Source: Uliginosibacterium sp. 31-16
GTDB taxonomy: Bacteria > Pseudomonadota > Gammaproteobacteria > Burkholderiales > Rhodocyclaceae
Assembly: GCF_030730865.1 (NCBI RefSeq)
Contig: NZ_JAVALZ010000001.1
Span: forward strand, 868,001-932,000
DNA: 64,000 bases
Direction: 5' to 3'
The notes below the pieces were generated by a model. The model worked only from the letters and a program-made list of their open reading frames with translations. It was not told the origin of the DNA and did not search any database. This document shows positions 1 through 64,000 of the stretch, in pieces. A program made the translations under genes and the position numbers. Positions within the stretch are counted from its first letter, which is position 1; the number at the start of each line of letters is the position of its first letter.

Positions 1-469
1 GCATCTGCTGATCCCCAGCGAAGTGCCGGTCGTGAAGATCGATCGGGGCGGCCAGATCACCTATCACGGCCCCGGTCAGGCGGTGGTTTATCTGCTGATC
101 GACCTGGCCCGCCGCAATCTCAAGGTACGCGAACAGGTCACGTTGATGGAGCAGGCCATGCTCGACGTGCTGGCCAGCCACGGCATCACCGCCGAACGCC
201 ACGAAGGCGCTCCCGGCGTATATGTGCGCGACGCCAAGATTGGCGCGCTGGGCCTGAAAATCGCCCGCGGCTGCAGCTATCACGGCCTGTCACTCAACGT
301 CGATCTCGACCTCGCCCCCTTCCTGCGCATCAACCCCTGCGGCTACGAAGGCTTGCGCAGCACCAGCCTGAAAGAAGAAGGGGCGACTGTCACGACCGAC
401 GCCGTGCTGGCACAATTGGCGACTCGCCTGACCGAACTCCTCGAACGCGACTACCCCCTCGCGCGATAA
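1..469 (+). CDS. lipB: Octanoyltransferase LipB (5' end cut by window edge)
   Basis: Transfers the octanoyl group from acyl carrier protein to the lipoyl domains of 2-oxo acid dehydrogenases and the glycine cleavage H protein, the first step of endogenous lipoate synthesis in the cytoplasm. The reading frame is open from base 2, so the N-terminus lies outside the window. Seen: the family signature [13 protein letters not shown], the lysine-containing stretch KIGALGLKI, and the catalytic-cysteine motif [11 protein letters not shown], all in the order known for LipB. The gene ends 16 bp before lipA, which uses its product, so the two are probably co-transcribed. Confidence 0.95.
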
Positions 470-485
470 AACAGAAAGTCCCCCG

Positions 486-1433
486 ATGAGCACCGACAAC
501 CCCAAGAAACTCCGTGGCGCCGACAAAACCGCGCGCATCCCGATCAAGATCGTGCCGGCCGAAAAGCTCAAGAAGCCCGAGTGGATCCGCATCAAGCTCG
601 GCACGGCCGAAGAAACCGCGCGCTTCAACGAGATCAAGGACACCCTGCGCGACCACAAGCTGCACACCGTGTGCGAGGAAGCCTCCTGCCCCAACATCCA
701 CGAATGTTTCGGCAAGGGCACGGCCACCTTCATGATCATGGGCGACATCTGTACGCGCCGCTGCCCCTTCTGCGACGTCGGCCACGGCCGCCCCGAACCG
801 CTCAATGCGGATGAGCCGAAAGAACTGGCACAAACCATCGCCGCCATGCGCCTCAAGTACGTGGTGATCACCTCGGTGGACCGCGACGACCTGCGCGACG
901 GCGGGGCTGCACACTTCGTTGAATGCATCCAGGCAACCCGCGCCGCCAGCCCGCGCACCCAGATCGAAGTACTGGTGCCGGATTTCCGCGGCCGCATGGA
1001 AGTCGCACTGGAAATCTTCAACCAGGCACCGCCGGACGTGATGAACCACAACATGGAAACCGTGCAGCGTCTCTACAAGGCGGCGCGCCCCGGCGCGGAC
1101 TACGCCTATTCGCTGAAGCTGCTGAAAGAGTTCAAGGCCATGCATCCGCAGGTGCCGACCAAGAGCGGCCTGATGGTCGGGCTGGGCGAGACCGACGAGG
1201 AAATTCTGGAAGTGATGCGCGACCTGCGCGCCCACGACGTGGAAATGCTCACCATCGGCCAATACCTGCAGCCCTCCGGCGGCCACCTGCCAGTGCTGCG
1301 TTACGTCACGCCCGAGACCTTCAAGATGTTCGAGACCGAAGCGCTGAAGATGGGCTTCAAGAACGCCGCCTGTGGTCCGATGGTCCGCTCCAGTTACTGG
1401 GCAGATCAGCAGGCGCAGGGCGCAGGCGTTTAA
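486..1433 (+). CDS. lipA: Lipoyl synthase LipA
   Basis: Radical-SAM enzyme that inserts two sulfur atoms into the protein-bound octanoyl chain made by LipB. At 315 aa it is a normal length. The auxiliary cluster motif is present at C63-x4-C68-x5-C74 and the radical-SAM motif at C89-x3-C93-x2-C96 (CTRRCPFC). The C-terminal RSSY motif that ligands the auxiliary cluster is also present ([10 protein letters not shown]). The N-terminal basic region before residue 60 is usual in proteobacterial LipA. Co-directional with and immediately downstream of lipB. Confidence 0.97.
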
Positions 1434-1490
1434 CAGGAAAACAACAGCTTCCTGCGAAGCCGCACCCCGCCTTGCTCCCCGGCAAGGCAT

Positions 1491-1523
1491 GCTGGAGAGC
1501 CTCATCCCGCGCGGCTCTCCAGC
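1491..1523. repeat. REP-like imperfect palindrome, copy 1
   Basis: Arms GCTGGAGAGCC (1491-1501) and GGCTCTCCAGC (1513-1523) are exact inverted repeats around an 11-base loop. It sits in the 232 bp gap between lipA and the GH5 gene, and belongs to the interspersed family that also occurs near 9.8, 18.7, 24.7, 29.0, 38.9, 42.4, 57.6 and 62.4 kb. The RNA hairpin could end the lipA transcript, but no U-run follows. I see nothing else clear in this gap. Confidence 0.7.
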
Positions 1524-1665
1524 CAGTTCAGGCTTGCCAATAGAGCGTGATGAATTTCACGCTTGTCAGACAAAGACTTACTTGGGTCAGGGTAAACCTT
1601 GTCAGTCTGCACACTTCCCAGTTTGATGCCGCCTTGGCTGAACAAATCAAACTGACGAGGCAAAA

Positions 1666-2886
1666 ATGACGGGATTGCATGCGCGCGGGTGGGTACTGGC
1701 ACTGAGTCTGAGCACACTCGCCGCTTGCGGCGGGGGTGGCGGTGGGAGTGGCAGCGATGGCGGCACAGGCACGAGCTCCGGCAGTTCGTCGTCGAGTTCC
1801 AGCAGCTCCTCATCCTCTTCAAGCAGCTCCTCAAGTTCCAGCAGTTCGTCTTCTTCCTCCAGCAGCTCCTCGTCTTCCAGTTCGAGCAGCTCATCCTCAA
1901 GCTCGTCGTCCAGCAGCTCCTCGTCTTCGGGCGGCGGCAGCGCTCTGTCCTACCGGGGAGTCAGTCTTGCCGTAGCCGAGTTCGGCGCGGGCGTATGGGG
2001 TGACGGGACATTCCCGGGCACCTACAACACCACCTATACCTACCCGACCAACGCCGAAGTGGATTACTTCGTCGGCAAGAAGATGAACACCTTGCGCCTG
2101 CCCTTCCGCTGGGAGCGCCTGCAACGCACCCTGGGCGGCGCGTTTGACAGCACAGGGCAAGGCTACATGGACAGCTTCGTCGCCTATGCCACCAGCAAAG
2201 GCGCCTATGTTGTGCTCGATCCGCACAATTACGCCCGCTACAACGGCAACAACGTCATCGGAGCCGCCGGCTCCAGCGTGAGCCAGGCCCACTTTGCGGA
2301 TTTCTGGAGCCGTCTGGCGACCCGCTACAAGGGCAACAGCAAGGTCATCTTCGCCCTGATGAACGAGCCGCATGACATGTCCACCAGCCTCTGGGTCGAC
2401 AACGCCAATGCGGCCATCACCGCGATCCGCGCCACAGGGGCCACCAACCTGATTCTGGTGCCGGGTAATCACTGGACCGGAGCGCACAGCTGGACCACCA
2501 CCGACAACGCCACCGAGATGCTCAAGATCGTGGATTCGGGCAACAACTACGTGTACGAAGTCCACCAGTATCTGGACAGCGACAGCTCCGGCACCAACAG
2601 TGCCTGCGTGAGCAGCACCATCGGCGCCGAGCGTCTCGCCGCCTTCACCGCCTGGCTCAAGAGCAATGGCAGGAAAGGCTTCCTCGGTGAGCTAGCCGGC
2701 GCCAACAACACGACCTGCCAGGCTGCGATCACCGGTCAGCTGCAGCACCTGAAGGACAACGCCAGCGTCTGGGTCGGCTGGACCTGGTGGGCCGCCGGCC
2801 CGTGGTGGAATGACTACATGTTCACCCTCGAACCGAATGGCGCAGACCGCCCGCAGATGAGCTGGCTGACGCCCTTCCTGCCCTGA
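1666..2886 (+). CDS. GH5 family endoglucanase-like lipoprotein with poly-serine linker
   Basis: Predicted surface or periplasmic lipoprotein that hydrolyses beta-1,4-glucan. Residues 1-21 form a lipoprotein signal ending in the lipobox L-A-A-C21. A Gly-rich run follows, then an almost pure serine tract to about residue 88. The catalytic domain begins near RGVSLAVAEFGAGVWG and resembles GH5 (subfamily 5-like) endoglucanases: the acid/base glutamate is E234 in MNEPHD, the nucleophile is E342 in FLGELAG, and the conserved YEVHQYLD lies between them. No separate carbohydrate-binding module is visible. The start has GACGAGG just upstream. Substrate is inferred; related GH5 subfamilies act on mannan or xyloglucan. 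Three other proteins here share the linker style. Confidence 0.88.
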   Translation: MTGLHARGWVLALSLSTLAACGGGGGGSGSDGGTGTSSGSSSSSSSSSSSSSSSSSSSSSSSSSSSSSSSSSSSSSSSSSSSSSSSSSGGGSALSYRGVSLAVAEFGAGVWGDGTFPGTYNTTYTYPTNAEVDYFVGKKMNTLRLPFRWERLQRTLGGAFDSTGQGYMDSFVAYATSKGAYVVLDPHNYARYNGNNVIGAAGSSVSQAHFADFWSRLATRYKGNSKVIFALMNEPHDMSTSLWVDNANAAITAIRATGATNLILVPGNHWTGAHSWTTTDNATEMLKIVDSGNNYVYEVHQYLDSDSSGTNSACVSSTIGAERLAAFTAWLKSNGRKGFLGELAGANNTTCQAAITGQLQHLKDNASVWVGWTWWAAGPWWNDYMFTLEPNGADRPQMSWLTPFLP

Positions 2887-2920
2887 AGCGGCACAGGCAA
2901 TCCAGCTCTTTCCGCAAGCA

Positions 2921-2951
2921 CGCCCTTTTCCTGCAAGGAGAGGGCGTTTTT
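2921..2951 (+). terminator. Rho-independent terminator after GH5 gene
   Basis: Stem CGCCCT (2921-2926) pairs with AGGGCG (2941-2946), extended inside by TCCT/AGGA, and is followed by five T residues. It lies 34 bp after the GH5 stop codon. Confidence 0.85.
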
Positions 2952-3019
2952 CATTCCGCAACGGATCCGGTGCGGAACTCGACTAAGATTGCCGCCTTCC
3001 TGCCGCACATCATTGCCCC

Positions 3020-3916
3020 ATGCTGTACCGTCTATTGATCTGTTTTGTTGTATTGCTTGCCAGCGTCCTGCCGGCAGCACAGGCCAGCACCGCATTCTGG
3101 TGTGCGGAACGCTTTCTCGACCCGGCCGCCAAACCCTTTGACGCGCAACACCTGAAGGTGGCGCAGCGCGGCTATCTGTACGCCATGGCCGCCGCGCTGG
3201 CGCTGCAGAAGAACAATGCGGAAGGGCGTGCCTACCACTTCGCCACACCCGCCCGCCTGCGCGAGGTGGATCGCCCGCGCCGTGATCGCTCCGGCTTTGA
3301 AGTCAGCAGCTTCGAGCTGCTGGATGCGCCGGGCGGACAGGTCAAGGAACTCGTGATCGCCTTCAGCGGCTCGAATGATGACGCCGACTGGGACACCACC
3401 AACTTCGGTGACGACACCCGTCAATACACGCTCGCTCGCCGCTATCTGCAAAAGATGGCGGCGCGCCCTGAGTACCGCACGGTGCGTCTGGTCGTCACCG
3501 GTTTTTCACTCGGCGGCGCGCTGGCGGTGCATGTCACCAAGCATGCCGAAACACGGCGACTGGTTGCAGAAACCTGGGCCTTCAACCCCAGTCCGAAAAC
3601 CTGGGTGGGCAACCAGACCGACCGGCGCATCTGGCTCGCTGCCACGGCCAGCGATGGTCTGGCCCCATTGCGCCAGCTCGGTGCCAGCCTGTTGCCCGGC
3701 GTCGGCCTGATCGGCGCTCCGGCCAATCAGCGTGCCGAGAATTTCTACCTGCTCGAAGCCAACCCGGTGATCAGCCACTACCGCTGGGTGCTCACCCGCA
3801 ACCTGCTGCACGTGGCGGACCTGGCGCAGCGCATCGAACAGAGCTCCGATGCGCCCACCGAAGCGTTCGATATCCTGCAGGCATCCAGCTTCCGATCTTG
3901 CCAGAAACCAGGCTGA
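3020..3916 (+). CDS. Secreted lipase-like alpha/beta hydrolase
   Basis: A 298 aa protein with an N-terminal signal peptide (about residues 1-22, ending VLPAAQA). The nucleophile elbow G161-F-S163-L-G165 followed by GALAVHVTKHAE, and the preceding LVIAFSGSNDDADWDTTN, resemble class 3 (Lipase_3) lipases, where the substrate-binding domain carries a GTN/GSND-like oxyanion strand. It probably acts on lipid esters in the periplasm or outside the cell; the substrate cannot be told from sequence. The candidate aspartate and histidine of the triad lie in the C-terminal third (for example SDGLAPL and ISHYRW) but are not certain. A stand-alone gene between two terminator-bounded units. Confidence 0.7.
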   Translation: MLYRLLICFVVLLASVLPAAQASTAFWCAERFLDPAAKPFDAQHLKVAQRGYLYAMAAALALQKNNAEGRAYHFATPARLREVDRPRRDRSGFEVSSFELLDAPGGQVKELVIAFSGSNDDADWDTTNFGDDTRQYTLARRYLQKMAARPEYRTVRLVVTGFSLGGALAVHVTKHAETRRLVAETWAFNPSPKTWVGNQTDRRIWLAATASDGLAPLRQLGASLLPGVGLIGAPANQRAENFYLLEANPVISHYRWVLTRNLLHVADLAQRIEQSSDAPTEAFDILQASSFRSCQKPG

Positions 3917-4000
3917 TTACATTCGCATAGGCTGTCTGGACGCCATGTACTGCAGCATGCCAGAATCGGCCCCTTCACCACTTCTGCGTACGCACCCATC

Positions 4001-4534
4001 ATGGACAGCACCAATCCCTACCAGCCTCCCAAAGCCGAACTCGATGGCAGCACCCCGCAATCTGAAGCCCTGAACGGCGATCAGGCGCTGGAAACCTTCA
4101 TCGGCAAGAAATACGCGTACTACACGCGCAAGTGGGAAGAAGCACAGCGCAAGGGCAGCATCCAGTCGTGGAACTTATCGGCTTTCTTCCTGGGTTTCGC
4201 ATGGATGGCCTACCGCAAGATGTACAAGTACTGCGGAATCTTCATCGCCGCAATCTCGGTGGAAACCGTGTTAGAGATGATGCTCAATCTGCCTCAGGCA
4301 ATTTCCAGCGGCGTCAATATCGGGCTTGCGGTCTGTTTCGGCATGTTTGGCAATCACCTGTACAAACTCCATGTCGAGCAGAAGATCCGTGAGATCAGCG
4401 CTCACGGCAGCCCTGCCCAGATCAACGCCGAACTTGCCCGCCAGGGCGGCACCAGTGTCGGTGCTGCGATTGGCTTTGCCGTGCTGCTGCTGGCGGTCAT
4501 TCTCGGTCTGATGATGCTCATCGGCGACTTCTGA
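4001..4534 (+). CDS. DUF2628-like membrane protein
   Basis: A 177 aa protein with a soluble N-terminus (about 60 residues, starting MDSTNPYQPPKAELDG), then WNLSAFFLGFAWMAYRKMY, which is typical of the DUF2628 family, and two to three further hydrophobic segments ending near the C-terminus. DUF2628 proteins have no established function; the fold suggests a small inner-membrane protein. A strong terminator follows directly, so the gene is probably monocistronic. Confidence 0.65.
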   Translation: MDSTNPYQPPKAELDGSTPQSEALNGDQALETFIGKKYAYYTRKWEEAQRKGSIQSWNLSAFFLGFAWMAYRKMYKYCGIFIAAISVETVLEMMLNLPQAISSGVNIGLAVCFGMFGNHLYKLHVEQKIREISAHGSPAQINAELARQGGTSVGAAIGFAVLLLAVILGLMMLIGDF

Positions 4535-4556
4535 GCCCTGCTGGCAAGCACTCCCG

Positions 4557-4578
4557 GGCGGCCTGCGGGCCGCCTTTT
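4557..4578 (+). terminator. Rho-independent terminator after DUF2628 gene
   Basis: GGCGGCC (4557-4563) pairs exactly with GGCCGCC (4568-4574) around a TGCG loop, followed by TTTT. It insulates the downstream arsR promoter. Confidence 0.85.
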
Positions 4579-4588
4579 CATTTCCGGC

Positions 4589-4625
4589 TTGACAGACGCG
4601 ATAACATATCGATATCTTTCGATAT
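4589..4625 (+). promoter_or_regulatory. arsR-like promoter with overlapping operator
   Basis: A perfect -35 box TTGACA (4589-4594) is followed after 17-18 bp by ATATCT/TATCTT near 4612-4618. The 16-mer CGATATCTTTCGATAT (4610-4625) overlaps the -10 region and ends exactly at the ATG. A nearly identical 16-mer lies at 4985-5000. The predicted transcription start falls on or next to the ATG, so the mRNA may be leaderless. Binding by the ArsR product is inference from position and duplication. Confidence 0.6.
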
Positions 4626-4937
4626 ATGAACAAGGACTACTCCCGCGCCATCCCTCCCGCCTGGCAGAGCATGGCGGCTGTTTTCGTGGCGCTCGGCGAC
4701 GAGCATCGCCAGCGCATCCTGCTGACGTTCTCGCCGGCTGAGCGACTCAATGTCGGACAGATCGCCGAGGTGTCGACGCTGGCTCGCTCGACCGTCTCGC
4801 ACCACCTGAAGATCCTGCGCGAGGCGGGCGTACTGAGCTCGGAGAAGATCGGCAAGGAAGTGTATTTCTGGGTGAACAAGCCACTGCTCGCCGAGGTGTT
4901 CGCCAGTGTGGCGGAGTATCTAGACAAGAACGCCTGA
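4626..4937 (+). CDS. ArsR/SmtB-family transcriptional regulator
   Basis: A 103 aa winged-helix repressor. The HTH core runs from about residue 22 (ALGDEHRQRIL) through VGQIAEVSTLARSTVSHHLKIL to the wing (LSSEKIGKEVYFWVN). No cysteines are present, so the classic CxC metal site is missing; it may sense something other than thiophilic metals. The ATG has no Shine-Dalgarno; the promoter lies so close that a leaderless message is likely. A shorter start at Met16 (4671) is possible but leaves little before the HTH. Probably autoregulated and probably controls the next gene through the shared 16-bp element. Confidence 0.85.
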   Translation: MNKDYSRAIPPAWQSMAAVFVALGDEHRQRILLTFSPAERLNVGQIAEVSTLARSTVSHHLKILREAGVLSSEKIGKEVYFWVNKPLLAEVFASVAEYLDKNA

Positions 4938-4947
4938 AACACACCGC

Positions 4948-4970
4948 AGCCGGCAGACCGCCGGCTTTAT
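4948..4970 (+). terminator. Weak terminator-like hairpin after arsR-like gene
   Basis: AGCCGGC (4948-4954) pairs with GCCGGCT (4960-4966), followed by only TTAT, so termination is probably partial. It separates arsR from the promoter of the following peptidase gene. Confidence 0.45.
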
Positions 4971-5000
4971 TTGACTTAACGTAACGATATGTTTCGATAT
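4971..5000 (+). promoter_or_regulatory. Promoter with second copy of the ArsR-type operator
   Basis: TTGACT (4971-4976) acts as a plausible -35 box. The element CGATATGTTTCGATAT (4985-5000) differs from the arsR copy at one base in 16 and covers the expected -10 region, which fits steric repression. The downstream gene has its own Shine-Dalgarno AAGGAGA at 5009-5015. Confidence 0.6.
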
Positions 5001-5021
5001 TTCGACTCAAGGAGACTTTCC

Positions 5022-5753
5022 ATGCAAGGCAAACACTGGCGTCGTTTTGCGGCCATCCTGCTGCTTTCACCGCTTGGTCTGCTGGGGCTGAACGATCTGC
5101 ACGCCGCCCTGTTCGTCCGCCGTGCGAGTCTGCCGGATGAGGTGGTGCGCAACCTGCAGGTCGGCGATGTGGTGTTCACCCGCGAGCCCTACTATCTGCT
5201 GCGCAAGGTGGCGGATGCCAGCGGCAGCTGGAGCAACCATGTCGGCATCGTGATCGACACCACCGGCGCCGAACCGCTGGTGGCCGAGAGCAAGGTGCCG
5301 AAATCCGTGATCACCCCGCTCTCGCGTTTCGTCGGGCGTTCAGAGGCCGGCTATGTTGCGGTGCGCCGCCCGGTGCATGCGCTCAGCATCGACGAGGAAA
5401 ACCTTCTGGCCGAAGCCGCCCGTGCCCGCATGGGGCGCTGGTACGACCTCGGCTTCAATCTGCATTCCTCACGTCAGTTCTGCTCCAAACTGGTCTATGA
5501 AAGCCTGCGCGCAGCCACCGGGGAGGAGGTCGGTGAGGTCAGCAATTTCGAGGCTTTGCTGAAGAGCAACCCGGACGCACCGCTGGCCTTCTGGCGCATC
5601 TGGTATCTGGGGCGCATCCCCTGGCAGCGCGAAACCGTCACCCCGGCCAGCCAGCTCGTCAGTGCGCAACTCGCAACGATCTACGACGCCAGCCAGCCGC
5701 AGCCTCGCGAACCGGGCGCCTCGGTCAGCAATTTTTTCCGGGAAACGCACTGA
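5022..5753 (+). CDS. YiiX/YebB-like NlpC/P60-type cysteine hydrolase
   Basis: A 243 aa secreted or membrane-anchored protein with an N-terminal hydrophobic segment (about residues 7-27). It has the circularly permuted papain-like layout of the YiiX family: H73 in WSNHVGIVID precedes C154 in RQFCSKLVYES. Such enzymes hydrolyse amide or ester bonds in lipids or peptidoglycan; the substrate here is unknown. The start at 5022 is chosen for its AAGGAGA ribosome site; the upstream ATG at 4989 lies inside the operator. Control by the neighbouring ArsR-like repressor is inferred from the shared 16-bp element. Confidence 0.75.
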   Translation: MQGKHWRRFAAILLLSPLGLLGLNDLHAALFVRRASLPDEVVRNLQVGDVVFTREPYYLLRKVADASGSWSNHVGIVIDTTGAEPLVAESKVPKSVITPLSRFVGRSEAGYVAVRRPVHALSIDEENLLAEAARARMGRWYDLGFNLHSSRQFCSKLVYESLRAATGEEVGEVSNFEALLKSNPDAPLAFWRIWYLGRIPWQRETVTPASQLVSAQLATIYDASQPQPREPGASVSNFFRETH

Positions 5754-5773
5754 GCAAGCGCTAACATCCCTGC

Positions 5774-6319
5774 ATGCGCGACGAATCTCCCGGCGAAAGC
5801 GACCCTGACACTGAAGCGGAGGACTGGCGTCCGGTCTCCGGCATCGAGATTGGCTTCGTGCTCCTGCTGCTTGCCTATGTCCTCTGGCAGCATTTCCTGA
5901 CAGAAGATCGCTGGGTCTTCCTGCTGGATAACGCCAATCTGGCCATCCACGAAGCGGGACATCCTCTGATCGGCCTGCTGTCGGAACGCCTGATGGTGTA
6001 CGGCGGCACCCTGTTCCAGCTGGCTTTCCCGCTGGCATTTGCGCTGCATTTCCGGCGCCAGCGTCATGCCACGGGCTGGGCGGTTTCACTGGCATGGTTC
6101 GGCGAGAACCTGCTCAATGTCGGACGCTACATGGCGGATGCGCGCGCACAATTGCTGCCACTGGTGGGTGGTGAGCATGACTGGACGGAAATCTGGGGCC
6201 GCTGGGGCCTGCTAGCCCGGGATACAAGCCTGGGCGGATTCACCCGCTTGATTGGCCTCGCGGTCATGGTGTGGGCAGCGTTCTGGCTGTGGCGACGCTG
6301 GTGCAGTGCTCAGGACTGA
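5774..6319 (+). CDS. Membrane protein with HEAGH zinc-protease-like motif
   Basis: A 181 aa protein with an acidic N-terminus and about four membrane segments. Residues 59-63 read H-E-A-G-H inside the first half, the HExxH signature of zinc metallopeptidases, here in a membrane context as in site-2 (M50) proteases. A later NVGRYMADARAQLL may supply a third ligand. The protein is much shorter than known S2P enzymes and has no PDZ domain, so function is unproven. The gene starts 20 bp after the YiiX-like gene and may be co-transcribed with it. Confidence 0.55.
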   Translation: MRDESPGESDPDTEAEDWRPVSGIEIGFVLLLLAYVLWQHFLTEDRWVFLLDNANLAIHEAGHPLIGLLSERLMVYGGTLFQLAFPLAFALHFRRQRHATGWAVSLAWFGENLLNVGRYMADARAQLLPLVGGEHDWTEIWGRWGLLARDTSLGGFTRLIGLAVMVWAAFWLWRRWCSAQD

Positions 6320-6407
6320 AGCCCGCCCGACGCATCCCTGCAGCCGGTCACCGGTTCGTCGCCACGCTGCAGTTATACTTGCGCCGAATATCACCGGAGC
6401 CCATCCC

Positions 6408-6791
6408 ATGCGCATTCCCCGACAACGCGGCGCGGCCGCCCTGATCATCCTTGGCGCGATTCTCGCCGTCGTCGTCCTGCTTGCTGCGGCGTACACCTGG
6501 CTGTCCTTGAGCTATGACTATTCGGACGGTGAACGTGCTGGCTATGTGCAGAAGTTTTCGCGCAAGGGCTGGGTGTGCAAGACCTGGGAGGGCGATCTGG
6601 CGCTGGTGAACCTGCCAGGCCAGCCGGCCGAGATCTTCACTTTCAGCGTACGTGACGACGCTGTGGCCACGCAGATCAACGCCTTGATGGGCAAGCGCGT
6701 CACCCTGACCTATGAACAGCACATCGGCGTGCCGAGCAGCTGTTTCGGCGAAACGCAGTATTTCGTGACAGCCATCAGGGCGGTGGAATGA
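6408..6791 (+). CDS. Conserved membrane-anchored protein of unknown function
   Basis: A 127 aa protein with one N-terminal transmembrane segment (about residues 9-30) and a soluble part beginning YDYSDGERAGYVQKFSRKGWVCKTWEGDL, which I recall as a conserved unknown family (some database entries carry an unfounded dehydrogenase name). Two cysteines, in WVCKTW and SSCFGE, could form a disulfide. The start at 6408 is preferred because the open frame upstream lacks hydrophobic character and the ATG opens a clean signal anchor. Overlaps the next gene by 4 bp (ATGA), so the two are translationally coupled. Confidence 0.6.
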   Translation: MRIPRQRGAAALIILGAILAVVVLLAAAYTWLSLSYDYSDGERAGYVQKFSRKGWVCKTWEGDLALVNLPGQPAEIFTFSVRDDAVATQINALMGKRVTLTYEQHIGVPSSCFGETQYFVTAIRAVE

Positions 6792-7144
6792 GCGGCGTGA
6801 AGTGGCTGCGTCTGGGTGGCCTGCTCGCGGCGCTGGCCGGCGTGGCCTGGTATGCCGGTCTGCTGCCACGGCTGACGCAGCTTGCCACCGGAACGCTGGC
6901 TCTGCCCGAAGTGATGACGCCCGCCCCCCAACTGTTCCGCTGGAAAGACGCCAGGGGCCAGATCACTTACGGTACGCAGCCACCGCCAGGGGTGAAGGCC
7001 GAGCCGGTGGCGGACAAGGGCACGATGAGCATGGTGCCGGCCGCGAAGATTCCCGAACCGCCGAAGAAGGAACTGCCACCGGGTGTGACGATCCAGCAGC
7101 TTGCCACCGAGCGCGCCATCGATCAGGCGACCGGCGCAAAATGA
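6788..7144 (+). CDS. DUF4124 domain protein
   Basis: A 118 aa protein with an N-terminal hydrophobic segment (residues 6-25) and the DUF4124 core PQLFRWKDARGQITYGTQPP, a short beta-rich periplasmic domain frequent in betaproteobacteria and gammaproteobacteria and of unknown role. Overlaps both neighbours by 4 bp (start and stop each in ATGA), so the three genes 6408-7518 form one tightly coupled operon. Confidence 0.7.
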   Translation: MSGVKWLRLGGLLAALAGVAWYAGLLPRLTQLATGTLALPEVMTPAPQLFRWKDARGQITYGTQPPPGVKAEPVADKGTMSMVPAAKIPEPPKKELPPGVTIQQLATERAIDQATGAK

Positions 7145-7518
7145 AGTCGCCCTGCCCCTGCGGCCTGCCCGCAACGTATTCCGCCTGCTGCGGACGCTAC
7201 CATGCCGGCGCTGCCGCGCCGACCCCCGAGGCGCTGATGCGCTCGCGTTACAGCGCCTTTGCACTGGGGCTGGGTGATTATCTGCTGGCGAGCTGGCACG
7301 CCTCGACCCGACCTGCCGATCTGGATGTCATCACTCCGCCGCAGCCGAAATGGATTGGCCTGCAGATCCTTGGCGCGGCCCTGCAGGATGAAAGCCACGG
7401 CACGGTGCATTTCATCGCCCGCTGCCGGGTCGGCGGGCGGGCCGAGCGGCTGGAGGAAATCAGTCGCTTCGTGCGTGAAGAGGGGCGCTGGTACTACGTC
7501 GACGGGGCGATTGCCTGA
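7141..7518 (+). CDS. ychJ: YchJ-family (UPF0225) SEC-C motif protein
   Basis: A 125 aa cytoplasmic protein. The N-terminal SEC-C zinc motif is CPCGLPATYSACC, followed by YHAGAAAPTPEALMRSRYSAF, which is diagnostic of the YchJ/UPF0225 family. Residues 45-125 form the NTF2-like second domain (WIGLQIL, GTVHFIARC, FVREEGRWYYVDG). Function is unknown; SEC-C motifs are also found in SecA and are thought to bind zinc and partner proteins. Its TGA stop falls inside the intergenic palindrome beginning at 7513. Confidence 0.88.
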   Translation: MKSPCPCGLPATYSACCGRYHAGAAAPTPEALMRSRYSAFALGLGDYLLASWHASTRPADLDVITPPQPKWIGLQILGAALQDESHGTVHFIARCRVGGRAERLEEISRFVREEGRWYYVDGAIA

Positions 7519-7590
7519 AGAAGCGCGCCCCGCCTACCTGTGCGCAAGGCTTGCCCGCAGAGCCGCGCCTGAAGAGGATCTGCGGGCAGG
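7513..7590. repeat. REP-like repeat region between convergent genes
   Basis: Begins with GCCTGAAGAAGC, whose TGA is the ychJ stop codon. It contains a hairpin with arms GCCCGCAGA (7553-7561) and TCTGCGGGC (7579-7587), and between them a second GCCTGAAGAGG half-element. It is a degenerate member of the interspersed repeat family and lies between converging transcripts. Confidence 0.55.
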
Positions 7591-7602
7591 TGCTGCGTGG
7601 CG

Positions 7603-8508
7603 TTATTTGCTGACGTTGAGGAAGGGAATCGGCGCACCGGCGTAGATGTGCTCGGGCAGCTTGCCGTCCCAGCGCTCGGCCTTGATCTTCTCGACCTCGA
7701 TGCGGCGCAGCTCCAGCACTTCCTTGCTTTGCACCAGTGCGGCGTTCTGCACCTTCAGCGCCTCGGCCTGCGCCTGGGCGATCTTCAGGTTGGCGTAGGA
7801 CTCGCCATCGGCCTTGGCGCGGGTCGCGGCCGCTTCAGCTTCGGCAATCGCCACCTTCTGCTTCTGCTCGGCTTCAACGGTCTTGAGCTGGTTCTCGGCC
7901 ACCAGACGCAGCTGCTCCTGGGTCACCTTCTGGTTGATCGCCGCCATGTAGGTGTCGGAGAAGGCGAAGTTGCGCATGTCGATGTTGATGACATTCGCTC
8001 CATACAGGGCGAGCTTCTCCTTCAGCGCCGTGTTGATGTCGCTGGAGACCTTGGAGCGCTGGCTGATCAGCTCCGGCGCGGTGTAGCGCGCGGTAACGGC
8101 CTTGAAGATTTCCTGGGTGGCGGTCTGCACGTAGGACGACAGGTTGCCGTCGTGCGAATACTTTTCGTACACTTCAGCGACCCGGTCGGTGGCGATGCTG
8201 TAGCGCACCGTCATGCTGACCTTGACCGGCTGGGTGTCGCTGGTGCTGCCTTCGGCATGCTCGATGGTGGCTTCCTCGGCGCGGATGTTGAAGACGGCAA
8301 GCTTCTGCCAGGGAGGCAGGAAGACCAGACCCTCGGGTTCGATGCCCTTGATCGCGCCGAACTGGGTGATCACCCCGCGCGTGCCGGTCGGCACCGAATT
8401 GAAGGGATTGGCCCACAACAGCAGGATCAGTACGGCAAGGCCAATGCCCGCGTCGCGCAGCACGGCGGACAGGTTGAGGCGATTGGTGTCGGTGGTATAG
8501 CGGCCCAT
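7603..8508 (-). CDS. SPFH/band 7 (prohibitin-like) protein
   Basis: A 301 aa protein with one N-terminal transmembrane segment (about residues 20-36) and an SPFH domain (TGTRGVITQFGAIKGIEPEG, QPVKVSMTVRYSI). A long charged Ala/Glu coiled coil follows (about residues 195-275), ending in a short conserved tail. Such proteins form large membrane-bound oligomers that organise lipid microdomains or modulate proteases such as FtsH. The usual NfeD or protease partner is not adjacent. The start at 8508 is chosen for AGGGGA upstream; an ATG ten codons earlier lacks one. Confidence 0.85.
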   Translation of the reverse strand: MGRYTTDTNRLNLSAVLRDAGIGLAVLILLLWANPFNSVPTGTRGVITQFGAIKGIEPEGLVFLPPWQKLAVFNIRAEEATIEHAEGSTSDTQPVKVSMTVRYSIATDRVAEVYEKYSHDGNLSSYVQTATQEIFKAVTARYTAPELISQRSKVSSDINTALKEKLALYGANVINIDMRNFAFSDTYMAAINQKVTQEQLRLVAENQLKTVEAEQKQKVAIAEAEAAATRAKADGESYANLKIAQAQAEALKVQNAALVQSKEVLELRRIEVEKIKAERWDGKLPEHIYAGAPIPFLNVSK

Positions 8509-8634
8509 GAAGATTCCCCTGAGAAATGACGGCGCCAATGACGATATGAATGACAGCCGAATGCATTGTGCCTTGCGTCAGGCGCTGCAGACCAGCCACG
8601 ACGACAGGAGGTGGGGCTGCGCCGGGAATGTCGC

Positions 8635-9051
8635 TCAGCGGGCGCCGAGGTTCAGTTTGGGGCTCAGGGCCTCCACCTGCTTGCGCTCTTCATGGCTGAG
8701 CGCCTTGTAGCCGCGCCCCCAGGGCCAGCCATACCCCCAGCGAAAACGTGTCGGCCAGAACGGCGAGCCACCCACGCGCACGCCGGCCAGCATCAGCGCC
8801 GCAATCGCCGGTTCGCCAACCGCGCCGACACAGCGCTCCAGCTCCCGGTCGGCTGTCATGCGCTCGGCGTACGAGCCGCCGGCCCAGTACGCCAGATCGT
8901 GTGCCACGCAGCAGTCGCGCCACAGCGTTTTCTGGCTCGGCGTTCCGTCGGGGAATTCGCTGCAGCCGTCGGTGCTGAATGGAGCAGGTGCTTCCGCGTG
9001 GGCACTGGCCCAAACGGCAAGCAGCAGAACGGCCAGCCAGTGCTTAGGCAT
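8635..9051 (-). CDS. Small secreted phospholipase A2-like protein
   Basis: A 138 aa protein with a clear signal peptide (residues 1-19, ending WASAHA). The mature part carries C47-C48-x2-H51-D52-x2-Y55 ([10 protein letters not shown]), the catalytic histidine-aspartate dyad signature of phospholipase A2. C30 and C74 are candidates for disulfides, and D69 could complete the network. The calcium-binding loop is not obvious, so activity is unproven. The start overlaps the queC stop by 8 bp, implying translational coupling at the distal end of the tol-pal/que cluster. A longer frame upstream runs inside queC and is not used. Confidence 0.65.
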
Positions 9052-9724
9052 AGCGTGTCGGATCGGCAAGGCCTGCGGCTTCAAAGCCGGCGCGGCGTAG
9101 GCGGCAGGCGTCACACTGACCGCAGGCATGGCCTTCGTCATTGGCCTGATAGCAGGAAACCGTCATGCCGTAATCAACGCCCAGCGCGGTACCGCGCTGC
9201 ACGATCTGAGCCTTGCTGAGGTGAATCAGGGGCGCATGGATAGAGAGCTTCAGGCCTTCCACGCCGGTCTTGGTGGCGAGATTGGCCATCGTTTCGAAAG
9301 CGGCGATGAATTCGGGGCGGCAGTCCGGATAGCCGGAGTAATCGACGGCATTGACGCCGACGAAGATCGCGTTGGCCTTGAGCACTTCAGCCCAGCCCAG
9401 CGCCAGCGAAAGCATCACGGTGTTGCGTGCCGGCACGTAGGTGACCGGGATGCCGCCTGCCTCCACGCCGGTGGTCGGCACCGCGATGTTGGCGTCGGTG
9501 AGCGCCGAGCCACCGAACTGCCCCAGATCGACGTGGCCGACGCGATGTTCCTTCGCACCCAGGGCCGCGGCTACCCGCGTCGCGGCATTCAGTTCGGCCG
9601 CATGACGCTGGCCATAAGCCACCGACAGTGCATAGGTTTCATAACCTTCCGCGCGGGCAATCGCGAGGCAGGTGGCGGAATCGAGTCCGCCGGAGAGCAG
9701 GACTACGGCACGGGGAGCTGACAT
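9044..9724 (-). CDS. queC: 7-cyano-7-deazaguanine synthase QueC
   Basis: ATP-dependent conversion of 7-carboxy-7-deazaguanine to preQ0 in queuosine synthesis. A 226 aa protein with the PP-loop motif [13 protein letters not shown] at the N-terminus, [18 protein letters not shown] in the middle, and the C-terminal zinc ligands in [20 protein letters not shown]. It uses the product of QueE, encoded 170 bp upstream on the same strand. The start at 9724 is the only one placing the PP-loop near the N-terminus, as in the family. Confidence 0.95.
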
Positions 9725-9800
9725 GAGGGAACGGCCTTGAAAATTCTGGAAACAGGGCGGGATTATCCACCTTTCGCGGCGCCCGCCGCTAGGCGACGCG

Positions 9801-9877
9801 CTGCCTGAAGAGCCGCCCGGGGCGGACCTGTGCAGGCAGGCGGGCTGGAGAAGCCCGCCGGGAGCGGGTCTCGGGGC
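9801..9877. repeat. REP-like repeat cluster between queE and queC
   Basis: Contains GCCTGAAGAGCCG and a hairpin GGCGGGCT (9839-9846)/AGCCCGCC (9852-9859) around GGAGA. It fills most of the 170 bp gap and resembles the other interspersed palindromes. It could stabilise or attenuate the que transcript. Confidence 0.5.
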
Positions 9878-9894
9878 AATACCCGAAGGCCGGC

Positions 9895-10548
9895 TTAAAC
9901 GCCCGTCTTGTCGCCCCAGATGATGCGGTGCATCTGCAACTGCATGCGCACCTGCAGGCGGTCGCGCAGGACCCATGCCGCCAGATCCTGCGGATCGAGC
10001 TTGCCACTGACGGGCGAGAGCAGCACGGTACAGCGCCCGCTCAGCGCGTGTTCCTGCAGGATTTCGCGGGCCCACAGATAGTCGGCCTCGTCGGCGAGGA
10101 TGATCTTGATCTCGTCGCTGGCGGTGATGTGGGCGAGGTTGCTCCACAGATTCTTCGCCACTTCGCCGGAACCGGGGGCCTTCAGATCCATGATCTTTGA
10201 GACGCGTGGATCAACCCCACTCACATCCAGCGCACCGCTGGTTTCCAGCGACACCGAGTAGCCCGCGTCGCACAGCGCACGCAGCAGTTCGAGGCAGGGC
10301 TTTTGCGCCAGCGGTTCGCCGCCGGTGACACACACGTACTGCGCGCCATGCCCTGCCACCTCGGCGAGGATGCTGTCCAGCCCGCGCATCTCGCCGCCGC
10401 TGAAGGCATATTCGGTATCACACCACACACAGCGCAGCGGACAGCCGGTCAGGCGCACGAACACGGTGGGCAAGCCTACGCGCGTGGACTCGCCCTGCAG
10501 GGAATGGAAAATCTCGCTGATGCGCAGGCGCGATGCTGTACTGCTCAC
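9895..10548 (-). CDS. queE: 7-carboxy-7-deazaguanine synthase QueE
   Basis: Radical-SAM enzyme making 7-carboxy-7-deazaguanine from carboxytetrahydropterin. A 217 aa protein with the cluster motif C-x3-C-x2-C in [14 protein letters not shown], the substrate-binding [12 protein letters not shown] at the N-terminus, and the SAM-binding VCVTGGEPL. The best start is GTG at 10548, 5 bp after the cpoB stop; in-frame codons upstream lie inside cpoB. Co-directional with queC and with the tol-pal genes. queD is not in the window. Confidence 0.93.
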
Positions 10549-10552
10549 CGGC

Positions 10553-11326
10553 TTACTTCTTTTTGCCCAGACGCTGCTTGGCCGTCTTGGCCGCATCGCT
10601 GTTCGGGTAACTGGCGACGAGCTTTTCCAGCGTGGCCCGGGCGCTCTTGGCGGCACCGGCTTCGGTCTCGGCATTGGCCTGACCGAGCAGCGCATCCGGG
10701 GCCAGCGTATCGTCCGGCCAGATGCTCACGAGCTTGGCGTAATACTCCTTGGCGCCTTCAAAATCGCGAGCCTGCAGCAAGGCAGATGCCGCCCAGAAGT
10801 GCGCGCCGGGCTGAAAGGCGCTCTTCGGCCAGGCCTTGATGAATTGCTTGAAGGCAGCGACAGCATCCACGTGCTTGCCCGCACGCAGGGTGTTGATGGC
10901 GGCTTCGTAATCCTTGGCTTCCTGCGCCGGATCCACTCTGGTCTCGGTCGCAGCGGGAGCAGACTGAGCGGCAGTCTGGCCCTGGGTGAGCTGGGCAACC
11001 AGCGCTTCGATCTTGCGCAGGCGGTTATCCAGATCAATGTAGAAATCCTTCTGGCGCTTCTGCGCCTGCTCGCCATCGTTGGCAAGCAATTCCACCTGGC
11101 CGCGGATCTGCGAGAGATCCTGACGGGTACGTTCGAGCTGGTTGTTCAGCTCCAGCTGGGCACGCGAAGTTGCGTCGGTGGACGACTCTACCTTCTGGAT
11201 GCGCGCATCGGCTTCCTGCTTGATCTGGTCAATGCGACGGCGCGCTTCTTCATCGTCAAACAGGCCGGCATGTGCAGGCAGGGACGAACTCAACAGCAAG
11301 GCGAGGAACAGAGCATGCAGTTTCAA
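10553..11326 (-). CDS. cpoB: Cell division coordinator CpoB (YbgF)
   Basis: Periplasmic TolA-interacting protein that couples peptidoglycan synthesis with outer-membrane constriction. A 257 aa protein: signal peptide residues 1-20 (ending LPAHA), N-terminal trimerising coiled coil (about 24-95, RRRIDQIKQEADARIQKV onward), an Ala/Pro linker, then three TPR repeats (from YEAAINTLRAGKHVDAVAAF). Start chosen as TTG at 11326, which has GGAGA six bases upstream; the nearby ATG is out of frame. Last of the Tol-Pal genes in the usual order. Confidence 0.92.
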   Translation of the reverse strand: MKLHALFLALLLSSSLPAHAGLFDDEEARRRIDQIKQEADARIQKVESSTDATSRAQLELNNQLERTRQDLSQIRGQVELLANDGEQAQKRQKDFYIDLDNRLRKIEALVAQLTQGQTAAQSAPAATETRVDPAQEAKDYEAAINTLRAGKHVDAVAAFKQFIKAWPKSAFQPGAHFWAASALLQARDFEGAKEYYAKLVSIWPDDTLAPDALLGQANAETEAGAAKSARATLEKLVASYPNSDAAKTAKQRLGKKK

Positions 11327-11347
11327 GATGACTCTCCAGAAATGAGG

Positions 11348-11371
11348 AGAGCGGACCCACGGGTCCGCTCT
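11348..11371. other. Strong intercistronic hairpin between pal and cpoB
   Basis: AGAGCGGACCC (11348-11358) and GGGTCCGCTCT (11361-11371) are an exact 11 bp inverted repeat. No U-run follows on either strand. On the minus-strand transcript it lies just after the pal stop and before the cpoB ribosome site, so it may protect the abundant pal mRNA from 3' decay or reduce read-through into cpoB. Confidence 0.65.
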
Positions 11372-11394
11372 GTCAAACACGAGCAAACAATCGC

Positions 11395-11928
11395 TTACTT
11401 GGCGCCGTAAACCAGGTCACCGCGACGGTTTTCAGCCCAGGAGGCTTCGTCGTGGCCAGTGGCCTTGGGCTTTTCTTCACCCAGCGACACGGCTTCCAGT
11501 TGCTTTTCCTGCACGCCCAGCAGCTTCAGGTTGGTGTAGATGGCTTCAGCGCGCTTCTGACCCAGGGCCAGATTGTATTCACGCGAACCGCGCTCGTCAG
11601 CATTGCCCTGGATCAGCACCTTGGCAGCCGGGTTGGCCTTCAGGTACTTGGAGTGGGCTTCGATCACGGTCACGTAGTCCAGCGCGATATCGTACTTGTC
11701 GTATTCGAAGTAGATGCTGCGCTTCTTCAGCAGCTCGATCTTGTTCAGGGCGTCAGCATCCTTGAACGGATCTGCCACAACCGTCTTCGGTGCAGCAACA
11801 GGCTTGATGTCGGACTTGGCGGACTGGTCAGCCGTACGGGCTTCAGTCTTGGCCGGTTCGACCGGTGCGGTGGTACAAGCGGCCAGCAGGGCGGCAAGGG
11901 TTGCGGCAACAACAAGGGACTTCTTCAT
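11395..11928 (-). CDS. pal: Peptidoglycan-associated lipoprotein Pal
   Basis: Outer-membrane lipoprotein that binds peptidoglycan and TolB. A 177 aa protein with lipobox L15-A-A-C18, a flexible Ala/Pro/Lys region to about residue 60, and an OmpA-like domain with the diaminopimelate-binding signature NADERGSREYNLALGQKRAEA. The ATG at 11928 opens a typical lipoprotein signal (MKKSLVVAATL). It follows tolB by 49 bp. Confidence 0.95.
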   Translation of the reverse strand: MKKSLVVAATLAALLAACTTAPVEPAKTEARTADQSAKSDIKPVAAPKTVVADPFKDADALNKIELLKKRSIYFEYDKYDIALDYVTVIEAHSKYLKANPAAKVLIQGNADERGSREYNLALGQKRAEAIYTNLKLLGVQEKQLEAVSLGEEKPKATGHDEASWAENRRGDLVYGAK

Positions 11929-11977
11929 GGCTTTTTTCTCCGGATCCGAAGGTTTATGGTTGAAGGGAAGACTGTCA

Positions 11978-13258
11978 TTACTTCTCAAACGGCCCCCAAG
12001 CCGGTTCACGCACATCGCCAGCCCGGTTGTTAAGCCGGTAGCGGGTGCGGCCGTCGGTGGAGACAACCGAAAGCACTCCACGCCCGCCTGCCTCTGTCGC
12101 ATAGAGGATGGTGCGGCCGTCGGGCGCAAAACTGGGTGATTCATCCTTGGCAGAGTCAGTGAGAGCCTGCGTTTGCTGGCTGGCCAGATCCTGCATGGTG
12201 ATCTGGAAGCGGCCATCATTACGCGAGATATACACCAGCGTCTTGCCGTCAGGGGAAACCCGAGGGCTGACATTGTACGCTCCTGCGAAGGTAACGCGTT
12301 GCACGGCACCACCATCAGCCGGCACGCGATAGATCTGGGGGCTGCCGCCACGATCGGAAGTGAAGTAGATATGGTTGCCATCCGGCGACCATTGCGGCTC
12401 GGTATCAATGCCATTGGAACTGGTCAGACGACGCAGGCCGCTGCCATCCATATTCGCGACATAGACCTGTGACAACCCATCCTTGGTCAGCGTCATGGCC
12501 AAGCGGCGCCCGTCCGGCGACCAGGATGGGGCCGAGTTGGAGCCCTTGTAATTGGCCAGCACGGTGGTCCGCACGCTGTCGAGCGCGCGCACGTAGATGA
12601 TCGGCTTCTTCTTGTCGAAGCTCACATAAGCAAGGCGTTTGCCATCCGGCGACCAGGCCGGCGACATGATCGGCTCCTGCGAAATGAGGGCCGGTACGGC
12701 ATTTTCCCCGTCGAAATCCGAGATCAGCAACTGATAGCGCGAACCCTGTTTTTCAACATAAGCGATCCGGGTCGAGAAGATGCCGGGCTGACCAATCAGC
12801 TTTTCATACACCTTGTTGGCGATGTGGTGGCCCAGCGCACGCTGCTGGTCCGGCCGCACCGAGACCTTGAGGACGAACAGTTCGGTCGCCCGCACCGTGT
12901 CATAGAGGCGGAAGCGCACATCAACCAGCCCGCCCTGACCCGGATTGATGCTGCCGAGCAACAAAGCGTCGGCGCCACGCCCTTTCCAGGCCGCGTGATC
13001 CGGCTGCACCCCCTCCACGCCAAGCAGGTTGCCTGGCTCGACAATGCGCAACAGCCCGGTCAGCGCCAGATCCTTGCGCACCACCTCGCTGACACTGCCC
13101 TGCATCAGGGCTTCGCCGGCAAAGTTCGGGGCGGCCAGTGGAATGCTGTTGGCGCCAGAGCCAAAAATTTCAATGGTCAGCTGGGCCGACGCCAGCGGAG
13201 CAGACAGGAGAGCGCCGAGCATGAGCAGCGCGGCAAAGGCTTTCTTGAAATTCATCAT
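11978..13258 (-). CDS. tolB: Tol-Pal system protein TolB
   Basis: Periplasmic beta-propeller that shuttles between Pal and TolA. A 426 aa protein with a signal peptide (about residues 1-24, ending PLASA), an N-terminal alpha/beta domain, and repeated WSPDG/FAPDG blades of the PD40 type (PAWSPDGKRLAYVSF, PSWSPDGRRLAMTL, PQWSPDGNHIYFTS). The start at 13258 (MMNFKKAF) gives a normal signal peptide; the ATG at 13291 overlaps tolA and adds a charged extension. Confidence 0.95.
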   Translation of the reverse strand: MMNFKKAFAALLMLGALLSAPLASAQLTIEIFGSGANSIPLAAPNFAGEALMQGSVSEVVRKDLALTGLLRIVEPGNLLGVEGVQPDHAAWKGRGADALLLGSINPGQGGLVDVRFRLYDTVRATELFVLKVSVRPDQQRALGHHIANKVYEKLIGQPGIFSTRIAYVEKQGSRYQLLISDFDGENAVPALISQEPIMSPAWSPDGKRLAYVSFDKKKPIIYVRALDSVRTTVLANYKGSNSAPSWSPDGRRLAMTLTKDGLSQVYVANMDGSGLRRLTSSNGIDTEPQWSPDGNHIYFTSDRGGSPQIYRVPADGGAVQRVTFAGAYNVSPRVSPDGKTLVYISRNDGRFQITMQDLASQQTQALTDSAKDESPSFAPDGRTILYATEAGGRGVLSVVSTDGRTRYRLNNRAGDVREPAWGPFEK

Positions 13259-13280
13259 GTATTGCAGTTCTTCCGTGATT

Positions 13281-14102
13281 TTATTCCCCATCCGCCAGCG
13301 GATGGAATTTCAAAATTAACTCGCGCTGAAATACTTCACCTTTTGTGGGTTTGGGCAATGGCGAAGATTTGAGGATCGCACGCCTGACAGCCTCATCCAG
13401 ACTGCTGTTCCCTGATGATTTGTTCAGTTTTGGCTCACCCATGATTTCACCGGAAGGTAACAGTTCTACCTTGAATTCAACCACCGGATTGCCGCTTGCT
13501 CCGGGCGGACGCATCAGGTTCGACTTCACTTTCTGCGCAATCTGCCCCATCCAGTCCCCGGTCGCGCTGCCCAGCGAGGCTGCAGCATTCAGCGCATCCT
13601 GCTTGGCGCGCGCATCTGCAGCAGCCTGATTCAGCCGATTCTGGTTGTTTACTGCACCAGCCTTGGCAGCTTCATTGGCCAGCATCTGCTCCATGCGTGA
13701 CATGGGCGGCGCTTTTTCCGGCGGTTTTTCGGCCGGTTTCGTCACCGGCTTTGATTGCGCGACCGGAGGCACCGGCTTCGGCTCTTCCTTCTTTTTCTCC
13801 GGCTTCTTCTTTTCCGGCTCCTTGATGGCGATATCGGGCTTGATCACCGGCGCGGGCTTCACTTCGACCGGCTTGACCTCCACCGGCTTGGGCGGCACAA
13901 CTTCCTTGACTGGCGGCGCAGGCGTTTCCGGCATCGAAGCGGGCGGCAGGCTGCGCACCAGCTCGACGCTCACGGCGGCAGGCGGGCGACTCTGCCACTG
14001 CACGCCGTAAAACAGCACAGCGACCAGCAACCCGTGCATGAGCAGGCTGAATACAGCTGCCCCCCATTTGCCGGGCTCAGGTCGCTGAAGCGTGAATTCC
14101 AT
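13281..14102 (-). CDS. tolA: Tol-Pal system protein TolA
   Basis: Inner-membrane protein that spans the periplasm and transduces proton-motive force from TolQR to TolB/Pal. A 273 aa protein: short cytoplasmic tail, one membrane segment (about residues 15-33), a Pro/Lys/Glu-rich region (KPVEVKPVEVKP, EKKKPEKKKEEPKP), an Ala-rich helical part, and a TonB-like C-terminal domain (PVVEFKVELLPSGEI, LDEAVRRAILKSSPLP). The central part is short compared with the 421 aa E. coli protein. The start at 14102 is 5 bp after the tolR stop. Confidence 0.93.
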   Translation of the reverse strand: MEFTLQRPEPGKWGAAVFSLLMHGLLVAVLFYGVQWQSRPPAAVSVELVRSLPPASMPETPAPPVKEVVPPKPVEVKPVEVKPAPVIKPDIAIKEPEKKKPEKKKEEPKPVPPVAQSKPVTKPAEKPPEKAPPMSRMEQMLANEAAKAGAVNNQNRLNQAAADARAKQDALNAAASLGSATGDWMGQIAQKVKSNLMRPPGASGNPVVEFKVELLPSGEIMGEPKLNKSSGNSSLDEAVRRAILKSSPLPKPTKGEVFQRELILKFHPLADGE

Positions 14103-14106
14103 GCTT

Positions 14107-14514
14107 TTACTGTGCGGACTGCACCAGCAGCCCCACCTTGTTAACATTGTTTCGTTGCAACAGGTCCATCAGCTTCATGACCTCCTCGTAACTCATCTTC
14201 TTGTCCGCCTGGATCACCACCGGACGATCAGGGTTCTGCTCCTGCGCAGCCTTGAGCCGCTCCAGCAACTCCTGCTCTTTAACGGACGAGGGGCCTTTAT
14301 TGGTCTGCCGGTCTTCCAGGGTCCAGTTGTCACGCCCCTTGACCGTAACGATCAGGGGCTGCTCCTTGGCCTGTGAAGTCTTCTGCATCTTGGGCAGATC
14401 AACGGTGCCACTGGGCATCATCGGCGCAGTAACCATGAAGATCACCAGCAACACCAGCATCACGTCGATGTACGGCACGACGTTGATCTGGTTCATGACT
14501 CGACGTTGGCGCAT
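14107..14514 (-). CDS. tolR: Biopolymer transporter TolR
   Basis: A 135 aa ExbD/TolR protein with a single membrane helix containing the proton-carrying aspartate (YIDVMLVLLVIFMVT, D17) and a periplasmic domain ending in DLLQRNNVNKVGLL. Forms the proton-driven stator with TolQ. The N-terminal RQRRVMNQINVVPYIDVM is characteristic. It starts 3 bp after the tolQ stop. Confidence 0.95.
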   Translation of the reverse strand: MRQRRVMNQINVVPYIDVMLVLLVIFMVTAPMMPSGTVDLPKMQKTSQAKEQPLIVTVKGRDNWTLEDRQTNKGPSSVKEQELLERLKAAQEQNPDRPVVIQADKKMSYEEVMKLMDLLQRNNVNKVGLLVQSAQ

Positions 14515-14517
14515 GAT

Positions 14518-15192
14518 TTATCTCAGCTGGCGCTGGAGGATGTTGGAGAACTCCTCCATGAAGCTCTCGAAGCGAATCGACAGGCGATCCACCTCGTGGA
14601 TATAGCGGTTGTAGGCCACCACCGCCGGAATCGCAGCAAACAGGCCGATGGCCGTAGCGACCAGCGCTTCTGCAATGCCGGGGGCAACGTGGGCCAGAGT
14701 GGCAGAACCGACATTGGCGAGGCCCCGGAAGGAATTCATGATGCCCCACACCGTGCCGAACAAGCCGACATAGGGGCTGACCGAGCCAACCGAGGCAAGG
14801 AAGGCCAGATGCGCTTCCAGATCGTCGATCTCGCGCTGATAGGTGGCGCGCATGGCGCGCCTAGCGCCATTGATGATGTCTGCCGGCTCCAGACCCTTCT
14901 GGCCATGCAGCTTCGAGAACTCGCGAAAGCCTGATTCAAAGATGCGGGCCAGCGGGCCGGCGTTGTCGCGGTCCTGCGACACATTGCGATAAAGCTGCAC
15001 CAGGTCGATACCGCTCCAGAACATCTGCTCGAAATTCCCCGTTTCAGCGCGCACTGCTCGAAGGGTCAGGCCCTTGCGGAAAATCCAGTACCAGGACATG
15101 AAAGACACGCCGGCCAGCATGGCCATGACAAACTTGACCACCAGACTGGCTTCGGCAATCAGGCTGAGGATCGATAAATCTTGAGAGTTCAT
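14518..15192 (-). CDS. tolQ: Biopolymer transporter TolQ
   Basis: A 224 aa MotA/TolQ/ExbB-family stator subunit with three membrane helices (about residues 12-35, 130-155, 165-190). The conserved VGLFGTVWGIMNSFRGLA and ATAIGLFAAIPAVVAYNRY of TolQ are present. Its start overlaps the end of ybgC by 4 bp, a typical arrangement of this operon. Confidence 0.95.
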   Translation of the reverse strand: MNSQDLSILSLIAEASLVVKFVMAMLAGVSFMSWYWIFRKGLTLRAVRAETGNFEQMFWSGIDLVQLYRNVSQDRDNAGPLARIFESGFREFSKLHGQKGLEPADIINGARRAMRATYQREIDDLEAHLAFLASVGSVSPYVGLFGTVWGIMNSFRGLANVGSATLAHVAPGIAEALVATAIGLFAAIPAVVAYNRYIHEVDRLSIRFESFMEEFSNILQRQLR

Positions 15193-15620
15193 GCTTCGCT
15201 TTCGAGAAGACTGCGCAGGGAATCAGGAATCCGCGTGGCACGACGGCGGTTCCAGTCGACGCAGGCGATGGTGACAATGGCTTCAAACAGACATTCGTCG
15301 CGGCGCATCACGCGCTGCAGGAAGCGCAGGGAGGCAGCACCCATTGAAGTCACGGTGGAGAGGACCAGCAATTCGTCATCAAGTTCCGCACTCTGGAAAT
15401 AATCAGCCTCCACGCGGCTGACCACGAAGACGATGCCTTGTGTGGCACGCAACTCATGCTGATTGATGCCGAGTGCCCGCAAACGCTCGGTACGGGCGCG
15501 CTCGCAGAAACGTAGGTAGTTTGCGTAATAGACAACGCCGCCAGCATCGGTATCTTCGTAATAGACGCGTACTGGCCAGGCCGACTGACGGGCGGCGCCG
15601 GTATTGTGAATCTCGGACAT
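15189..15620 (-). CDS. ybgC: Tol-Pal-associated acyl-CoA thioesterase YbgC
   Basis: A 143 aa hotdog-fold thioesterase acting on acyl-CoA or acyl-ACP and associated with phospholipid enzymes. The catalytic motif YYEDTDAGGVVYYANYLRFCERAR is at residues 20-43 with the 4-hydroxybenzoyl-CoA thioesterase-type aspartate in DTDAGG. First gene of the operon. No Shine-Dalgarno is seen; a TACAAT -10-like hexamer lies only 6 bp before the ATG on the minus strand, so a leaderless message is possible though no good -35 is visible. Confidence 0.92.
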   Translation of the reverse strand: MSEIHNTGAARQSAWPVRVYYEDTDAGGVVYYANYLRFCERARTERLRALGINQHELRATQGIVFVVSRVEADYFQSAELDDELLVLSTVTSMGAASLRFLQRVMRRDECLFEAIVTIACVDWNRRRATRIPDSLRSLLESEA

Positions 15621-15823
15621 CCTGCTATTGTACCGTCCCCGAAGCGTCCGGGTCTGATTACAATCGCCCGCCGGTCATATGGATGACCGTCAAAACCCGT
15701 CTGACCTGCACAAGACGCCAAGCGTACGGATTGTGTAAAGTGACGCATGACTGTGATTTATCAAGGGAGTCGGGCACAATGCCGCGTCCCTTGCACTCGA
15801 ATAATTGATGGAGGAGTGTCCCC

Positions 15824-16231
15824 ATGGCGCTGACAGAAGCCGCACTGCTGAAGATGCCCGAATCGGAGTACATGAACGAGCAGCAGCTGGCCTTTTTCCG
15901 CGATCGTCTTTCCTCGATGCGCAGCGAGCTGCAACTCAAGGTAGACGAAACCGTCGAGCACATGCGCGAACAGGAAACGGTTGCCGATCCGGCCGACCGT
16001 GCCACGGTGGAAGAAGAACACGCTCTTGAATTGCGCACCCGCGACCGGGAGCGCAAACTGTTGAAGAAGATTGATCAGGCCTTGAATCGAATCACGGACG
16101 GCTCCTACGGCTTTTGCGAAGAAACCGGGGAACCTATCGGTCTGGCCCGTTTGCTGGCTCGCCCCACGGCAACCATGTCGGTTGAAGCCCAGGCGCGCCG
16201 CGAACGCATGCAGAAAATGTTTGCCGATTGA
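15824..16231 (+). CDS. dksA: RNA polymerase-binding regulator DksA (one-cysteine type)
   Basis: Cofactor of the stringent response that enters the RNA polymerase secondary channel with ppGpp. A 135 aa protein: long coiled coil (about residues 17-90) with the tip motif D55-P-A-D58-R-A-T, followed by a degenerate zinc-finger: C98 in GFCEETGEPIGLARLLARPTAT. The three other positions of the C4 site are T101, S119 and A122, so zinc is not expected to bind. This is the form I recall as usual for alpha- and betaproteobacterial DksA. Good Shine-Dalgarno GGAGGAG. Divergent from the tol-pal cluster. Confidence 0.93.
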   Translation: MALTEAALLKMPESEYMNEQQLAFFRDRLSSMRSELQLKVDETVEHMREQETVADPADRATVEEEHALELRTRDRERKLLKKIDQALNRITDGSYGFCEETGEPIGLARLLARPTATMSVEAQARRERMQKMFAD

Positions 16232-16377
16232 GCAAGTCATGCCTCAGCGTCCCGTCTGCACGATTTTGTCCGCCCGGACGGGAATGGCTTCGGCATGCTT
16301 GCCCGGTCTGGACTAGCTTGTTTCAGGTGATTACCCGATCACCATTACTGGCTGCTTAGCTCGGGTCTGAACACAAT

Positions 16378-17550
16378 ATGGCGCTACCTTTTTTCGGTAA
16401 GAAACCCGCCAACGGCGACAGAGCCGGCGATTCGTCGCACCCGGGGAAATCAGACAAGGGCGACGTCACCACCTCGCTTGATTTCACCCATGTTGGCGAC
16501 ATCGGACGCTCACTGGCCGCTGCTGCCGGCAAGATCCAGGTACAGGAAGTCTCGGTCGAGGACGTTGCGGCCATCGAAGAAGCTGCGGTGCTCTATGCCA
16601 ACGCCAACGACAGTGGCGCCAAGGCGGTACTGGAAGAGGCCGTAAACGGCAGCAGCAAGAAATCAGACCGGCTCTGGCGAATGCTCTTCGACCTGTACCG
16701 GCTCACTGGCGACAAATCCGCTTTTGACAGTCATGGCGTGGACTTTGCCAAGCTGTTTGAAAAATCTCCTCCGGTCTGGGACGACGCCACCCCCGTTGCC
16801 TCGGCGGCAGGCCCGAAGGACGCAGCCCCCGCCGTCAATCTGTCCGGCAATCTGTCGGGCAACGCTCGCACCCAGTTTGAGCAGTTGGTCCGCATCGGCG
16901 CCAAAGTCGGCAAACTGCGCATTGATCTGTCGCGTCTGCGTGGCATTGATGACGCCGGTTGTACGCTGCTCAGCGATACGCTGGAAAGCCTCAAGCGCGG
17001 CAAGGTCAAGGTAGCCTTGCTGGGCGCGCAACAGGCCCTGAGTCTGCTCGAACCGAAACTCAAGGTTGGCGAAGCGGCCGACCGCGTGTACTGGCTGGCT
17101 GCGCTGGCAATGATGCAGCAACTCGGCGACGAGGCACGCTTTGAAGACATGGCGGTGAATTTCGCCATCACCTTCGAGGAGTCGCCACCGTCCTGGGATC
17201 CGCCCGAAGCCGTACTCAGCCCGACCGATTCGGGAGATTTTCCGAAACTCGAGGAAGCGCCGGTGCCCGAGCGCGAAGGCTTCATCCTCGACGGAGTCGT
17301 TGCCGGCGCCCAGCCCGAAGTCCTGCGCAAGCTGGCCGTTTATGGCTCGGATCGCAATTCCATCGAAATCGACGCAACCCAGCTCAAGCGCCTAGAGTTC
17401 GTCAGTGCTGGCTCGCTGTTCAACCAGCTCGCCCAGTTCCAGACCCAAGGCAAGCTCACCGTGATCCGCCACCCGAATGAGATGGTGGCCGCGCTGATGC
17501 GCGTGATGGGCATCGATCAGGTGGCCCAGATCGAACACAAGAAGTTCTAG
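16378..17550 (+). CDS. STAS-domain protein
   Basis: A 390 aa cytoplasmic protein with two STAS-like segments: one around residues 170-225 (GKLRIDLSRLRGIDDAGCTLLSDTLESL) and one at the C-terminus (about 325-385, IEIDATQLKRLEFVSAGSLFNQL). They are separated by helical regions with repeated WRMLFDLYRLTGDKSAF / YWLAALAMMQQLGDEARF plus FEESPPSWD motifs, which look like an internal duplication. STAS domains mediate protein interaction in anti-sigma and anion-transport systems; I recall such proteins as conserved and uncharacterised in betaproteobacteria. No partner kinase or sigma factor is adjacent. Confidence 0.7.
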   Translation: MALPFFGKKPANGDRAGDSSHPGKSDKGDVTTSLDFTHVGDIGRSLAAAAGKIQVQEVSVEDVAAIEEAAVLYANANDSGAKAVLEEAVNGSSKKSDRLWRMLFDLYRLTGDKSAFDSHGVDFAKLFEKSPPVWDDATPVASAAGPKDAAPAVNLSGNLSGNARTQFEQLVRIGAKVGKLRIDLSRLRGIDDAGCTLLSDTLESLKRGKVKVALLGAQQALSLLEPKLKVGEAADRVYWLAALAMMQQLGDEARFEDMAVNFAITFEESPPSWDPPEAVLSPTDSGDFPKLEEAPVPEREGFILDGVVAGAQPEVLRKLAVYGSDRNSIEIDATQLKRLEFVSAGSLFNQLAQFQTQGKLTVIRHPNEMVAALMRVMGIDQVAQIEHKKF

Positions 17551-17749
17551 AAACAGGCATGAACTGCACCGGGATATCTCAGGACTCCGGTGCTGAAAGC
17601 GTCACTTATGCCCTCCCGGCCCCCTTGCCGCAGCGCCTGTGCGCGGCCTTTCCCGGCTGAAATCACGGCAGGCTTGCGCTGAATCAGTCTGCTGCGAGAG
17701 CGCGGTACCACCACCTCGTTACAATGCCTGACTGCCACGCGAGGTCGCC

Positions 17750-18634
17750 ATGCTCGAACGCATCATCTCCATCCTGTTCCCGGTGTTCGCCATTACCGCG
17801 ATCGGCTATTTTGTGTCGCTGCGCCGCAAGCCGGACATGGCTCAGGTCAATCAGCTGATCGCCGACGTGTTCGTACCGGCACTGGTTTTCGGCGCCTTGG
17901 CCGGGCGCGATTTCCACATTTACGAATACCGCTGGCTGGCGCTGGCCATGCTGCTGGTGACCATTGCCTGCGGCGCGGTCGGCTTCGTGCTGGCGCGCAT
18001 CCTCAAAGTCGGCCACCGCGTGCTGGTACCGCCGATGATGTTTTCCAATTCAGTTAATCTCGGCGTGCCGGTGGCTGTGCTGGCGTTTGGCGACCGTGCG
18101 CTGCAGCCAGCCATCGTGCTGTTCCTGATTTCCAGTCTGCTGCATTACTCCTACGGCCTGTGGTTGCTGGATCATCAGGCGCGCGTATCGCAGATGTGGC
18201 GCGTGCCTTCGCTGCTGGCCATGCTCGCCGGCATTGCGGTATCGCTACTGGGCATCCAGGTGTGGCAGCCCGCCGTCACCGCGCTGCGCATGCTCGGCGA
18301 TATCTGCATTCCGCTGATGCTCTTCGCGCTGGGCGTGCGGCTGACCGACATCAGCTTCAAAGGCTGGAGCATCGGCGTGATCAGTGGTCTGGTGCGGCCG
18401 GCCGCAGGCATGATTCTGTCCTGGGCGGTGGCTGAACTGCTGGGCATGCAAGGCTTCGAGAAAAGCCTGCTGGTCATTTACGGCGCGCTGCCGCCCGCAG
18501 TGATGAACTACATTTTTGCCGAGCGCTACAACGCCGACCCTGACCGGGTGGCTTCCATCGTGCTGATCGGCAACCTGCTGTCGCTTGTGATCCTGCCGCT
18601 AGCCCTGGCCCTGGCTTTGCAGACGGCGCCCTGA
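17750..18634 (+). CDS. AEC-family transporter (auxin efflux carrier/malate permease type)
   Basis: A 294 aa inner-membrane protein with about ten hydrophobic helices in two halves (MLERIISILFPVFAITAIGYF at the start; GNLLSLVILPLALALALQTA at the end). The conserved FSNSVNLGVPVAVLAFGD and LLVIYGALPPAVMNYIFAERY are family landmarks. Members move dicarboxylates, auxins or other organic anions; substrate not predictable. Convergent with oxyR, the two separated by a repeat-rich 100 bp. Confidence 0.88.
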   Translation: MLERIISILFPVFAITAIGYFVSLRRKPDMAQVNQLIADVFVPALVFGALAGRDFHIYEYRWLALAMLLVTIACGAVGFVLARILKVGHRVLVPPMMFSNSVNLGVPVAVLAFGDRALQPAIVLFLISSLLHYSYGLWLLDHQARVSQMWRVPSLLAMLAGIAVSLLGIQVWQPAVTALRMLGDICIPLMLFALGVRLTDISFKGWSIGVISGLVRPAAGMILSWAVAELLGMQGFEKSLLVIYGALPPAVMNYIFAERYNADPDRVASIVLIGNLLSLVILPLALALALQTAP

Positions 18635-18693
18635 AATCCGCTTGCAGCAAGGCTCTTCGGACATGCCTGTCTGAAATCAGCCATCAGCAAGGA

Positions 18694-18741
18694 TCTTCAG
18701 GCGTAAAGCCTGAAGAAGCCCGCCACAAGAAGCTCTTCAGG
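18694..18741. repeat. REP-like double hairpin between AEC gene and oxyR
   Basis: Two overlapping hairpins: TCTTCAGGC (18694-18702)/GCCTGAAGA (18708-18716), and CCTGAAGA (18709-18716)/TCTTCAGG (18734-18741). The right arm contains the complement of TGA that stops oxyR. A related degenerate copy lies at 18649-18660 (AAGGCTCTTCGG). Lies between converging genes, where it could block read-through. Confidence 0.7.
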
Positions 18742-19654
18742 AACCTACCGGCGTAACCCCTGGCAGCTTGCTGTCCAGAATCGCCGCTCGCAGGAGGTCG
18801 ATGACCTTGGTGCGCGGGTAGGTGACCCGCCAGGCAATCGCCACCCGCCGGCTCGGCTCGGGTGCCGCGAACGGCCGGATCGCCACGAGTTTCTGGTTTT
18901 CCTTCAGCGGGTCTGCTGCCGAACTTGGCAGCACCGTGACGCCCAGCCCCGTTGCCACCATGTGGCGGATGGTTTCCAGCGAGCTGCCTTCCATGGTCTT
19001 CTGCAGGCCGGTGCCATGGGCACAGCGCGGGCAGGCCTCGATGACCTGATCACGGAAGCAGTTGCCCGCGCCCAGCAGAAGCAGCGGCTCTTCCTGCAGC
19101 AGGGTTGAGGAAATCTGTTTTTCCTTGCTCCATGCGTGGGCGGCAGGCAGCACCACGCGGAAGGGTTCGTCATACACCGGCTGGGTGACGATGCCCTGTT
19201 CGGTAAAGGGCAGCGCCAGAATCGCCACATCGATGTCGCCTTTCTTGAGCAGATCGGCAAGACGATGGGTGTAATTCTCCTGAATCATCAGCGGCATGCG
19301 CGGCGCACGCTCGGCCAGCAGCGGGATCAGCGATGGCAGCAGATACGGCGCAATCGTGTAGATCACACCGATGCGCAGCGGCCCGGAGAGGGCGTCGCGC
19401 CCCGCTTCGGCCAGGTCCCGGATCTGGCTGGCCTCACGCAGCACGCGCTCGGCCTGCTCAACAATGTGGCGGCCGATCTCGGTCACCTTCACATCCACCG
19501 CGCTGCGCTCGAACAGCAGCACGCCAAGTTGCTCTTCGAGCTTCTTCACGGCCACCGACAAGGTCGGCTGGCTGACGTGGCATTTCTCGGCGGCGCGCCC
19601 GAAGTGGCGTTCCTGAGCAAGAGCAACGATGTATCGCAGATCGGTAAGCGTCAT
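18737..19654 (-). CDS. oxyR: Hydrogen peroxide-sensing LysR regulator OxyR
   Basis: A 305 aa LysR-type activator. N-terminal HTH (LRYIVALAQERHFGRAAEKCHVSQPTLS) and C-terminal sensor domain in which the peroxidatic C199 (GAGNCFRDQV) and resolving C208 (IEACPRC) occur at exactly the E. coli OxyR numbering. On oxidation these form a disulfide and activate antioxidant genes. A third cysteine, C211, is nearby. The start at 19654 gives the standard length; the frame upstream is not LysR-like. No katG or ahpC is adjacent; the divergent neighbour is a DegP-type protease. Confidence 0.92.
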   Translation of the reverse strand: MTLTDLRYIVALAQERHFGRAAEKCHVSQPTLSVAVKKLEEQLGVLLFERSAVDVKVTEIGRHIVEQAERVLREASQIRDLAEAGRDALSGPLRIGVIYTIAPYLLPSLIPLLAERAPRMPLMIQENYTHRLADLLKKGDIDVAILALPFTEQGIVTQPVYDEPFRVVLPAAHAWSKEKQISSTLLQEEPLLLLGAGNCFRDQVIEACPRCAHGTGLQKTMEGSSLETIRHMVATGLGVTVLPSSAADPLKENQKLVAIRPFAAPEPSRRVAIAWRVTYPRTKVIDLLRAAILDSKLPGVTPVGS

Positions 19655-19897
19655 GACATGGTCCCGGCCAGCGTATCCGGACACGGCGTCCGGATAGGAT
19701 TTTCCAATTATAGGCCGATGAGCGGATAGTTTTTTGATCAGTGTCGACGCCTCTTGAACTTGTCCGCATCCCACCCCATTTCTTACCCGACGCGCAAGAC
19801 CGGAACCTTCATCAGGCAGCCCGGTCATACGCTGCAGCGTGCCGGACCAGGCGTCTGATCACGCACCGAATCTGTTTTCATGTCTCTGGAGGAGTTT

Positions 19898-21364
19898 ATG
19901 CCCTGGTCTTTGACACGCGCTGCGCTTGTATCCAGCGTGGCGGCTGTAGCATTTACCGGTTGCCTGCAGGAGTCAGGCATCAATTCATCGCACGCCAGTG
20001 GGGCTGCGAGCACCGTTGCAGCGGCCAGCGCCCGGGTCGCCCTGCCCGACTTCAGCCCGCTGGTCGAGGCCATTGGCCCCGCCGTGGTCAACATCAGCGT
20101 GACCAGCATCGACAAGAGCGCGCGGGCCGCATCGCCTTTTGGTGACGAAAACGATCCCTTCGATCTGTTCCGCCGTTTCGGCATTCCGGTGCCCGGCCAG
20201 AACGGTCAGGGCCAGCAAGCCCAGCCACGCGTGCAGCAAGGCGTGGGTTCCGGTTTCATCGTGAGTGGCGATGGCTACATCCTGACCAATGCCCATGTCG
20301 TGGATGGCGCCAGCGAAGTCACCGTCAAACTCACCGACAAACGTGAATTCAAGGCCAAGGTCATCGGCGCCGACAAACGCACCGATGTGGCCCTGATCAA
20401 GATCGACGGCAAGGATCTGCCCACCGTGAAAACCGGTAATCCTGACGCCGCCAAGGCCGGTCAGTGGGTGCTCGCCATGGGCTCGCCCTTTGGTCTGGAA
20501 AATACCGTGACCGCCGGCATCATCTCGGCCAAATCGCGCAAGCTGCCGGACGAAACCTATGTCCCCTTTATCCAGACCGACGTGGCGATCAACCCCGGCA
20601 ATTCCGGCGGCCCGCTGATCAATCTGGATGGCGAGGTCATCGGCATCAATTCACAGATCTATTCGCGCTCGGGCGGCTATCAGGGCATCTCGTTCTCGAT
20701 TCCCATTGATGTGGCACTCAAGGTCAAGGAACAGCTGCAGAAGCACGGCAAGGTTTCGCGCGGCAAGCTCGGCGTGGTGATCCAGAACGTAGACAAGGAT
20801 CTGGCCCAGTCCTTCGGGCTGGACAAACCTGCCGGTGCCCTGGTCAGCTCGGTCGAACAAGGCGGCCCGGCCGACAAGGCCGGCCTGCAGAATGGCGACA
20901 TCATCCAGCAGGTCGACGGCGTGGTTGTCGCCGAATCCAGCGACCTGCCACGCATCATCGGCGAGCGCAGCCCGGGCGACGTCGTGAAGCTCAAGGTCTG
21001 GCGCGACAAGAGCGGGCGTGACATTTCCGTCAAACTCGGAGAGCAAGCCAGCGAGCGCATCGCCCTGGGCAAGGATGATGACCCAAGCGGTGCCACGGGC
21101 GGCAAGCTCGGACTCGTCGTGCGCCAGCTCAACGCACGTGAGGCCCAGCGCCTGGGTATCCCCAGCGGGGTGCTGGTCGAAGAAGCCAGCGGTGCAGCCG
21201 CCAAGGCGGGTATCCGTCAGGGCGATGTGATCCTCGCCGTAAGCAACCAGAAAATCACCAGTGCAGAGCAGCTGCGCAAAGCCGTCGAAGGTGCCGGCAA
21301 GAACGTACCGCTGCTGATCCAGCGCGGCGAAATCCAGCAATACGTGGTGGTGCGCACCAACTGA
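19898..21364 (+). CDS. DegP/DegQ-type (HtrA) serine endoprotease
   Basis: Periplasmic quality-control protease and chaperone. A 488 aa protein: lipoprotein-like signal with a possible lipobox F-T-G-C, trypsin-like domain with catalytic triad H133 (TNAHVV), D163 (TDVALIKI) and S236 (NPGNSGGPL), then two PDZ domains (from GKLGVVIQNVDKDLAQSFG and GKLGLVVRQLNAREAQRLG). The Q-rich LA loop (NGQGQQAQPRVQQG) suits DegP/DegQ. The ATG at 19898 is chosen because GGAGGAG lies at 19888-19894; an ATG at 19880 lacks such a site. A strong terminator follows. Confidence 0.93.
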   Translation: MPWSLTRAALVSSVAAVAFTGCLQESGINSSHASGAASTVAAASARVALPDFSPLVEAIGPAVVNISVTSIDKSARAASPFGDENDPFDLFRRFGIPVPGQNGQGQQAQPRVQQGVGSGFIVSGDGYILTNAHVVDGASEVTVKLTDKREFKAKVIGADKRTDVALIKIDGKDLPTVKTGNPDAAKAGQWVLAMGSPFGLENTVTAGIISAKSRKLPDETYVPFIQTDVAINPGNSGGPLINLDGEVIGINSQIYSRSGGYQGISFSIPIDVALKVKEQLQKHGKVSRGKLGVVIQNVDKDLAQSFGLDKPAGALVSSVEQGGPADKAGLQNGDIIQQVDGVVVAESSDLPRIIGERSPGDVVKLKVWRDKSGRDISVKLGEQASERIALGKDDDPSGATGGKLGLVVRQLNAREAQRLGIPSGVLVEEASGAAAKAGIRQGDVILAVSNQKITSAEQLRKAVEGAGKNVPLLIQRGEIQQYVVVRTN

Positions 21365-21394
21365 ACGCAACTGTTTCCTGTCTCCTCCCCTTGC

Positions 21395-21423
21395 CGGGCC
21401 ACCTTGTGTGGCCCGCTTTTTTT
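21395..21423 (+). terminator. Rho-independent terminator after degP/Q-like gene
   Basis: CGGGCCAC (21395-21402) pairs with GTGGCCCG (21408-21415) around CTTGT, followed by C and seven T residues. Confidence 0.9.
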
Positions 21424-21545
21424 ATTGCTGCGCGCGACAAGGCGGATGAAAGGTAATCGTTTTCCTTTTGTTACCTTTGAATATCCTGTTCGGCGCCCGT
21501 CCCGTCGCCGGACGGGCAGAGACGAATTCCGTTTTTTTCCAGGGC

Positions 21546-21591
21546 CTTTCGATATGGCGCAGTCAACGCGCGGAAAACCCATATCGGAAAG
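21546..21591. promoter_or_regulatory. Inverted repeat upstream of orphan solute-binding protein
   Basis: CTTTCGATATGG (21546-21557) and CCATATCGGAAAG (21579-21591) form an inverted repeat with one extra base in the right arm; the arm centres are about 33 bp, or three helical turns, apart. It lies 110-150 bp before the SBP start, in the 334 bp gap otherwise holding only the upstream terminator. It could be a two-site operator for a dimeric regulator. The regulator is unknown. Confidence 0.4.
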
Positions 21592-21698
21592 TCCTGCCGG
21601 CATTCACGACACTCGTCTTGACTTCCCGAGTTAAACGTTTTACTTTGTAATCATCGGCAGCGCCGTCATTTCTTTCGCCGCTTTCCAGGAGACACCCG

Positions 21699-23615
21699 AT
21701 GAGATTCCCCGCCCGGCCTTGCGCCGCCCTTCCCCTGATCGCCTTGCTGGCCTGTCTGGCCGCACCGGCGGCCCACGCCTTCAAGCAGGCCCCGATGCTG
21801 GACAAGGCCGTACAGGACAAGGTCCTTGAACCGGTCGACAAGCGCCTGCCGGAGAAACCCGAGCTCATCGCTCCTGTCGCCAAAACCGGCAGCTACGGTG
21901 GCACCCTGCGCACCGCCATGCGGGCGAACGCCGATCACAACAGCATCACCCGCATCATCAGCGGCCAGGGACTGGTGCGCTGGCGCATGGATTTCAACGG
22001 CGTCCTGCCCAATGTCGCCGAAAGCTGGTCGATCAGCCCGGACGGCAGCGAATACACCTTCAAGCTGCGCCGTGGCATGCGCTGGTCCGACGGTTCGCCT
22101 TTCACTGCGGACGATGTGCTCTTCGCCATGAATGATCTGGTCTACAACAAGCAGTTCTTCGCCTCCTCGCCCGACCAGTATGTCGTCAAGGATCAGCCTG
22201 CCATCCTCAGCAAGCTGGACGACTCCACCGTGCGCTTCAAGTTTGCCGGCCCCAATCTGGGCTTTCTCGACCAGCTCGCCACCCCGCTGGGCCAGCATCC
22301 TGTGATGTATCCGAAGGCTTATTGCAGCCAGTTCCACCCGAAATACAACCCGAAGGTCGAAGAACTGGTCGCCCGGGAAAAGGCCAAGAGCTGGGCCGTC
22401 CTGATGCGCATCAAGTGCGGCGACATCGAAACCCCGACGCGCTGGGGCAATCCCGAGAAACCGACCCTGGATGCATGGGTGATCAAGGAGCCCTACACCG
22501 GCAGCGCCACCCGCGTCACGCTGGAGCGTAACCCCTATTTCTGGCAGGTTGATCCGGCAGGCCAGCAACTGCCCTACCTCGATCGTGTGCAGTTCCAGAT
22601 CATTTCCGAGGTGGAGACCATCGTGCTTGCCACCATCAATGGCCAGCTCGATTACCAGCACCGCCATATATTCGGCATCCAGAACCGTCCGGTTCTGTCG
22701 GAAAACGCAGCCAAAGGCGGCTACCGTGTCATGGCCCTGCCCGGCACCGGTGCCAACTCGGTCGGCCTGTGGCTGAACCATTCAACCAAGAATGCCAAGC
22801 TGCGCCCCTTCCTGCGCAACAAGGATGTACGCGTCGCACTGTCCATCGCGACCGACCGCAAGGAAATCAACGATATCGTGTATCTCGGTCAGGGCATGCC
22901 CTGGCAGATCGGCCCGCTGAAACAGTCCAAGTGGTTCAACGAAAAACTCGGTACGCAGAACCTGAGCTACGAGCTCAAGCGCGCCAACGAGCAGCTTGAC
23001 CGTGCGGGTCTCGCCAAGCGTGACGGCGACGGCTTCCGCGTCTATCCGGATGGCGGACGCGTGTCGCTCAACGCCATCGTCTCGACCGCCCAGACCAACC
23101 AGATGGAAACCCTGGAACTGATCCGCAAACAGTGGGCCAAGGCTGGCGTCGAATTGACCATCCTGTCTTCGGAGCGCTCGCTGTTCTACGACCGCGCCAC
23201 CAACAATGAATACGACATCAGTGTCGACATCATCCCCGGCGGCATGGACATCACCATGAACCCGCGCGCCGTGGTGGCTGTGCATCCGCAGGAGTCCCGC
23301 ATGAGCCTGCCCTGGGCACGCTGGTTCCTGTCCAATGGCAAGCAGGGTGAAGAGCCGCCAGCCAGCATGAAAACCCGCATGCAGCTTTATGAACAGTGGC
23401 AAAGCGCGGCCACGCCGGCTCAGGCCGAGGCCCTGTTCAAGCAGATCCTCGAAATTGCTGCCGACGAATTCGAGATCATCGGCGTGATCCGCTCACCCAG
23501 CGACACCGCCATCCGCAGCAACCGCCTGCAGAACGTGTACGAGCAGATGCTGATCAGCTGGACCTACCCGAACCCCGCGCCAGCCCTGCCACAGCAGTGG
23601 TTCCTGAGCAAATAG
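21699..23615 (+). CDS. Family 5 extracellular solute-binding protein (ABC transporter, orphan)
   Basis: A 638 aa periplasmic protein with a signal peptide (residues 1-27, ending PAAHA). It is a SBP_bac_5 member: WSDGSPFTADDVLFAMNDLVYN, ATRVTLERNPYFWQVDPAGQ, KDVRVALSIATDRKEINDIVYLGQG. The family binds peptides, nickel, or, in larger members like this one, plant-derived oligosaccharides. It lacks the lipobox and is long for a dipeptide receptor. No permease or ATPase gene adjoins it; a terminator follows directly, so it must work with components elsewhere or act alone. A sugar ligand is suggested only by the glycan-degrading context. Confidence 0.85.
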   Translation: MRFPARPCAALPLIALLACLAAPAAHAFKQAPMLDKAVQDKVLEPVDKRLPEKPELIAPVAKTGSYGGTLRTAMRANADHNSITRIISGQGLVRWRMDFNGVLPNVAESWSISPDGSEYTFKLRRGMRWSDGSPFTADDVLFAMNDLVYNKQFFASSPDQYVVKDQPAILSKLDDSTVRFKFAGPNLGFLDQLATPLGQHPVMYPKAYCSQFHPKYNPKVEELVAREKAKSWAVLMRIKCGDIETPTRWGNPEKPTLDAWVIKEPYTGSATRVTLERNPYFWQVDPAGQQLPYLDRVQFQIISEVETIVLATINGQLDYQHRHIFGIQNRPVLSENAAKGGYRVMALPGTGANSVGLWLNHSTKNAKLRPFLRNKDVRVALSIATDRKEINDIVYLGQGMPWQIGPLKQSKWFNEKLGTQNLSYELKRANEQLDRAGLAKRDGDGFRVYPDGGRVSLNAIVSTAQTNQMETLELIRKQWAKAGVELTILSSERSLFYDRATNNEYDISVDIIPGGMDITMNPRAVVAVHPQESRMSLPWARWFLSNGKQGEEPPASMKTRMQLYEQWQSAATPAQAEALFKQILEIAADEFEIIGVIRSPSDTAIRSNRLQNVYEQMLISWTYPNPAPALPQQWFLSK

Positions 23616-23644
23616 ACACCTGCCTCACCCGCTCCTCCTCCTTC

Positions 23645-23672
23645 GCCCCGGCCCGCCAAGCCGGGGCTTTTT
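23645..23672 (+). terminator. Rho-independent terminator after SBP gene
   Basis: GCCCCGGC (23645-23652) pairs with GCCGGGGC (23660-23667) around a 7-base loop, followed by TTTTT. Confidence 0.92.
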
Positions 23673-23687
23673 CATGCCCGGGCGATT

Positions 23688-24617
23688 TCAGCCCAGCGCC
23701 GTATCCAGCACCATCATCAGCGCGAAGCCCAGCATCAGGCCCAGCGTCGCCGGGGTCTGATGACCATTGCGATGGGTCTCGGGAATCACTTCGTGCGAGA
23801 CCACGAAGATCATTGCACCAGCAGCCAGCCCGAGGCCGACCGGATATGCCAGCGGAAACCCGCCGGTCAGCCCCAGCCCGAGCAAGGCCCCCAGCGGCTC
23901 CATCAGCCCCGACGCGGCAGCCAGCAGCACCGCCTGCAGATTGCGCACACCCGCTGCGCGCAGCGCCATCACCACCGCCAGACCTTCAGGGATGTCCTGA
24001 ATGGCAATCGCAGTCGCCAGTGGCAGCCCGACGGATACGTCGCCTTGGGCAAAGCTCACGCCCATCGCCATGCCTTCGGGCAGGTTATGCAAGGTAATCG
24101 CCAGCACGAACAGCCAGACCCGGTTGAGGCGCTCGGCACCGGGGCCACAATCGCCACAGCTCTCATGCGTATGCGGCGTAAACCGGTCCATGCCGAGCAT
24201 CAGCATCACCCCCAGCGCCAGCCCCAGCACCACCGTCAGCGCCGCCAGCAGACCACTGCCGGTCATTCCCCTGGCCGCGTCGATCCCCGGCAGGATCAGG
24301 GAAAAGGAGCTGGCCGCCAGCATCATCCCGGCAGCAAAGCCGAGCATGCTGTCCTCAGCCTTCTGGCCCACGTTGCGCAGCACCAACCCGGCAGCAGCAC
24401 CCAGCGTCGTCGCGCCGAACCCCGCCAGCCCGGCCAGCGCCCCGAAACGCAAGCCAATGGCCGCATTGCCGCTGGCAAGGCTGATCGCGCTTTGCAGCAG
24501 CAGACCCAGCAAGGCCAGACTGGCAATTGCCAGACCGGCAGCCGCCAGCGGATAGTGGCGCGCCTGTGTCAGCCAGGCCTCCGGCAGACTCGGGCGGGCA
24601 GTTGTAGCTTCGTTCAT
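23688..24617 (-). CDS. ZIP-family metal (zinc) transporter
   Basis: A 309 aa inner-membrane protein with about eight helices. The metal-binding helices carry LHNLPEGMAMGVSFAQGD and IQDIPEGLAVVMALRA; a His/Cys-rich loop before them (FTPHTHESCGDCGPG) is typical of the metal-sensing loop between TM3 and TM4. Members import zinc and other divalent metals. The start at 24617 has GAGGAT upstream; a GTG six codons earlier does not. Confidence 0.88.
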   Translation of the reverse strand: MNEATTARPSLPEAWLTQARHYPLAAAGLAIASLALLGLLLQSAISLASGNAAIGLRFGALAGLAGFGATTLGAAAGLVLRNVGQKAEDSMLGFAAGMMLAASSFSLILPGIDAARGMTGSGLLAALTVVLGLALGVMLMLGMDRFTPHTHESCGDCGPGAERLNRVWLFVLAITLHNLPEGMAMGVSFAQGDVSVGLPLATAIAIQDIPEGLAVVMALRAAGVRNLQAVLLAAASGLMEPLGALLGLGLTGGFPLAYPVGLGLAAGAMIFVVSHEVIPETHRNGHQTPATLGLMLGFALMMVLDTALG

Positions 24618-24712
24618 CGCGGCATCCTCACTCACAGAGGCATGAATTCTGGCCTGAAACGCTACGCTGCGGGGCTATTGAGGCAATTAGTCCCAGTCGA
24701 GAGCCTTGCACA

Positions 24713-24778
24713 GCCTCTCCTGGCCTGCCTCTCCAGAGGGGCTGGCGGGAGAAGTCCGCCAGATGCGGCTCTTCAGGC
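24713..24778. repeat. REP-like repeat cluster upstream of the CE12-like gene
   Basis: Contains CTGGCGG (24742-24748)/CCGCCAG (24756-24762), then GCGGCTCTTCAGGC, the right half of the interspersed family. It occupies the middle of the 304 bp gap between the ZIP gene and the esterase; the remainder holds an exact GTTTTAAAAC palindrome at about 24789 and a Shine-Dalgarno AAGGAGG before the esterase. Confidence 0.5.
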
Positions 24779-24921
24779 AGCGGAAAGCGTTTTAAAACAC
24801 GAAAAAGTCACACCCACCCAATAAACCGCAATTCCGATCAAGCATAAAACGAGGGTTTCCCCTAGCGTGTTACCGGTCACCGCGCTTCTCGCGCGGACAA
24901 GTAATAACCAAGGAGGAAGAC

Positions 24922-26760
24922 ATGAGGAAATTTTCATCCATAGCTGCGGCAGCCTTGCTGTCGGTGCTATTGGCAGCCTGTGGCGGTGGAGGCGGCGGCT
25001 CGGGCGATAGCGGTAGCGGCAGCACGAGTTCGAGCAGCTCCAGTTCAAGCTCCAGCAGCTCCGGCTCCAGCAGTTCAAGCTCGAGCTCCAGTTCAAGCAG
25101 TTCCAGCAGTTCTTCCAGTGGGGGCGCAACGACAGCCGTGACCATCCACATGCTGGGTGACTCGACAATGACCCCTTATACCCTCGACCGTCGCCCGCAG
25201 ATGGGCTGGGGCGAGGCTATGCCACAATTTTTCAACTCCAGCGTGACCGTCAAGAACTGGGCACTCGGTGGCCGCAGCTCGCGCAGCTTCTATTACGAGG
25301 CCACACGCTGGCCGGCGATCCTGCCGCAGATCAACAACGGCGACTATGTGATCATCCAGTTCGCTCACAATGATCAGAAATACGGTGCGGATTACGCGGT
25401 GTACGGCACGTATGCCTTCTGCAGCGATGGCTCAGGCAACGGAGAGACCTGTTCCGGAGCGACTGACGCGATCGACACCACGGTCGACAAGTCCGAACAC
25501 TCCTACTATCAGTTCCTCAAGAAATACGTCTCCGAAATCAAGGCCAAAGGGGGCAAGCCGATCCTGATGTCACCGATCGTACGCAAGTATTTCAGCGGCA
25601 CTACGATCACCGGCGAAGGTCAGCATAACGTCGGCATCAAGACTGGTGAAACCTATGCCCGTGGCGACTATGTGGCCGCCATGAAGGCCGTGGCAACCCA
25701 GTACAGCGTGCCTTTCGTTGATCTCACCGCCGAGACCAAGACAATCGTCGAAAGTTATGGCGACGCAGCCGCGACAGCAAATCTCTACATCGCAGCGGAC
25801 AGCACTCACCCACAAGTACTGTTTGCCAACCTGATCGCCAAGCGCGCCGTAGAAGGCATGAAGGGCCTGAGCATCCTGAGCGATTACATGGTCCCGGTCT
25901 CCTCGCTGATTGCCAGCCCGAACACGCTGGCCTGGAGCACACGCTATGTCTCCGTGCCCTCGACCAAGTCTGTCACGCTGTCGGCATTCGATCTGACCCC
26001 CGCGGCAAGCACGGTCACGGTCACCGCGCCCAGCAGTGAATTCCAGCTCTCGCTTGACAATACGACCTGGGCCTCCAGTGTCAGCATTCCGTACACCAAC
26101 AGTGCCTTCACCAGCACGCTGTACGTGAAGTTCACGCCTGCGGCGGTGCAGGATTACAGCGGCGTGATCAGCTTTGCGCTGGGTGGTGTAGCCATGAGCA
26201 ACACGATCGCGGTCAGTGGCTCCGGTGTGGCGGCAGGTGCAGGCGTAGATTCGTACGCCTCGTGGTTCACTGCCGGCACGGTGCTAACGCCGGTCACCGA
26301 TGGTTTGGTGACAGCTTCAGATGTCACGGTCTCCGGGCTGACAGCGACCACCGCCAAGGTTCTCGCTGTCGACGGTCAGGACACGACGGTTGCCCGCTAT
26401 ACAGCCGTATCGGCGGCACGCGTGGCTACCGAGTACCTGCAGTTCGCGGTAGCGCCCTCGTCAGGCACCTTCAATGTCGACACGATCTCGGCGTATCTGA
26501 CGACCAGTGGCGGCTCGACAGTCCAGGCAGACATGGAGTACTCAACGAATGCAGACTTCTCCGCTTCGACGAAACTCAATACCGCAGCTGCGCTGTCTTT
26601 CAGCAAAGACACCATGGTCAAAAACGAGTTTGGCGTGACCATTGTCGTACCCGCCGGCAAGACGCTCTATCTGCGCATCTACCCCTGGAATACGGCAGGA
26701 ACAACAGGCAAGTCACTAGCCCTGTATAACGTCAAGGTATCCGGCAAGGTCGCCCAGTAA
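24922..26760 (+). CDS. Poly-Ser lipoprotein with SGNH (CE12-like) esterase domain
   Basis: A 612 aa predicted outer-membrane lipoprotein: lipobox L-A-A-C, Gly-rich then poly-Ser linker to about residue 72, and an SGNH hydrolase domain. Catalytic residues: S81 in GDSTM, an oxyanion glycine in LGGRSSRSF, N150 in FAHNDQ, and D293/H296 in ADSTHP. The layout matches rhamnogalacturonan acetylesterases (CE12), which deacetylate pectin. The C-terminal 270 residues form beta-rich modules, perhaps cell-surface or carbohydrate-binding, without a family I can name. Good Shine-Dalgarno AAGGAGG. Shares linker design with the GH5, GH128-like and NHL proteins of this window. Confidence 0.85.
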   Translation: MRKFSSIAAAALLSVLLAACGGGGGGSGDSGSGSTSSSSSSSSSSSSGSSSSSSSSSSSSSSSSSSGGATTAVTIHMLGDSTMTPYTLDRRPQMGWGEAMPQFFNSSVTVKNWALGGRSSRSFYYEATRWPAILPQINNGDYVIIQFAHNDQKYGADYAVYGTYAFCSDGSGNGETCSGATDAIDTTVDKSEHSYYQFLKKYVSEIKAKGGKPILMSPIVRKYFSGTTITGEGQHNVGIKTGETYARGDYVAAMKAVATQYSVPFVDLTAETKTIVESYGDAAATANLYIAADSTHPQVLFANLIAKRAVEGMKGLSILSDYMVPVSSLIASPNTLAWSTRYVSVPSTKSVTLSAFDLTPAASTVTVTAPSSEFQLSLDNTTWASSVSIPYTNSAFTSTLYVKFTPAAVQDYSGVISFALGGVAMSNTIAVSGSGVAAGAGVDSYASWFTAGTVLTPVTDGLVTASDVTVSGLTATTAKVLAVDGQDTTVARYTAVSAARVATEYLQFAVAPSSGTFNVDTISAYLTTSGGSTVQADMEYSTNADFSASTKLNTAAALSFSKDTMVKNEFGVTIVVPAGKTLYLRIYPWNTAGTTGKSLALYNVKVSGKVAQ

Positions 26761-26781
26761 TCTTCCGGGTTGCAGTATCGC

Positions 26782-26810
26782 AAGGCCGGGGCACACGCCC
26801 CGGCCTTTTT
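26782..26810 (+). terminator. Rho-independent terminator after CE12-like gene
   Basis: AAGGCCGGGGC (26782-26792) and GCCCCGGCCTT (26797-26807) form an 11 bp stem with an ACAC loop, ending in a T-run to 26810. The rest of the gap to 27028 shows only a degenerate repeat half (CGACTCTTCAGCC near 26885). Confidence 0.92.
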
Positions 26811-27028
26811 CATGGGCCCTGCCTGCCAACCCGCGCCAGCCGGGCCTGCGCAGCAGGACACGCTGACAAGCCGCTCTCCTTGCGACTCTTCAGCCGATGC
26901 ACTATCCGCATTACCTGTGATACGCCTCAAATTTCTGTAAACAAAACCGGATAGCCCTGCACCAGAAGCGGGCGGAAGGCTAAGATGCAGCCAGTGCCCC
27001 GAGGCACACCGATAACGAGGAGATCACA

Positions 27029-27289
27029 ATGCCCTATACGCCCGAACTGCTTGAAGAACTCAACATCCTGCAGCGTTTTGATCTGGCCACCAGCCAACAA
27101 GGCATCAAGATCCACCACGACGCATCCCCGGCCGTGATCGCCGCCGCTCAGCGCCTGCACGCCAAGGGCCTGATCAGTCTCGCCGATGGCGGCTACCTCA
27201 CCCCGCTGGGTCGCGATGCGGCCGAACAATCTCAGATGCTGCTCGGCATCCTGGTCACTCCGCCAGCACGCGCCACCCAGGCCGCGTGA
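27029..27289 (+). CDS. TIGR02647-like small conserved protein
   Basis: An 86 aa protein beginning MPYTPELLEELNILQRFDL with the core ASPAVIAAAQRLHAKGLI and DGGYLTPLGRDAAEQ. I recall this pattern as the TIGR02647 family of small proteobacterial proteins, possibly a winged-helix DNA-binding fold; function unknown. Shine-Dalgarno GAGGAG is well placed and a strong terminator follows, so it is a monocistronic expressed gene. Confidence 0.7.
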   Translation: MPYTPELLEELNILQRFDLATSQQGIKIHHDASPAVIAAAQRLHAKGLISLADGGYLTPLGRDAAEQSQMLLGILVTPPARATQAA

Positions 27290-27310
27290 ACCCGGCTCCG
27301 CCAGACAAAA

Positions 27311-27343
27311 CGCCGCAGGCCCGTAAAGGCCTGCGGCGTTTTT
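27311..27343. terminator. Strong terminator between convergent genes
   Basis: CGCCGCAGGCC (27311-27321) pairs exactly with GGCCTGCGGCG (27328-27338) around CGTAAA, then TTTTT on the plus strand. On the minus strand the hairpin lies beyond the end of the AstE-like gene and is followed by TTTTGTC, so it may act both ways. Confidence 0.92.
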
Positions 27344-27358
27344 CGTTGACGCGCCCGT

Positions 27359-28348
27359 TCAGAGCTTGCGCGGGCTTGGCAGGGCGAAATAGAACCACTC
27401 GTTGCCGGCCAGCGATTTCGGATTCGGGAAGACGATGAACCCATTGCCGGGCGCGGTGACCGGTGTGCCGTCGTGGCGGGTACCAATCAGCTCGCCGGCC
27501 TGCACCGGGTCGAAACTCTTCCACTCGCGGGCAAACCGGTCATCCGGGTGCAGGCGGTCGATCACTTCCGCGAGACGCAGCAGCTCGGGGGCGGGATGTG
27601 GCGCCGGCACCGGCGCGTCGATCAGACCGAGCAAGGCCAGGGTGTTGTGGATGGCACGGTAGGCCACTTCCGGCGCAGCCGGATCTTCGTGCTGACCACA
27701 TTCCAGGGTGATCGAATAGCCACCGTGGGCACGCATGTATTCGGTGGTGCCGACGCCGTAGCTCGGGTCGGTGGACAGCATCTGCGCACGCAGGCTGGCG
27801 TCACCGTAGGCCAGACGCTTTGCCACCCCGCGTGCATACGTGTCGAGCCAGCCTTCGACGATGCGGCGCACGCCCAGGCGCACGGCCAGTGCCTGCTCCT
27901 GCTCGGCGTGGCTGAAGGGTTCCAGCGTGCCCGTGTTGTTCTGCGGGCCAAGCATGGCGAAGGGCTCGCCGCCGGTGTGGAAGGAGTGCAGGTCAAGCAG
28001 CGCGTCGTGCGCTTCGAGCAGCGGGCACAGGGCGTTGGCAATGCGGTCTTCGTAGTCAACCGGCTCGGTCGTCGGGCGCAGGTTGCGGTTCAGGTTGCGG
28101 TCGCCCATGCGCTGCTTCAGGTGATACGCCAGCGGATTGGTGATCGGCACGAAGGTGAGCTGCCCGCACTTCAGGCTCAGTGCACCGGAGTCGAATTCGG
28201 CAATGATCTTTTCGATGGCACGCGAGCCGCACACTTCGTTGCCATGCACCGCGCCCAGTACCAGCAGCTTCGGTCCGGGCTCCAGACCGGCAAAGCTGTG
28301 CACGCGCAGTGCGGTGGTGGAAGGCTGGGTGTGGACGGGGTAAGTCAT
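27359..28348 (-). CDS. AstE/AspA-like zinc deacylase (succinylglutamate desuccinylase family)
   Basis: A 329 aa M14-like metalloenzyme. Zinc ligands are suggested by GAVHGNEVCG (H-x-x-E) and LLDLHSFHTGG; the catalytic region includes GGYSITLECGQHED. An N-terminal strand LRVHSFAGLEPGPKLLVLG and a C-terminal beta domain (GTRHDGTPVTAPGNGFIVFPNP) follow the family plan. Members remove acyl groups from amino acids (succinylglutamate, N-acetylaspartate). No arginine-catabolic neighbours, so the substrate is unknown. The start at 28348 gives the family length. Confidence 0.82.
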   Translation of the reverse strand: MTYPVHTQPSTTALRVHSFAGLEPGPKLLVLGAVHGNEVCGSRAIEKIIAEFDSGALSLKCGQLTFVPITNPLAYHLKQRMGDRNLNRNLRPTTEPVDYEDRIANALCPLLEAHDALLDLHSFHTGGEPFAMLGPQNNTGTLEPFSHAEQEQALAVRLGVRRIVEGWLDTYARGVAKRLAYGDASLRAQMLSTDPSYGVGTTEYMRAHGGYSITLECGQHEDPAAPEVAYRAIHNTLALLGLIDAPVPAPHPAPELLRLAEVIDRLHPDDRFAREWKSFDPVQAGELIGTRHDGTPVTAPGNGFIVFPNPKSLAGNEWFYFALPSPRKL

Positions 28349-28494
28349 GGCAGGGCTCCGGATGAAGATCGATTCAGCGGGCGCGTATTGTCGCAGGAAG
28401 CGCTGCCCGACGGGGCTATCAGCTTCATGTGCCCCGGTATTTGGGCCAAAGTGCATAATCCGGATACCCCCAACAGCAAAACAGGAAATACCCC

Positions 28495-28950
28495 ATGACT
28501 GACTCTGTCCGCAATCCGCGCGGCACCCTGCAGCTGCGCACACTGGCCATGCCGGCCGACACCAACCCGAGTGGCGACATCTTCGGCGGCTGGCTGATGG
28601 CGCAGATGGACCTGGGTGGCGCGATCATGGCCAAGGAGCTGTCACGCGGCCGGGTGGTGACCGTCGCCGTCGACGCCATGAGCTTTCACCTGCCGGTGGC
28701 CGTGGGCGACGTGGTGTGCTGCTATGGCGAATGCGTGCATGTCGGGCGCACCTCGATCAAGATCAAGGTTGAAGTGTGGGTCAAGAAGGTCACCTCCGAG
28801 CCCATCGGCGAGCGCTACTGCGTCACCGAAGCCACCTTCAGCTATGTGGCCGTGGATGCCACCAAGCGCCCGCGCCCGATTCCACGCGACAACAACAGCG
28901 AACTGGACGCCGCTCTGGCGCAGATCGCCGCCTCCGCCGGCTCTGCCTGA
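28495..28950 (+). CDS. yciA: Acyl-CoA thioesterase YciA
   Basis: A 151 aa hotdog thioesterase. Family hallmarks: LRTLAMPADTNPSGDIFGGWLM at the N-terminus with the catalytic aspartate in GDIFGGW, then AVDAMSFHLPVAVGDVVCCYG. Hydrolyses a broad range of acyl-CoAs in the cytoplasm. Shine-Dalgarno AGGAAA. The TGA stop is contained in GCCTGAAGAGGC, a half-copy of the interspersed repeat. Confidence 0.92.
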   Translation: MTDSVRNPRGTLQLRTLAMPADTNPSGDIFGGWLMAQMDLGGAIMAKELSRGRVVTVAVDAMSFHLPVAVGDVVCCYGECVHVGRTSIKIKVEVWVKKVTSEPIGERYCVTEATFSYVAVDATKRPRPIPRDNNSELDAALAQIAASAGSA

Positions 28951-29022
28951 AGAGGCGCATCTGGCGGGCGTTCGCAGACCCCCTGCCTGCGGAGCGTTCA
29001 TTGACGAGCCTGCGCAGCAATG

Positions 29023-29057
29023 CCCTGAAGAAGTCCGCCATAAGCGGCTCTTCAGCC
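29023..29057. repeat. REP-like palindrome between yciA and selO
   Basis: Arms CTGAAGA (29025-29031)/TCTTCAG (29049-29055) with an inner CCGC (29035-29038)/GCGG (29044-29047) around CATAA. This is one of the best-preserved copies and lies between converging genes. A degenerate half-copy starts at 28945. Confidence 0.75.
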
Positions 29058-29065
29058 TGCTCCGC

Positions 29066-30652
29066 TCACGAGCTGCACGACAAAGCCGAGCAGCCCGGCG
29101 CGTTGCGCGCCCAGTCCGGCCGGCGGCCAGCCAGATCGGCGCAGCCGGCCTGCTCCGTGTAAGGATCGCGGATCGCCTGCATGAGCCGCTCCAGCACGCT
29201 CAGGTCGCCCGCCTCCGCGGCCTTGATCGCATCCTGCGCCAGCCAGTTGCGCGGAATGATCCACGGATTGGCCGCGTTCATGCGTGCCGCGTGGGCCGCT
29301 GCCGGTTCTGGCGATGCGGCGATGCGCGCCTGCCAGACCATCAGCCAGCCGGCGAACTGTGCCAGCACGCCGGCGCCAGGTGGCGCGTAGAACGCCGGCG
29401 CCAGCTCGGCCAGCGCAGCCTCTGGCGCGGTATCCGGGTGGATGCGCGCCAGCGCGCGATAGAAAATCGTCATGTCGGTGTCGACCGCCGCAAAGCACGC
29501 AAAAAGCTCGCTGACCAGCTTGAAGTCCGCTTCGGCATCACCCTCCTGCAGCAGCCCGAGCTTGTCGCGCAGCATCGCCAGATAGCAGGCTTCGAAGTGA
29601 TCGGCATACGCCTCCAGGCAGGCTTCCAGCGCCGCCTGATCCTGCACCAGCGGCATCAGCGCATTGGCCAGGCAGCTCAGGTTCCAGCCGGCGATGCGCG
29701 CCTGTTGCGCGTAGGCGTAGCGGCCGCCGCGATCCGTGGTGTTCGGCGTGAAGCCGGGATCGAAATTGTCCAGCCAGCCATAGGGGCCGTAGTCGATGCT
29801 GAGGCCCAGCACCGAGAGATTGTCGGTATTCATCACACCATGCACGAAACCCACGCGCAGCCAGTGCGCCACCATCAGCGCCGTGCGCCGGCAGACTTCG
29901 CCGAACCAGGCGACGTACACCTCCGGCGAAGGCGCTCCCAGCGCCGGGAAATGCGTGCGGATCGTGTCATCGAGCAATTGCCGCAGCAGCGCCAGTTCAC
30001 CGCGCGCAGCGAAAATTTCGAAGTGGCCGAAGCGCAGGAAGCTCGGCGCCACGCGGGTAACGATGGCGCCCGGCTCGTGCTGAGGGTGGCCGTCGTAGAA
30101 CATGTCACGCAGCACCGGCTCGCCCGTTGCCACCAGACACAGCGCGCGCGTGGTCGGCACGCCCAGACGGTGCATGGCCTCGCTGCACAGGTATTCGCGG
30201 ATCGAGGAGCGCAGCACCGCGCGGCCATCCGCGTGGCGCGAATAGGGAGTCAGCCCGGCGCCCTTCAGTTGCACTTCCAGCCGGATGTCATCAGCTCCGA
30301 TGGCCGTGCCAAGCATCGTGGCGCGGCCGTCACCCAGCTGGCCGGCCCAGTTGCCGAACTGGTGACCGCCATAGCAGGTGGCATAGGGCTGGCTGCCGGG
30401 CAGCAGGCGATTGCCGGCGAAGACCTCGGCGGCGGCCTGTGCATCCAGCGGCGCGGTGCCCAGCCCGAGCAGCGCTGCACAGTCGGCCGACCAGTGGAGC
30501 AGGCGCGGTGCAGCCACCGGCGTCGGTGCGCAGAAGGAATACACGGCGCCCTGCACCTGGCGCGGCTGCGGCGTATCCAGCGCATCCGCAGGCAGGCTGC
30601 GGATGAAACGTGCGTCGAAACGCAGGGCGGCAAGATCGGCAGGCAGGGACAT
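29066..30652 (-). CDS. selO: Protein adenylyltransferase SelO (YdiU)
   Basis: Pseudokinase-fold enzyme that attaches AMP to protein hydroxyls during oxidative stress. A 528 aa protein with YATCYGGHQFGNWAGQLGDGRA (glycine-rich loop), LKGAGLTPYSRHADGRAVLRSS, and FVHGVMNTDNLSVLGLSIDYGPYGWLD (catalytic and metal-binding Asn/Asp). The C-terminus ends C-S-S, where eukaryotic SelO has selenocysteine-Ser-Ser, so cysteine replaces Sec here. Somewhat longer than the 478 aa E. coli protein. Confidence 0.93.
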   Translation of the reverse strand: MSLPADLAALRFDARFIRSLPADALDTPQPRQVQGAVYSFCAPTPVAAPRLLHWSADCAALLGLGTAPLDAQAAAEVFAGNRLLPGSQPYATCYGGHQFGNWAGQLGDGRATMLGTAIGADDIRLEVQLKGAGLTPYSRHADGRAVLRSSIREYLCSEAMHRLGVPTTRALCLVATGEPVLRDMFYDGHPQHEPGAIVTRVAPSFLRFGHFEIFAARGELALLRQLLDDTIRTHFPALGAPSPEVYVAWFGEVCRRTALMVAHWLRVGFVHGVMNTDNLSVLGLSIDYGPYGWLDNFDPGFTPNTTDRGGRYAYAQQARIAGWNLSCLANALMPLVQDQAALEACLEAYADHFEACYLAMLRDKLGLLQEGDAEADFKLVSELFACFAAVDTDMTIFYRALARIHPDTAPEAALAELAPAFYAPPGAGVLAQFAGWLMVWQARIAASPEPAAAHAARMNAANPWIIPRNWLAQDAIKAAEAGDLSVLERLMQAIRDPYTEQAGCADLAGRRPDWARNAPGCSALSCSS

Positions 30653-30741
30653 GATGCGGCAGACGGCTGGGGGAGAACATCCAGTCTACGGCTTCAGCAG
30701 AAAATTTCAGCCCTGCCACCGACAGGGCCTCTCTCACCCCC

Positions 30742-31764
30742 TCAAGCCCAGCCTTCCAGCACGATCTTGCCACGCGCCTTGCCGGACTCCAGCAGCGCAT
30801 GCGCGCGGCGCAGGTTGGCCGCGTTGATCGCACCAAAATGCTCGCCCAGCGTGGTGCGGATCACGCCGGCATCCACCAGCGCGGCCACGTCCTCAAGGAT
30901 GCGATGCTGCGCAATCATGTCCGGCGTCTGGTAGATGGCTCGCGTGAACATCAGCTCCCAGTGCAGCGAAATGGCCTTGCGCTTGAGCAGCTTGATGTCG
31001 AACGCCGCCGGATCATCAATCAGCCCCAGGCGCCCCTGCGGCGCGAGGCTCTCGACGATCTCGGCAATATGCTGATCGGTCTGGGTGAGGCTGGCCACGT
31101 ACTCCACCGGCGCCAGGCCGAGGCGCTTGAGTTCGCTGGAGAGCGGCTGCGTATGGTCGATCACATGATGCGCGCCCAGCTCGCGCACCCAGGCCTGCGT
31201 TTCGGGCCGCGAGGCCGTGCCGATCACCGTCAGGCGGGTCAGGCGCCGCGCCAGCTGGACGAGAATGGAGCCCACCCCGCCCGCCGCACCGACGATCAGG
31301 ATGGATTGGCCGAGGCCCTGGCCGGGTGCCACACCCAGCCGGTCGAACAGCAGCTCCCAGGCCGTCAGCGCAGTCAGCGGCAGCGCGGCCGCTTCGGCAT
31401 TGCCTAGCGAGGCCGGGGCGTGGCCGACGATACGCTCGTCAACGAGATGCAACTGGCTGTTGGCGCCGGCACGCGCAATCGAGCCCGCGTACCACACCCG
31501 CTCACCGGGGCGGAACAGCGTGACCTCCGGCCCCACCGCCCGCACAATGCCCACCGCATCCCAGCCGAGCACCTTGCTCTCACCCGCCGGCAGATTGGCG
31601 CTCTTGCGCACCTTGGTGTCGACCGGATTCACGGCGATGGCCTGCACTTCAACCAACAGGTCGCGGCCTGTTGCCACCGGGTCCGGCAAGTCGAGTTCAA
31701 GCAAGACCGCGTCGTTTGCGACAGGCAGGCCGAACTGGGCGCTGGTGTAGCCAATGGCTTTCAT
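30742..31764 (-). CDS. Zinc-type alcohol dehydrogenase-like/quinone oxidoreductase (MDR family)
   Basis: A 340 aa MDR oxidoreductase. GroES-like N-terminal domain (VEVQAIAVNPVDTKVR, KVLGWDAVGIVRAVG), Rossmann motif VGAAGGVGSILVQLA for NADPH, and the C-terminal VLLESGKARGKIVLE. It lacks the cysteine and histidine ligands of true zinc dehydrogenases, which fits the TIGR02817-like zinc-binding alcohol dehydrogenase family name only by homology. Divergent from a LysR gene whose start region holds a palindrome; regulation by that LysR is inferred. Confidence 0.88.
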   Translation of the reverse strand: MKAIGYTSAQFGLPVANDAVLLELDLPDPVATGRDLLVEVQAIAVNPVDTKVRKSANLPAGESKVLGWDAVGIVRAVGPEVTLFRPGERVWYAGSIARAGANSQLHLVDERIVGHAPASLGNAEAAALPLTALTAWELLFDRLGVAPGQGLGQSILIVGAAGGVGSILVQLARRLTRLTVIGTASRPETQAWVRELGAHHVIDHTQPLSSELKRLGLAPVEYVASLTQTDQHIAEIVESLAPQGRLGLIDDPAAFDIKLLKRKAISLHWELMFTRAIYQTPDMIAQHRILEDVAALVDAGVIRTTLGEHFGAINAANLRRAHALLESGKARGKIVLEGWA

Positions 31765-31865
31765 GGGAATTCCTTTCTTTTCTGAGGTGAGGCCACCGGC
31801 AAGGCCGGGGCGGCATGGACACATCATCCGCCCTTTCTCATTACAGAAAAACCGGCGCAGAATGG

Positions 31866-31885
31866 AATCCATCTTCAAATGGATT
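31866..31885. promoter_or_regulatory. Palindrome at the divergent MDR/LysR promoter
   Basis: AATCCAT (31866-31872) and ATGGATT (31879-31885) form a 7 bp inverted repeat spaced by 6 bases, just before the preferred LysR start at 31892. Compatible with a LysR-type recognition site used for autoregulation and control of the divergent oxidoreductase. Confidence 0.5.
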
Positions 31886-31891
31886 TTGAAA

Positions 31892-32797
31892 ATGAAGGCG
31901 CTGCTAGATCTCGACATTTTCGTCCGCACCGTGGAATCCGGCAGCCTCTCGGCCACCGCCCGGACACTCGATCTCACCCCCGCCGCCGCCAGTGCGGCCT
32001 TGAAACGCCTGGAGGCCGAACTGCAGGCGCCACTCTTCGTGCGTTCCACGCGGAGTCTGCGACTGACCAGCGAAGGCGAGCGCTTCCTCGCCTACTGTCG
32101 CGTGGCACTCGATGCACTGCGCGAGGGGCAGGCCGCGCTCTCCGCTGAGCGCCAGCAGATCAAGGGCACGCTGCAGATCGCCGCCCCCTCGGATCTGGGA
32201 CGCAACGCCCTGCTGGGCTGGCTGGACGAATTCCGCGTATTGCATCCCCAGATCCGCTTCCGCCTGCAACTCTCCGACCGCAATGCTGACCTCTATCGCC
32301 AGCCGGTGGACATCGCGCTGCGTTACGGCGAACCCGGCGAATCCAATCTCATCGCCCAGCCGCTGGCGCCGGACAATCGCCGCGTGCTGTGTGCAGCTCC
32401 GGCCTACCTCGCGCGCCGGGGCGCACCGGCCTCCCCCACCGAGCTGAAGGGTCACGACTGCCTGTGTTTCATGAGCGGCGAAGATGTGCGCGACCGCTGG
32501 CGTTTTCGCCGCGGAACCGAACGCCTCAGCGTACGCGTGACGGCCAGCCAGGTCGCCAATGATGGTGATGTGGTGCGGCGCTGGGCCCTTGCTGCGCAAG
32601 GCATCGCCTGCAAATCGCGGCTGGATATTGCTGGCGACCTCGCCACCGGCCGCCTGCTGCCACTGTGTCAGGACTGGGAAGGCGAGCCCGCCCCGCTCTA
32701 CCTCATCTGCCCCGACCGTCGCCTGCTCACCCCGGCGATAGGTCTGCTGCGCGATTTCATTCGCACCCGCTGCGAGGCACTAATGCCGTCTGCATGA
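31892..32797 (+). CDS. LysR-family transcriptional regulator
   Basis: A 301 aa regulator with HTH LDLDIFVRTVESGSLSATARTLDLTPAAASAALKRLE and a substrate-binding domain (LQIAAPSDLGRNALLGWLDEF, VDIALRYGEPGESNLIAQPL). The profile resembles the CrgA/AaeR-like subgroup often found divergent from a target oxidoreductase. Start uncertain: ATG at 31892 (MKALLDLDIF) is preferred because the ATG at 31862 precedes a palindrome that would otherwise be coding; neither has a strong ribosome site. Confidence 0.88.
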   Translation: MKALLDLDIFVRTVESGSLSATARTLDLTPAAASAALKRLEAELQAPLFVRSTRSLRLTSEGERFLAYCRVALDALREGQAALSAERQQIKGTLQIAAPSDLGRNALLGWLDEFRVLHPQIRFRLQLSDRNADLYRQPVDIALRYGEPGESNLIAQPLAPDNRRVLCAAPAYLARRGAPASPTELKGHDCLCFMSGEDVRDRWRFRRGTERLSVRVTASQVANDGDVVRRWALAAQGIACKSRLDIAGDLATGRLLPLCQDWEGEPAPLYLICPDRRLLTPAIGLLRDFIRTRCEALMPSA

Positions 32798-32864
32798 GAA
32801 TCATTGCGTGGAGAAACTCTCCCGACAATCCACATTGCGGCGTGCCTGTGCAGCCGCACATACG

Positions 32865-33752
32865 TCAATCGGAGTCCTCTCCCAGTCGATACAGGGTGGG
32901 ACTGACGCCTGTCAGGCGCCGGAAGACGCCGGAGAAGTGCGCATGGGATGAGAAGCCCAGGCTGTTGGCAATGTCGGTCACGCTTTCCCGATCCATACGC
33001 AGGCGACGCTTGGCGCTCTCAATCCGGCGGATAAGCACGTACTGATGCGGAGTCTGCTTGAAGGCATCGCGGAAGGCCTGCATGAAATGCGAGCGTGAAA
33101 GATCCGCCACTCTGGCCAGATCGGCAATGTTGAGCGACCCCTCAAGATTCGCCTCGATGTACTCGGCAACCCGACGGAGCCGCCAGTCCGCCAACGCGTC
33201 GCAGCGCGTGATGGCATGGCCACCGATGCGCTCGGCCATTTTTGCGAATGCGCCCAGCGCCAGGGATTCGCAGTACATCAGGTTGCGATAGGGGCGTTCC
33301 AGTTCCTCGGCCAGCATGACACTCAGCCGACTGATAGCCGCATCCGAACCCGGCAGGCCGGGATGCAACAGGCCCGGCTGAATGCGGTGCGCGTCTGCGA
33401 CCTCTTCCCACAGCGTCACGGGCAAATGCAGTGACAAGGTATTGCTCGGGCCGGACCAGCGATTCCGGCTGGGTACGTGGGCGGGCAGTACGCTCATGTC
33501 ACCGAACCGTAATTGTCCGGTGTAACGGCGATCCGTTTCCAGCTCGAAACGGGCACCACGCTCGGCGAGACACACTGCGATCAGGTGGTGATTCAGGCCG
33601 GGATGGCTGTGGCCTTCCGGATTGCTGCCCATGCACCAGCGCCCCACCATGAAATGGTCTGCCCCCAGGATCTGCGTGCGGTGGTGGGGTTTGACAAACG
33701 TGGGCATCGGTCCGATATCAAACTCGAACTTTCCCCCGGGACGGAATTTCAT
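32865..33752 (-). CDS. AraC-family transcriptional regulator
   Basis: A 295 aa protein: N-terminal ligand-sensing region with GHSHPGLNHHLIAVCL-type cupin-like features, and a C-terminal double HTH (about residues 195-290: LNIADLARVADLSRSHFMQAFRDAFKQTPHQYVLIRRIESAK, then VTDIANSLGFSSHAHFSGVFRRLTGVSP). Divergent from the GFA-hydrolase-NTF2 operon, which it probably controls. Confidence 0.9.
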   Translation of the reverse strand: MKFRPGGKFEFDIGPMPTFVKPHHRTQILGADHFMVGRWCMGSNPEGHSHPGLNHHLIAVCLAERGARFELETDRRYTGQLRFGDMSVLPAHVPSRNRWSGPSNTLSLHLPVTLWEEVADAHRIQPGLLHPGLPGSDAAISRLSVMLAEELERPYRNLMYCESLALGAFAKMAERIGGHAITRCDALADWRLRRVAEYIEANLEGSLNIADLARVADLSRSHFMQAFRDAFKQTPHQYVLIRRIESAKRRLRMDRESVTDIANSLGFSSHAHFSGVFRRLTGVSPTLYRLGEDSD

Positions 33753-33918
33753 CTTGCGCTACCTCGTCATGCATCCTGCCTGTTGTCAGAGAGGCAGTCA
33801 GACAATTATGTACGCCACCGGCGTATTCTGGAAGCGTCATTCACCCATCCTTTGGCATAGTTTTCCTGGCGCGCTTCCCGAAAGCGACTGCTTCAATGAA
33901 GCAGAGTGCCAAGCGCAA

Positions 33919-33953
33919 TACCGGCGGACGAGAACATCCCGGTTTACCGGCGG
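33919..33953 (+). promoter_or_regulatory. Direct repeats in AraC/GFA divergent region
   Basis: TACCGGCGG occurs at 33919-33927 and again at 33945-33953, in the same orientation and 26 bp apart, about 50-90 bp before the GFA gene. AraC-type proteins bind tandem direct repeats. A TACGCC/GGCGTA inverted repeat also occurs at 33811-33825. Assignment to the neighbouring AraC protein is speculative. Confidence 0.4.
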
Positions 33954-34005
33954 TGATCCCGAAAACCACCCTGCTCGTGTCGACAACCCAGCGGAGAAAA
34001 AACCA

Positions 34006-34434
34006 ATGACCACCATGACCGGGTCCTGCCTTTGCGGCGGGGTGAAGTACACATGCAACGCAACGCCGGTTATCACCGGCAATTGTCATTGCCGTGACTG
34101 CCAACGATCGTCGGGGAGCGCATACGCACCGACACTCTTTGTACCGGTCGAGGCGCTTTCAATACATGGAGAAGTCCGCTATTTCCAGAGCATCGGTGGC
34201 AGCGGATTCAAGGTGGACCGGGGTTTCTGCCCGAACTGCGGGTCGCCGCTGTTTGCCAAGGTGGAAGTCATGCCCGGGCTGATTTCCATACGTGCCGGCA
34301 CGCTGGATGACCCCTCTGCCTACGTGCCCAGTGCTGATCTGTTCGTCAGCCAGGCAGCACCCTGGGATCACATTCCGGATGGCGCGATGAAGTTTGACGG
34401 AATGCCTCCGCAATCTGCCTGTCGCCCGGATTGA
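34006..34434 (+). CDS. GFA/CENP-V family zinc protein
   Basis: A 142 aa protein of the glutathione-dependent formaldehyde-activating (GFA) fold. Cysteine pairs typical of the two zinc sites: GSCLCGGVKYTC, GNCHCRDCQRSSG and RGFCPNCGSPLF. The family includes S-hydroxymethylglutathione synthase but most members have unknown substrates. The start at 34006 has GCGGAGA upstream; longer frames overlap the promoter. First gene of a three-gene operon (36 bp and 18 bp spacers). Confidence 0.88.
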   Translation: MTTMTGSCLCGGVKYTCNATPVITGNCHCRDCQRSSGSAYAPTLFVPVEALSIHGEVRYFQSIGGSGFKVDRGFCPNCGSPLFAKVEVMPGLISIRAGTLDDPSAYVPSADLFVSQAAPWDHIPDGAMKFDGMPPQSACRPD

Positions 34435-34470
34435 GGTCCGGCGTCGATTTGTCCGCCTCGGGATATCTCC

Positions 34471-35346
34471 ATGAAACCGCAGCACGTCTATTTTGAAAGC
34501 AACGGGGCCGTACTCAGTGGTCTGCTGTATCAGCCTGAACGCGCGGGGCCCTGGCCTGCAGCCGTGGTGGCAGGCTCCTGGACCAGCGTCAAGGAGCAGA
34601 TGCCAGCCACGTATGCGCAGGCCCTGGCGAGCCTGGGATACGCCGCACTGTGCTTTGATTTTCGCGGCTGGGGGGCTTCCAGCGGCGAACCGCGCTATCT
34701 CGAGGACCCACAGCGAAAGATTGCCGATATTCATGCCGCACTTGGATTCATGAAAGCGCGTGCGGACATTGATACAGACAACATCGCGCTTCTTGGCATC
34801 TGCGCATCGGCCGGCTACATGACCCACGTGGCAGCCCAGAGCGATGTCCCGCATGCCTTGTGCCTGATTGCACCCTGGCTCCACGATCGCGGCATTGTTC
34901 TGGAAACGTATGGCGGCGAGGCGGGTGTCGAAGCCCTGATGAGCGCCGCACGCAATGCGGAAGCTTCTGATGGCGTCGTGATCGAAGCCGCCAGTGCAAG
35001 CAATCCCGGAGCCCTGATGTACCAGGTGCCGTACTACACGGAACCGGGCCGGGGCCTGATCCAGCAATACGACAATCTGTTCGATGTGCGCTCCTGGGCG
35101 CCATGGCTGTCATTCGACGGAATTGCCGCCGCAGAGGGGATCACCATACCAAGCTGCATCGTGCATTCAAAAGCCGCCGCCATCCCGCATGGAGTGACGC
35201 GCTTCGTCTCCCGATTGCCCCGGTTTGCGCAAGTCGCCTGGCTGGAGGACGTCAGTCAGTTCGACTTCTATGACCGCCCCGACGTAGTCGCCGAAGCAAC
35301 ACGAATGGTCGTCGCACATCTTGATGCGCACAGGCGCACATCCTGA
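34471..35346 (+). CDS. Alpha/beta hydrolase with cysteine-type nucleophile elbow
   Basis: A 291 aa hydrolase resembling the YcjY/dienelactone-hydrolase-like group: strand LCFDFRGWGASSGEP, elbow LLGICASAGYMTH. The elbow reads G-x-C-x-S instead of the usual G-x-S-x-G, so a cysteine is the likely nucleophile, as in dienelactone hydrolases. A probable acid and histidine lie in the C-terminal part (WLEDVSQFDFYD; AHLDAH). Substrate unknown; context with a GFA and an NTF2-like protein suggests detoxification or aromatic/aldehyde metabolism. Confidence 0.78.
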   Translation: MKPQHVYFESNGAVLSGLLYQPERAGPWPAAVVAGSWTSVKEQMPATYAQALASLGYAALCFDFRGWGASSGEPRYLEDPQRKIADIHAALGFMKARADIDTDNIALLGICASAGYMTHVAAQSDVPHALCLIAPWLHDRGIVLETYGGEAGVEALMSAARNAEASDGVVIEAASASNPGALMYQVPYYTEPGRGLIQQYDNLFDVRSWAPWLSFDGIAAAEGITIPSCIVHSKAAAIPHGVTRFVSRLPRFAQVAWLEDVSQFDFYDRPDVVAEATRMVVAHLDAHRRTS

Positions 35347-35364
35347 ACCACGGAGAATCTGAAC

Positions 35365-35862
35365 ATGTCTTCAATATCCGATCTGGGCGCAGAAAAGGAC
35401 CGCGCCATCCTGCACAAGACCGTCCGGGATTTTGGCGCTTTTGCAGACGATGGTGCCTTTGACCGTCTGGCCGCATTATTTGCTCCGCGCATAACGCTGG
35501 ACTACAGCAGTCTCACCGGACAGCCTGCCAGTACCCTGTCTTCGACTGAGTTGATGGCCCAATGGGCAAGCCTGTTGCCCGGATTTGACCTGACGTGCCA
35601 TGCCATCAACATTCCATCGGCCGACATCCGCGGTGTGCTGGCCACGGTCGAGGCTGCCGTCTGTGCCGATCACTTCATCGCCGATCAATGGTGGCAAGTA
35701 CAGGGCTGCTACGAATTCGTGTTTCACAAAATCGATGGTGCGTGGAAGATCGAAACCCTCCGGTTTCATCTGACCGGCGAATCAGGCTCCCGGGATGTAT
35801 TGGCCCTGGCCGTCGAAGCCGTATTGCGCCGCAAACCCCGTACGCAGATCGGCAAGGCCTGA
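35365..35862 (+). CDS. SnoaL/NTF2-like domain protein
   Basis: A 165 aa single-domain protein with the cone-shaped NTF2-like pattern: helix KDRAILHKTVRDFGAFADDGAFDRLAALFAPRITLDY, middle ATVEAAVCADHFIAD, and terminal sheet GCYEFVFHKIDGAWKIETLRFHL. Members are small isomerases, dehydratases or binding proteins. Third gene of the operon started at 34006; 18 bp after the hydrolase. Confidence 0.8.
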   Translation: MSSISDLGAEKDRAILHKTVRDFGAFADDGAFDRLAALFAPRITLDYSSLTGQPASTLSSTELMAQWASLLPGFDLTCHAINIPSADIRGVLATVEAAVCADHFIADQWWQVQGCYEFVFHKIDGAWKIETLRFHLTGESGSRDVLALAVEAVLRRKPRTQIGKA

Positions 35863-36312
35863 CTGCCTGCCAGGCACCTGGCCTGTCCGACGCATAGCTG
35901 GCACGCAAGCGCTGAACATTTCGCTGCTGCAATGCAGCTCATCACCCGCCTGACCCTGCCAAGGATGCCTCCCGTGTGGAAGCATCCGCGCCACGGCACC
36001 GCTGAAAATCCCTTGTCGATGCTTCCAGTCAAAGGGCCATCGCAGGCACGCGACTCAACTCGTGCAACTTGAATGGCTGATTCTGTACCCTGCTGCGCCC
36101 TGGGCGTCCTTGCAGCGCACCAGCGAGAATCTCACTTACCCCCACATGATCTGGCGTGACGCCTTCGCGCGTGCCTATCTGCACACGAACGACGCACCAA
36201 TCGCGAGCCTTCTCCAGACCAGCGTACGTCGCAGGACCACCACTGATCGTAATCTCACCACGCTGACGATTGCCCGCATGACGGGGGCGGAATTGAAACA
36301 GGAGCAGGCCAT
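35863..36312. other. Non-coding stretch without recognisable gene
   Basis: About 450 bp between the NTF2-like gene and the terminator of the NHL-repeat gene. Short frames exist on both strands (for example 36029-36367 minus) but none has family resemblance, a ribosome site and codon pattern together. A minor inverted repeat GGATGC/GCATCC flanks 35963-35988. I see no repeat-family copy here. Confidence 0.5.
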
Positions 36313-36344
36313 AAAAAAAGCAGCCCGGCCATGAGCCGGGCTGC
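36313..36344 (-). terminator. Rho-independent terminator after NHL-repeat gene
   Basis: On the minus strand GCAGCCCGGC (36344-36335) pairs with GCCGGGCTGC (36329-36320) and is followed by seven T residues. It ends the transcript of the poly-Ser NHL lipoprotein. Confidence 0.92.
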
Positions 36345-36383
36345 AAGAACACTCGTAGCACGTCCATGACGTGCCGGGAGTCG

Positions 36384-37445
36384 TCAGGAAGCAGGAGGAG
36401 TCAGAACCCGCAGCGCGGCGTTGTACGAATCGGCCACATAAACTTTACCAGTCGTAGCGTCGAAGTAGATGCCTAAGCTGTCCGCACCAAATCTGGCTGC
36501 CTGGCCCGCGCCGTTGACGAGGGCTCCGGTCGTCGCACTCCCCGCGATGATGGAAGCGGATCCGCCTCCGGCCGGGACCATCACGACCCGTCCACCGGAA
36601 GTGACAAACAACCGACCATCCGGCGCCATCGTCAGCGCAAGCGGTCGATCGATACCAGAGGCATAGGTCGTTACCACTCCGGCCGGTGTGATCTTGCGGA
36701 CGGCATTGTTTTTGTAGTCCGCCACATACAGGTTGTCCTGCGCATCGACCGTAATCCCGGAGGGAACATTGAAGCTCGCCGCCTTACCTGTACCATCCGT
36801 GCTGCCCTCCGCGCCCGAACCCGCAAAGGTACTGGTCGTGGTGCTGGTGTCCAGCTTGCGGATGGTACGGGCACCCGCGTCCGTAATGAAAGCATTCCCC
36901 TTGGAATCGTAGACGAGACCGCGGGGTGCAACAAAACGCGCCGCCGTCCCGACGCCATCCGACGTGCCACTGTTTCCGTCGCCTGCCAGAAGCATCGTGC
37001 TGCCGGTGGTGGACACACTCCAGATGGACCGCCCGGTCTCGTCAACCACGGTGAGGCGTCCTGAGAGCGGTTCCAATGCAACGCTGGTCGGGCCTTTGAG
37101 AACGCCTGCTGCGACCAGCGCGTTCGAACCACCGCTCACCGGGAGTTTGTCAATTCCGGGCCCCTGCCCCATCGCCCCCATCGCGACGTAGAAGTTGCCG
37201 GACGCATCACGCGCAAGCCCCATGGGGAAATAACTACCGCCCCAGTTGTAATGGGTTGCAACGGTGTAAGCGGGACCGGCAGCGAGGCCGCCCGACGAAC
37301 TGCTTGAACTGCTGGAACTGCTTGTGCCGCCAGAGCCCGACGATGAACCCGAGCCTGAATCGCCGTCCGAGCCGCCACCGCAGGCAGCAAGCCCCCCGGC
37401 CATGAGCAGAGCGGTCAGCCATGTTGTGATACGTCGTGCGTACAT
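36384..37445 (-). CDS. Poly-Ser lipoprotein with NHL-repeat beta-propeller
   Basis: A 353 aa lipoprotein: lipobox L19-A-A-C22, Gly/Ser linker to about residue 53, then NHL-type repeats (FPMGLARDASGNFYVAMG, VAPRGLVYDSKGNAFITDAG, VPSGITVDAQDNLYVADYKN, LGIYFDATTGKVYVADSYN). Such propellers bind proteins or carbohydrates, and some have lyase activity. Linker identical in style to the GH5, CE12-like and GH128-like lipoproteins, suggesting a shared surface location. Shine-Dalgarno AAGGAGA at good distance from 37445. Confidence 0.8.
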   Translation of the reverse strand: MYARRITTWLTALLMAGGLAACGGGSDGDSGSGSSSGSGGTSSSSSSSSSSGGLAAGPAYTVATHYNWGGSYFPMGLARDASGNFYVAMGAMGQGPGIDKLPVSGGSNALVAAGVLKGPTSVALEPLSGRLTVVDETGRSIWSVSTTGSTMLLAGDGNSGTSDGVGTAARFVAPRGLVYDSKGNAFITDAGARTIRKLDTSTTTSTFAGSGAEGSTDGTGKAASFNVPSGITVDAQDNLYVADYKNNAVRKITPAGVVTTYASGIDRPLALTMAPDGRLFVTSGGRVVMVPAGGGSASIIAGSATTGALVNGAGQAARFGADSLGIYFDATTGKVYVADSYNAALRVLTPPAS

Positions 37446-37510
37446 CTGTTTCTCCTTGCTTTGATACCTGATGTGAAGGGGTAAGTTCGCCCGCCAGATG
37501 CGGGCCTGGA

Positions 37511-38560
37511 TCAGCGTGCTGCAGCCAGCTTGTCGCAGCTGATTTCGAAGGTTTTGGTGATCTCGCTGGTGATCGACTGGTTGGCCCAGCGATTGACATT
37601 GACGATGGCCGCCATGCACTTGCCACTGGTCTTGTAGAGCCCAAGTGCCGAGGTGTAGTGCTTCTCCAGTTGCCCCAGCGCAGTGCGGTTCTCCCACCAC
37701 ACATCGCCAGTGAGGAAAAATTTGTCGAACCGAGTACCGGAGGCTTTGGTGGCGGACTCGGCCGCCTTTTTTTCGGCGGCCACATCGACGATCGCGCCAC
37801 GCGTGGGAATGGTGTTGAAGGATGGATCGCCGGCCGCCTGACGCGCCTTGAAGGCATCAAGCTGGGCCTTGTACTTCGTCACCCCGCCTTCAACATTCGC
37901 CGTCAGCGGGGCGCGCGCCAGAATGGTCGTGGTGAAGGCATTCATGTCCCGCGTATAGATGCGGAACTCCTGCGGCCAGGTGCCTGCACGGCCACCGCCC
38001 ACCAGACGGAGCCAGCCATCCACTGAGAGCGGTCGCAACTCGCCGGGAGCCATTTCGATGACGATTTCGCTTGCCTTGAGTTCGGCATCCGTCGGCAGGA
38101 AGTTGTTGTAAATGACGGCGGCAAGCTCGTCCGGCTGATCCGGCGGCACAATCTGGATACCGATTGCCTTGCGATTGGCGTATTCGCTCGTTCCCGTCAG
38201 ATTCCAGGTAAAGACGTAGCTTTCGACCGGTCTGGGCAGCTTGAGGTAGAGGTAGACCGGATCACCGTCACGTGCACTGCTGATGCGATGTGCCCGGGCG
38301 TCGGCCAGCGACTTGGGTCTGACACTGGAAATGACCAGCTCGGCCCCGGGCAGCTGGGCAACGTTGGCATCTGCAGCGCCATCCGCCCCCGCCCCCTTTG
38401 CAACAGCATCTGCGCTGTCCGGCGCGGCTTGCCGCAGTGCGCCCTGCGCGCCCGAGCGCAAGGCATCTCCCATCTTGTCGAGAAAGCCGGCAGCGTTTGC
38501 CGGCGCGAGCATGTTGCATGACGCGAGCGCGATCAATGCGGCCCATTTTGCTGGATGCAT
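37511..38560 (-). CDS. Secreted protein of unknown function
   Basis: A 349 aa protein with a signal peptide (about residues 1-23, ending MLAPANA). Then a low-complexity Ala/Gly region (about 25-70) and a beta-rich part (GDPVYLYLKLPRPVESYVFTWNLTGTSEYANRKAIGIQ; TWPQEFRIYTRDMN). Two cysteines near the C-terminus (GKCMAAIV, EISCDKL) could bond. I do not recognise a family. The start at 38560 (ATG with AGGA upstream) is favoured over a TTG nine codons earlier. 65 bp upstream of the NHL lipoprotein gene on the same strand, so possibly co-transcribed. Confidence 0.6.
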   Translation of the reverse strand: MHPAKWAALIALASCNMLAPANAAGFLDKMGDALRSGAQGALRQAAPDSADAVAKGAGADGAADANVAQLPGAELVISSVRPKSLADARAHRISSARDGDPVYLYLKLPRPVESYVFTWNLTGTSEYANRKAIGIQIVPPDQPDELAAVIYNNFLPTDAELKASEIVIEMAPGELRPLSVDGWLRLVGGGRAGTWPQEFRIYTRDMNAFTTTILARAPLTANVEGGVTKYKAQLDAFKARQAAGDPSFNTIPTRGAIVDVAAEKKAAESATKASGTRFDKFFLTGDVWWENRTALGQLEKHYTSALGLYKTSGKCMAAIVNVNRWANQSITSEITKTFEISCDKLAAAR

Positions 38561-38859
38561 TTCTGATAGTCCTGAATTGCTGATCAAGGTGTGCGTTGCC
38601 CTTGCGTCGCACGGGACGGACTATCTCAAAGGACCGGATCGACTCGCTTCCACAATCCTCCGGGGATGTACATAAAACGCCGGCTGATTTTTTTATGCTT
38701 GAGCCGCTGGAAGCGCACGGGGCTGCGCCTCCGGTCATCCGGATTGGCAACGACAACAATATGATGTGCTGCCGGGAAGGAGAGCCCGTAGCTTCATCGG
38801 GCGCCGCTTCCGGGTATCGGCTCGCAGCGCCGCAGCGGACGGGCATGCGCGGGCAAGAT

Positions 38860-38894
38860 GCCCGGAGAAGACCGCTGGACGCGGCTCTTCAGGC
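38860..38894. repeat. REP-like palindrome upstream of GH128-like gene stop
   Basis: GCCCGGAGA...TCTTCAGGC with inner CCGC (38872-38875)/GCGG (38881-38884). Outer arms pair with two mismatches. It lies in the 362 bp gap 38561-38922, which otherwise contains no gene or clear promoter that I can support. Confidence 0.65.
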
Positions 38895-38922
38895 ACCCCG
38901 TGGCACTTTCGCCACGCGCCTC

Positions 38923-39906
38923 TCAGCGCCAGGGTAGCGACAGGTAATACGCCCCGAGCTCGGTCAGCTGGCCTTTGGCGCCCAGCAAACTGGTGAAATG
39001 CGGATCACTGCTCCAGCGGCCGGTGAACCAGGCGTAGCGGAAAACATCGCTGCGGCTTTCGCAGGTGGCAACCATGTCGCTCATTTGCGCCTTCTGCTTG
39101 GCCAGCGTATCAATCTGGGCGCCATCCTGCTGACTGTGCCAGTTGGCGAATTCGGTGACCCAGAAAGGCTTGCCGTATTTGGCAAGGCGATCCAGCTGAG
39201 CACCCAGACCATAGTCATACCAGTGGAAGGCGAGATAGTCGATCTGCGGCTCGCGGTTGGCGTTTGCGCTGCGATACGCTGCATGGAAGGCGTCAAGCCA
39301 CACGACCGGATCGGAATACCCGGCCATCGTGCCCCAGGTCATGGCAGGCCCGACAATTTTGACGCCGGTGTGCGCGGCAATGGCCTCGTATCTGGGCCAG
39401 ATGGCGGCAGCCTGGCTGGGCGTCAGGTTGGCCTGATCGACCAGATTCGGCTCGTTCATCACCAGCAGGTACTTGATCTGCGGATTGGCAGCGAGAAATG
39501 TCTCGACGGCGGTGGCATCGAAATTGCCGTTCCACAGCATCGGATAGAAATCCATCGCATATTTGCTGCGCACATCCGCAGGCAGGCTGGTGTTCGGCTT
39601 CGGGCTCCAGTTGTACCACCAGCTTACGCCCGGCGACAGTACGGCCAGGTCTTCAACACTCGCCAGATCATAGGCAATACCGCGCTTGCTACTCTTTGCC
39701 GTTTGCCCGCCACTGCTTGAACCCGAACTGGAAGAACCCGAGCTTGAGCCGGATGAACTGGAACCCGAACCGGAACTGGAGCTTGACGAACTGCCGGAAG
39801 CACCGACCCCTGTATCAGAGGTGCCGGATGAGCCTGCTCCGCCGCCACAGGCGCACAGCAACAGACTCAGAAGCAGAGGGACGAATAAACGGCGCAGGGT
39901 GAACAT
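38923..39906 (-). CDS. Poly-Ser lipoprotein with GH128-like glycoside hydrolase domain
   Basis: A 327 aa lipoprotein: lipobox L-C-A-C20, Ser/Gly linker to about residue 68, then a TIM-barrel-like domain starting KRGIAYDLASVEDLAVLSPGVSWWYNWSP. The catalytic pair is probably E152 in VMNEPNL and E252 in WVTEFANWHS. The WWYNWS and VMNEPN pattern is that of GH128/Asl1-like enzymes, which hydrolyse beta-1,3-glucans. Start at 39906 chosen for GGAGA five bases upstream and a proper signal peptide. Confidence 0.82.
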   Translation of the reverse strand: MFTLRRLFVPLLLSLLLCACGGGAGSSGTSDTGVGASGSSSSSSSGSGSSSSGSSSGSSSSGSSSGGQTAKSSKRGIAYDLASVEDLAVLSPGVSWWYNWSPKPNTSLPADVRSKYAMDFYPMLWNGNFDATAVETFLAANPQIKYLLVMNEPNLVDQANLTPSQAAAIWPRYEAIAAHTGVKIVGPAMTWGTMAGYSDPVVWLDAFHAAYRSANANREPQIDYLAFHWYDYGLGAQLDRLAKYGKPFWVTEFANWHSQQDGAQIDTLAKQKAQMSDMVATCESRSDVFRYAWFTGRWSSDPHFTSLLGAKGQLTELGAYYLSLPWR

Positions 39907-40189
39907 GAAATCTCCGGGATCAGCACACAGCGCATCTGCCATGCGGTCAGCCGGCGATGCGTGTCTGTACGGGTTGCCTCAACTGGCGACAGCCCGTTTT
40001 GAAAGTGGCCCTGATTCTTTCACGCCCTTTTGCCGATCATCGAACCGGCCCGCCGGATGGATGAACCGGGCGCATGAGCTGTACTCCGGCAGTGCAATAC
40101 GCTCCTGCAAACTGCAACACGCCTCACCATGCTGCTAAGCTTCGCAGACGGTATCAAAACAATCTTGAATTCCCAGACAGGAGAGCCCC

Positions 40190-40693
40190 ATGAACATTTC
40201 GATGCATGCCGCCAGCGCCCCGCGTTTCGTTGCCCAGCTGAAGGCATTGGATGCGATTCTCGGCAAGGCCGAAGCGCACACGACGGCAAGGAAGATCGAC
40301 CCCTCCGAATTGCTGACTGCGCGCCTGTATCCGGACATGTTTGCTTTCACACGCCAGGTGCAGATCGCCTGCGATTTCGCCAAGGGCACGGTGGCACGGC
40401 TGGCGGGCGTGGAGGTGCCGGGCTATACGGATACCGAGCAGAGCTTCATCGAACTGCACGCGCGCATTGCGAAGACCATCGCCTTTGTCGAATCCATTCC
40501 GGCCGCGTCGATTGATGGTTCGGAGGGGCGCGACATCACGCTCAAGGCCGGCCAGCGCGAACTGAGCTTCAAGGGCCTGGATTACCTCACCGCCTACGCC
40601 TTGCCGAATTTCTATTTCCACGTGACGACGGCCTACAACATCCTGCGTCACAACGGGGTGGAGATCGGCAAACGGGATTACCTCGGCGCCTGA
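40190..40693 (+). CDS. DUF1993 family protein
   Basis: A 167 aa protein matching the DUF1993 pattern: LYPDMFAFTRQVQIACDFAKGTVARLAGVEVP, SFIELHARIAKTIAFVESI, and ALPNFYFHVTTAYNILRHNGVEIGKRDYLG at the C-terminus. The fold resembles DinB-like four-helix bundles; function unknown. Its 3' end overlaps the convergent cadR gene by 16 bp. Confidence 0.82.
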   Translation: MNISMHAASAPRFVAQLKALDAILGKAEAHTTARKIDPSELLTARLYPDMFAFTRQVQIACDFAKGTVARLAGVEVPGYTDTEQSFIELHARIAKTIAFVESIPAASIDGSEGRDITLKAGQRELSFKGLDYLTAYALPNFYFHVTTAYNILRHNGVEIGKRDYLGA

Positions 40694-41169
40694 TCTGCTG
40701 GTGTGCATGGCCCGGCGGCCGGGGTTCCGGTGCCGGGCGCATGGCAGGCGCAGGCTTCGCCATGCGCTGCCGAAATCAGCTCATGCAGGATGCCGCAGTC
40801 ACCCGCCACGTGGTGCTGCACGCAACGGCTGCGCAGCACGGTGAGCTGCCGTTCGAGTGCCTGCATGCTGGTCAGCCGGGCGCGCACGCGCGCGAGCTGG
40901 GCGTCGATCAGCTCGTTGATGTCGCCACAATCCGCCTCAGGGCGCTGCAGGAAATCAAGCAGCCGGCGGATGTCAGCCAGCGACATGTCCAGCGCGCGGC
41001 AATGCCGGATGAAGGACAGCTGCTCCAGATGCGCCGCGCCGTAAGCGCGATAGCCATTGGGCTGGCGCGCCGGGGGCGGCAGCAGGCCGCTCTTCTCGTA
41101 GTACCGGATGGTTTCGACATCGATCCCGGTGGCCCGGGCCAGTTCGCCGATACGCCAGACAGTGTTCAT
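40678..41169 (-). CDS. cadR: Cd(II)/Pb(II)-responsive MerR-family regulator CadR/PbrR-like
   Basis: A 163 aa MerR-type activator. HTH RIGELARATGIDVETIRYYEKSGLLPPP, long dimerisation helix, and the metal-site cysteines C81 (EADCGD), C116 (RSRCVQHH) and C125 (GDCGIL), the pattern of CadR/PbrR proteins; the C-terminus adds CACH and another cysteine. Divergent from a CDF exporter, with a canonical MerR palindrome between them. The start at 41169 has GAGGAG six bases upstream; an ATG seven codons earlier lacks a ribosome site. Confidence 0.92.
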   Translation of the reverse strand: MNTVWRIGELARATGIDVETIRYYEKSGLLPPPARQPNGYRAYGAAHLEQLSFIRHCRALDMSLADIRRLLDFLQRPEADCGDINELIDAQLARVRARLTSMQALERQLTVLRSRCVQHHVAGDCGILHELISAAHGEACACHAPGTGTPAAGPCTPADQAPR

Positions 41170-41204
41170 GTTCCGCTCCTCGTCAGACATCTGATCTTAG
41201 ACGC

Positions 41205-41235
41205 TTGACCCTGGAGTGACTACAGGGTGTTGAAT
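41205..41235 (+). promoter_or_regulatory. MerR-type promoter and operator for CDF exporter
   Basis: The -35 TTGACC (41205-41210) and -10 TTGAAT (41230-41235) are separated by 19 bp, the overlong spacer that MerR proteins correct by DNA twisting. Between them lies the dyad ACCCTG (41208-41213)/CAGGGT (41223-41228). The sequence agrees with known CadR/PbrR operators of ACCCT...AGGGT type. Confidence 0.85.
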
Positions 41236-41263
41236 GAAAACTCACCCCAAGAGGAGATTGATC

Positions 41264-41881
41264 ATGTCTGGCTGCTGCGGCACTTCCACCTGTTCCTCCC
41301 ACGCGACGCTGAGCCCGCGTTTTCGCAAGGCGCTGTGGATTGCGCTGTGGGTGAACGCCGCGATGTTCGGCGTGGAGATCGTCGGCGGGATCAGCTCCGG
41401 CTCGGTCTCGCTGTGGGCAGATGCGGTCGACTTTGCCGGCGATGCCGCGAATTACGCCCTGTCGCTCGCGGTCCTCTCGATGGGGCTGATCTGGCGCGCT
41501 CGCGCCGCCTGGCTGAAGGGGCTGACGATGACCGCGTTCGGCGTCTTCGTGCTGCTGCGCACGGGCTGGGCTGCCTGGCAGGGCGTTCCACCGGAACCGC
41601 TGACCATGGGCGTGATCGGCTTCGTCGCGCTGGCGGCCAATGCCGGCGTGGCCGTATTGCTGTACGCCTTCCGCGAGGGCGATGCGAACATGCGCTCGGT
41701 GTGGCTGTGCAGCCGCAACGATGCCATCGGCAATGTGGCCGTCATGCTCGCGGCGGCAGGCGTGCTGGGCACCGGCAGCGGCCTGCCCGACGTGGCGGTG
41801 GCGCTGATCATGGCCGGGCTGGCCTTGTCTTCCGGCATCGCCGTGCTGCGTCAGGCGCAGCAGGAGCTTGCAGTGGCCTGA
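41264..41881 (+). CDS. Short CDF-family cation efflux protein
   Basis: A 205 aa inner-membrane exporter with about six helices. The metal site in the second and fifth helices appears as SLWADAVDFAGDAANY (DxxxD form) and LCSRNDAIGNVAVMLAA (NDxxxN form). The N-terminus has a Cys/His-rich start (MSGCCGTSTCSSH) that could bind metal. The C-terminal cytoplasmic domain of most CDF proteins is missing, a recognised short form. Driven by the CadR promoter, so Cd/Zn/Pb export is likely. SD GGAGA. Confidence 0.87.
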   Translation: MSGCCGTSTCSSHATLSPRFRKALWIALWVNAAMFGVEIVGGISSGSVSLWADAVDFAGDAANYALSLAVLSMGLIWRARAAWLKGLTMTAFGVFVLLRTGWAAWQGVPPEPLTMGVIGFVALAANAGVAVLLYAFREGDANMRSVWLCSRNDAIGNVAVMLAAAGVLGTGSGLPDVAVALIMAGLALSSGIAVLRQAQQELAVA

Positions 41882-41961
41882 GCCGCCGGGAGCCCGCCGG
41901 TGCATTGACGCCTCGCGAGCCCTGCCGGATCATTCGGAATCCTTTGGACAGCGCCCTCATC

Positions 41962-42330
41962 ATGCCCCACCGCAAGACTCCCGATTCCAGCCGGCTCGAT
42001 CAGATCGTGGCCGGTGCACGCCAGACAGCCGCCCAGCGCGAGGCGGGCTACCGCGAACGCGCCCTGAAGATCTACCCGTGGATCTGCGGCCGCTGCCGGC
42101 GCGAATTCACCCAGGTCAACCTGCGCGAGCTGACGGTGCATCACCGCGACCACAACCACGACAACAACCCGTCCGATGGCAGCAACTGGGAACTGCTGTG
42201 CGTGTATTGCCACGACAACGAGCACTCCCGCTACCTCGAAGCAGATGCCGGCGGCAGCAGCGATGCGGGCAGCCTGGCGGCAGCGACGCACAATCCCTTC
42301 GCGGCGCTGAAGGGCATGCTCAAGAAGTAG
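41962..42330 (+). CDS. HNH nuclease family protein (YajD-like)
   Basis: A 122 aa protein. Zinc ribbon plus HNH core: C-x2-C in WICGRCRREFTQ, HHRDHNHDNNPSDGSNWELL, and C-x2-C in LCVYCHDNEHSRY, the order found in YajD-like HNH proteins. The C-terminal tail is variable. Probably a DNA endonuclease of unknown role. Downstream of the CDF gene by 80 bp. Confidence 0.85.
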   Translation: MPHRKTPDSSRLDQIVAGARQTAAQREAGYRERALKIYPWICGRCRREFTQVNLRELTVHHRDHNHDNNPSDGSNWELLCVYCHDNEHSRYLEADAGGSSDAGSLAAATHNPFAALKGMLKK

Positions 42331-42340
42331 CCATGACCCG

Positions 42341-42454
42341 CCCGGAGAGCCGCTTATGGCGGACCTCTTCAGGAAGCCTATCCTGTCAGTCAGCATCCGC
42401 GCGGATCTGCCGGCATGCATGCTGGAGAAGACCACCCCATGCGGCTCTCCGGGC
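42341..42454. repeat. Two REP-like repeats between HNH and VF530 genes
   Basis: Copy one: CCGGAGAGCCGC (about 42342-42353) and GGCGGACCTCTTCAGG (42358-42373). Copy two: GCTGGAGAAGACC (42421-42433) and GCGGCTCTCCGGGC (42441-42454). Both share the arms of the interspersed family, in mixed CTGGAGA/CCGGAGA versions. They fill the 147 bp gap. Confidence 0.65.
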
Positions 42455-42477
42455 ACCTTTATCCAAAGCCTTCAACC

Positions 42478-42690
42478 ATGAACCCCCAAGCCAACAACCC
42501 GCTGCACGGCCTGACCCTGGAAACCATCCTGACCCGGCTGGTCGAGCATCACGGCTGGGAGGAACTCGGCCGGCGCATCGAGGTGCGCTGCTTCCTGTTC
42601 GACCCGAGCATCAAATCCAGCCTGAAATTCCTGCGCCAGACCCCTTGGGCGCGCGCCCAGGTGGAGGCGCTGTATCTGGCGACTTTTTGA
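42478..42690 (+). CDS. VF530-like (DUF2132) small DNA-binding protein
   Basis: A 70 aa protein with the family core [34 protein letters not shown] and [26 protein letters not shown]530-type proteins are small helical DNA-binding-like proteins of unknown role. The start at 42478 is chosen to match the usual length; an upstream frame passes through the repeat. Confidence 0.85.
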
Positions 42691-42701
42691 GCCGTTTCTG
42701 A

Positions 42702-43283
42702 TCAGGGGGCCGGCGGCCGCACATAGGCTTCGGCTAGTTGCCCCTGCAGGGTGTAGGCGGCGCTGCCGAGCGGGCTGTCCTTGCGGTCGATGCGCAGCCG
42801 GCCGCTGATCCAGAAGGGCTCCATCATGCGGCCGGTGAAGGGTTTGTCCATCACCACATGCAGGGTCTGGTTGGTCGGCGGCGGCGGGCTGTGGATGCAG
42901 GCGCCGAAGTAAGGCACCAGCAGGAATTCGCGCAGCTGATCGCGTTCGGCGTCCAGCGGTACCAGAAAGCCGGCGATGCGCACGTTCTGCTGGTCCAGCG
43001 CGGGCACCGTGGGCGCGTCGTTCCAGGCATCCTGCAGCTTGCGCAGCATCTCGTTGGCGCGCGGATCGCCGTCCTTGAGCGCGGCGAATTCCTCGCGCTT
43101 GAAACCGTCCAGTGGATCCCAGCCCTTGGGCGCCAGATCGTCCCAGTTGATTTCACGATAGTTCGCGTCGGCCGCACTGCCGGCCACCGGCAGCCGCTCG
43201 CCGAGCCGGAAAGCCGGCGGCGTGGAGCTTTCGCCGCAGCCCAGAAGCAGCAGCGCGAGCAGGATGGAAAGAGCGCTGCGCAT
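42702..43283 (-). CDS. DUF3299 lipoprotein
   Basis: A 193 aa lipoprotein with lipobox L-L-G-C at residue 16. DUF3299 core: NYREINWDDLAPKGWDP, VRIAGFLVPLDAERDQLREFLLVPYFGACIHSPPPPTNQTLHV. The conserved CIHSPPPP segment could hold metal. Last gene of the five-gene run starting at 46434; 4 bp behind the gamma-carbonic-anhydrase-like gene. Confidence 0.85.
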   Translation of the reverse strand: MRSALSILLALLLLGCGESSTPPAFRLGERLPVAGSAADANYREINWDDLAPKGWDPLDGFKREEFAALKDGDPRANEMLRKLQDAWNDAPTVPALDQQNVRIAGFLVPLDAERDQLREFLLVPYFGACIHSPPPPTNQTLHVVMDKPFTGRMMEPFWISGRLRIDRKDSPLGSAAYTLQGQLAEAYVRPPAP

Positions 43284-43287
43284 CGTG

Positions 43288-43848
43288 TCAGAACTCGTTC
43301 TGCAGTTTCTTGTAGCCGGCCACCAGCTCGTTGTTGGTGCGCACCACGTCTTCCGAAAACTCGGCGGCCGAGGCCGTCACCTTCGGAATGGTGGCCAGAT
43401 CGGTGTGGGCGTTGATATAGGTGGTGGAGGGCACATAGAAGCCGGCCGGCAGGTCGCAGCCGTCGACCACCGAGTTGTGGCGCACCACGCAGCCTTCGCC
43501 CACCTTGCAGTTGAACACTACGCTGTTGAAGCCGATGAACACACGCGGGCCGATCTCGCAGGGGCCGTGCACGATGCTGCGATGGGCGATCGAAGTGTGC
43601 TCGCCGACGTTCACTGCGGCGCCGGATTTGGAGTGGATCACCACGCCGTCCTGAATGTTGGAGTGGGCGCCTATCGTAATCGGCTGCATGCCGCCGGCTT
43701 CGTCCACCTCGTCGGCGCGGATCACCGCATAGGGCCCGATGAACACATTGTCATGCACGATGACCTTGCCGCAGAGGATCGCGGTGGGGTCGACGAAGGC
43801 TGATTCGGCGATCTGGGGCAGATCGCCGCTGGGGTTCTTGCGGATCAT
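43288..43848 (-). CDS. Gamma-carbonic anhydrase-like hexapeptide protein
   Basis: A 186 aa left-handed beta-helix protein. Hexapeptide repeats (FIGPYAVIRADE, ITIGAHSNIQDGVVIHS, VNVGEHTSIAHRSIVHG, VFIGFNSVVFNCKV). Histidines in VVIHSKSG and EHTSIAHRSIVHG occupy the places of the zinc/iron ligands of CamH-type gamma-carbonic anhydrases. Carbonic anhydrase activity is plausible but other members are acetyltransferase-like. Lies between an ABC permease (77 bp) and DUF3299 (4 bp). Start at 43848 matches family length. Confidence 0.82.
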   Translation of the reverse strand: MIRKNPSGDLPQIAESAFVDPTAILCGKVIVHDNVFIGPYAVIRADEVDEAGGMQPITIGAHSNIQDGVVIHSKSGAAVNVGEHTSIAHRSIVHGPCEIGPRVFIGFNSVVFNCKVGEGCVVRHNSVVDGCDLPAGFYVPSTTYINAHTDLATIPKVTASAAEFSEDVVRTNNELVAGYKKLQNEF

Positions 43849-43925
43849 GGTGGACTTTCCCGGAGTTGAGTATCTGAAGGTGGAACCGAAGAGGGTAAGC
43901 GGAGTTCGTGGGGGGTTTGATGTTT

Positions 43926-45194
43926 TTACAGCCTCGGGCTCAAGCCGTCCGCCAGCGAGATCTGATAGGCGCGCCAGGCTGGCAGCAGGCTGGCCAGCAG
44001 TCCGGTAGCGGCGATGCCGCCAAGCCTGAGCCATTCCGCCTGCTCCGGCCATACGCCGGCCAGCACGAGGCCAAAACGGCTTTGCAGCCAGGCCCCGCCC
44101 AGCCACACGGCCAGCTGCAACAGGGTCAAGCCCAGCAGGCAACCGGCCAGCGTGACGCCCAGACCTTCGAGGATCAGCAGGGCCAGCACTTCGCGCGGCC
44201 GCGCGCCCACCGAGCGCAGGATCGCCAGCTCGCGCCGGCGCGCGTCCAACCCGGCCAGGATCACCGCCATCAATCCGGCCAGACTCACCGCCGCCACCAG
44301 CGCAGACACCGCTTGCAGCGCGCGTTCGCCCACCTCCAGCATCTGCCAGAGCTGGTCGAGCGCCACGCCGGGCATCGCGGCGCTGAGCGCTTCGCCGGGC
44401 ACCTCGTTGAGTTCGCGTTGCAGCCGGAACACGTCGCTGCGCCGCTTCAGGCCGACCAACTGGGCGGTGATGGATTTCGGCGTTAGATCGAATTTCTGCA
44501 CCAGCTCCGGCGGCACCGCCAGGCCCGGCAGTGGCATGCCACCCTGCCAGTCAAGATGGATCGCCTCCATCGAGGCGAGCGAGATGTGCACGCTGCGATC
44601 CACCGGTGTGCCGGTGGGGGCAAGGATGCCGACCACGCGGAAAGGTTTGTCGCTGTGCTCGGCGCCTTCCAGCTCGGGGCTGCCGTGCGCCAGCACGATG
44701 GGTGCATCGAGCGCATAGCCCAGCTCGCGCGCCACACCGGCGCCGATCACCGCTTCGAACAGGCCGTCGAAGGCCCGGCCCTGCGTCAGCCTCAGCGCTT
44801 GGCCGTCGCCGAACCGGTAGCGTTTGAAATAGTCCGGCAACGTGCCCACCACTGGAAAGCCGCGATGCGCGTCGCCCAGCGAGATCGGCACGGTCCAGGC
44901 CACGGCGGGATGTGCAGCGATGCGCTGCGCCGCCGCCCAGCTCAGGTTGGGCGTCGGTTCGCCGATGCGGAACACGCTGTAGAGCAGCAGATGCACGCTG
45001 CTGCCGCGCGCGCCGACCACCAGATCGGTGCCCGCGAGCGCGCTGGAAAACCCTTCGCGGGCTCCGGCCCGCACACGTTCCACGCCCAGCAGCAGGGTGG
45101 CGGCAAGGGCGATCGAGAACAGGGTTAGGCCCAGCGCATAGCGCCGGTTCCAGGCGCTGGCGAGCGCAAGACGTAACAGGACCGGCAGCTTCAT
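43926..45194 (-). CDS. FtsX/MacB-type ABC transporter permease
   Basis: A 422 aa permease: first helix about residues 20-38 (ALGLTLFSIALAATLLLGV), a large periplasmic domain (about 45-280), then three helices (VSALVAAVSLAGLMAVILAGLDARRRELAILRSVGARPREVLAL...) typical of the FtsX domain. The REDARRRELAILRSVGA-type motif (ARRRELAILRSVGA) contacts the ATPase. Start overlaps the ATPase gene by 4 bp. These permeases often move no substrate but power envelope processes. Confidence 0.9.
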   Translation of the reverse strand: MKLPVLLRLALASAWNRRYALGLTLFSIALAATLLLGVERVRAGAREGFSSALAGTDLVVGARGSSVHLLLYSVFRIGEPTPNLSWAAAQRIAAHPAVAWTVPISLGDAHRGFPVVGTLPDYFKRYRFGDGQALRLTQGRAFDGLFEAVIGAGVARELGYALDAPIVLAHGSPELEGAEHSDKPFRVVGILAPTGTPVDRSVHISLASMEAIHLDWQGGMPLPGLAVPPELVQKFDLTPKSITAQLVGLKRRSDVFRLQRELNEVPGEALSAAMPGVALDQLWQMLEVGERALQAVSALVAAVSLAGLMAVILAGLDARRRELAILRSVGARPREVLALLILEGLGVTLAGCLLGLTLLQLAVWLGGAWLQSRFGLVLAGVWPEQAEWLRLGGIAATGLLASLLPAWRAYQISLADGLSPRL

Positions 45195-45889
45195 GCCGCA
45201 CCCCCGCTATTGAATTCGGCCAGCGCCTGCACCCGGCCGAAATGTGCGGCGAGGCGCCGGTCATGACTGACGAAGATCAGGCTGCTGCCGGCTTCATTCG
45301 CTTCGCGCAGCAGCAGGTCCACAAAGTCTTGCTGGCGCTGCGCGTCCAGTGCGGAAGTCGGCTCGTCGGCGAGGATCAGCTCGGGCCGGCCGATCAGGGC
45401 GCGGGCGGCGGCCACGCGCTGCTGCTGGCCGACCGAGAGCGCGCTAACCGGCTTTTGCCAGTCCGCCACGAACAGGTCCAGATGCGCCAGCAGGCGCTGC
45501 GCCTCGGCCTGCAGCGAAGCCGCGCCGCGCGCCAGGGCGCGGGCCTTGCGCAGTTTCGAGAAACGGCAGGGCAGCAACACGTTGTCGATGACAGAGAGAT
45601 AAGGCAGCAGATTGAACTGCTGGAAGATGTAGCCGATGTGATCGCCGCGCAGGCGGTCGCGCGTCGCCGCAGGCAAGTGATCGACGCGTTCGCCCAGAAA
45701 GCGGATTTCGCCCGCCGAGGGGCGCAGCACGCCGGCGAGCAGGCTCAGCAGCGTACTTTTGCCGCTGCCGCTGGGCCCGTGGAGAAACAGGTGCTCGCCC
45801 GGCTGCAGGGCGAAATGCGCGATGGCCAGGCAGTCGGCGGACTGCTCCGGCCAGCGCTGGCGCAGATCGCGCAGTTCGACCAGCGCCAT
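45191..45889 (-). CDS. ABC transporter ATP-binding protein (LolD/MacB type)
   Basis: A 232 aa ATPase. Walker [11 protein letters not shown]-loop [13 protein letters not shown], signature [10 protein letters not shown], Walker [13 protein letters not shown] and H-switch FVSHDRR are present. Of the LolD/FtsE subgroup that pairs with FtsX-type permeases. Follows the DUF2796 gene by 2 bp and overlaps the permease by 4 bp. The true start is 45889; a longer frame upstream lies in the DUF2796 gene. Confidence 0.94.
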
Positions 45890-45891
45890 GC

Positions 45892-46434
45892 TCACCAGCT
45901 GAGCTTGCGCGACTTGGCGGAGAGTTTCGCGGCGCGCTGAATCTTGTCGGCAGCGAGCTGGGCGTCGATGAAACGCAGGCGCTTGAATCTGTCGAAAGTA
46001 TTCACTTCGATGCTCTTCAGCTCGGCAGGCCTGGCACATTTGAACTGATAGTGCGCATCCAGATCCGCATGCTCGTGGCCATGAGCATCGGCCTTGGCTG
46101 TTGGTGCAGCCTTCTCGCCGAGCAGTTCGGGTGCGATGGCGGCGGATTCGAGTTTCACGCTGCTCAAGATGCAGCCTGCCGCCGCAGTGGGAACGAAAAG
46201 CTTGTCGCCGGCGCGCAGCAGCGCGGCCACTTCGCGCACCTTGGCGAAATCCTTTTCGTACTGCGGTTTGCGCTCGAAGCCGAGCAGGCTGTCTAGCGGA
46301 GCTTCCAGCTCGATGCTGAGCAGCTCGCCTTCGATGCTGATTGCCAGTTCGGCCACGCCGTGGCTGTGGCCCTTGGCGGCCAGGGCTGGAGTGCTGAGCA
46401 AAAGACCGGCGAGCAGGGGCAGTGCGAAGCGCAT
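45892..46434 (-). CDS. DUF2796 (ZrgA-like) histidine-rich periplasmic protein
   Basis: A 180 aa secreted protein with signal peptide (residues 1-19, ending TPALA), the DUF2796 start KGHSHGVAELAISIEGELLSIELEAPLDSLLGFE and a metal-ligand-rich stretch HGHEHADLDAHY. I recall DUF2796 members being part of the zinc-regulated Zrg uptake system of Vibrio. As first gene of this run it may be the zinc-binding component. Preceded by a 25 bp palindrome at 46493-46517. Confidence 0.82.
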   Translation of the reverse strand: MRFALPLLAGLLLSTPALAAKGHSHGVAELAISIEGELLSIELEAPLDSLLGFERKPQYEKDFAKVREVAALLRAGDKLFVPTAAAGCILSSVKLESAAIAPELLGEKAAPTAKADAHGHEHADLDAHYQFKCARPAELKSIEVNTFDRFKRLRFIDAQLAADKIQRAAKLSAKSRKLSW

Positions 46435-46492
46435 GGCGGTTTTCCTTTCGGGCGACGAATCCGTAAGGCCGGAATTGGAGCACGCCCCAGCC

Positions 46493-46517
46493 GCTCTTGC
46501 AACTCTGTTGCAAGAGC
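46493..46517. promoter_or_regulatory. Perfect palindrome between DUF2796 and chrA-like genes
   Basis: GCTCTTGCAAC (46493-46503) and GTTGCAAGAGC (46507-46517) are an exact 11 bp inverted repeat around TCT. Position between divergent genes and the symmetric TTGCAAC...GTTGCAA core suggest an operator for a dimeric regulator, possibly a Zur-like zinc repressor given the downstream genes. Identity of the regulator is inference. Confidence 0.6.
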
Positions 46518-46586
46518 ATCAGTGGTTCAGGCAGTGATCTGCAGCCTTTACACTGCAGACTTTGACTGTTGCTCCCGGTGCTTCCG

Positions 46587-47930
46587 ATGCGCGATTCCGG
46601 TTCCATTCCCTTTTTCGTCGCCCTGCGCTTCTGGCTCAAGCTCGGCTTCATCAGCTTCGGCGGGCCGGCCGGGCAGATCGCCATCATGCACAGCGATCTG
46701 GTCGAGAAGCGGCGCTGGGTTTCAGAGAAGCGTTTTCTGCACGCACTCAACTACTGCATGCTGCTGCCCGGGCCGGAGGCGCAGCAGCTGGCCACCTATC
46801 TGGGCTGGCTGATGCACCGCCGCTGGGGCGGCATCGTTGCGGGGGCGCTGTTCGTGCTGCCCTCGCTGCTGATCCTGATTGGTTTGTCATGGCTGTACAT
46901 GGCGTTTGGCCAGCAGCCGCTGGTGGCCGGCCTGTTCTACGGCATCAAGCCCGCGGTGTGCGCCATCGTGCTGCAGGCGGCCTGGCGCATCGGCGGACGC
47001 ACCCTGCACAACCGCTGGCTGTGGGCCATCGCGGTGCTGGCCTTTGTCGCCATCTTCGCCCTGCAACTGCCGTTTCCGCTCATCGTGGCCGGCGCCGCGG
47101 CGCTGGGCTGGCTGGGCGGACACGTACGCCCGGCGGCTTTCCAGACCGGTGGCCATGCCTCGGCGGCGAAGTCTTACGGCCCGGCACTGATCGATGACGA
47201 CACGCCCACGCCGCCGCATGCACGCTTCAGCTGGACGCGGCTGGCCCTGATCCTCGGTGCCGGCGCGCTCCTGTGGCTGCTGCCGATGGGCCTGCTCACC
47301 GTCCTCTGCGGCTGGCCGCATTTGCTCACGCAGACCGGCTGGTTCTTCACCAAGGCGGCGTTCCTCACCTTCGGCGGCGCCTACGCGGTGCTGCCCTATG
47401 TGTATCAGGGCGCGGTGCTGCACTACGCCTGGCTCACCCCCACGCAGATGATCGACGGGCTGGCGCTGGGGGAAACCACGCCGGGGCCGCTGATCATGGT
47501 GGTGGCCTTCGTCGGCTTTGTCGGCGGCTGGAGCGAGGCCACGCAGATGGCCTCCGGCGCCTTCCTGTCCGGCCCGGCCATCCTGCTGATGGCGGTGGCC
47601 GGTGCCTGCGTCGCCACGTACTTCACCTTTCTGCCCTCCTTCATCCTGATTTTCGCAGGGGGGCCGCTCGTGGAATCAACCCGCGATGATCTGAAATTCA
47701 CCGCACCGCTCACCGCCATCACCGCTGCCGTGGTCGGGGTGATCCTCAATCTGGCGCTGTTCTTCGCCTGGCACGTGTTGTGGCCACAGGGCTTCGCCGG
47801 CAGCCTTGAATGGCCCGCGCTGCTGATTGCGCTGTGCGCGGCGGTTGCGCTGCTGCGCTTCAAGGCCAATGTCATGGCGGTGATCGGCGCCTGCGCGCTC
47901 GCCGGTCTGCTGCTGCAGGGGCTGCGCTGA
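46587..47930 (+). CDS. chrA: Chromate transporter ChrA (long CHR family)
   Basis: A 447 aa inner-membrane exporter with two homologous CHR domains. N-terminal half: FWLKLGFISFGGPAGQIAIMH and LLPGPEAQQLATYLGWLMHRRWGG; C-terminal half: FFTKAAFLTFGGAYAVLPYV and LGETTPGPLIMVVAFVGFVGGW. The doubled FGGPxxQ/FGGAYAVLP and PGP motifs are typical. Expels chromate by a proton-driven process. Start at 46587 is ATG; earlier TTG/GTG codons lack ribosome sites. Overlaps ybaN by 1 base (TGATG). Confidence 0.93.
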   Translation: MRDSGSIPFFVALRFWLKLGFISFGGPAGQIAIMHSDLVEKRRWVSEKRFLHALNYCMLLPGPEAQQLATYLGWLMHRRWGGIVAGALFVLPSLLILIGLSWLYMAFGQQPLVAGLFYGIKPAVCAIVLQAAWRIGGRTLHNRWLWAIAVLAFVAIFALQLPFPLIVAGAAALGWLGGHVRPAAFQTGGHASAAKSYGPALIDDDTPTPPHARFSWTRLALILGAGALLWLLPMGLLTVLCGWPHLLTQTGWFFTKAAFLTFGGAYAVLPYVYQGAVLHYAWLTPTQMIDGLALGETTPGPLIMVVAFVGFVGGWSEATQMASGAFLSGPAILLMAVAGACVATYFTFLPSFILIFAGGPLVESTRDDLKFTAPLTAITAAVVGVILNLALFFAWHVLWPQGFAGSLEWPALLIALCAAVALLRFKANVMAVIGACALAGLLLQGLR

Positions 47931-48298
47931 TGCACCGCGCGATGATCCGCCTGCTGTGGCGCGTGCTCGCCGGCACCGCCGTACTGCTCGGCCTGATCGG
48001 GGTCTTCGTGCCGGGCCTGCCGACCGTGCCGTTCCTGCTCCTTGCGACCTGGGCCGCAGGACGAGGCTGGCCGGCACTCGAAACCTGGCTGCTGACGCAT
48101 CCGCGCTGGGGCACCAGCATCCGGGCCTGGCGCGAACACGGCGCGATGCCGCGGCGCGCCAAATGGGCCGCCTCGATCATGATGGCCCTGAGCACCGGGC
48201 TGATGTATCTCTCCCGCGCGCCGCACTGGCTCACCCTGGGAGTGGCCGTGCTGATGCTGGGCGTGGCGCTCTGGTTGTGGCGGCGCCCCGAAGCGTGA
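47930..48298 (+). CDS. ybaN: DUF454 (YbaN-like) inner-membrane protein
   Basis: A 122 aa protein with three to four helices. Family signature GLIGVFVPGLPTVPFLLLATWAAGRGWPALETWLLTHPRWG followed by IRAWREHGAMPRRAKW. Function is unknown. The start overlaps the chrA stop in TGATG, so translational coupling is likely. Confidence 0.88.
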   Translation: MHRAMIRLLWRVLAGTAVLLGLIGVFVPGLPTVPFLLLATWAAGRGWPALETWLLTHPRWGTSIRAWREHGAMPRRAKWAASIMMALSTGLMYLSRAPHWLTLGVAVLMLGVALWLWRRPEA

Positions 48299-48372
48299 AA
48301 AGTTGATCTGCGCCGCAGCTTTCGCCGCCCGGTCTTGCTAGGCTGGCGGAAAACCATCAGAGAGGAATCAGC

Positions 48373-50121
48373 ATGGATATCCAGAGCGTGCTGCAGACGC
48401 TGGACGGCCTGTTCCAGCAGGGCGCCTATGATCAGGTCGAGCCCTTCATGCTGGCGCATATCGCGCAGGCCGAGGCTGAAGGTGACAAGGGCGCGGTGCT
48501 GAGCCTGCTCAACGAGCTGATGGGGTTTTATCGCGCCCATTCGCGCTTTCAGGATTCGCTGGCCGTGGCCAGCAAGGCACTCGGTCTGCTCGAAGAACTG
48601 GGCCTGAAAAACAGCGTGCACTACGCCACCACCCTGCTCAACGTGGCAACGGCCTGGCGGGCAGATGGGCAGACGCAGCGGGCCATCGGACTCTTCGAAG
48701 AAGTCGGGCGGATGTTCCTCGCACTGGGCGTGGAAGACGCCTTCCTCGTCGCCACGCTCTACAACAATCTCGCGCTGGCCTGGCAGGAGGCGGGGGACCA
48801 CGCGAAGGCGGTGCAATTCCTCGAAGCCGCGCTGCCGATCAGCCGGGGCCGCCCCGGCGCCGAGCACGACGTGGCGGTCAGCCTGACCAATCTTGCCCAG
48901 TCGCGTCTGCGCCTCGGGCAACTGACCGAAGCCCGTATTGCGCTGGAAGAAGCCGACCGGCTGTTCACCGCCTTGCCCCGCCCCAGCGGCCACCACAGTG
49001 CGGCGATCGCCGCGCTGGGCGAGCTGTGTTTCAAGGAAGGCCGGCTGGCGGAGGCTGTGGCTTTTTACGAGCGGGCGCTGGCCGAGATCGAAACCCGCTT
49101 CGGCAAGAATCAGCCGTATGCCGACATGCTGGAAAGTCTGGCCGTGGTGCTGGAAAGTAGCGACCCGGCGCGCAGCGCGAAGCTGAGCGCCGAGGCCCGG
49201 CAGGTCGCCGCGTCCCTGCGTCCGCAACTCAAGGGTCTGGAGCTCGCACGCAGGTATTACGAGAGCTTCCGTGGCGAGCTGCTGGCCAACTGGGCCCCGG
49301 TCGCGCACCGGGTGGCGGCCGGGCTGGTGGGGCATGGCTCGGAGTGCTTCGGTTTTGACGATGAACTCTCGCGTGACCACGATTTCGGCCCCGGCTTCTG
49401 CCTCTGGCTCACCGACGCCGACCATGCCGCCATCGGCGCGCAGATGCAGGCGGATTACGACCGGCTGCCGCGCGAGTTTGCCGGCTTCCCGGCGCGTCAG
49501 GCCAGCCCGCGCAGCGGCCAGCGTGTCGGCGTGTTCCGCATCTCCGACTTCTGCCGGGAGTTTCTGGGAGCCCCCGAACTGCCGGTCAGCGAAGCCGACT
49601 GGCTGCAGATTCCCGAAGAGCGGCTGGCCTGCGCCACCAACGGCGAAGTGTTCAGCGATCCGCTCGGAGAGTTCAGCCGCATCCGTACGGCACTTCAGGC
49701 CTACTACCCGGATGGCATCCTGCGGCGCAAGCTCGCGCAAGCGGTCGCGAAGATGGCACAGAGCGGCCAGTACAATCTGCCGCGTGCCCTCCAGCGTGGC
49801 GAGCCTGCCGCCGCGCTGATGGCACAGGCCGATTTCATCCGCCATGCCTGCGCGGCGATCCATGTGCTGAATCGTCGCTATGCACCGGTCGCCAAGTGGC
49901 TGGTGCGCAGCGTCGGTAGCCTGCCGACGCTCTCTGCCCTGCAGGCGCCACTGAACCAGCTGGCCCAGACCCCGGCAAAGGAAGCCGGCGCACTGGTCGA
50001 AACGATCTGCGCCGCCGTCCTGCAGGAACTGATCGCGCAGGGCTTCACGCAGGCGGGCGACGCCTTCCTTGAGGCGCATGTCGACAACATTCTGGCTGGC
50101 GACAAGAGCAACAAGGCCTGA
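48373..50121 (+). CDS. TPR protein fused to DUF4037 nucleotidyltransferase-like domain
   Basis: A 582 aa cytoplasmic protein. Residues 1-270 are tetratricopeptide repeats (LNVATAWRADGQTQRAIGLFEEV, LYNNLALAWQEAGDHAKAVQFLEAAL, LGELCFKEGRLAEAVAFYERAL). Residues 300-560 match the DUF4037 pattern and carry the nucleotidyltransferase signature G322-S323 with acidic D335-H-D337 in DELSRDHDFG, the GS...DxD metal site of that superfamily. It could transfer a nucleotide to a protein or small molecule. Paired with DUF4125 25 bp downstream, a combination I recall as recurring in diverse bacteria. Function undescribed to my knowledge. Confidence 0.82.
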   Translation: MDIQSVLQTLDGLFQQGAYDQVEPFMLAHIAQAEAEGDKGAVLSLLNELMGFYRAHSRFQDSLAVASKALGLLEELGLKNSVHYATTLLNVATAWRADGQTQRAIGLFEEVGRMFLALGVEDAFLVATLYNNLALAWQEAGDHAKAVQFLEAALPISRGRPGAEHDVAVSLTNLAQSRLRLGQLTEARIALEEADRLFTALPRPSGHHSAAIAALGELCFKEGRLAEAVAFYERALAEIETRFGKNQPYADMLESLAVVLESSDPARSAKLSAEARQVAASLRPQLKGLELARRYYESFRGELLANWAPVAHRVAAGLVGHGSECFGFDDELSRDHDFGPGFCLWLTDADHAAIGAQMQADYDRLPREFAGFPARQASPRSGQRVGVFRISDFCREFLGAPELPVSEADWLQIPEERLACATNGEVFSDPLGEFSRIRTALQAYYPDGILRRKLAQAVAKMAQSGQYNLPRALQRGEPAAALMAQADFIRHACAAIHVLNRRYAPVAKWLVRSVGSLPTLSALQAPLNQLAQTPAKEAGALVETICAAVLQELIAQGFTQAGDAFLEAHVDNILAGDKSNKA

Positions 50122-50146
50122 GCCGGATCACACACAAGGAAGCGAC

Positions 50147-50755
50147 ATGAGCCTCATCGACGATATCGTGGAACTGGAATGGCAGGCCTTCGACAAGGTG
50201 CAGAACGAAGGCGGGCGGGCCAGCTGTCAGGACAATTTCGAGACCTTCCGCATCATGCGCAAGAGCCAGTTCCTCGCCTGGGATGTGGCCACCCTGTCCG
50301 GCTACCACCAGGATCTCTGCATCGCGGCCAGGCGCGGCCGCAACCTCGTGCAGGAAAAGTACGCACGCATGATGGCATCCACCGCACCGGCCGAATACGC
50401 TGCCTTCGCGCATCAGCTGCCGCCCCTGAGCACATGGCAAAAGCGCGCAATCGAGATGATCATCGAAACCCAGCTCGTCTGGCGTGAAGCCTTCGCCGCG
50501 CAATACCCCAAGCTCTCCGGTCAGGCCCGCCTGATCCGTACGGCGGAAGACAGCGCCTATGGCACTTCGTTTGAGACCTATCTGCGCGGCGAGCTGGGCA
50601 CCTATTCCGAAGACACGCTCAAAGCTTATCAGCGCATGGTCGAAGACTATCTGCAGGAAGACCGTAATCTCACTACCATGACGATGGAACACACCGCGAA
50701 ACTTTACGGTTACGCCAGTTTGAGGGATGCAGAATCGAAGCTTGTGGAGTCTTGA
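50147..50755 (+). CDS. DUF4125 protein
   Basis: A 202 aa all-helical cytoplasmic protein. DUF4125 pattern: IVELEWQAFDKVQNEGGRASCQDNFETFRIMRKSQFLAWD, LLxY-like GYHQDLCIAARRGRNLVQEKYARMM, and C-terminal TYSEDTLKAYQRMVEDYLQEDRNLTTMTMEHTAKLYGY. No catalytic motif is evident; it may be the partner or target of the upstream nucleotidyltransferase-like protein. The start at 50147 has AAGGAAG upstream. Followed by about 200 bp AT-rich sequence with no gene. Confidence 0.85.
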   Translation: MSLIDDIVELEWQAFDKVQNEGGRASCQDNFETFRIMRKSQFLAWDVATLSGYHQDLCIAARRGRNLVQEKYARMMASTAPAEYAAFAHQLPPLSTWQKRAIEMIIETQLVWREAFAAQYPKLSGQARLIRTAEDSAYGTSFETYLRGELGTYSEDTLKAYQRMVEDYLQEDRNLTTMTMEHTAKLYGYASLRDAESKLVES

Positions 50756-50952
50756 GCCGATCAGGTCGGCGCACAGAAATCCATCACCCATCATCGCGCT
50801 TCGACAAGAAGCGCGGTGGATTGCTTTACGGTCCCACTCTGCCTGCTGCACCGTACGCGGTCGCAATTTTGCAAGAGCATTTTGATTTTGAGTAAGTTCG
50901 TCTGAGTTTACGAAAAAGCAATGTGATTCGTAAATCAATCTGGAGCTAGCTA

Positions 50953-51171
50953 ATGAAACTAAATTTTTCTGGCACAAGAAAGAAAACAGTTGGCGTTTTA
51001 GCCTTTGCCGTTATGTGCTGGTGGATCGGAGATATTTGGGTTGTTCTTTCAAACATAGAGCGTTACTCGATAATCGAATTATTAAGAACGCTTGTTGCAC
51101 CTCCAGTATTTATTTTTTGGACGTTGCATGCAGCCGAAGTTGTTCAGCAAGGCAGCGATAAGGTGGCGTGA
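50953..51171 (+). CDS. Small membrane protein, AT-rich and probably acquired
   Basis: A 72 aa protein with two hydrophobic helices (about residues 13-33 and 45-62) and a basic N-terminus (MKLNFSGTRKK). A Shine-Dalgarno GGAG lies 9-10 bases before the ATG. Base composition is clearly AT-richer than its neighbours, as is the upstream gap 50760-50950. No family recognised. Confidence 0.5.
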   Translation: MKLNFSGTRKKTVGVLAFAVMCWWIGDIWVVLSNIERYSIIELLRTLVAPPVFIFWTLHAAEVVQQGSDKVA

Positions 51172-51285
51172 TGGTGGTACAAGAATCAACACTTTCAGAC
51201 GAAATGCAGCCTTACTGTGCGCCATGCATGCCAATGAATGAAACACCCGCATAGAGCCTTGTAGGATGGGTCTTTGACCAGCCTT

Positions 51286-51310
51286 GTAGGGTGCGCAATG
51301 CGCACCCTAC
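51286..51310. repeat. Small palindromic element
   Basis: GTAGGGTGCGCA (51286-51297) and TGCGCACCCTAC (51299-51310) form a 12 bp inverted repeat around one A. Elements of this GTAGGGTGCGCA type are dispersed in many proteobacterial genomes; the outer GTAGGG/CCCTAC also bounds the two ~94 bp elements at 61.7 and 62.3 kb. Confidence 0.65.
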
Positions 51311-51373
51311 GAATTGAACTTCTTCTTCCCGGTTTTCTGACGGTCCGCACCAGGTCACAAGTGGCCTGAATGA

Positions 51374-51407
51374 AAAATCCCCTGCCGGCTTCCCGGCAGG
51401 GGATTTT
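51374..51407. terminator. Bidirectional terminator 3' of ibpA-like gene
   Basis: AAAATCCCCTGCCGG (51374-51388) and CCGGCAGGGGATTTT (51393-51407) form a perfect 15 bp stem with a CTTC loop; T-runs follow on both strands. On the minus strand it ends the small heat-shock gene. Confidence 0.95.
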
Positions 51408-51426
51408 TTTGGGGAGGGGATGAAAC

Positions 51427-51879
51427 TCAGGCAGCTTCACCCTTGATCAGAGGCAGGGATTCGCCGCCATCAATGAGGATCTTGCGCGGTTTGTGGGCTT
51501 CCGGGATCTCGCGTTCGAGTTCAATGTCGAGCATGCCGTTGGCGAAGTTGGCGGCCACCACCTTGACGTGATCGTCGAGCTGGAAGCGCTGTTCAAAATC
51601 ACGCGCAGCGATGCCGCGGTGCAGGAAGGTGCGCTGCGCGGAGTCAGCGGCTTTCTTGCCGATAATCCGGAGAGTGTTCTTCTCGGTTTCCACATCCAGT
51701 TCGTCGCGCGAGAAGCCGGCCACTGCCATGCTGATGCGGTATTTGTCTTCCGACACCAGTTCGATGTTGTAGGGCGGGTAGCTGGGCTGCTCGTTGCGCA
51801 GCGCGGCTTCGGCAAGCTGGGCAAGGCGGTCGAAACCGATGGCGGAACGGTACAGCGGGGAGAAGTCATAAGTACGCAT
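51427..51879 (-). CDS. ibpA: Small heat-shock protein IbpA-like (Hsp20)
   Basis: A 150 aa alpha-crystallin chaperone that holds unfolding proteins. N-terminus MRTYDFSPLYRSAIGFDRLAQL and the crystallin domain PPYNIELVSEDKYRISMAVAGFSRDELDVET...GIAARDFEQRFQLDDHVKV match IbpA/IbpB. The C-terminus ends DGGESLPLIKGEAA, with the IxI-like LPLI contact. Preceded by a ROSE-like RNA thermometer and a sigma-32-type -35 box. Confidence 0.93.
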   Translation of the reverse strand: MRTYDFSPLYRSAIGFDRLAQLAEAALRNEQPSYPPYNIELVSEDKYRISMAVAGFSRDELDVETEKNTLRIIGKKAADSAQRTFLHRGIAARDFEQRFQLDDHVKVVAANFANGMLDIELEREIPEAHKPRKILIDGGESLPLIKGEAA

Positions 51880-51885
51880 GGTTCA

Positions 51886-51940
51886 TATCCTCGTAAGCGA
51901 TATAAGGGTTGGCCGGCCTCACCGTGAGCACCGGCCCTTC
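51886..51940 (-). promoter_or_regulatory. ROSE-like RNA thermometer in the ibpA 5' UTR
   Basis: On the minus strand, the terminal hairpin (51902-51886) reads TATCGCT-TACG-AGGATA; TATC pairs with GATA, one G is bulged, and CT pairs with the AG of the AGGA ribosome site eight bases before the ATG. The UCGCU opposite AGGA fits the ROSE consensus UYGCU. Upstream, GGCCGG and CCGGCC (51936-51911) plus outer AAGGG/CCCTT make a second, stable hairpin. Melting at high temperature would expose the ribosome site. Confidence 0.8.
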
Positions 51941-51944
51941 CTAT

Positions 51945-51971
51945 TTGCGTACGCCCTGCACGCTTTTCAAG
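51945..51971 (-). promoter_or_regulatory. Putative heat-shock (sigma-32-like) promoter of ibpA
   Basis: CTTGAAA on the minus strand (51971-51965) matches the sigma-32 -35 consensus. The downstream region (CGCAAATA, about 51951-51944) serves as a weak -10. The inferred transcript would begin just before the ROSE-like structure. Confidence 0.55.
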
Positions 51972-52026
51972 TCCTTGAAATCAGGGGGCTTGATCCCCAT
52001 TTTTGATTGATTTTTCCCGGCGCACA

Positions 52027-52386
52027 TCACGCCGCCAGCCATACCAGCACGATGGCCAGCGCAGCCGGAATGCCCTGCACGAAGAGGATCTTCTTCCCTA
52101 CGGTGGCAGCACCGTACACACCGGCGACCAGCACGCAGCCGAGGAAGAAGAGGCGCACTGCCACGCCTTCCGGTCCCAGCCACAGGCCCCAGAACAATCC
52201 GGCAGCAAGGAAACCGTTGTAGAGCCCCTGGTTGGCGGCGAGCACGCGCGAGGCAGCTGCGAATTCATCGGTGAGGCGGAAGGTTTTCTTGCCCAGCGGG
52301 CGGGTCCACAAAAACATTTCCAGCACCAGAATCCAGCTTTGCAGCAGGGCGATCAGGAGCGTGGCGAGAGCGGCGGCAATCTGCAT
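52027..52386 (-). CDS. DUF1304 membrane protein
   Basis: A 119 aa inner-membrane protein with four helices. DUF1304 pattern: LQSWILVLEMFLWTRPLGKKTFRL, ANQGLYNGFLAAGLFWGLWLGP and VAGVYGAATVGKKILFVQGIPAALAIVLVWL. Function unknown; last gene of the NemR-like run, 24 bp behind the monooxygenase. Confidence 0.87.
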   Translation of the reverse strand: MQIAAALATLLIALLQSWILVLEMFLWTRPLGKKTFRLTDEFAAASRVLAANQGLYNGFLAAGLFWGLWLGPEGVAVRLFFLGCVLVAGVYGAATVGKKILFVQGIPAALAIVLVWLAA

Positions 52387-52410
52387 GATTTTGTCCTGAA
52401 AAGAGTGTGC

Positions 52411-52710
52411 TCAGACCGCCACGTCCACTGCCGTGGTGATGCTGATCGCGAGCGGCCGGGCGAGCAGCGGGGTGATCTGTTCCTTGAGGGTCTGGAAGTG
52501 AGCGGACTGGGCGTGGGCAGCCAGTGCAGCCTGGTCGGTATAGGTTTCAAAAAACTGGAATCCGGGCTCGCCCTGCACGGTCCTGAACAGGTCGTAGCGC
52601 AGGCAGCCGGGCTCCTTGCGGGAATGTGTGACGGCTTCGCGCAGGATCGCTTCGGCGGCTGCAAGATGTTCGGGTTTCGGGGTAACGCTGGCAAATACGT
52701 GAATGCTCAT
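52411..52710 (-). CDS. ABM-domain (antibiotic biosynthesis monooxygenase-like) quinol enzyme
   Basis: A 99 aa dimeric alpha/beta ferredoxin-like protein. Motifs VFASVTPKPEHLAAAEAILREAVTHSRKEPGCLRYDLF and GFQFFETYTDQAALAAHAQSAHFQ match ABM/YgiN-type quinol monooxygenases and monooxygenase-like quinone-handling proteins. In the electrophile-stress run it may act on quinones. Start at 52710 fits family length. Confidence 0.88.
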   Translation of the reverse strand: MSIHVFASVTPKPEHLAAAEAILREAVTHSRKEPGCLRYDLFRTVQGEPGFQFFETYTDQAALAAHAQSAHFQTLKEQITPLLARPLAISITTAVDVAV

Positions 52711-52794
52711 GGCGGGGTACCGGGCGGGGGGTGATCGCTGGAAACAGCGTGCTTGAGCGCACCCACGCAGAACGCGGGTGCGCGCTTCCACGGC

Positions 52795-53433
52795 TTACTT
52801 GAGCTCGATGATGAAGTTGTCGCGGCTGCGACGTACCTTCTTCAGGCTTTGCAGCCAGTCGCCTTCATCGGCGCGATAGCCCAGCGGCAGAATGATCACG
52901 GAGCGCAGGCCGCGCGCTTTGAGACCGAGGATTTCATCGACCTTGGCCGGGTCGAAGCCTTCCATCGGCGTGCTGTCCACGCCTTCTTCGGCGGCGGCGA
53001 TCAGCGCGGTGCCCAGGCCGATGTAGGCCTGACGTGCGGCGTGCTGGTAATTGGTTTCCGCGTCGCGCGGCACGTAGCTGCCCAGCACTTGCTGGCGGTA
53101 GTTCTCCCAGCCTTCGTTCTTGAAGCCGCGCTCGTCATTGACGAGATCGAACATCATGTTGATGCGCTCGGCGGTGTAGTTGTCCCAGGCGGCAAATACC
53201 AGCAGGTGCGAGGCTTCGGTGATCTGGGCCTGATTCCAGGCGTGCGGCCGGATCTGCTCGCGCAGTTCCGGGTTGCTGACGACGATCACTTCATAAGGCT
53301 GCAGGCCGCTGGACGTGGCGGTGAGGCGGATGGCTTCGAGGATGCGTTCGACCTTTTCCTGGGGAACGATCTTGGCGGGGTTGAATTTCTTGGTGGCATA
53401 GCGCCACTGCAGTTTGTTCAGAAGTTCGGACAT
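52795..53433 (-). CDS. NAD(P)H nitroreductase family oxidoreductase
   Basis: A 212 aa FMN enzyme. LQWRYATKKFNPAKIVPQEKVERILEAIRLTATSSGLQPYEVIVVSN (FMN site), then EEGVDSTPMEGFDPAKVDEIL and LRSVIILPLGYRADEGDW. Resembles NfsB/YdgI-type reductases that reduce nitro compounds and quinones by two electrons. Co-directional in the NemR-like run. Confidence 0.9.
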   Translation of the reverse strand: MSELLNKLQWRYATKKFNPAKIVPQEKVERILEAIRLTATSSGLQPYEVIVVSNPELREQIRPHAWNQAQITEASHLLVFAAWDNYTAERINMMFDLVNDERGFKNEGWENYRQQVLGSYVPRDAETNYQHAARQAYIGLGTALIAAAEEGVDSTPMEGFDPAKVDEILGLKARGLRSVIILPLGYRADEGDWLQSLKKVRRSRDNFIIELK

Positions 53434-53484
53434 GAATGACTCGCTTTCTGGATCTCTTGGGGTTGAGGGAGGGTAGCGATCGGA

Positions 53485-54165
53485 TCAGGCCAGCGCAGCC
53501 AGCAGCTTCTGCGCGACCAGTTCGGACGATGCAGGATTCTGACCGGTGATCAGCGCGCCGTCGACTACCGCGTAGGGATGCCAGTCCGGCCCCTTGCTGT
53601 AGTCGCCACCATTGGCCTTGAGCATGTCTTCAACAAGGAACGGCACGACCTTGGTGAGCTGCACCGCTTCTTCTTCAGTGTTGGTGAAGCCTGTGACGCG
53701 ACGCCCCTGCACCAGCGGAGTGCCGTCAGCATTTTTCGCATGGCGCAGCACGCCGGGTGCGTGGCACACCACACCAAGCGGCTTGCCGGCGGCAATGGTG
53801 GTCTCAATCAAGGCGATGGACTGCGCGTCTTCGGCCAGATCCCACAGCGGACCATGACCGCCGGGATAGAACACCGCATCGAAATCGGCGCTCCGGACAT
53901 CCGCCAGACGCTGCGTGCTGGCAAGTTCCGCCACGGCGGCGGCATCCGCGCGGAAGCGGTGGGTAGCTTCGGTCTGGAAGTCCGGCTCGTCGCTTTTCGG
54001 GTCCAGCGGTGGCTGACCGCCAGCGGGTGAAACGAGCGTGACGGACATGCCAGCGTCCTTGAAGACGTAGTAAGGCGCGGCGAATTCTTCGAGCCAGAAG
54101 CCGGTCTTGAGGCCAGTATTGCCAAGCTGGTCGTGCGAGGTAAGGACCATCAGGATTTTTTTCAT
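53485..54165 (-). CDS. DJ-1/PfpI family protein (Hsp31-like glyoxalase III type)
   Basis: A 226 aa protein. N-terminus KKILMVLTSHDQLGNTGLKTGFWLEEFAAPYYVFKDAG and the catalytic elbow VVCHAPGVL (Cys-His) with GGHGPLWDL; the nucleophile C, preceding E in GFWLEEF, and H complete the triad. Members are deglycases or glutathione-independent glyoxalases and respond to aldehyde stress. Start at 54165 (Met-Lys-Lys) removes an upstream extension without similarity. Confidence 0.88.
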   Translation of the reverse strand: MKKILMVLTSHDQLGNTGLKTGFWLEEFAAPYYVFKDAGMSVTLVSPAGGQPPLDPKSDEPDFQTEATHRFRADAAAVAELASTQRLADVRSADFDAVFYPGGHGPLWDLAEDAQSIALIETTIAAGKPLGVVCHAPGVLRHAKNADGTPLVQGRRVTGFTNTEEEAVQLTKVVPFLVEDMLKANGGDYSKGPDWHPYAVVDGALITGQNPASSELVAQKLLAALA

Positions 54166-54181
54166 GGTGTGGCTCCGGTGA

Positions 54182-54592
54182 TCAGGCGACAGTGAGGTGC
54201 AGGCGCACGTCGACATTGCCGCGCAGGGCGTTGGAATAGGGACAGATGGCGTGAGCCTTGGCGAGCAGAGCCTCGGCAGCGGTCTGGTCAAGACCGGCGA
54301 GCGTCACATACAGATCCACGTCGAGCTTGAAGCCACCTTCAGGTGTCTGCCCCATGCCGACTTCGGCACTGGTCTGGCTGCTGGTTAATGGCAGCTTCGT
54401 GCCGGTGGCGATGTGCTTCAGCGCGTTATCGAAGCAGGCGGCATAGCCCAGCGCGAAGAGCTGTTCCGGGTTGGCGCCGGTCTTGCCCGTGCCGGGCATG
54501 GCGAGCTCGATCGTGAGGCTGCCATCATCAAGCGAAGTGCTGCCGGAGCGGCCGCCAGTGGCGGTGGCGCGGGTCTTGTAGAAGATTTTCAT
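54182..54592 (-). CDS. ohr: Organic hydroperoxide resistance protein Ohr
   Basis: A 136 aa OsmC-family thiol peroxidase. N-terminus KIFYKTRATATGGRSG, active cysteines C53 (GYAACFDNAL) and C117 (AICPYSNAL), and the arginine in GGR at residue 15. Reduces organic peroxides with lipoylated reductants. Falls between the MDR reductase and DJ-1 genes in the electrophile-stress run. Confidence 0.93.
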   Translation of the reverse strand: MKIFYKTRATATGGRSGSTSLDDGSLTIELAMPGTGKTGANPEQLFALGYAACFDNALKHIATGTKLPLTSSQTSAEVGMGQTPEGGFKLDVDLYVTLAGLDQTAAEALLAKAHAICPYSNALRGNVDVRLHLTVA

Positions 54593-54622
54593 GATGTTTC
54601 CTTTCAGTGTCGGGTGAGGTGT

Positions 54623-55645
54623 TCAGTCGGAAATTTTTACGATGAGCTTGCCGAAGTTATTGCCCTTGAGCAGGCCAATGAAGGCGTCCGGTGCGGCATC
54701 CAGCCCGCTCGCGATGTCTTCACGAAACTTGATCTTGCCCTCGGCGAACCACTTGCCCATCTCCTGCAGGAATTCCGGATAGCGATGGCCATAGTCGTCG
54801 AAGATGATGAAGCCCTGCATGCGGATGCGCCGCTTGAGGATCGTGGTGGCCAGCAGCGGCAGGCGATCCGGCCTGTCCGGCAGGCCGGTGGTGTTGTAGC
54901 TGGCGATCAGGCCGCACAGCGGCACGCGCGCTTTGGTGTTGAGCAGTGGCAGCACCGCGTCGAAGACCTTGCCGCCGACATTCTCGAAATACACATCGAT
55001 GCCACTCGGGCAGGCCGCGGCGAGTTGCTCCGCCAGATCATCCGCGTGGTGATCGATGCAGACATCGAAGCCGAGCTCAGTCATCACGTAATCGCACTTG
55101 GCCTTGCCGCCAGCGATGCCGACGACACGGCAACCTTTGAGCTTCGCGATCTGCCCCACCACCGCACCAACCGCGCCGCTGGCCGCAGCCACCACCACGG
55201 TTTCGCCGGCCTGAGGCTGGCCGATGTCCAGCAGGCCCATGTAGGCGGTGAAGCCGGGCATGCCGAGAATTCCCAGCGCCAGCGACGGCCTGGCGAGATC
55301 GCCCAGCTTGTGCACACGGGTGCCGTCAGACAGCGCGTAGTCCTGCCAGCCGTTGAAGCTCAGAACCAGTTCGCCGGTCTTGTAGTCAGGATGACGTGAC
55401 TGCACGACGCGACTGACCGTCGCTCCGACCATGACTTCGCCGATGGCTACGGGCGGCGCATAGGACTTGGCGTCACTCATGCGGCCACGCATGTAGGGGT
55501 CGAGCGACAGGTAGAGGGTGCGCAGCAGGATCTGGCCGTCGGCAGGCGTCGGAACCGGCGCACTTTCGAGGCGGAAATTGGCAGGCAGCGGCTCGCCGAC
55601 CGGACGGCTGGCGAGGACGATGCGCTGGTTGAGTTGGGTATTCAT
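54623..55645 (-). CDS. curA: NADPH-dependent oxidoreductase (CurA/leukotriene-B4 dehydrogenase type)
   Basis: A 340 aa MDR-family 2-alkenal/enone reductase. Motifs QRIVLASRPVGEPLPANFRLE, LYLSLDPYMRGRMSDAKSYAPPVAIGEVM, NADPH-binding AASGAVGAVVGQIAKLKGCRVVGIAGG, and the C-terminal FREDIASGLDAAPDAFIGLLKGNNFGK. Resembles curcumin reductase CurA. Such enzymes remove alpha,beta-unsaturated carbonyls, matching the run's theme. Start at 55645 fits family length. Confidence 0.9.
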   Translation of the reverse strand: MNTQLNQRIVLASRPVGEPLPANFRLESAPVPTPADGQILLRTLYLSLDPYMRGRMSDAKSYAPPVAIGEVMVGATVSRVVQSRHPDYKTGELVLSFNGWQDYALSDGTRVHKLGDLARPSLALGILGMPGFTAYMGLLDIGQPQAGETVVVAAASGAVGAVVGQIAKLKGCRVVGIAGGKAKCDYVMTELGFDVCIDHHADDLAEQLAAACPSGIDVYFENVGGKVFDAVLPLLNTKARVPLCGLIASYNTTGLPDRPDRLPLLATTILKRRIRMQGFIIFDDYGHRYPEFLQEMGKWFAEGKIKFREDIASGLDAAPDAFIGLLKGNNFGKLIVKISD

Positions 55646-55693
55646 GACAGTTTCCCGGGGAACGTTTGAATATGGTGCGGACACGTGACTGTT

Positions 55694-56848
55694 TCAGAGG
55701 CTGGCTTCAAGCACTTGCCGGCTGACTTCCAGCGTGACGTCCCTGTGCTCGCCGATGGCGACCATGCCGTGCGCCTTGAGCTGCTCCAGGATGGCCGTGA
55801 CCGCGTCCGTACCAAGCTCGTAAGCGCTCAGACGGGTCGGCACATCCAGGCTTTCGAAGAAGCTGCGGGTGCGGGCGATGGCGGCATCGATGCGTTCGTC
55901 GTCGCTGCCTTCGCGGATATTCCAGATGCGTTCGGCGTACTGCAGCAGCTTGCTGCGCTTGGCCTCACGACGCACCTGGAGCATGGCCGGCAACACCGCC
56001 GCGAGGGTGCGGGCGTGGTCGATATCGTATTTCGCGGTCAGCTCGTGGCCGATCATGTGGGTCGCCCAGTCTTGCGGCACGCCGGCACCGATCAGGCCAT
56101 TGAGCGCCAGGGTCGCCACCCACATCAGATTGGCGCGAGCGTTGTAATCGGTGCTGCTGATCGCGTTGGGGCCGTGTTCGATCAGCGTCAGCAGGAGGCC
56201 TTCGGCAAAGCGGTCCTGCACGTGCCCGTCCACGCTGTAGGTCAGGTACTGTTCCATGACATGCACGAAGGCGTCGACCACGCCGTTGGCGAGCTGACGC
56301 TGCGGCAAGGTGTAGGTTTTGGTCGGGTCCAGCACTGAGAACACAGGGAAGAGTGCCTGGTTCAGGAAGGGCAGCTTGGCGCCTTGTGCTTTCAGCGTCA
56401 CAACGCCACCGTCATTCATCTCGGAGCCGGTGGCCGGCAGGGTCAGCACCGTGCCAAAAGGCATGGCGCGGCTGATGTTGCGGCCGAACTTGAAGAGGAT
56501 CTCGCTCGCTTCGCCTTCGAACAGCGCGGCTGCAGCGACAAACTTCGTGCCGTCGATCACCGAACCACCGCCTACCGCGAGCAGGAAGTCGATCTGCTCC
56601 TGCTTCACCTGCGCCACGGCGCGCATCAGGGTTTCATAAGACGGGTTGGGCTCGATGCCGCCGAACTCGAACATCTTCCGCCCGTCCAGTGCCGTGCGCA
56701 CTTCAGCCAGCGTGCCGGTCTTGCGGGCGCTTTCTCCGCCAAACAGGATCAGCACGCGCGCATCGGCCGGCACGAGCTTGTCCAGATCGGCGATACGGCC
56801 TGCACCGAAGACGATGCGCGTCGGGTTGTAGAAATCGAAATTCAGCAT
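55694..56848 (-). CDS. yqhD: NADPH-dependent aldehyde reductase YqhD
   Basis: A 384 aa iron/zinc alcohol dehydrogenase. GGGS NADPH motif in LAVGGGSVIDGTKFVAAAALF; metal ligands D192 and H196 (VVDAFVHVMEQY), H264 (WATHMIGH) and H278 (DIDHARTLA). Nearly the same layout as E. coli YqhD, which detoxifies lipid-peroxide aldehydes. First gene of the run, directly under a TAGAC operator. Confidence 0.95.
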   Translation of the reverse strand: MLNFDFYNPTRIVFGAGRIADLDKLVPADARVLILFGGESARKTGTLAEVRTALDGRKMFEFGGIEPNPSYETLMRAVAQVKQEQIDFLLAVGGGSVIDGTKFVAAAALFEGEASEILFKFGRNISRAMPFGTVLTLPATGSEMNDGGVVTLKAQGAKLPFLNQALFPVFSVLDPTKTYTLPQRQLANGVVDAFVHVMEQYLTYSVDGHVQDRFAEGLLLTLIEHGPNAISSTDYNARANLMWVATLALNGLIGAGVPQDWATHMIGHELTAKYDIDHARTLAAVLPAMLQVRREAKRSKLLQYAERIWNIREGSDDERIDAAIARTRSFFESLDVPTRLSAYELGTDAVTAILEQLKAHGMVAIGEHRDVTLEVSRQVLEASL

Positions 56849-56866
56849 GCTGGTTATCCTGTTTAT

Positions 56867-56881
56867 TAGACCGGTCGTCTA
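56867..56881. promoter_or_regulatory. NemR-type operator upstream of yqhD
   Basis: TAGACCGGTCGTCTA, an inverted repeat TAGAC/GTCTA around CGGTC, 19 bp upstream of the yqhD ATG on the minus strand. The same dyad occurs before the regulator gene at 57552-57566. It fits the TAGACC...GTCTA pattern I recall for NemR boxes. Confidence 0.75.
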
Positions 56882-56932
56882 GTTTGTGATCAAAAAAAGG
56901 CGGCGCGCCGGGCGCACCGCTGCAGGGGGCGT

Positions 56933-57538
56933 TCAGTTCAGCAATTCACGGGTACGCGTCATGGCGGCTTCAAAACTGCTGCGATCACGGCGCAGCTTGG
57001 CCAGCAGGGAGGCACCGAGCCAGGCCTCGTAGAGCCACTGGGCGAGTTCTTCTGCCGGGTGCGGGTTGCCAATCGAGCCGTCGGCCTGACCAGCACTTAC
57101 GTAATCCGCCAGCTGGCGCAGGATGCGTTCGGTGCCGGCAAGCATGCTGTGACGCATGCTGTCGGACAGGTCGGCGACCTCGGCCGCCAGCTTCACGATC
57201 AGACAGTACTGCGCGGCATCCTTGCCCTGCTGCGTTTCGATCCAGCGCTCGAAGTAAGTCAGCAGGCGCTGCGCTCCGGTCAGGCCGGGGTGTGCGCTGA
57301 GCGTGGTGAGACGAGCCATGTAGGCGTCGAAATACGCATCCAGCAGCGCGGCGCCGAACGCCTCCTTCGACGCAAAGTAATGGTAGAAGGAGCCTTTGGG
57401 CACCTCGGCTGCGGAGAGGATTTCCGCCAGCCCCACCCCCACGAAGCCTTTGGCCGCAATCAGTTGCTGGCCGCAGTCGAGGATGTGCTGACGGGTATCG
57501 GGACGATTTTCGGTGCGCTCGGAGTTCATGGACGCCAT
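56933..57538 (-). CDS. NemR-like TetR-family repressor
   Basis: A 201 aa repressor. N-terminal HTH RQHILDCGQQLIAAKGFVGVGLAEILSAAEVPKGSFYHYFASKEAFG. The C-terminal sensor domain includes C112 (QYCLIVKLAAEVADLS), corresponding in context to the redox-active C106 of E. coli NemR, which responds to electrophiles and HOCl. Second cysteine C22. A matching operator lies 14 bp upstream (57552-57566), which indicates autoregulation. Confidence 0.85.
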   Translation of the reverse strand: MASMNSERTENRPDTRQHILDCGQQLIAAKGFVGVGLAEILSAAEVPKGSFYHYFASKEAFGAALLDAYFDAYMARLTTLSAHPGLTGAQRLLTYFERWIETQQGKDAAQYCLIVKLAAEVADLSDSMRHSMLAGTERILRQLADYVSAGQADGSIGNPHPAEELAQWLYEAWLGASLLAKLRRDRSSFEAAMTRTRELLN

Positions 57539-57551
57539 CTTAAATCACAAA

Positions 57552-57566
57552 TAGACCAGTCGTCTA
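57552..57566. promoter_or_regulatory. NemR-type operator upstream of the TetR gene
   Basis: TAGACCAGTCGTCTA, sharing 14 of 15 bases with the copy before yqhD (TAGACCGGTCGTCTA). Placed immediately upstream of the repressor start, as for an autoregulated TetR gene. Confidence 0.8.
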
Positions 57567-57620
57567 GTAAAATTTTCAGGCTCTTCCCTGCAGGAGCATC
57601 CGACCACAGAGTCACGCCCA

Positions 57621-57704
57621 GCCTGCCTGAAGAAGCGCGCGTGGCGGGCGTTTCCAGACAGGGCAGGTGGAGAGGCAGGCTGTGCGCCGGTCTCCGGGCA
57701 GGCA
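57621..57704. repeat. REP-like repeat cluster between TetR and LysR genes
   Basis: Contains GCCTGAAGAAGCGCGCG, GGTGGAGAGGCAGGC and GGTCTCCGGGCAGGC, degenerate members of the interspersed family. No clean single hairpin. The rest of the 240 bp gap to 57777 shows no gene. Confidence 0.45.
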
Positions 57705-57776
57705 CGGGCGCAGCACATTGATCGCCATCTTGATAGGCGCCGGGCGTGATGTCAGCCCGACCGGGTTCCCGTTGCC

Positions 57777-58667
57777 TCAGCCGGCTGGCCGTGCGAACCA
57801 GCTCACCAGAAAATCCAGCATGGTGCGAAGGGTGGCTGACTGATGCTGGCGCGAGCTGTAGATGCCGTGGATGCCCAGGGTTTGCGGTATCTCCTGTGGC
57901 AGCAGCGCCACCAGCTTGCCGCTGGCGATCAGCGGGGCGGCAGAGAATGTGGGCTGCATGCTGATGCCGGCGCCTGCGGCAGCCGCCTCCAACAGTACCA
58001 CCGAATCATTGGCGCTGAGGTTGCCGCTCACCGGCACGCTCAGGGGTTCGCCCGCGCGCTCGAAATTCCACAGGCTCTTGCCGAAATACGCGTAGGTCAG
58101 GCAGTTGTGCAGGGCCAGATCCTCGGCGCGTTGTGGTGTGCCGCGCGCCTTCAGATAGGCCGGCGCGGCGCAGATGACCGAGGGGCATTCACCCAGCGGG
58201 CGGGCGATCAGGTTGGGGTCGAGCTGGTTGGTGATGCGGATCGCCAGATCAATGCGCTCCTCGACCAGATTCACCGCCTTGTTGCCGATCTGCAGATCGA
58301 TGGCGGTGCGTGGATAACGCTGCAGATAGGCCGCCATTGCCGCCGCCAGGCTCGCCTGCGCCAGCGAGGGCGCACAGGCAATGCGCAGCATGCCGGCTGG
58401 CTCATCCGCGCTGGCATCGGCCGCGCGCGGCATCTGCTCGGCCAGTGCCAGCATCTCGCAGCAGCGCGCCAGCGTGGCTTCGCCAGCGGAGGTCAGACCG
58501 AGGCGGCGCGTCGTGCGATGGAGCAGGCGGGCGCCGGCCCAGTCCTCCATCTCGGCGAGGTAGCGCGTGACCATGGCGCGGGACATGTCCAGCGCTTCGG
58601 CCGCGGCAATCAGGCTGCCGCGTTCTGTGATGGCCACGAAGACCTGGGCGGCGATGATGCGATCCAT
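57777..58667 (-). CDS. LysR-family transcriptional regulator
   Basis: A 296 aa regulator. HTH AAQVFVAITERGSLIAAAEALDMSRAMVTRYLAEME and substrate domain MLRIACAPSLAQASLAAAMAAYL, IDLAIRITNQLDPNLIARPLG. Divergent from the MBL-fold gene, which it may control (inference). Start ATG at 58667 chosen over an earlier TTG. Confidence 0.88.
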   Translation of the reverse strand: MDRIIAAQVFVAITERGSLIAAAEALDMSRAMVTRYLAEMEDWAGARLLHRTTRRLGLTSAGEATLARCCEMLALAEQMPRAADASADEPAGMLRIACAPSLAQASLAAAMAAYLQRYPRTAIDLQIGNKAVNLVEERIDLAIRITNQLDPNLIARPLGECPSVICAAPAYLKARGTPQRAEDLALHNCLTYAYFGKSLWNFERAGEPLSVPVSGNLSANDSVVLLEAAAAGAGISMQPTFSAAPLIASGKLVALLPQEIPQTLGIHGIYSSRQHQSATLRTMLDFLVSWFARPAG

Positions 58668-58771
58668 GATTCGTCCGTTTAAAGCAATCAATCATTGCAG
58701 GATAGCGGCTTTTTCGCGCGATCTGTGCAACCTATGCTTCGCTCACTCCAACCCGAACAAGGAAGCACAGC

Positions 58772-59644
58772 ATGATCCGCAAAACCATTGTGATGGCCCT
58801 CGCCACCCTCGGCCTGAGCACCGCCGCCCAGGCCGCGCCGCTGACGCTGGAGGTCTACAACCCCGGCGAGAACGCCATCTTCCCGGTTTCCTCCGAAATC
58901 ATCACGGGCGAACACGAAGCCATCCTCATTGATGCCCAGTTCCAGCGCAACGACGCCGAGGCACTGGTTGCCAGGCTGAAGGCCAGCGGCAAGACGCTCA
59001 GCACCATCTACATCAGTCATGGTGACCCGGACTACTACTTCGGGCTGGATGTGATTCAGGCGGCCTTCCCCGCCGCGAAGATCGTCGCTACGCCGCAGAC
59101 CGTCGCCCACATCAAGGCCAGCATGGACGGCAAGCTGGCCTACTGGGGGCCGATCCTCAAGGAGAATGCGCCGCAGAAACTGGTGCTGCCCGAGGTACTC
59201 ACCGGCGACACGCTGAAGCTGGAAGACCAGACCATCCAGATCAAGGGCCTGAAAGGTCCGAGCCCGGAGCGCAGCTATCTGTGGATTCCCTCGCTCAAGA
59301 CCGTGGCCGGCGGTGTCGTCGTCTCCAGTGGCATCCACGTGTGGGTCGCCGACACGCAAACCGCCCGGTCGCGCAAGGACTGGCAGGCCACCCTCAAGGC
59401 GATTGCCGCATTGAAGCCGGCCGCCGTGGTGCCCGGCCATTATCTGGGTGACGCGCCCAAGGGACTCGGCGCGGTGAAATACACTCGCGATTATCTGAAG
59501 TCTTTCGAGACCAACGCGCAACAAGCCAGGGATGCCAACACACTGATCGCCGCCATGAAAGCGCGTTACCCGCAGGCCGGCGAAGCTGCTTCACTGGAAC
59601 TGAGCGCGAAGGTCATCAAAGGCGAGTTGAAGTGGCCGCAATAA
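58772..59644 (+). CDS. Secreted MBL-fold hydrolase-like protein (Vmh-like)
   Basis: A 290 aa protein with signal peptide (residues 1-21, ending AAQA). Metallo-beta-lactamase fold without the full HxHxDH: the motif reads IYISHGDPDYYFGLDVI, keeping the first His and the Asp but replacing the second His by Asp and the last His by Tyr; a later ligand is in VVPGHYLGDAP. Resembles the Vmh group of periplasmic MBL proteins, where metal binding is altered. Substrate unknown. The degenerate site is visible directly. Confidence 0.78.
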   Translation: MIRKTIVMALATLGLSTAAQAAPLTLEVYNPGENAIFPVSSEIITGEHEAILIDAQFQRNDAEALVARLKASGKTLSTIYISHGDPDYYFGLDVIQAAFPAAKIVATPQTVAHIKASMDGKLAYWGPILKENAPQKLVLPEVLTGDTLKLEDQTIQIKGLKGPSPERSYLWIPSLKTVAGGVVVSSGIHVWVADTQTARSRKDWQATLKAIAALKPAAVVPGHYLGDAPKGLGAVKYTRDYLKSFETNAQQARDANTLIAAMKARYPQAGEAASLELSAKVIKGELKWPQ

Positions 59645-59717
59645 CGCATTGAAACGACAACCGGGCAGGCTCCGCCACACGTGGATGGAGCGATGCCCGA
59701 GGCAACAGGAGCCCGAC

Positions 59718-60416
59718 ATGAATACCCTGCATTACATTTTCGACCCTCTCTGCGGCTGGTGCTATGCCGCAGCTCCCTTGATCGAGGCCGCACGTGAGGT
59801 GCGCGGCCTGAAGCTCGCCTTGCATGGCGGCGGCATGCTGACCGGACCCAATCGCCGTGCGATCACTCCGCAATGGCGCGACTACGTGATGCCGCATGAT
59901 CGCCGTATCGCCGAGCTCACCGGCCAGCCCTTCGGCGAAGCCTATTTCGAGGGCCTGCTGCGCGACACCAGCGCCGTGATGGATTCGGCCCCGCCCACCA
60001 CCGCCATCCTCGTCGCCGAGGAAATCGCCGGGCGCGGGCTGGAGATGGCGCATCGCGTACAGCGTGCCCATTACCTTGAGGGGCGTCGTATCGCCGAACC
60101 CGAGGTGCTGATTGCGTTGGCCATCGAACTCGGGCTGGACGCGACAGCCTTCACCGCTGCCTGGAGGCGACTCGAAGGGCCGGCGACAGCAGCGCATATT
60201 CGCGACAGTCGCGCATGGCTGGCGCGCGCAGGCGGGCAAGGCTTTCCGACGCTGGCGCTGGAAGCCGATGACGGCACGCTGACCCGCATCGAGCCGGGCG
60301 AATGGCTGGGTCGTCCGGCCGCGTTCGCTGCAGCCTTGCGCGAACGTGTGCCGGCATCGCCTGACGAAGCGCCGGGCGCGATCCCGCATTGCGGGCTGGA
60401 TGGCTGCAAGCTCTGA
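59718..60416 (+). CDS. DsbA-family thiol oxidoreductase (FrnE-like)
   Basis: A 232 aa cytoplasmic DsbA-fold protein. The CGWC active site occurs at the very N-terminus (FDPLCGWCYAAAPL); middle helices and ALAIELGLDATAFTAAW, then GGQGFPTLALEADDGTLTRIEPGEWLG with the cis-Pro in GFPT. The tail ends HCGLDGCKL. Resembles FrnE/2-hydroxychromene-2-carboxylate isomerase relatives. No signal peptide. Shine-Dalgarno AGGAG. Starts 73 bp after the MBL-fold gene. Confidence 0.85.
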   Translation: MNTLHYIFDPLCGWCYAAAPLIEAAREVRGLKLALHGGGMLTGPNRRAITPQWRDYVMPHDRRIAELTGQPFGEAYFEGLLRDTSAVMDSAPPTTAILVAEEIAGRGLEMAHRVQRAHYLEGRRIAEPEVLIALAIELGLDATAFTAAWRRLEGPATAAHIRDSRAWLARAGGQGFPTLALEADDGTLTRIEPGEWLGRPAAFAAALRERVPASPDEAPGAIPHCGLDGCKL

Positions 60417-60557
60417 CCCGCTGAAGAGGCGCACCGGAAAAGGATTTCCGAGCATCCTGCCCCGTCAGCCACGTCCTGCGCCCCTCACCGGGCCTGCACG
60501 CTGAAGACGCTTGCCAGACGAGCCTCTTCGGCCACCGGCCCCGAGCGCACGAAACGG

Positions 60558-60761
60558 GTGGTGTGCGTCGCCACGTCACTGCACCCATCGCGCCGGGCAG
60601 CCGGCGCCCGACGAAGTCACTGGCGCGCTTGGGGTGAGCCTGCAGCGCGTGTTCGCAGACTGCGCTGGCGTGCCGCCCACGCGTTTCCTGCGATTGAAAA
60701 CGACGAACCGGAGATGACTTCACACTGCGGCCTGGATGGCCAGCGCGATGAGCGGTTTTGA
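60558..60761 (+). pseudogene. Possible remnants of AraC-type and DsbA-type sequences
   Basis: Between 60592 and 60717 one frame reads GALGVSLQRVFADCAGVPPTRFLR, which looks like the end of an AraC-type helix-turn-helix. In another frame, at about 60719-60740, SHCGLDG repeats the C-terminus HCGLDG of the DsbA-like protein just upstream. No intact gene. The whole gap 60417-60873 holds no other coding signal. Confidence 0.3.
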
Positions 60762-60873
60762 GGGGCAGCTTGGTTGTGCGGTTGGGGCACTTGGCGAGCA
60801 AAGCGGAGTGAGCATACGCGAGGGCGCCAGAAGTGTGATTCCCGTGCGACGCTTCGATTAAGCCCTAAGGCTC

Positions 60874-61629
60874 CTATATCGAGAATTCAGCCTCCGCGGC
60901 TCCTGATTCTGCTTGTGCCAGAACGTCGCTCCAAGCTTTGTTCATTTCCCCAAACACAGCGTCAAATAATCCTGCCGGGAATAGAGCGATTTTTGACAGA
61001 GGTTCAGTCACCGCCACGATTATTCGCAGTGCGATAGAAAGGATGGTAATGATGACTTTTGAAGGCGTTGGTGCCATATAGGTCATGGACTCATCGCCTT
61101 GATGACGCAGAGCCAACACCGCTAAATCATTGTGTGAGAAACCGCAAAGCATGGAATAAGGCCCCAATAAGTCGGCCAAACCTGCATCCAGAATTTCGTT
61201 CCCAATATTCTTCGGACGAAAACCTTCCGCGTGTAAGGCGTCAAAGCGAGGCTTGCAGTTGTTCAGGCGGCCTTGCACAAAAGGTTGAAGTTCTTGGGGT
61301 AACTCTCCTTCTTGAATGAGGCCCTCGTAGATTTTCTTTTCACCTTTTAGCTGGCTGTACATCATCTGATCTACGTAATTATTGTGCTTCCCGAGTAAAT
61401 TCATCGCCACGAGCGCTTCGAGCATAGACCGAACATGTACGGATGCATGTGATGCCATGCCTGAGCGGATCAACAGCAATGCCGCTTCAAACTGCTCGCA
61501 AATAGTCAGGAATAGAGCAACCCGAGGTCTGTCAGGTTTGGTTGTAGGGGGGCTCATATTGTCTATCAAGACATGAGCAAATTTCGCAATGGATTCCGCT
61601 CTTGAAATTATTAGTTTTTCATCCATCAT
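60874..61629 (-). CDS. DUF5677-like protein
   Basis: A 251 aa mostly helical protein. Pattern recalled for DUF5677: LFLTICEQFEAALLLIRSGMASHASVHVRSMLEALVAMNLL in the first half and GFSHNDLAVLALRHQGD in the second, followed by a hydrophobic helix SKVIITILSIALRIIVAVTE. Function unknown; often found in mobile or accessory regions. AT-richer than surroundings, and flanked by MITE-like elements. A GGGGAAC site precedes the ATG. Confidence 0.7.
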   Translation of the reverse strand: MMDEKLIISRAESIAKFAHVLIDNMSPPTTKPDRPRVALFLTICEQFEAALLLIRSGMASHASVHVRSMLEALVAMNLLGKHNNYVDQMMYSQLKGEKKIYEGLIQEGELPQELQPFVQGRLNNCKPRFDALHAEGFRPKNIGNEILDAGLADLLGPYSMLCGFSHNDLAVLALRHQGDESMTYMAPTPSKVIITILSIALRIIVAVTEPLSKIALFPAGLFDAVFGEMNKAWSDVLAQAESGAAEAEFSI

Positions 61630-61688
61630 TGTTCCCCAAGTACCTGCCTAGTTATGCCTAGGATGTGGCCATGATCAGATGCCCTCCC

Positions 61689-61782
61689 GAGGGCGTCAAT
61701 CACCGTGCAGCGACATTGCGCCGGATGTGCGATTTTCCCTTGCGGCGCAATGCGCGCCTTTGGCGCTTCGATTGCGCCCTAC
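61689..61782. repeat. MITE-like palindromic element, copy A
   Basis: About 94 bp, bounded by GGGCGTCAATC on the left and GATTGCGCCCTAC on the right, with an inner TTGCGCCG/CGGCGCAA hairpin and GCGCAATGCGCGCC. Near-identical to copy B at 62305-62398 (about 85 percent by eye). Separates the two orphan genes. Confidence 0.75.
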
Positions 61783-61811
61783 GGTTTTAGCGTTTTCCTT
61801 CGTGAGGTCTT

Positions 61812-62297
61812 ATGAACATTGATAGACGTATTAACAAATTCAGGCTCGCCAGCAGAGAGCTGTTCAATAACTATTTTCTGGAGGAGTTTCTGGCAGATGA
61901 AGATTGGGATTTCTATGAGCAATTCACGACCATTGAAGAAAGCCTGTTCCAAGCTTTGGTGACAGCGCAATCCGGCATCGAAGAAATCATCTATGGGTTT
62001 CCTCAACCCGCAATACAGGTTGTTGCTCGGCAAGGAAGCTCAGGTATGCCCATCATGCTGAATCGGGAAATCGATAGCGGCTATTGGGATCACCCCATAA
62101 AGCAATGCGTGCCTGGCTGTGTGTTTACGTTCAAAATATTTTTTGACTGGGACCAACGCTCGTACAAAGACAATCGCTACGTTCGAGCCATAGTCAAAAC
62201 GTGGCCAGACAATCCAAGCCTTGTTGGCAAGCATGTTCTTATCGAAACGCACTATGTTTCGTACGAACAAGTGACGCCGGAGCCTGCGTCACGGTAA
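61812..62297 (+). CDS. Orphan protein of unknown function
   Basis: A 161 aa soluble protein beginning MNIDRRINKFRLASRELFNNYFL, rich in aromatic and acidic residues, with a central EEIIYGFPQPAIQVVAR and a C-terminal PGCVFTFKIFFDWDQRSYKDNRYVRAIVK. No family recognised. AT-richer than the rest of the window, no clear Shine-Dalgarno (GTGAGGT is near 61803), and bracketed by the two copies of the ~94 bp palindrome. Confidence 0.5.
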   Translation: MNIDRRINKFRLASRELFNNYFLEEFLADEDWDFYEQFTTIEESLFQALVTAQSGIEEIIYGFPQPAIQVVARQGSSGMPIMLNREIDSGYWDHPIKQCVPGCVFTFKIFFDWDQRSYKDNRYVRAIVKTWPDNPSLVGKHVLIETHYVSYEQVTPEPASR

Positions 62298-62304
62298 GCA
62301 CGTC

Positions 62305-62398
62305 GTAGGGCGTCAATCGCCGCACAACAGCATTGCGCCGGATGTGCGATTTCCCATACGGCGCAATGCGCGCCTTCGGCGCTTCGATTGCGCCCTAC
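62305..62398. repeat. MITE-like palindromic element, copy B
   Basis: Same structure as copy A: GTAGGGCGTCAATC at the left end and GATTGCGCCCTAC at the right end are imperfect inverted termini; the inner ATTGCGCCG/CGGCGCAAT pair forms a second stem. No transposase gene and no obvious target-site duplication by eye. Confidence 0.75.
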
Positions 62399-62404
62399 GA
62401 TACT

Positions 62405-62439
62405 GCCCGGAGAAGCTCGCTACATAAGGCTCTCCGGGC
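62405..62439. repeat. REP-like palindrome 3' of cusA-like gene
   Basis: GCCCGGAGA (62405-62413) and TCTCCGGGC (62431-62439) form perfect 9 bp arms; one of the cleanest copies of the interspersed family. It sits 5 bp beyond the cusA-like stop codon, between converging genes. Confidence 0.78.
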
Positions 62440-62444
62440 ACCCT

Positions 62445-64000
62445 TCATTTCCTCCTGCGTCGGCGCATCAACAAATACACCGCGGGCACCAGAAACATCG
62501 ACAGCAGCGGTGCAGTGATCATGCCGCCGACCATGGGTGAGGCGATGCGCTGCATGACTTCGGAACCAGTGCCACCACCCCACATGATGGGCAGCAGACC
62601 CGCAAGGATCACTGCCACGGTCATGGCCTTGGGGCGCACACGCAGGACAGCACCTTCGCGGATCGCGTCCAGCAGCGCTTCGCTGTCGCTCATGCCCTTC
62701 GCCAGCCGCTCTTCCCAGGCGTGTTTGAGATACAGCAGCATGATCACGCCAAACTCGGCCGACACTCCCGCCAGCGCGATGAAGCCGACCGCCCCCGCCA
62801 CCGACAGGTTGTAGCCGAGCAGCCACAGCAACCAGATCCCGCCTACCAGTGCGAAGGGCAGCGTGGCCATGATCAGCAGGGCTTCGTCCACGCGGCGGAA
62901 GGTCAGGTAGAGCAGCAGGAAGATGATCATCAGGGTGAAAGGCACGACGATCTTCATCTTGGCGGCAGCACGCTCCATGTATTCGAACTGGCCGGACCAG
63001 GCAATCGAATAGCCGGCTGGCATCGTCACCTGCTGGCTGACAGCTTGCTGCATGTCGTGCACGGTACGGGCCAGATCGCGGCCACGGATGTCGACATAGA
63101 CCCAGCCGGAGAGGCGCGCGTTTTCGCTCTTCAACATGGGCGGGCCATCACCAACGCGGATCTGTGCCAGATCCCCCAGCGAAAGACGCTGGGCACGCGG
63201 GCCGACGATGGGCAACTCGCGCAGCTTCTGCACCGAATCGCGCAGTTCGCGGGGGTAGCGCACATTGATCGGGTAGCGCGCCAGGCCCTCGATGGTTTCG
63301 CCGACATTCTCGCCACCGATGGCTGCGCTCACCACGCTCTGCACGTCGGCAATGTTCATGCCGAAGCGCGCGGCGGCGTCACGATCGATATTCACGTCGA
63401 TGTAGCGCCCGCCCGTGAGGCGTTCGGCCAGCGCCGAACTGACGCCGGGCACTTCCTTCACCACGCGCTCGATCTGCGTGGTGAGGCGCTCGATCTCGGC
63501 CAGCGAAGCCCCCCCGACCTTGATACCCACCGGGCTCTTGATGCCGGTAGCGAGCATGTCGATACGGTTGCGGATCGGCGGCACCCAGATATTGGCGAGC
63601 CCCGGCACTTTCACCGTGCGGTCCAGTTCCTCGATGAGCTTCTCGGTGGTCATGCCGGCGCGCCATTCTGATCGCGGCTTGAGCTGGATGGTGGTCTCGA
63701 ACATCTCGATCGGTGCCGGGTCGGTCGCCGTTTCGGCGCGACCGGCCTTGCCGAAGACGCGCGCAACTTCGGGCACGCTCTTGATCAGGCGGTCGGTCTG
63801 CTGCAACAACTCGCTGGCCTTACCGGCAGAGAGCATGGGCAAGGCTGTCGGCATGTAGAGCAGATCACCTTCGTCCATCGGTGGCAGAAATTCACCACCA
63901 ATATGCTGCAGCGGCCACAAACTCAACAGCAATAGAACGAGCGCCCCGGCCAGGGTGGCTTTCGGCCAGGCCAGCACGCCATCGAGCAGCGGGCGGTAAA
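62445..64000 (-). CDS. cusA: Heavy-metal RND efflux pump CusA/CzcA-like (5' end cut by window edge)
   Basis: The C-terminal 518 residues of an inner-membrane RND pump (a full protein is about 1040). Visible: [17 protein letters not shown], the CusA-type [20 protein letters not shown] with methionines for Cu/Ag, the porter region, and helices with [21 protein letters not shown] and [20 protein letters not shown]; the C-terminus ends in a basic RRRRRK tail. The frame stays open to the end of the window. Exports Cu(I)/Ag(I) with CusB and CusC partners, which lie outside. Confidence 0.93.

What the first reader, a model, noticed from the sequence alone, without database searches (positions are those of the whole stretch)
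48373..50755. TPR-nucleotidyltransferase (DUF4037) protein paired with DUF4125: candidate uncharacterised two-gene system
Seen: a TPR array (residues 1-270) is followed by a domain with a GS...DHD nucleotidyltransferase signature (G322-S323, D335, D337). The next gene, 25 bp downstream, is a helical DUF4125 protein. Known: MNT/HEPN, MenT and Fic-type systems pair a nucleotidyltransferase with a helical partner and transfer nucleotides to proteins or tRNA. Inference: this pair could be a nucleotide-transfer module with TPR-based target or partner recognition. I know of no described function. It lies in a plus-strand run with chrA and ybaN, and AT-rich DNA follows.
Basis: partly seen in the sequence, partly recalled or inferred. 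Interest (0 to 1): 0.72.

Follow-up and report, generated by a model that had tools for sequence, protein, structure and literature searches.

The report
Three-part TPR–nucleotidyltransferase–DUF4125 module
Two neighbouring genes encode a predicted nucleotide-transferring enzyme and a dedicated helical partner that travel together, sometimes fused into one protein, in distantly related bacteria, and whose joint job is still unknown.

Summary
Window 48373-50121 encodes a TPR array plus a nucleotidyltransferase (NT) ending in DUF4037; 50147-50755, 25 nt on, encodes DUF4125 (B). (1) A model of a homologous NT matches aminoglycoside and lincosamide nucleotidyltransferases best (VIA Z 12.6 to 9.4). 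(2) GxGSx11Dx[DE] is present in 37 of 38 NT rows; the other is a fragment. (3) Of 34 loci with B, 33 hold TPR, NT and B on one strand; the last is cut by a contig end.

The parts occur as three genes (7 loci), two genes (18, the window's form) or one protein (8). All 8 genomes of the window's genus have B, but no other genome among 300 of its order.

B is predicted all-helical with high confidence and found no solved relative (best VIA Z 2.2). It shows no sign of being HEPN. Nineteen residues are invariant in 34 rows, many polar.

Best reading: an NT complex in which B is, or holds, the acceptor and TPR recruits a ligand. Nucleotide transfer, acceptor and TPR role are inferred, not shown.

The parts
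48373..50121 (+). Protein A: TPR array + nucleotidyltransferase + DUF4037, 582 aa
   Evidence: ORF; Pfam TPR_12 3.3e-22, DUF4037 1.4e-33
48373..49182 (+). TPR array, about residues 1-270; E48, N90, N131, N132 and N173 the same in 35 of 35 rows
   Evidence: a separate gene in 8 of the loci compared (L005-L009, L065, L068, L069)
49336..49383 (+). Catalytic signature G322-S323-x11-D335-H336-D337
   Evidence: GxGSx11Dx[DE] in 37 of 38 NT rows; model of a homologous NT matches aminoglycoside nucleotidyltransferases
49600..49902 (+). DUF4037: C-terminal helical domain of the nucleotidyltransferase
   Evidence: Pfam 1.4e-33, residues 410-510; listed with HEPN-type C-terminal domains of aminoglycoside nucleotidyltransferases in PMC3710099 (passage)
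50147..50755 (+). Protein B: DUF4125, 202 aa, all-helical partner
   Evidence: Pfam 4.3e-80; model pLDDT 92.2, pTM 0.88; 19 invariant residues in 34 rows
50791..50819 (+). Hairpin 35 nt after B's stop codon, a weak terminator candidate
   Evidence: 12-pair stem (5 terminator-like sites found in the region, 3.9 expected from shuffles); fold z -3.06

Best explanation
A and B are parts of one nucleotidyltransferase complex. The NT domain, with an ANT-type (aminoglycoside nucleotidyltransferase) fold, binds Mg-NTP through G322/S323 and D335/D337 and transfers a nucleoside monophosphate, most likely AMP, to a hydroxyl. B is the dedicated partner: its invariant polar residues (R24, Q28, R38, Q41, N66, K71, Y72, R128, S141, Y145, E149) form a site that either carries the acceptor hydroxyl itself (Y72, S141 and Y145 are invariant candidates) or binds the acceptor or an effector. 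The TPR array is the recruiting or sensing arm. Shown here: the fold of a homologous NT domain by prediction, the conserved signature, the linkage and fusions, B's conservation and the absence of a match for its predicted fold. Inferred: nucleotide transfer, AMP as donor group, B as acceptor or acceptor-holder, the clustering of B's invariant residues, TPR as ligand arm.
For: NT fold: model of the L018 NT-B region (mean pLDDT 91.6); the top 8 VIA rows are all nucleotidyltransferases, Z 12.6 to 9.4, 216-249 residues aligned at rmsd 6.2-6.9. GxGSx11Dx[DE] in 37 of 38 NT rows. Linkage: 33 of 34 B loci have TPR, NT and B together on one strand; in the 34th (L019) TPR lies beside B at a contig end and an NT gene begins another contig of the same genome. 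Arrangements: 7 three-gene, 18 two-gene, 8 single-protein, with at least 3 changes of the NT/B join and at least 3 of the TPR/NT join on the tree. Survey of 299 genomes of the phylum of L020's genome: B in 6, DUF4037 in 13, and all 6 with B have DUF4037 close by. Pairwise distances over 33 loci correlate: NT-B r 0.83, TPR-NT 0.88, TPR-B 0.89; largest of 2000 shuffles 0.36. B is the most conserved part: mean pairwise identity 51%, NT 43%, TPR 37%. All 8 genomes of the genus have one copy of B. The two families also open the lrc operon (lrcLM...) of Syntrophobacteraceae LiM6, both reported as expressed (PMC12583861, passages).
Against: No activity, donor or acceptor was tested. The window's own NT was not folded. 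Foldseek found no match at E 0.001 or better for the NT-B model (best 3.6e-3; TM-scores by target length 0.40-0.55 for the NT entries), and an unrelated helical protein reaches Z 9.0 in the VIA list, close to the eighth NT row. The model's pTM of 0.64 supports no particular packing of B on NT. No third catalytic carboxylate is invariant in the NT alignment. DUF4037 occurs without B in 7 of 13 genomes, 3 of them strong matches, so an NT of this family can do without B. The 34 B loci were found by searching with B, so they test 'B implies A', not the reverse. The distance correlation can follow from shared ancestry and does not prove contact.
Confidence: 0.5

Rival explanations
1. A small-molecule adenylyltransferase: like ANT or LinB, it adds AMP to a metabolite or toxic compound, with B as a subunit that shapes or delivers the substrate and TPR as a scaffold.
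For: The nearest solved folds modify small molecules (ANT-4, LinB, ANT(6)). Some loci lie beside transport or metabolite genes: chrA (window, L003), a MATE pump (L018), a MerR-GyrI regulator (L069), Mrp/Mbh-type antiporter subunits (11 Lachnospiraceae loci by blast clusters, annotated in two of these genomes), limonene ring cleavage (PMC12583861), polyamine synthesis beside a B-less TPR + NT pair (L065).
Against: The neighbours differ from clade to clade, so no one substrate is suggested; TPR and B have no counterpart that I know of in ANT enzymes.
Confidence: 0.25
2. A nucleotide-signal system: NT makes an oligonucleotide or modified nucleotide that B binds as receptor, somewhat as Hailong HalB is bound to oligodeoxyadenylate in a solved structure.
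For: HalB appears among the structural matches (Z 6.7, rmsd 7.3, 186 aligned). B has an invariant polar set that could bind an anionic ligand.
Against: The HalB match is weak, below the ANT enzymes and level with unrelated helical rows. No PADLOC model matches B and only a generic TPR model matches A. B was not found in phage records, nor in viral contigs by its motifs, and in one 'plasmid' record only, of 2.1 Mb.
Confidence: 0.1
3. A toxin-antitoxin pair that works like MntA/HepT: B is a toxin and A adenylylates it to silence it.
For: NT precedes B in 33 of the 33 loci that hold both, mostly within about 0.2 kb, and a closely similar motif is the active motif of MntA (PMC7641770, passages).
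Against: B is not detectably HEPN, is fused to A in 8 loci, is present at one copy in all 8 genomes of the genus, and was seen in no phage record and one 2.1-Mb 'plasmid' record.
Confidence: 0.1
4. A catalytically idle scaffold: NT binds nucleotide only and the module acts as a regulated adaptor.
For: No third invariant carboxylate was found; TPR arrays are common adaptors (general knowledge).
Against: GS and both acidic residues are kept in 37 of 38 rows, one of them with D to E, and the other row is a fragment, unlike a decaying active site.
Confidence: 0.05

Closest known systems
Aminoglycoside and lincosamide nucleotidyltransferases (ANT-4/kanamycin NT, LinB, ANT(6)) and the nucleotidyltransferase-like protein 3c18
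   Same: Best structural matches of a homologous NT model: VIA Z 12.6, 11.2, 9.4 and 12.3; GS...DxD signature
   Different: Profile A1 found no believable match among PDB sequences (two at E 0.93 and 1.1); here a TPR array and a DUF4125 partner are added
TPR-DUF4037 protein listed in PMC3710099 (2013; authors recalled as Anantharaman et al.)
   Same: DUF4037 listed with HEPN-type C-terminal domains of aminoglycoside nucleotidyltransferases, 'Occasionally fused to TPRs' (Table 1 passage)
   Different: The passage gives no function; the paper is not among the two that hold the word DUF4125
LrcL (DUF4125) and LrcM (DUF4037), limonene ring-cleavage operon (PMC12583861)
   Same: The same two families side by side at the start of lrcLMABCDEFGHIJK, reported as expressed (passages)
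   Different: Order reversed (DUF4125 first); described as domains of unknown function. I did not see the sequences
HepT/MntA (HEPN/MNT) toxin-antitoxin
   Same: A GS...DXD nucleotidyltransferase encoded beside a helical partner; MntA adds AMP to HepT Y104 (PMC7641770, abstract and passages)
   Different: Motif spacing x11 rather than x10; partner not HEPN by profile or motif; TPR array; single-protein fusions
Hailong HalB
   Same: Weak structural match of the NT model (Z 6.7)
   Different: The match is level with unrelated helical rows; HalB's role and partner are recalled, and my search found no paper

Membership tests
Pfam DUF4037 and DUF4125 | Match over the curated cut-off | tested here: met
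   116.1 bits against 22.1; 268.5 bits against 25
ANT-type (Pol beta superfamily) nucleotidyltransferase | NT fold with C-terminal helical domain | tested here: met
   Model of the homologous L018 NT-B region: the 8 top VIA rows are all nucleotidyltransferases, Z 12.6-9.4. Limits: Foldseek's best E is 3.6e-3, and the window's own NT, 42% identical to L018's, was not folded
ANT-type (Pol beta superfamily) nucleotidyltransferase | hG[GS]x9-13[DE]h[DE] signature (form recalled) | tested here: met
   GxGSx11Dx[DE] in 37 of 38 rows; the middle residue is His, not hydrophobic
ANT-type (Pol beta superfamily) nucleotidyltransferase | Third catalytic carboxylate or base | tested here: inconclusive
   No acidic residue after the motif reaches 90% conservation; D329 and D330 inside it do
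ANT-type (Pol beta superfamily) nucleotidyltransferase | NMP transfer activity | not testable with these tools
   Needs purified protein
HEPN/MNT (HepT/MntA) toxin-antitoxin | GSX10DXD in the MNT protein | tested here: not met
   Spacing is x11 in 37 of 38 rows; motif definition from PMC7641770
HEPN/MNT (HepT/MntA) toxin-antitoxin | RX4HXY in the partner | tested here: not met
   0 of 34 B rows; R-x4-6-H in 5 of 34; no His is in more than 17 of 34 rows at one column
HEPN/MNT (HepT/MntA) toxin-antitoxin | HEPN profile in the partner | tested here: not met
   hhalign of the B alignment (34 rows) against 10 HepT-like rows: probability 0.2%
HEPN/MNT (HepT/MntA) toxin-antitoxin | HEPN fold in the partner | tested here: inconclusive
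   No HEPN entry among the listed matches; best VIA Z 2.2
Fic AMPylase | HPFx[DE]GN motif (recalled) | tested here: not met
   0 of 34 B rows, pattern H[PF]Fx[DE]GN; A was not tested for it
Known anti-phage defence system | Match to a PADLOC model | tested here: not met
   B none; A only a generic TPR model at 0.00099; library of 2023

The most novel reading that the evidence does not exclude
DUF4125 is a protein with a fold not seen in solved structures and its own conserved ligand or active site, switched by nucleotide transfer from a TPR-guided ANT-type enzyme: a self-contained three-part control system that slots into unrelated operons in several phyla.
Probability: 0.3. Interest if true: 0.8.

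Novelty: new variant of a known kind. Interest (0 to 1): 0.5.

Why it matters
It ties two Pfam families of unknown function into one unit by fusions, gene splits and co-occurrence, which makes a function for both testable at once. Nucleotidyltransferases of this fold are best known from drug resistance and from silencing toxins; a conserved chromosomal version with a TPR arm and a partner of unmatched fold would be a further use. All 8 genomes searched of the window's genus keep one copy, so there it is probably not a passing passenger.

Tried and rejected
Two-gene reading: replaced by a three-part one once TPR and NT were found as separate genes with clean boundaries in L005-L009. In four of the five an ATG in the NT frame lies at the junction (L005, L006, L007, L009); in L008 the NT frame has a GTG overlapping the TPR stop.

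B as a HEPN protein: no profile match, no motif. B against A's NT-DUF4037 profile: no match, so there is no sign that B is a copy of it. A's NT-DUF4037 profile against HepT-like proteins: no match either, so the HEPN kinship of DUF4037 rests on PMC3710099 and on the ANT fold match, not on my profile test. Profiles of both against PDB sequences: no believable hit. Fold of B: best Foldseek E 0.9 in the PDB and 0.68 in viral models; VIA best Z 2.2 among 320 chains. VIA is only a second look at Foldseek's own matches, and no library of predicted cellular proteins was on hand, so 'new fold' is a candidate, not a finding.

Other libraries: NCBIfam gave A only TPR-type matches below their cut-offs (best 54.1 bits against 300) and B none; PHROGs gave B one weak match of unknown function (0.035) and the NT part none.

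Mobile-element or defence reading: phage records 0; viral contigs 1 pattern match, not confirmed; plasmids 1 record, a 2.1-Mb Fusobacterium entry labelled a plasmid. The viral-contig scan uses short motifs of the window's B and would miss distant relatives.

Neighbourhood as a clue to function: contexts differ (Mrp/Mbh antiporter subunits, MATE, MerR-GyrI, P-type ATPase, AMP nucleosidase, polyamine genes, limonene ring cleavage). I annotated selected neighbours, not all, so no enrichment is claimed. The 11 Lachnospiraceae loci with the antiporter genes form one clade on the tree and count as about one event.

Promoters: no sigma-70-type match in 46400-51500. Paper searches that returned no paper; one search listed one paper, not opened. 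Model coordinates were looked for in the Python box and were not there, so I could not check whether B's invariant residues cluster.

Full report
WHAT IS THERE. ORF 48373-50121 encodes 582 residues: TPR repeats to about residue 270, then a nucleotidyltransferase region that ends in Pfam DUF4037 (residues 410-510, 1.4e-33). 50147-50755 encodes DUF4125 (4.3e-80) after a gap of 25 nt. Upstream on the same strand are a chromate transporter and a DUF454 (YbaN) gene. The pair has about the GC of its upstream surroundings (0.62-0.70), and AT-rich DNA follows. The own genome has one copy of each family.

RELATIVES. A motif scan of genome contigs (one genome for each of 84,980 species), with B as query, gave 27 loci: seven titled as Proteobacteria and twenty as Clostridia or other Bacillota. 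tblastn found A's NT in 26 of 27. In the 27th, L019, the order is B then TPR, the contig ends inside the TPR gene, and an NT gene starts another contig of the same genome. With one Fusobacterium record, five further genomes from the survey below and the window, 34 loci hold B. Profiles built here for TPR, NT and B show all three on one strand in 33 of 34. Distances from the NT stop to the B domain in the loci with separate genes run from -4 to 224 nt, except in the Fusobacterium locus L052, where 1108 nt hold an Abi_2 gene. The open-frame lengths of the seven proteobacterial loci equal those of the seven other genomes of the window's genus, so these loci appear to be that one genus, not seven lineages.

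THREE PARTS, SEVERAL PARTITIONS. TPR, NT and B are three genes in 7 loci, two genes (TPR-NT and B) in 18, and one protein in 8. In L005-L009 the gene boundary falls between TPR and NT. On a tree of 33 loci the NT/B join changed at least 3 times and the TPR/NT join at least 3 times. The two-gene forms of the window, L003 and L004 nest among the five three-gene loci of the genus. Repeated fusion or fission is good evidence that the parts work together, though not of how.

CO-OCCURRENCE. In 300 genomes of the window's order, only the window's own has DUF4125 or DUF4037; the listed rows of that draw show 8 other genomes of the family and none of the genus. All 8 genomes of the genus have DUF4125, one copy each. 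In 299 genomes of the window's phylum, DUF4037 was in 2: the own genome and one weaker match at 4.1e-7; DUF4125 was not searched there. In 299 genomes of the phylum of L020's genome, DUF4125 was in 6 and DUF4037 in 13, and all 6 with DUF4125 have DUF4037 close by. Drawing all six from the thirteen by chance has a probability of about 2e-9 (my arithmetic, which ignores relatedness). Seven of the 13 have DUF4037 without DUF4125: three strong (one with TPR, L065; two without a TPR match, L066, L067) and four weak. In 16 of 16 genomes of B loci that I searched, of the 27, there is exactly one DUF4037.

THE ENZYME DOMAIN. GxGSx11Dx[DE] is present in 37 of 38 NT rows; L073 is a fragment. The NT-B part of the L018 single-chain protein was modelled with 48 aligned rows: mean pLDDT 91.6, pTM 0.64. 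Foldseek's best matches are the nucleotidyltransferase-like protein 3c18 (E 3.6e-3), LinB and ANT-4; none reaches E 0.001. VIA gives ANT-4 Z 12.6 (244 aligned, rmsd 6.3), 3c18 12.3, kanamycin nucleotidyltransferase 12.2, LinB 11.2, ANT(6) 9.4; alpha-catenin, an unrelated helical protein, has 9.0, and DrrA (7.2), GlnE (6.7) and HalB (6.7) lie among unrelated helical rows. So the fold call rests on the top seven rows, which stand clear and span both NT subdomains, and on the motif. The high rmsd may mean a different angle between the subdomains (inference). PMC3710099 had already listed DUF4037 with HEPN-type C-terminal domains of aminoglycoside nucleotidyltransferases, 'Occasionally fused to TPRs' (Table 1 passage). 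The enzyme part is thus a known kind.

THE PARTNER. The window's B alone was modelled with 28 rows: pLDDT 92.2, pTM 0.88, nearly all helical. No solved or viral structure matches: Foldseek best E 0.9 and 0.68, VIA best Z 2.2 among 320 chains. The tool's note gives a typical best Z of 14 for five mostly helical models, but those were compared with 48,161 chains, so the contrast is only suggestive. B does not resemble HepT-like proteins by profile, lacks their motif, and has no profile match to A's NT-DUF4037. It is the most conserved of the three parts: 51% mean pairwise identity against 43% and 37%. Nineteen residues are invariant in 34 rows: E11 F15 R24 A25 C27 Q28 F34 M37 R38 Q41 N66 K71 Y72 M75 R128 S141 Y145 G148 E149. 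So many invariant polar residues suggest a binding or active site (inference). I had no coordinates and could not check that they cluster.

HOW IT MOST LIKELY WORKS. NT binds Mg-NTP and transfers NMP to a hydroxyl; B is or holds the acceptor; TPR recruits or senses. The first step rests on fold and motif, the complex on fusions and linkage, and the rest is inference. The fusion model's pTM gives no support to a particular packing. The rivals are small-molecule adenylylation, nucleotide signalling, a toxin-antitoxin pair and an idle scaffold.

LITERATURE. In the held library DUF4037 is in 4 papers and DUF4125 in 2; PF13526 in none and PF13228 in one, seen as a listing. I saw passages of PMC3710099, PMC12583861, PMC10050317, PMC11410844, PMC8477406 and PMC7641770, and no whole paper. 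PMC12583861 names LrcL (DUF4125) and LrcM (DUF4037) as operon neighbours and gives no function in the passages seen. I found no paper in these searches that describes the pair as a system; most subscription journals are not in the library.

VERDICT. The enzyme type is supported, the MNT/HEPN comparison is not, and the function is open. I rate it a new variant of a known kind, interest 0.5.

Noticed in passing
L065:5746-11681: A TPR + NT pair without DUF4125 lies downstream, on the same strand, of genes for a spermidine-synthase family protein, an arginase-family protein, a saccharopine-dehydrogenase-like protein and a PLP-dependent decarboxylase: it looks like a polyamine operon.
   Followed up: partly
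L012, L013, L015, L016, L021, L022, L024-L027, L029; L080:3783-14687: In 11 Lachnospiraceae loci the module follows Mrp/Mbh-type antiporter subunit genes and precedes a protein that is DUF5067 in L029; in 9 of the 11 a protein that is SH3_3 in L029 comes next. Clusters by blast; Pfam run on L029 and L080 only.
   Followed up: partly
L003:2505-4043, L004:993-2483: An AMP nucleosidase gene lies just upstream of the module in two close relatives, but not in the window.
   Followed up: no
L052:7061-7972: In a Fusobacterium vincentii record an Abi_2 gene sits between the TPR-NT gene and the DUF4125 gene. The 2.1-Mb record is labelled a plasmid but has a chromosome's size.
   Followed up: partly
L011:3034-6594: The single-chain form carries 392 residues between the TPR and NT matches, much of it acidic Glu/Pro repeats; L014 and L017 have 209 and 195 residues there.
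   Followed up: no
window 50953-51171: A 72-residue ORF with a hydrophobic stretch, in the AT-rich DNA after the module, has no Pfam match.
   Followed up: no
L007 and L009 records: Contigs titled 'Proteobacteria bacterium' and 'Moraxellaceae bacterium' appear to belong to the window's genus: the genus search lists genomes whose DUF4125 open frames have the same lengths (359 and 454 aa).
   Followed up: partly
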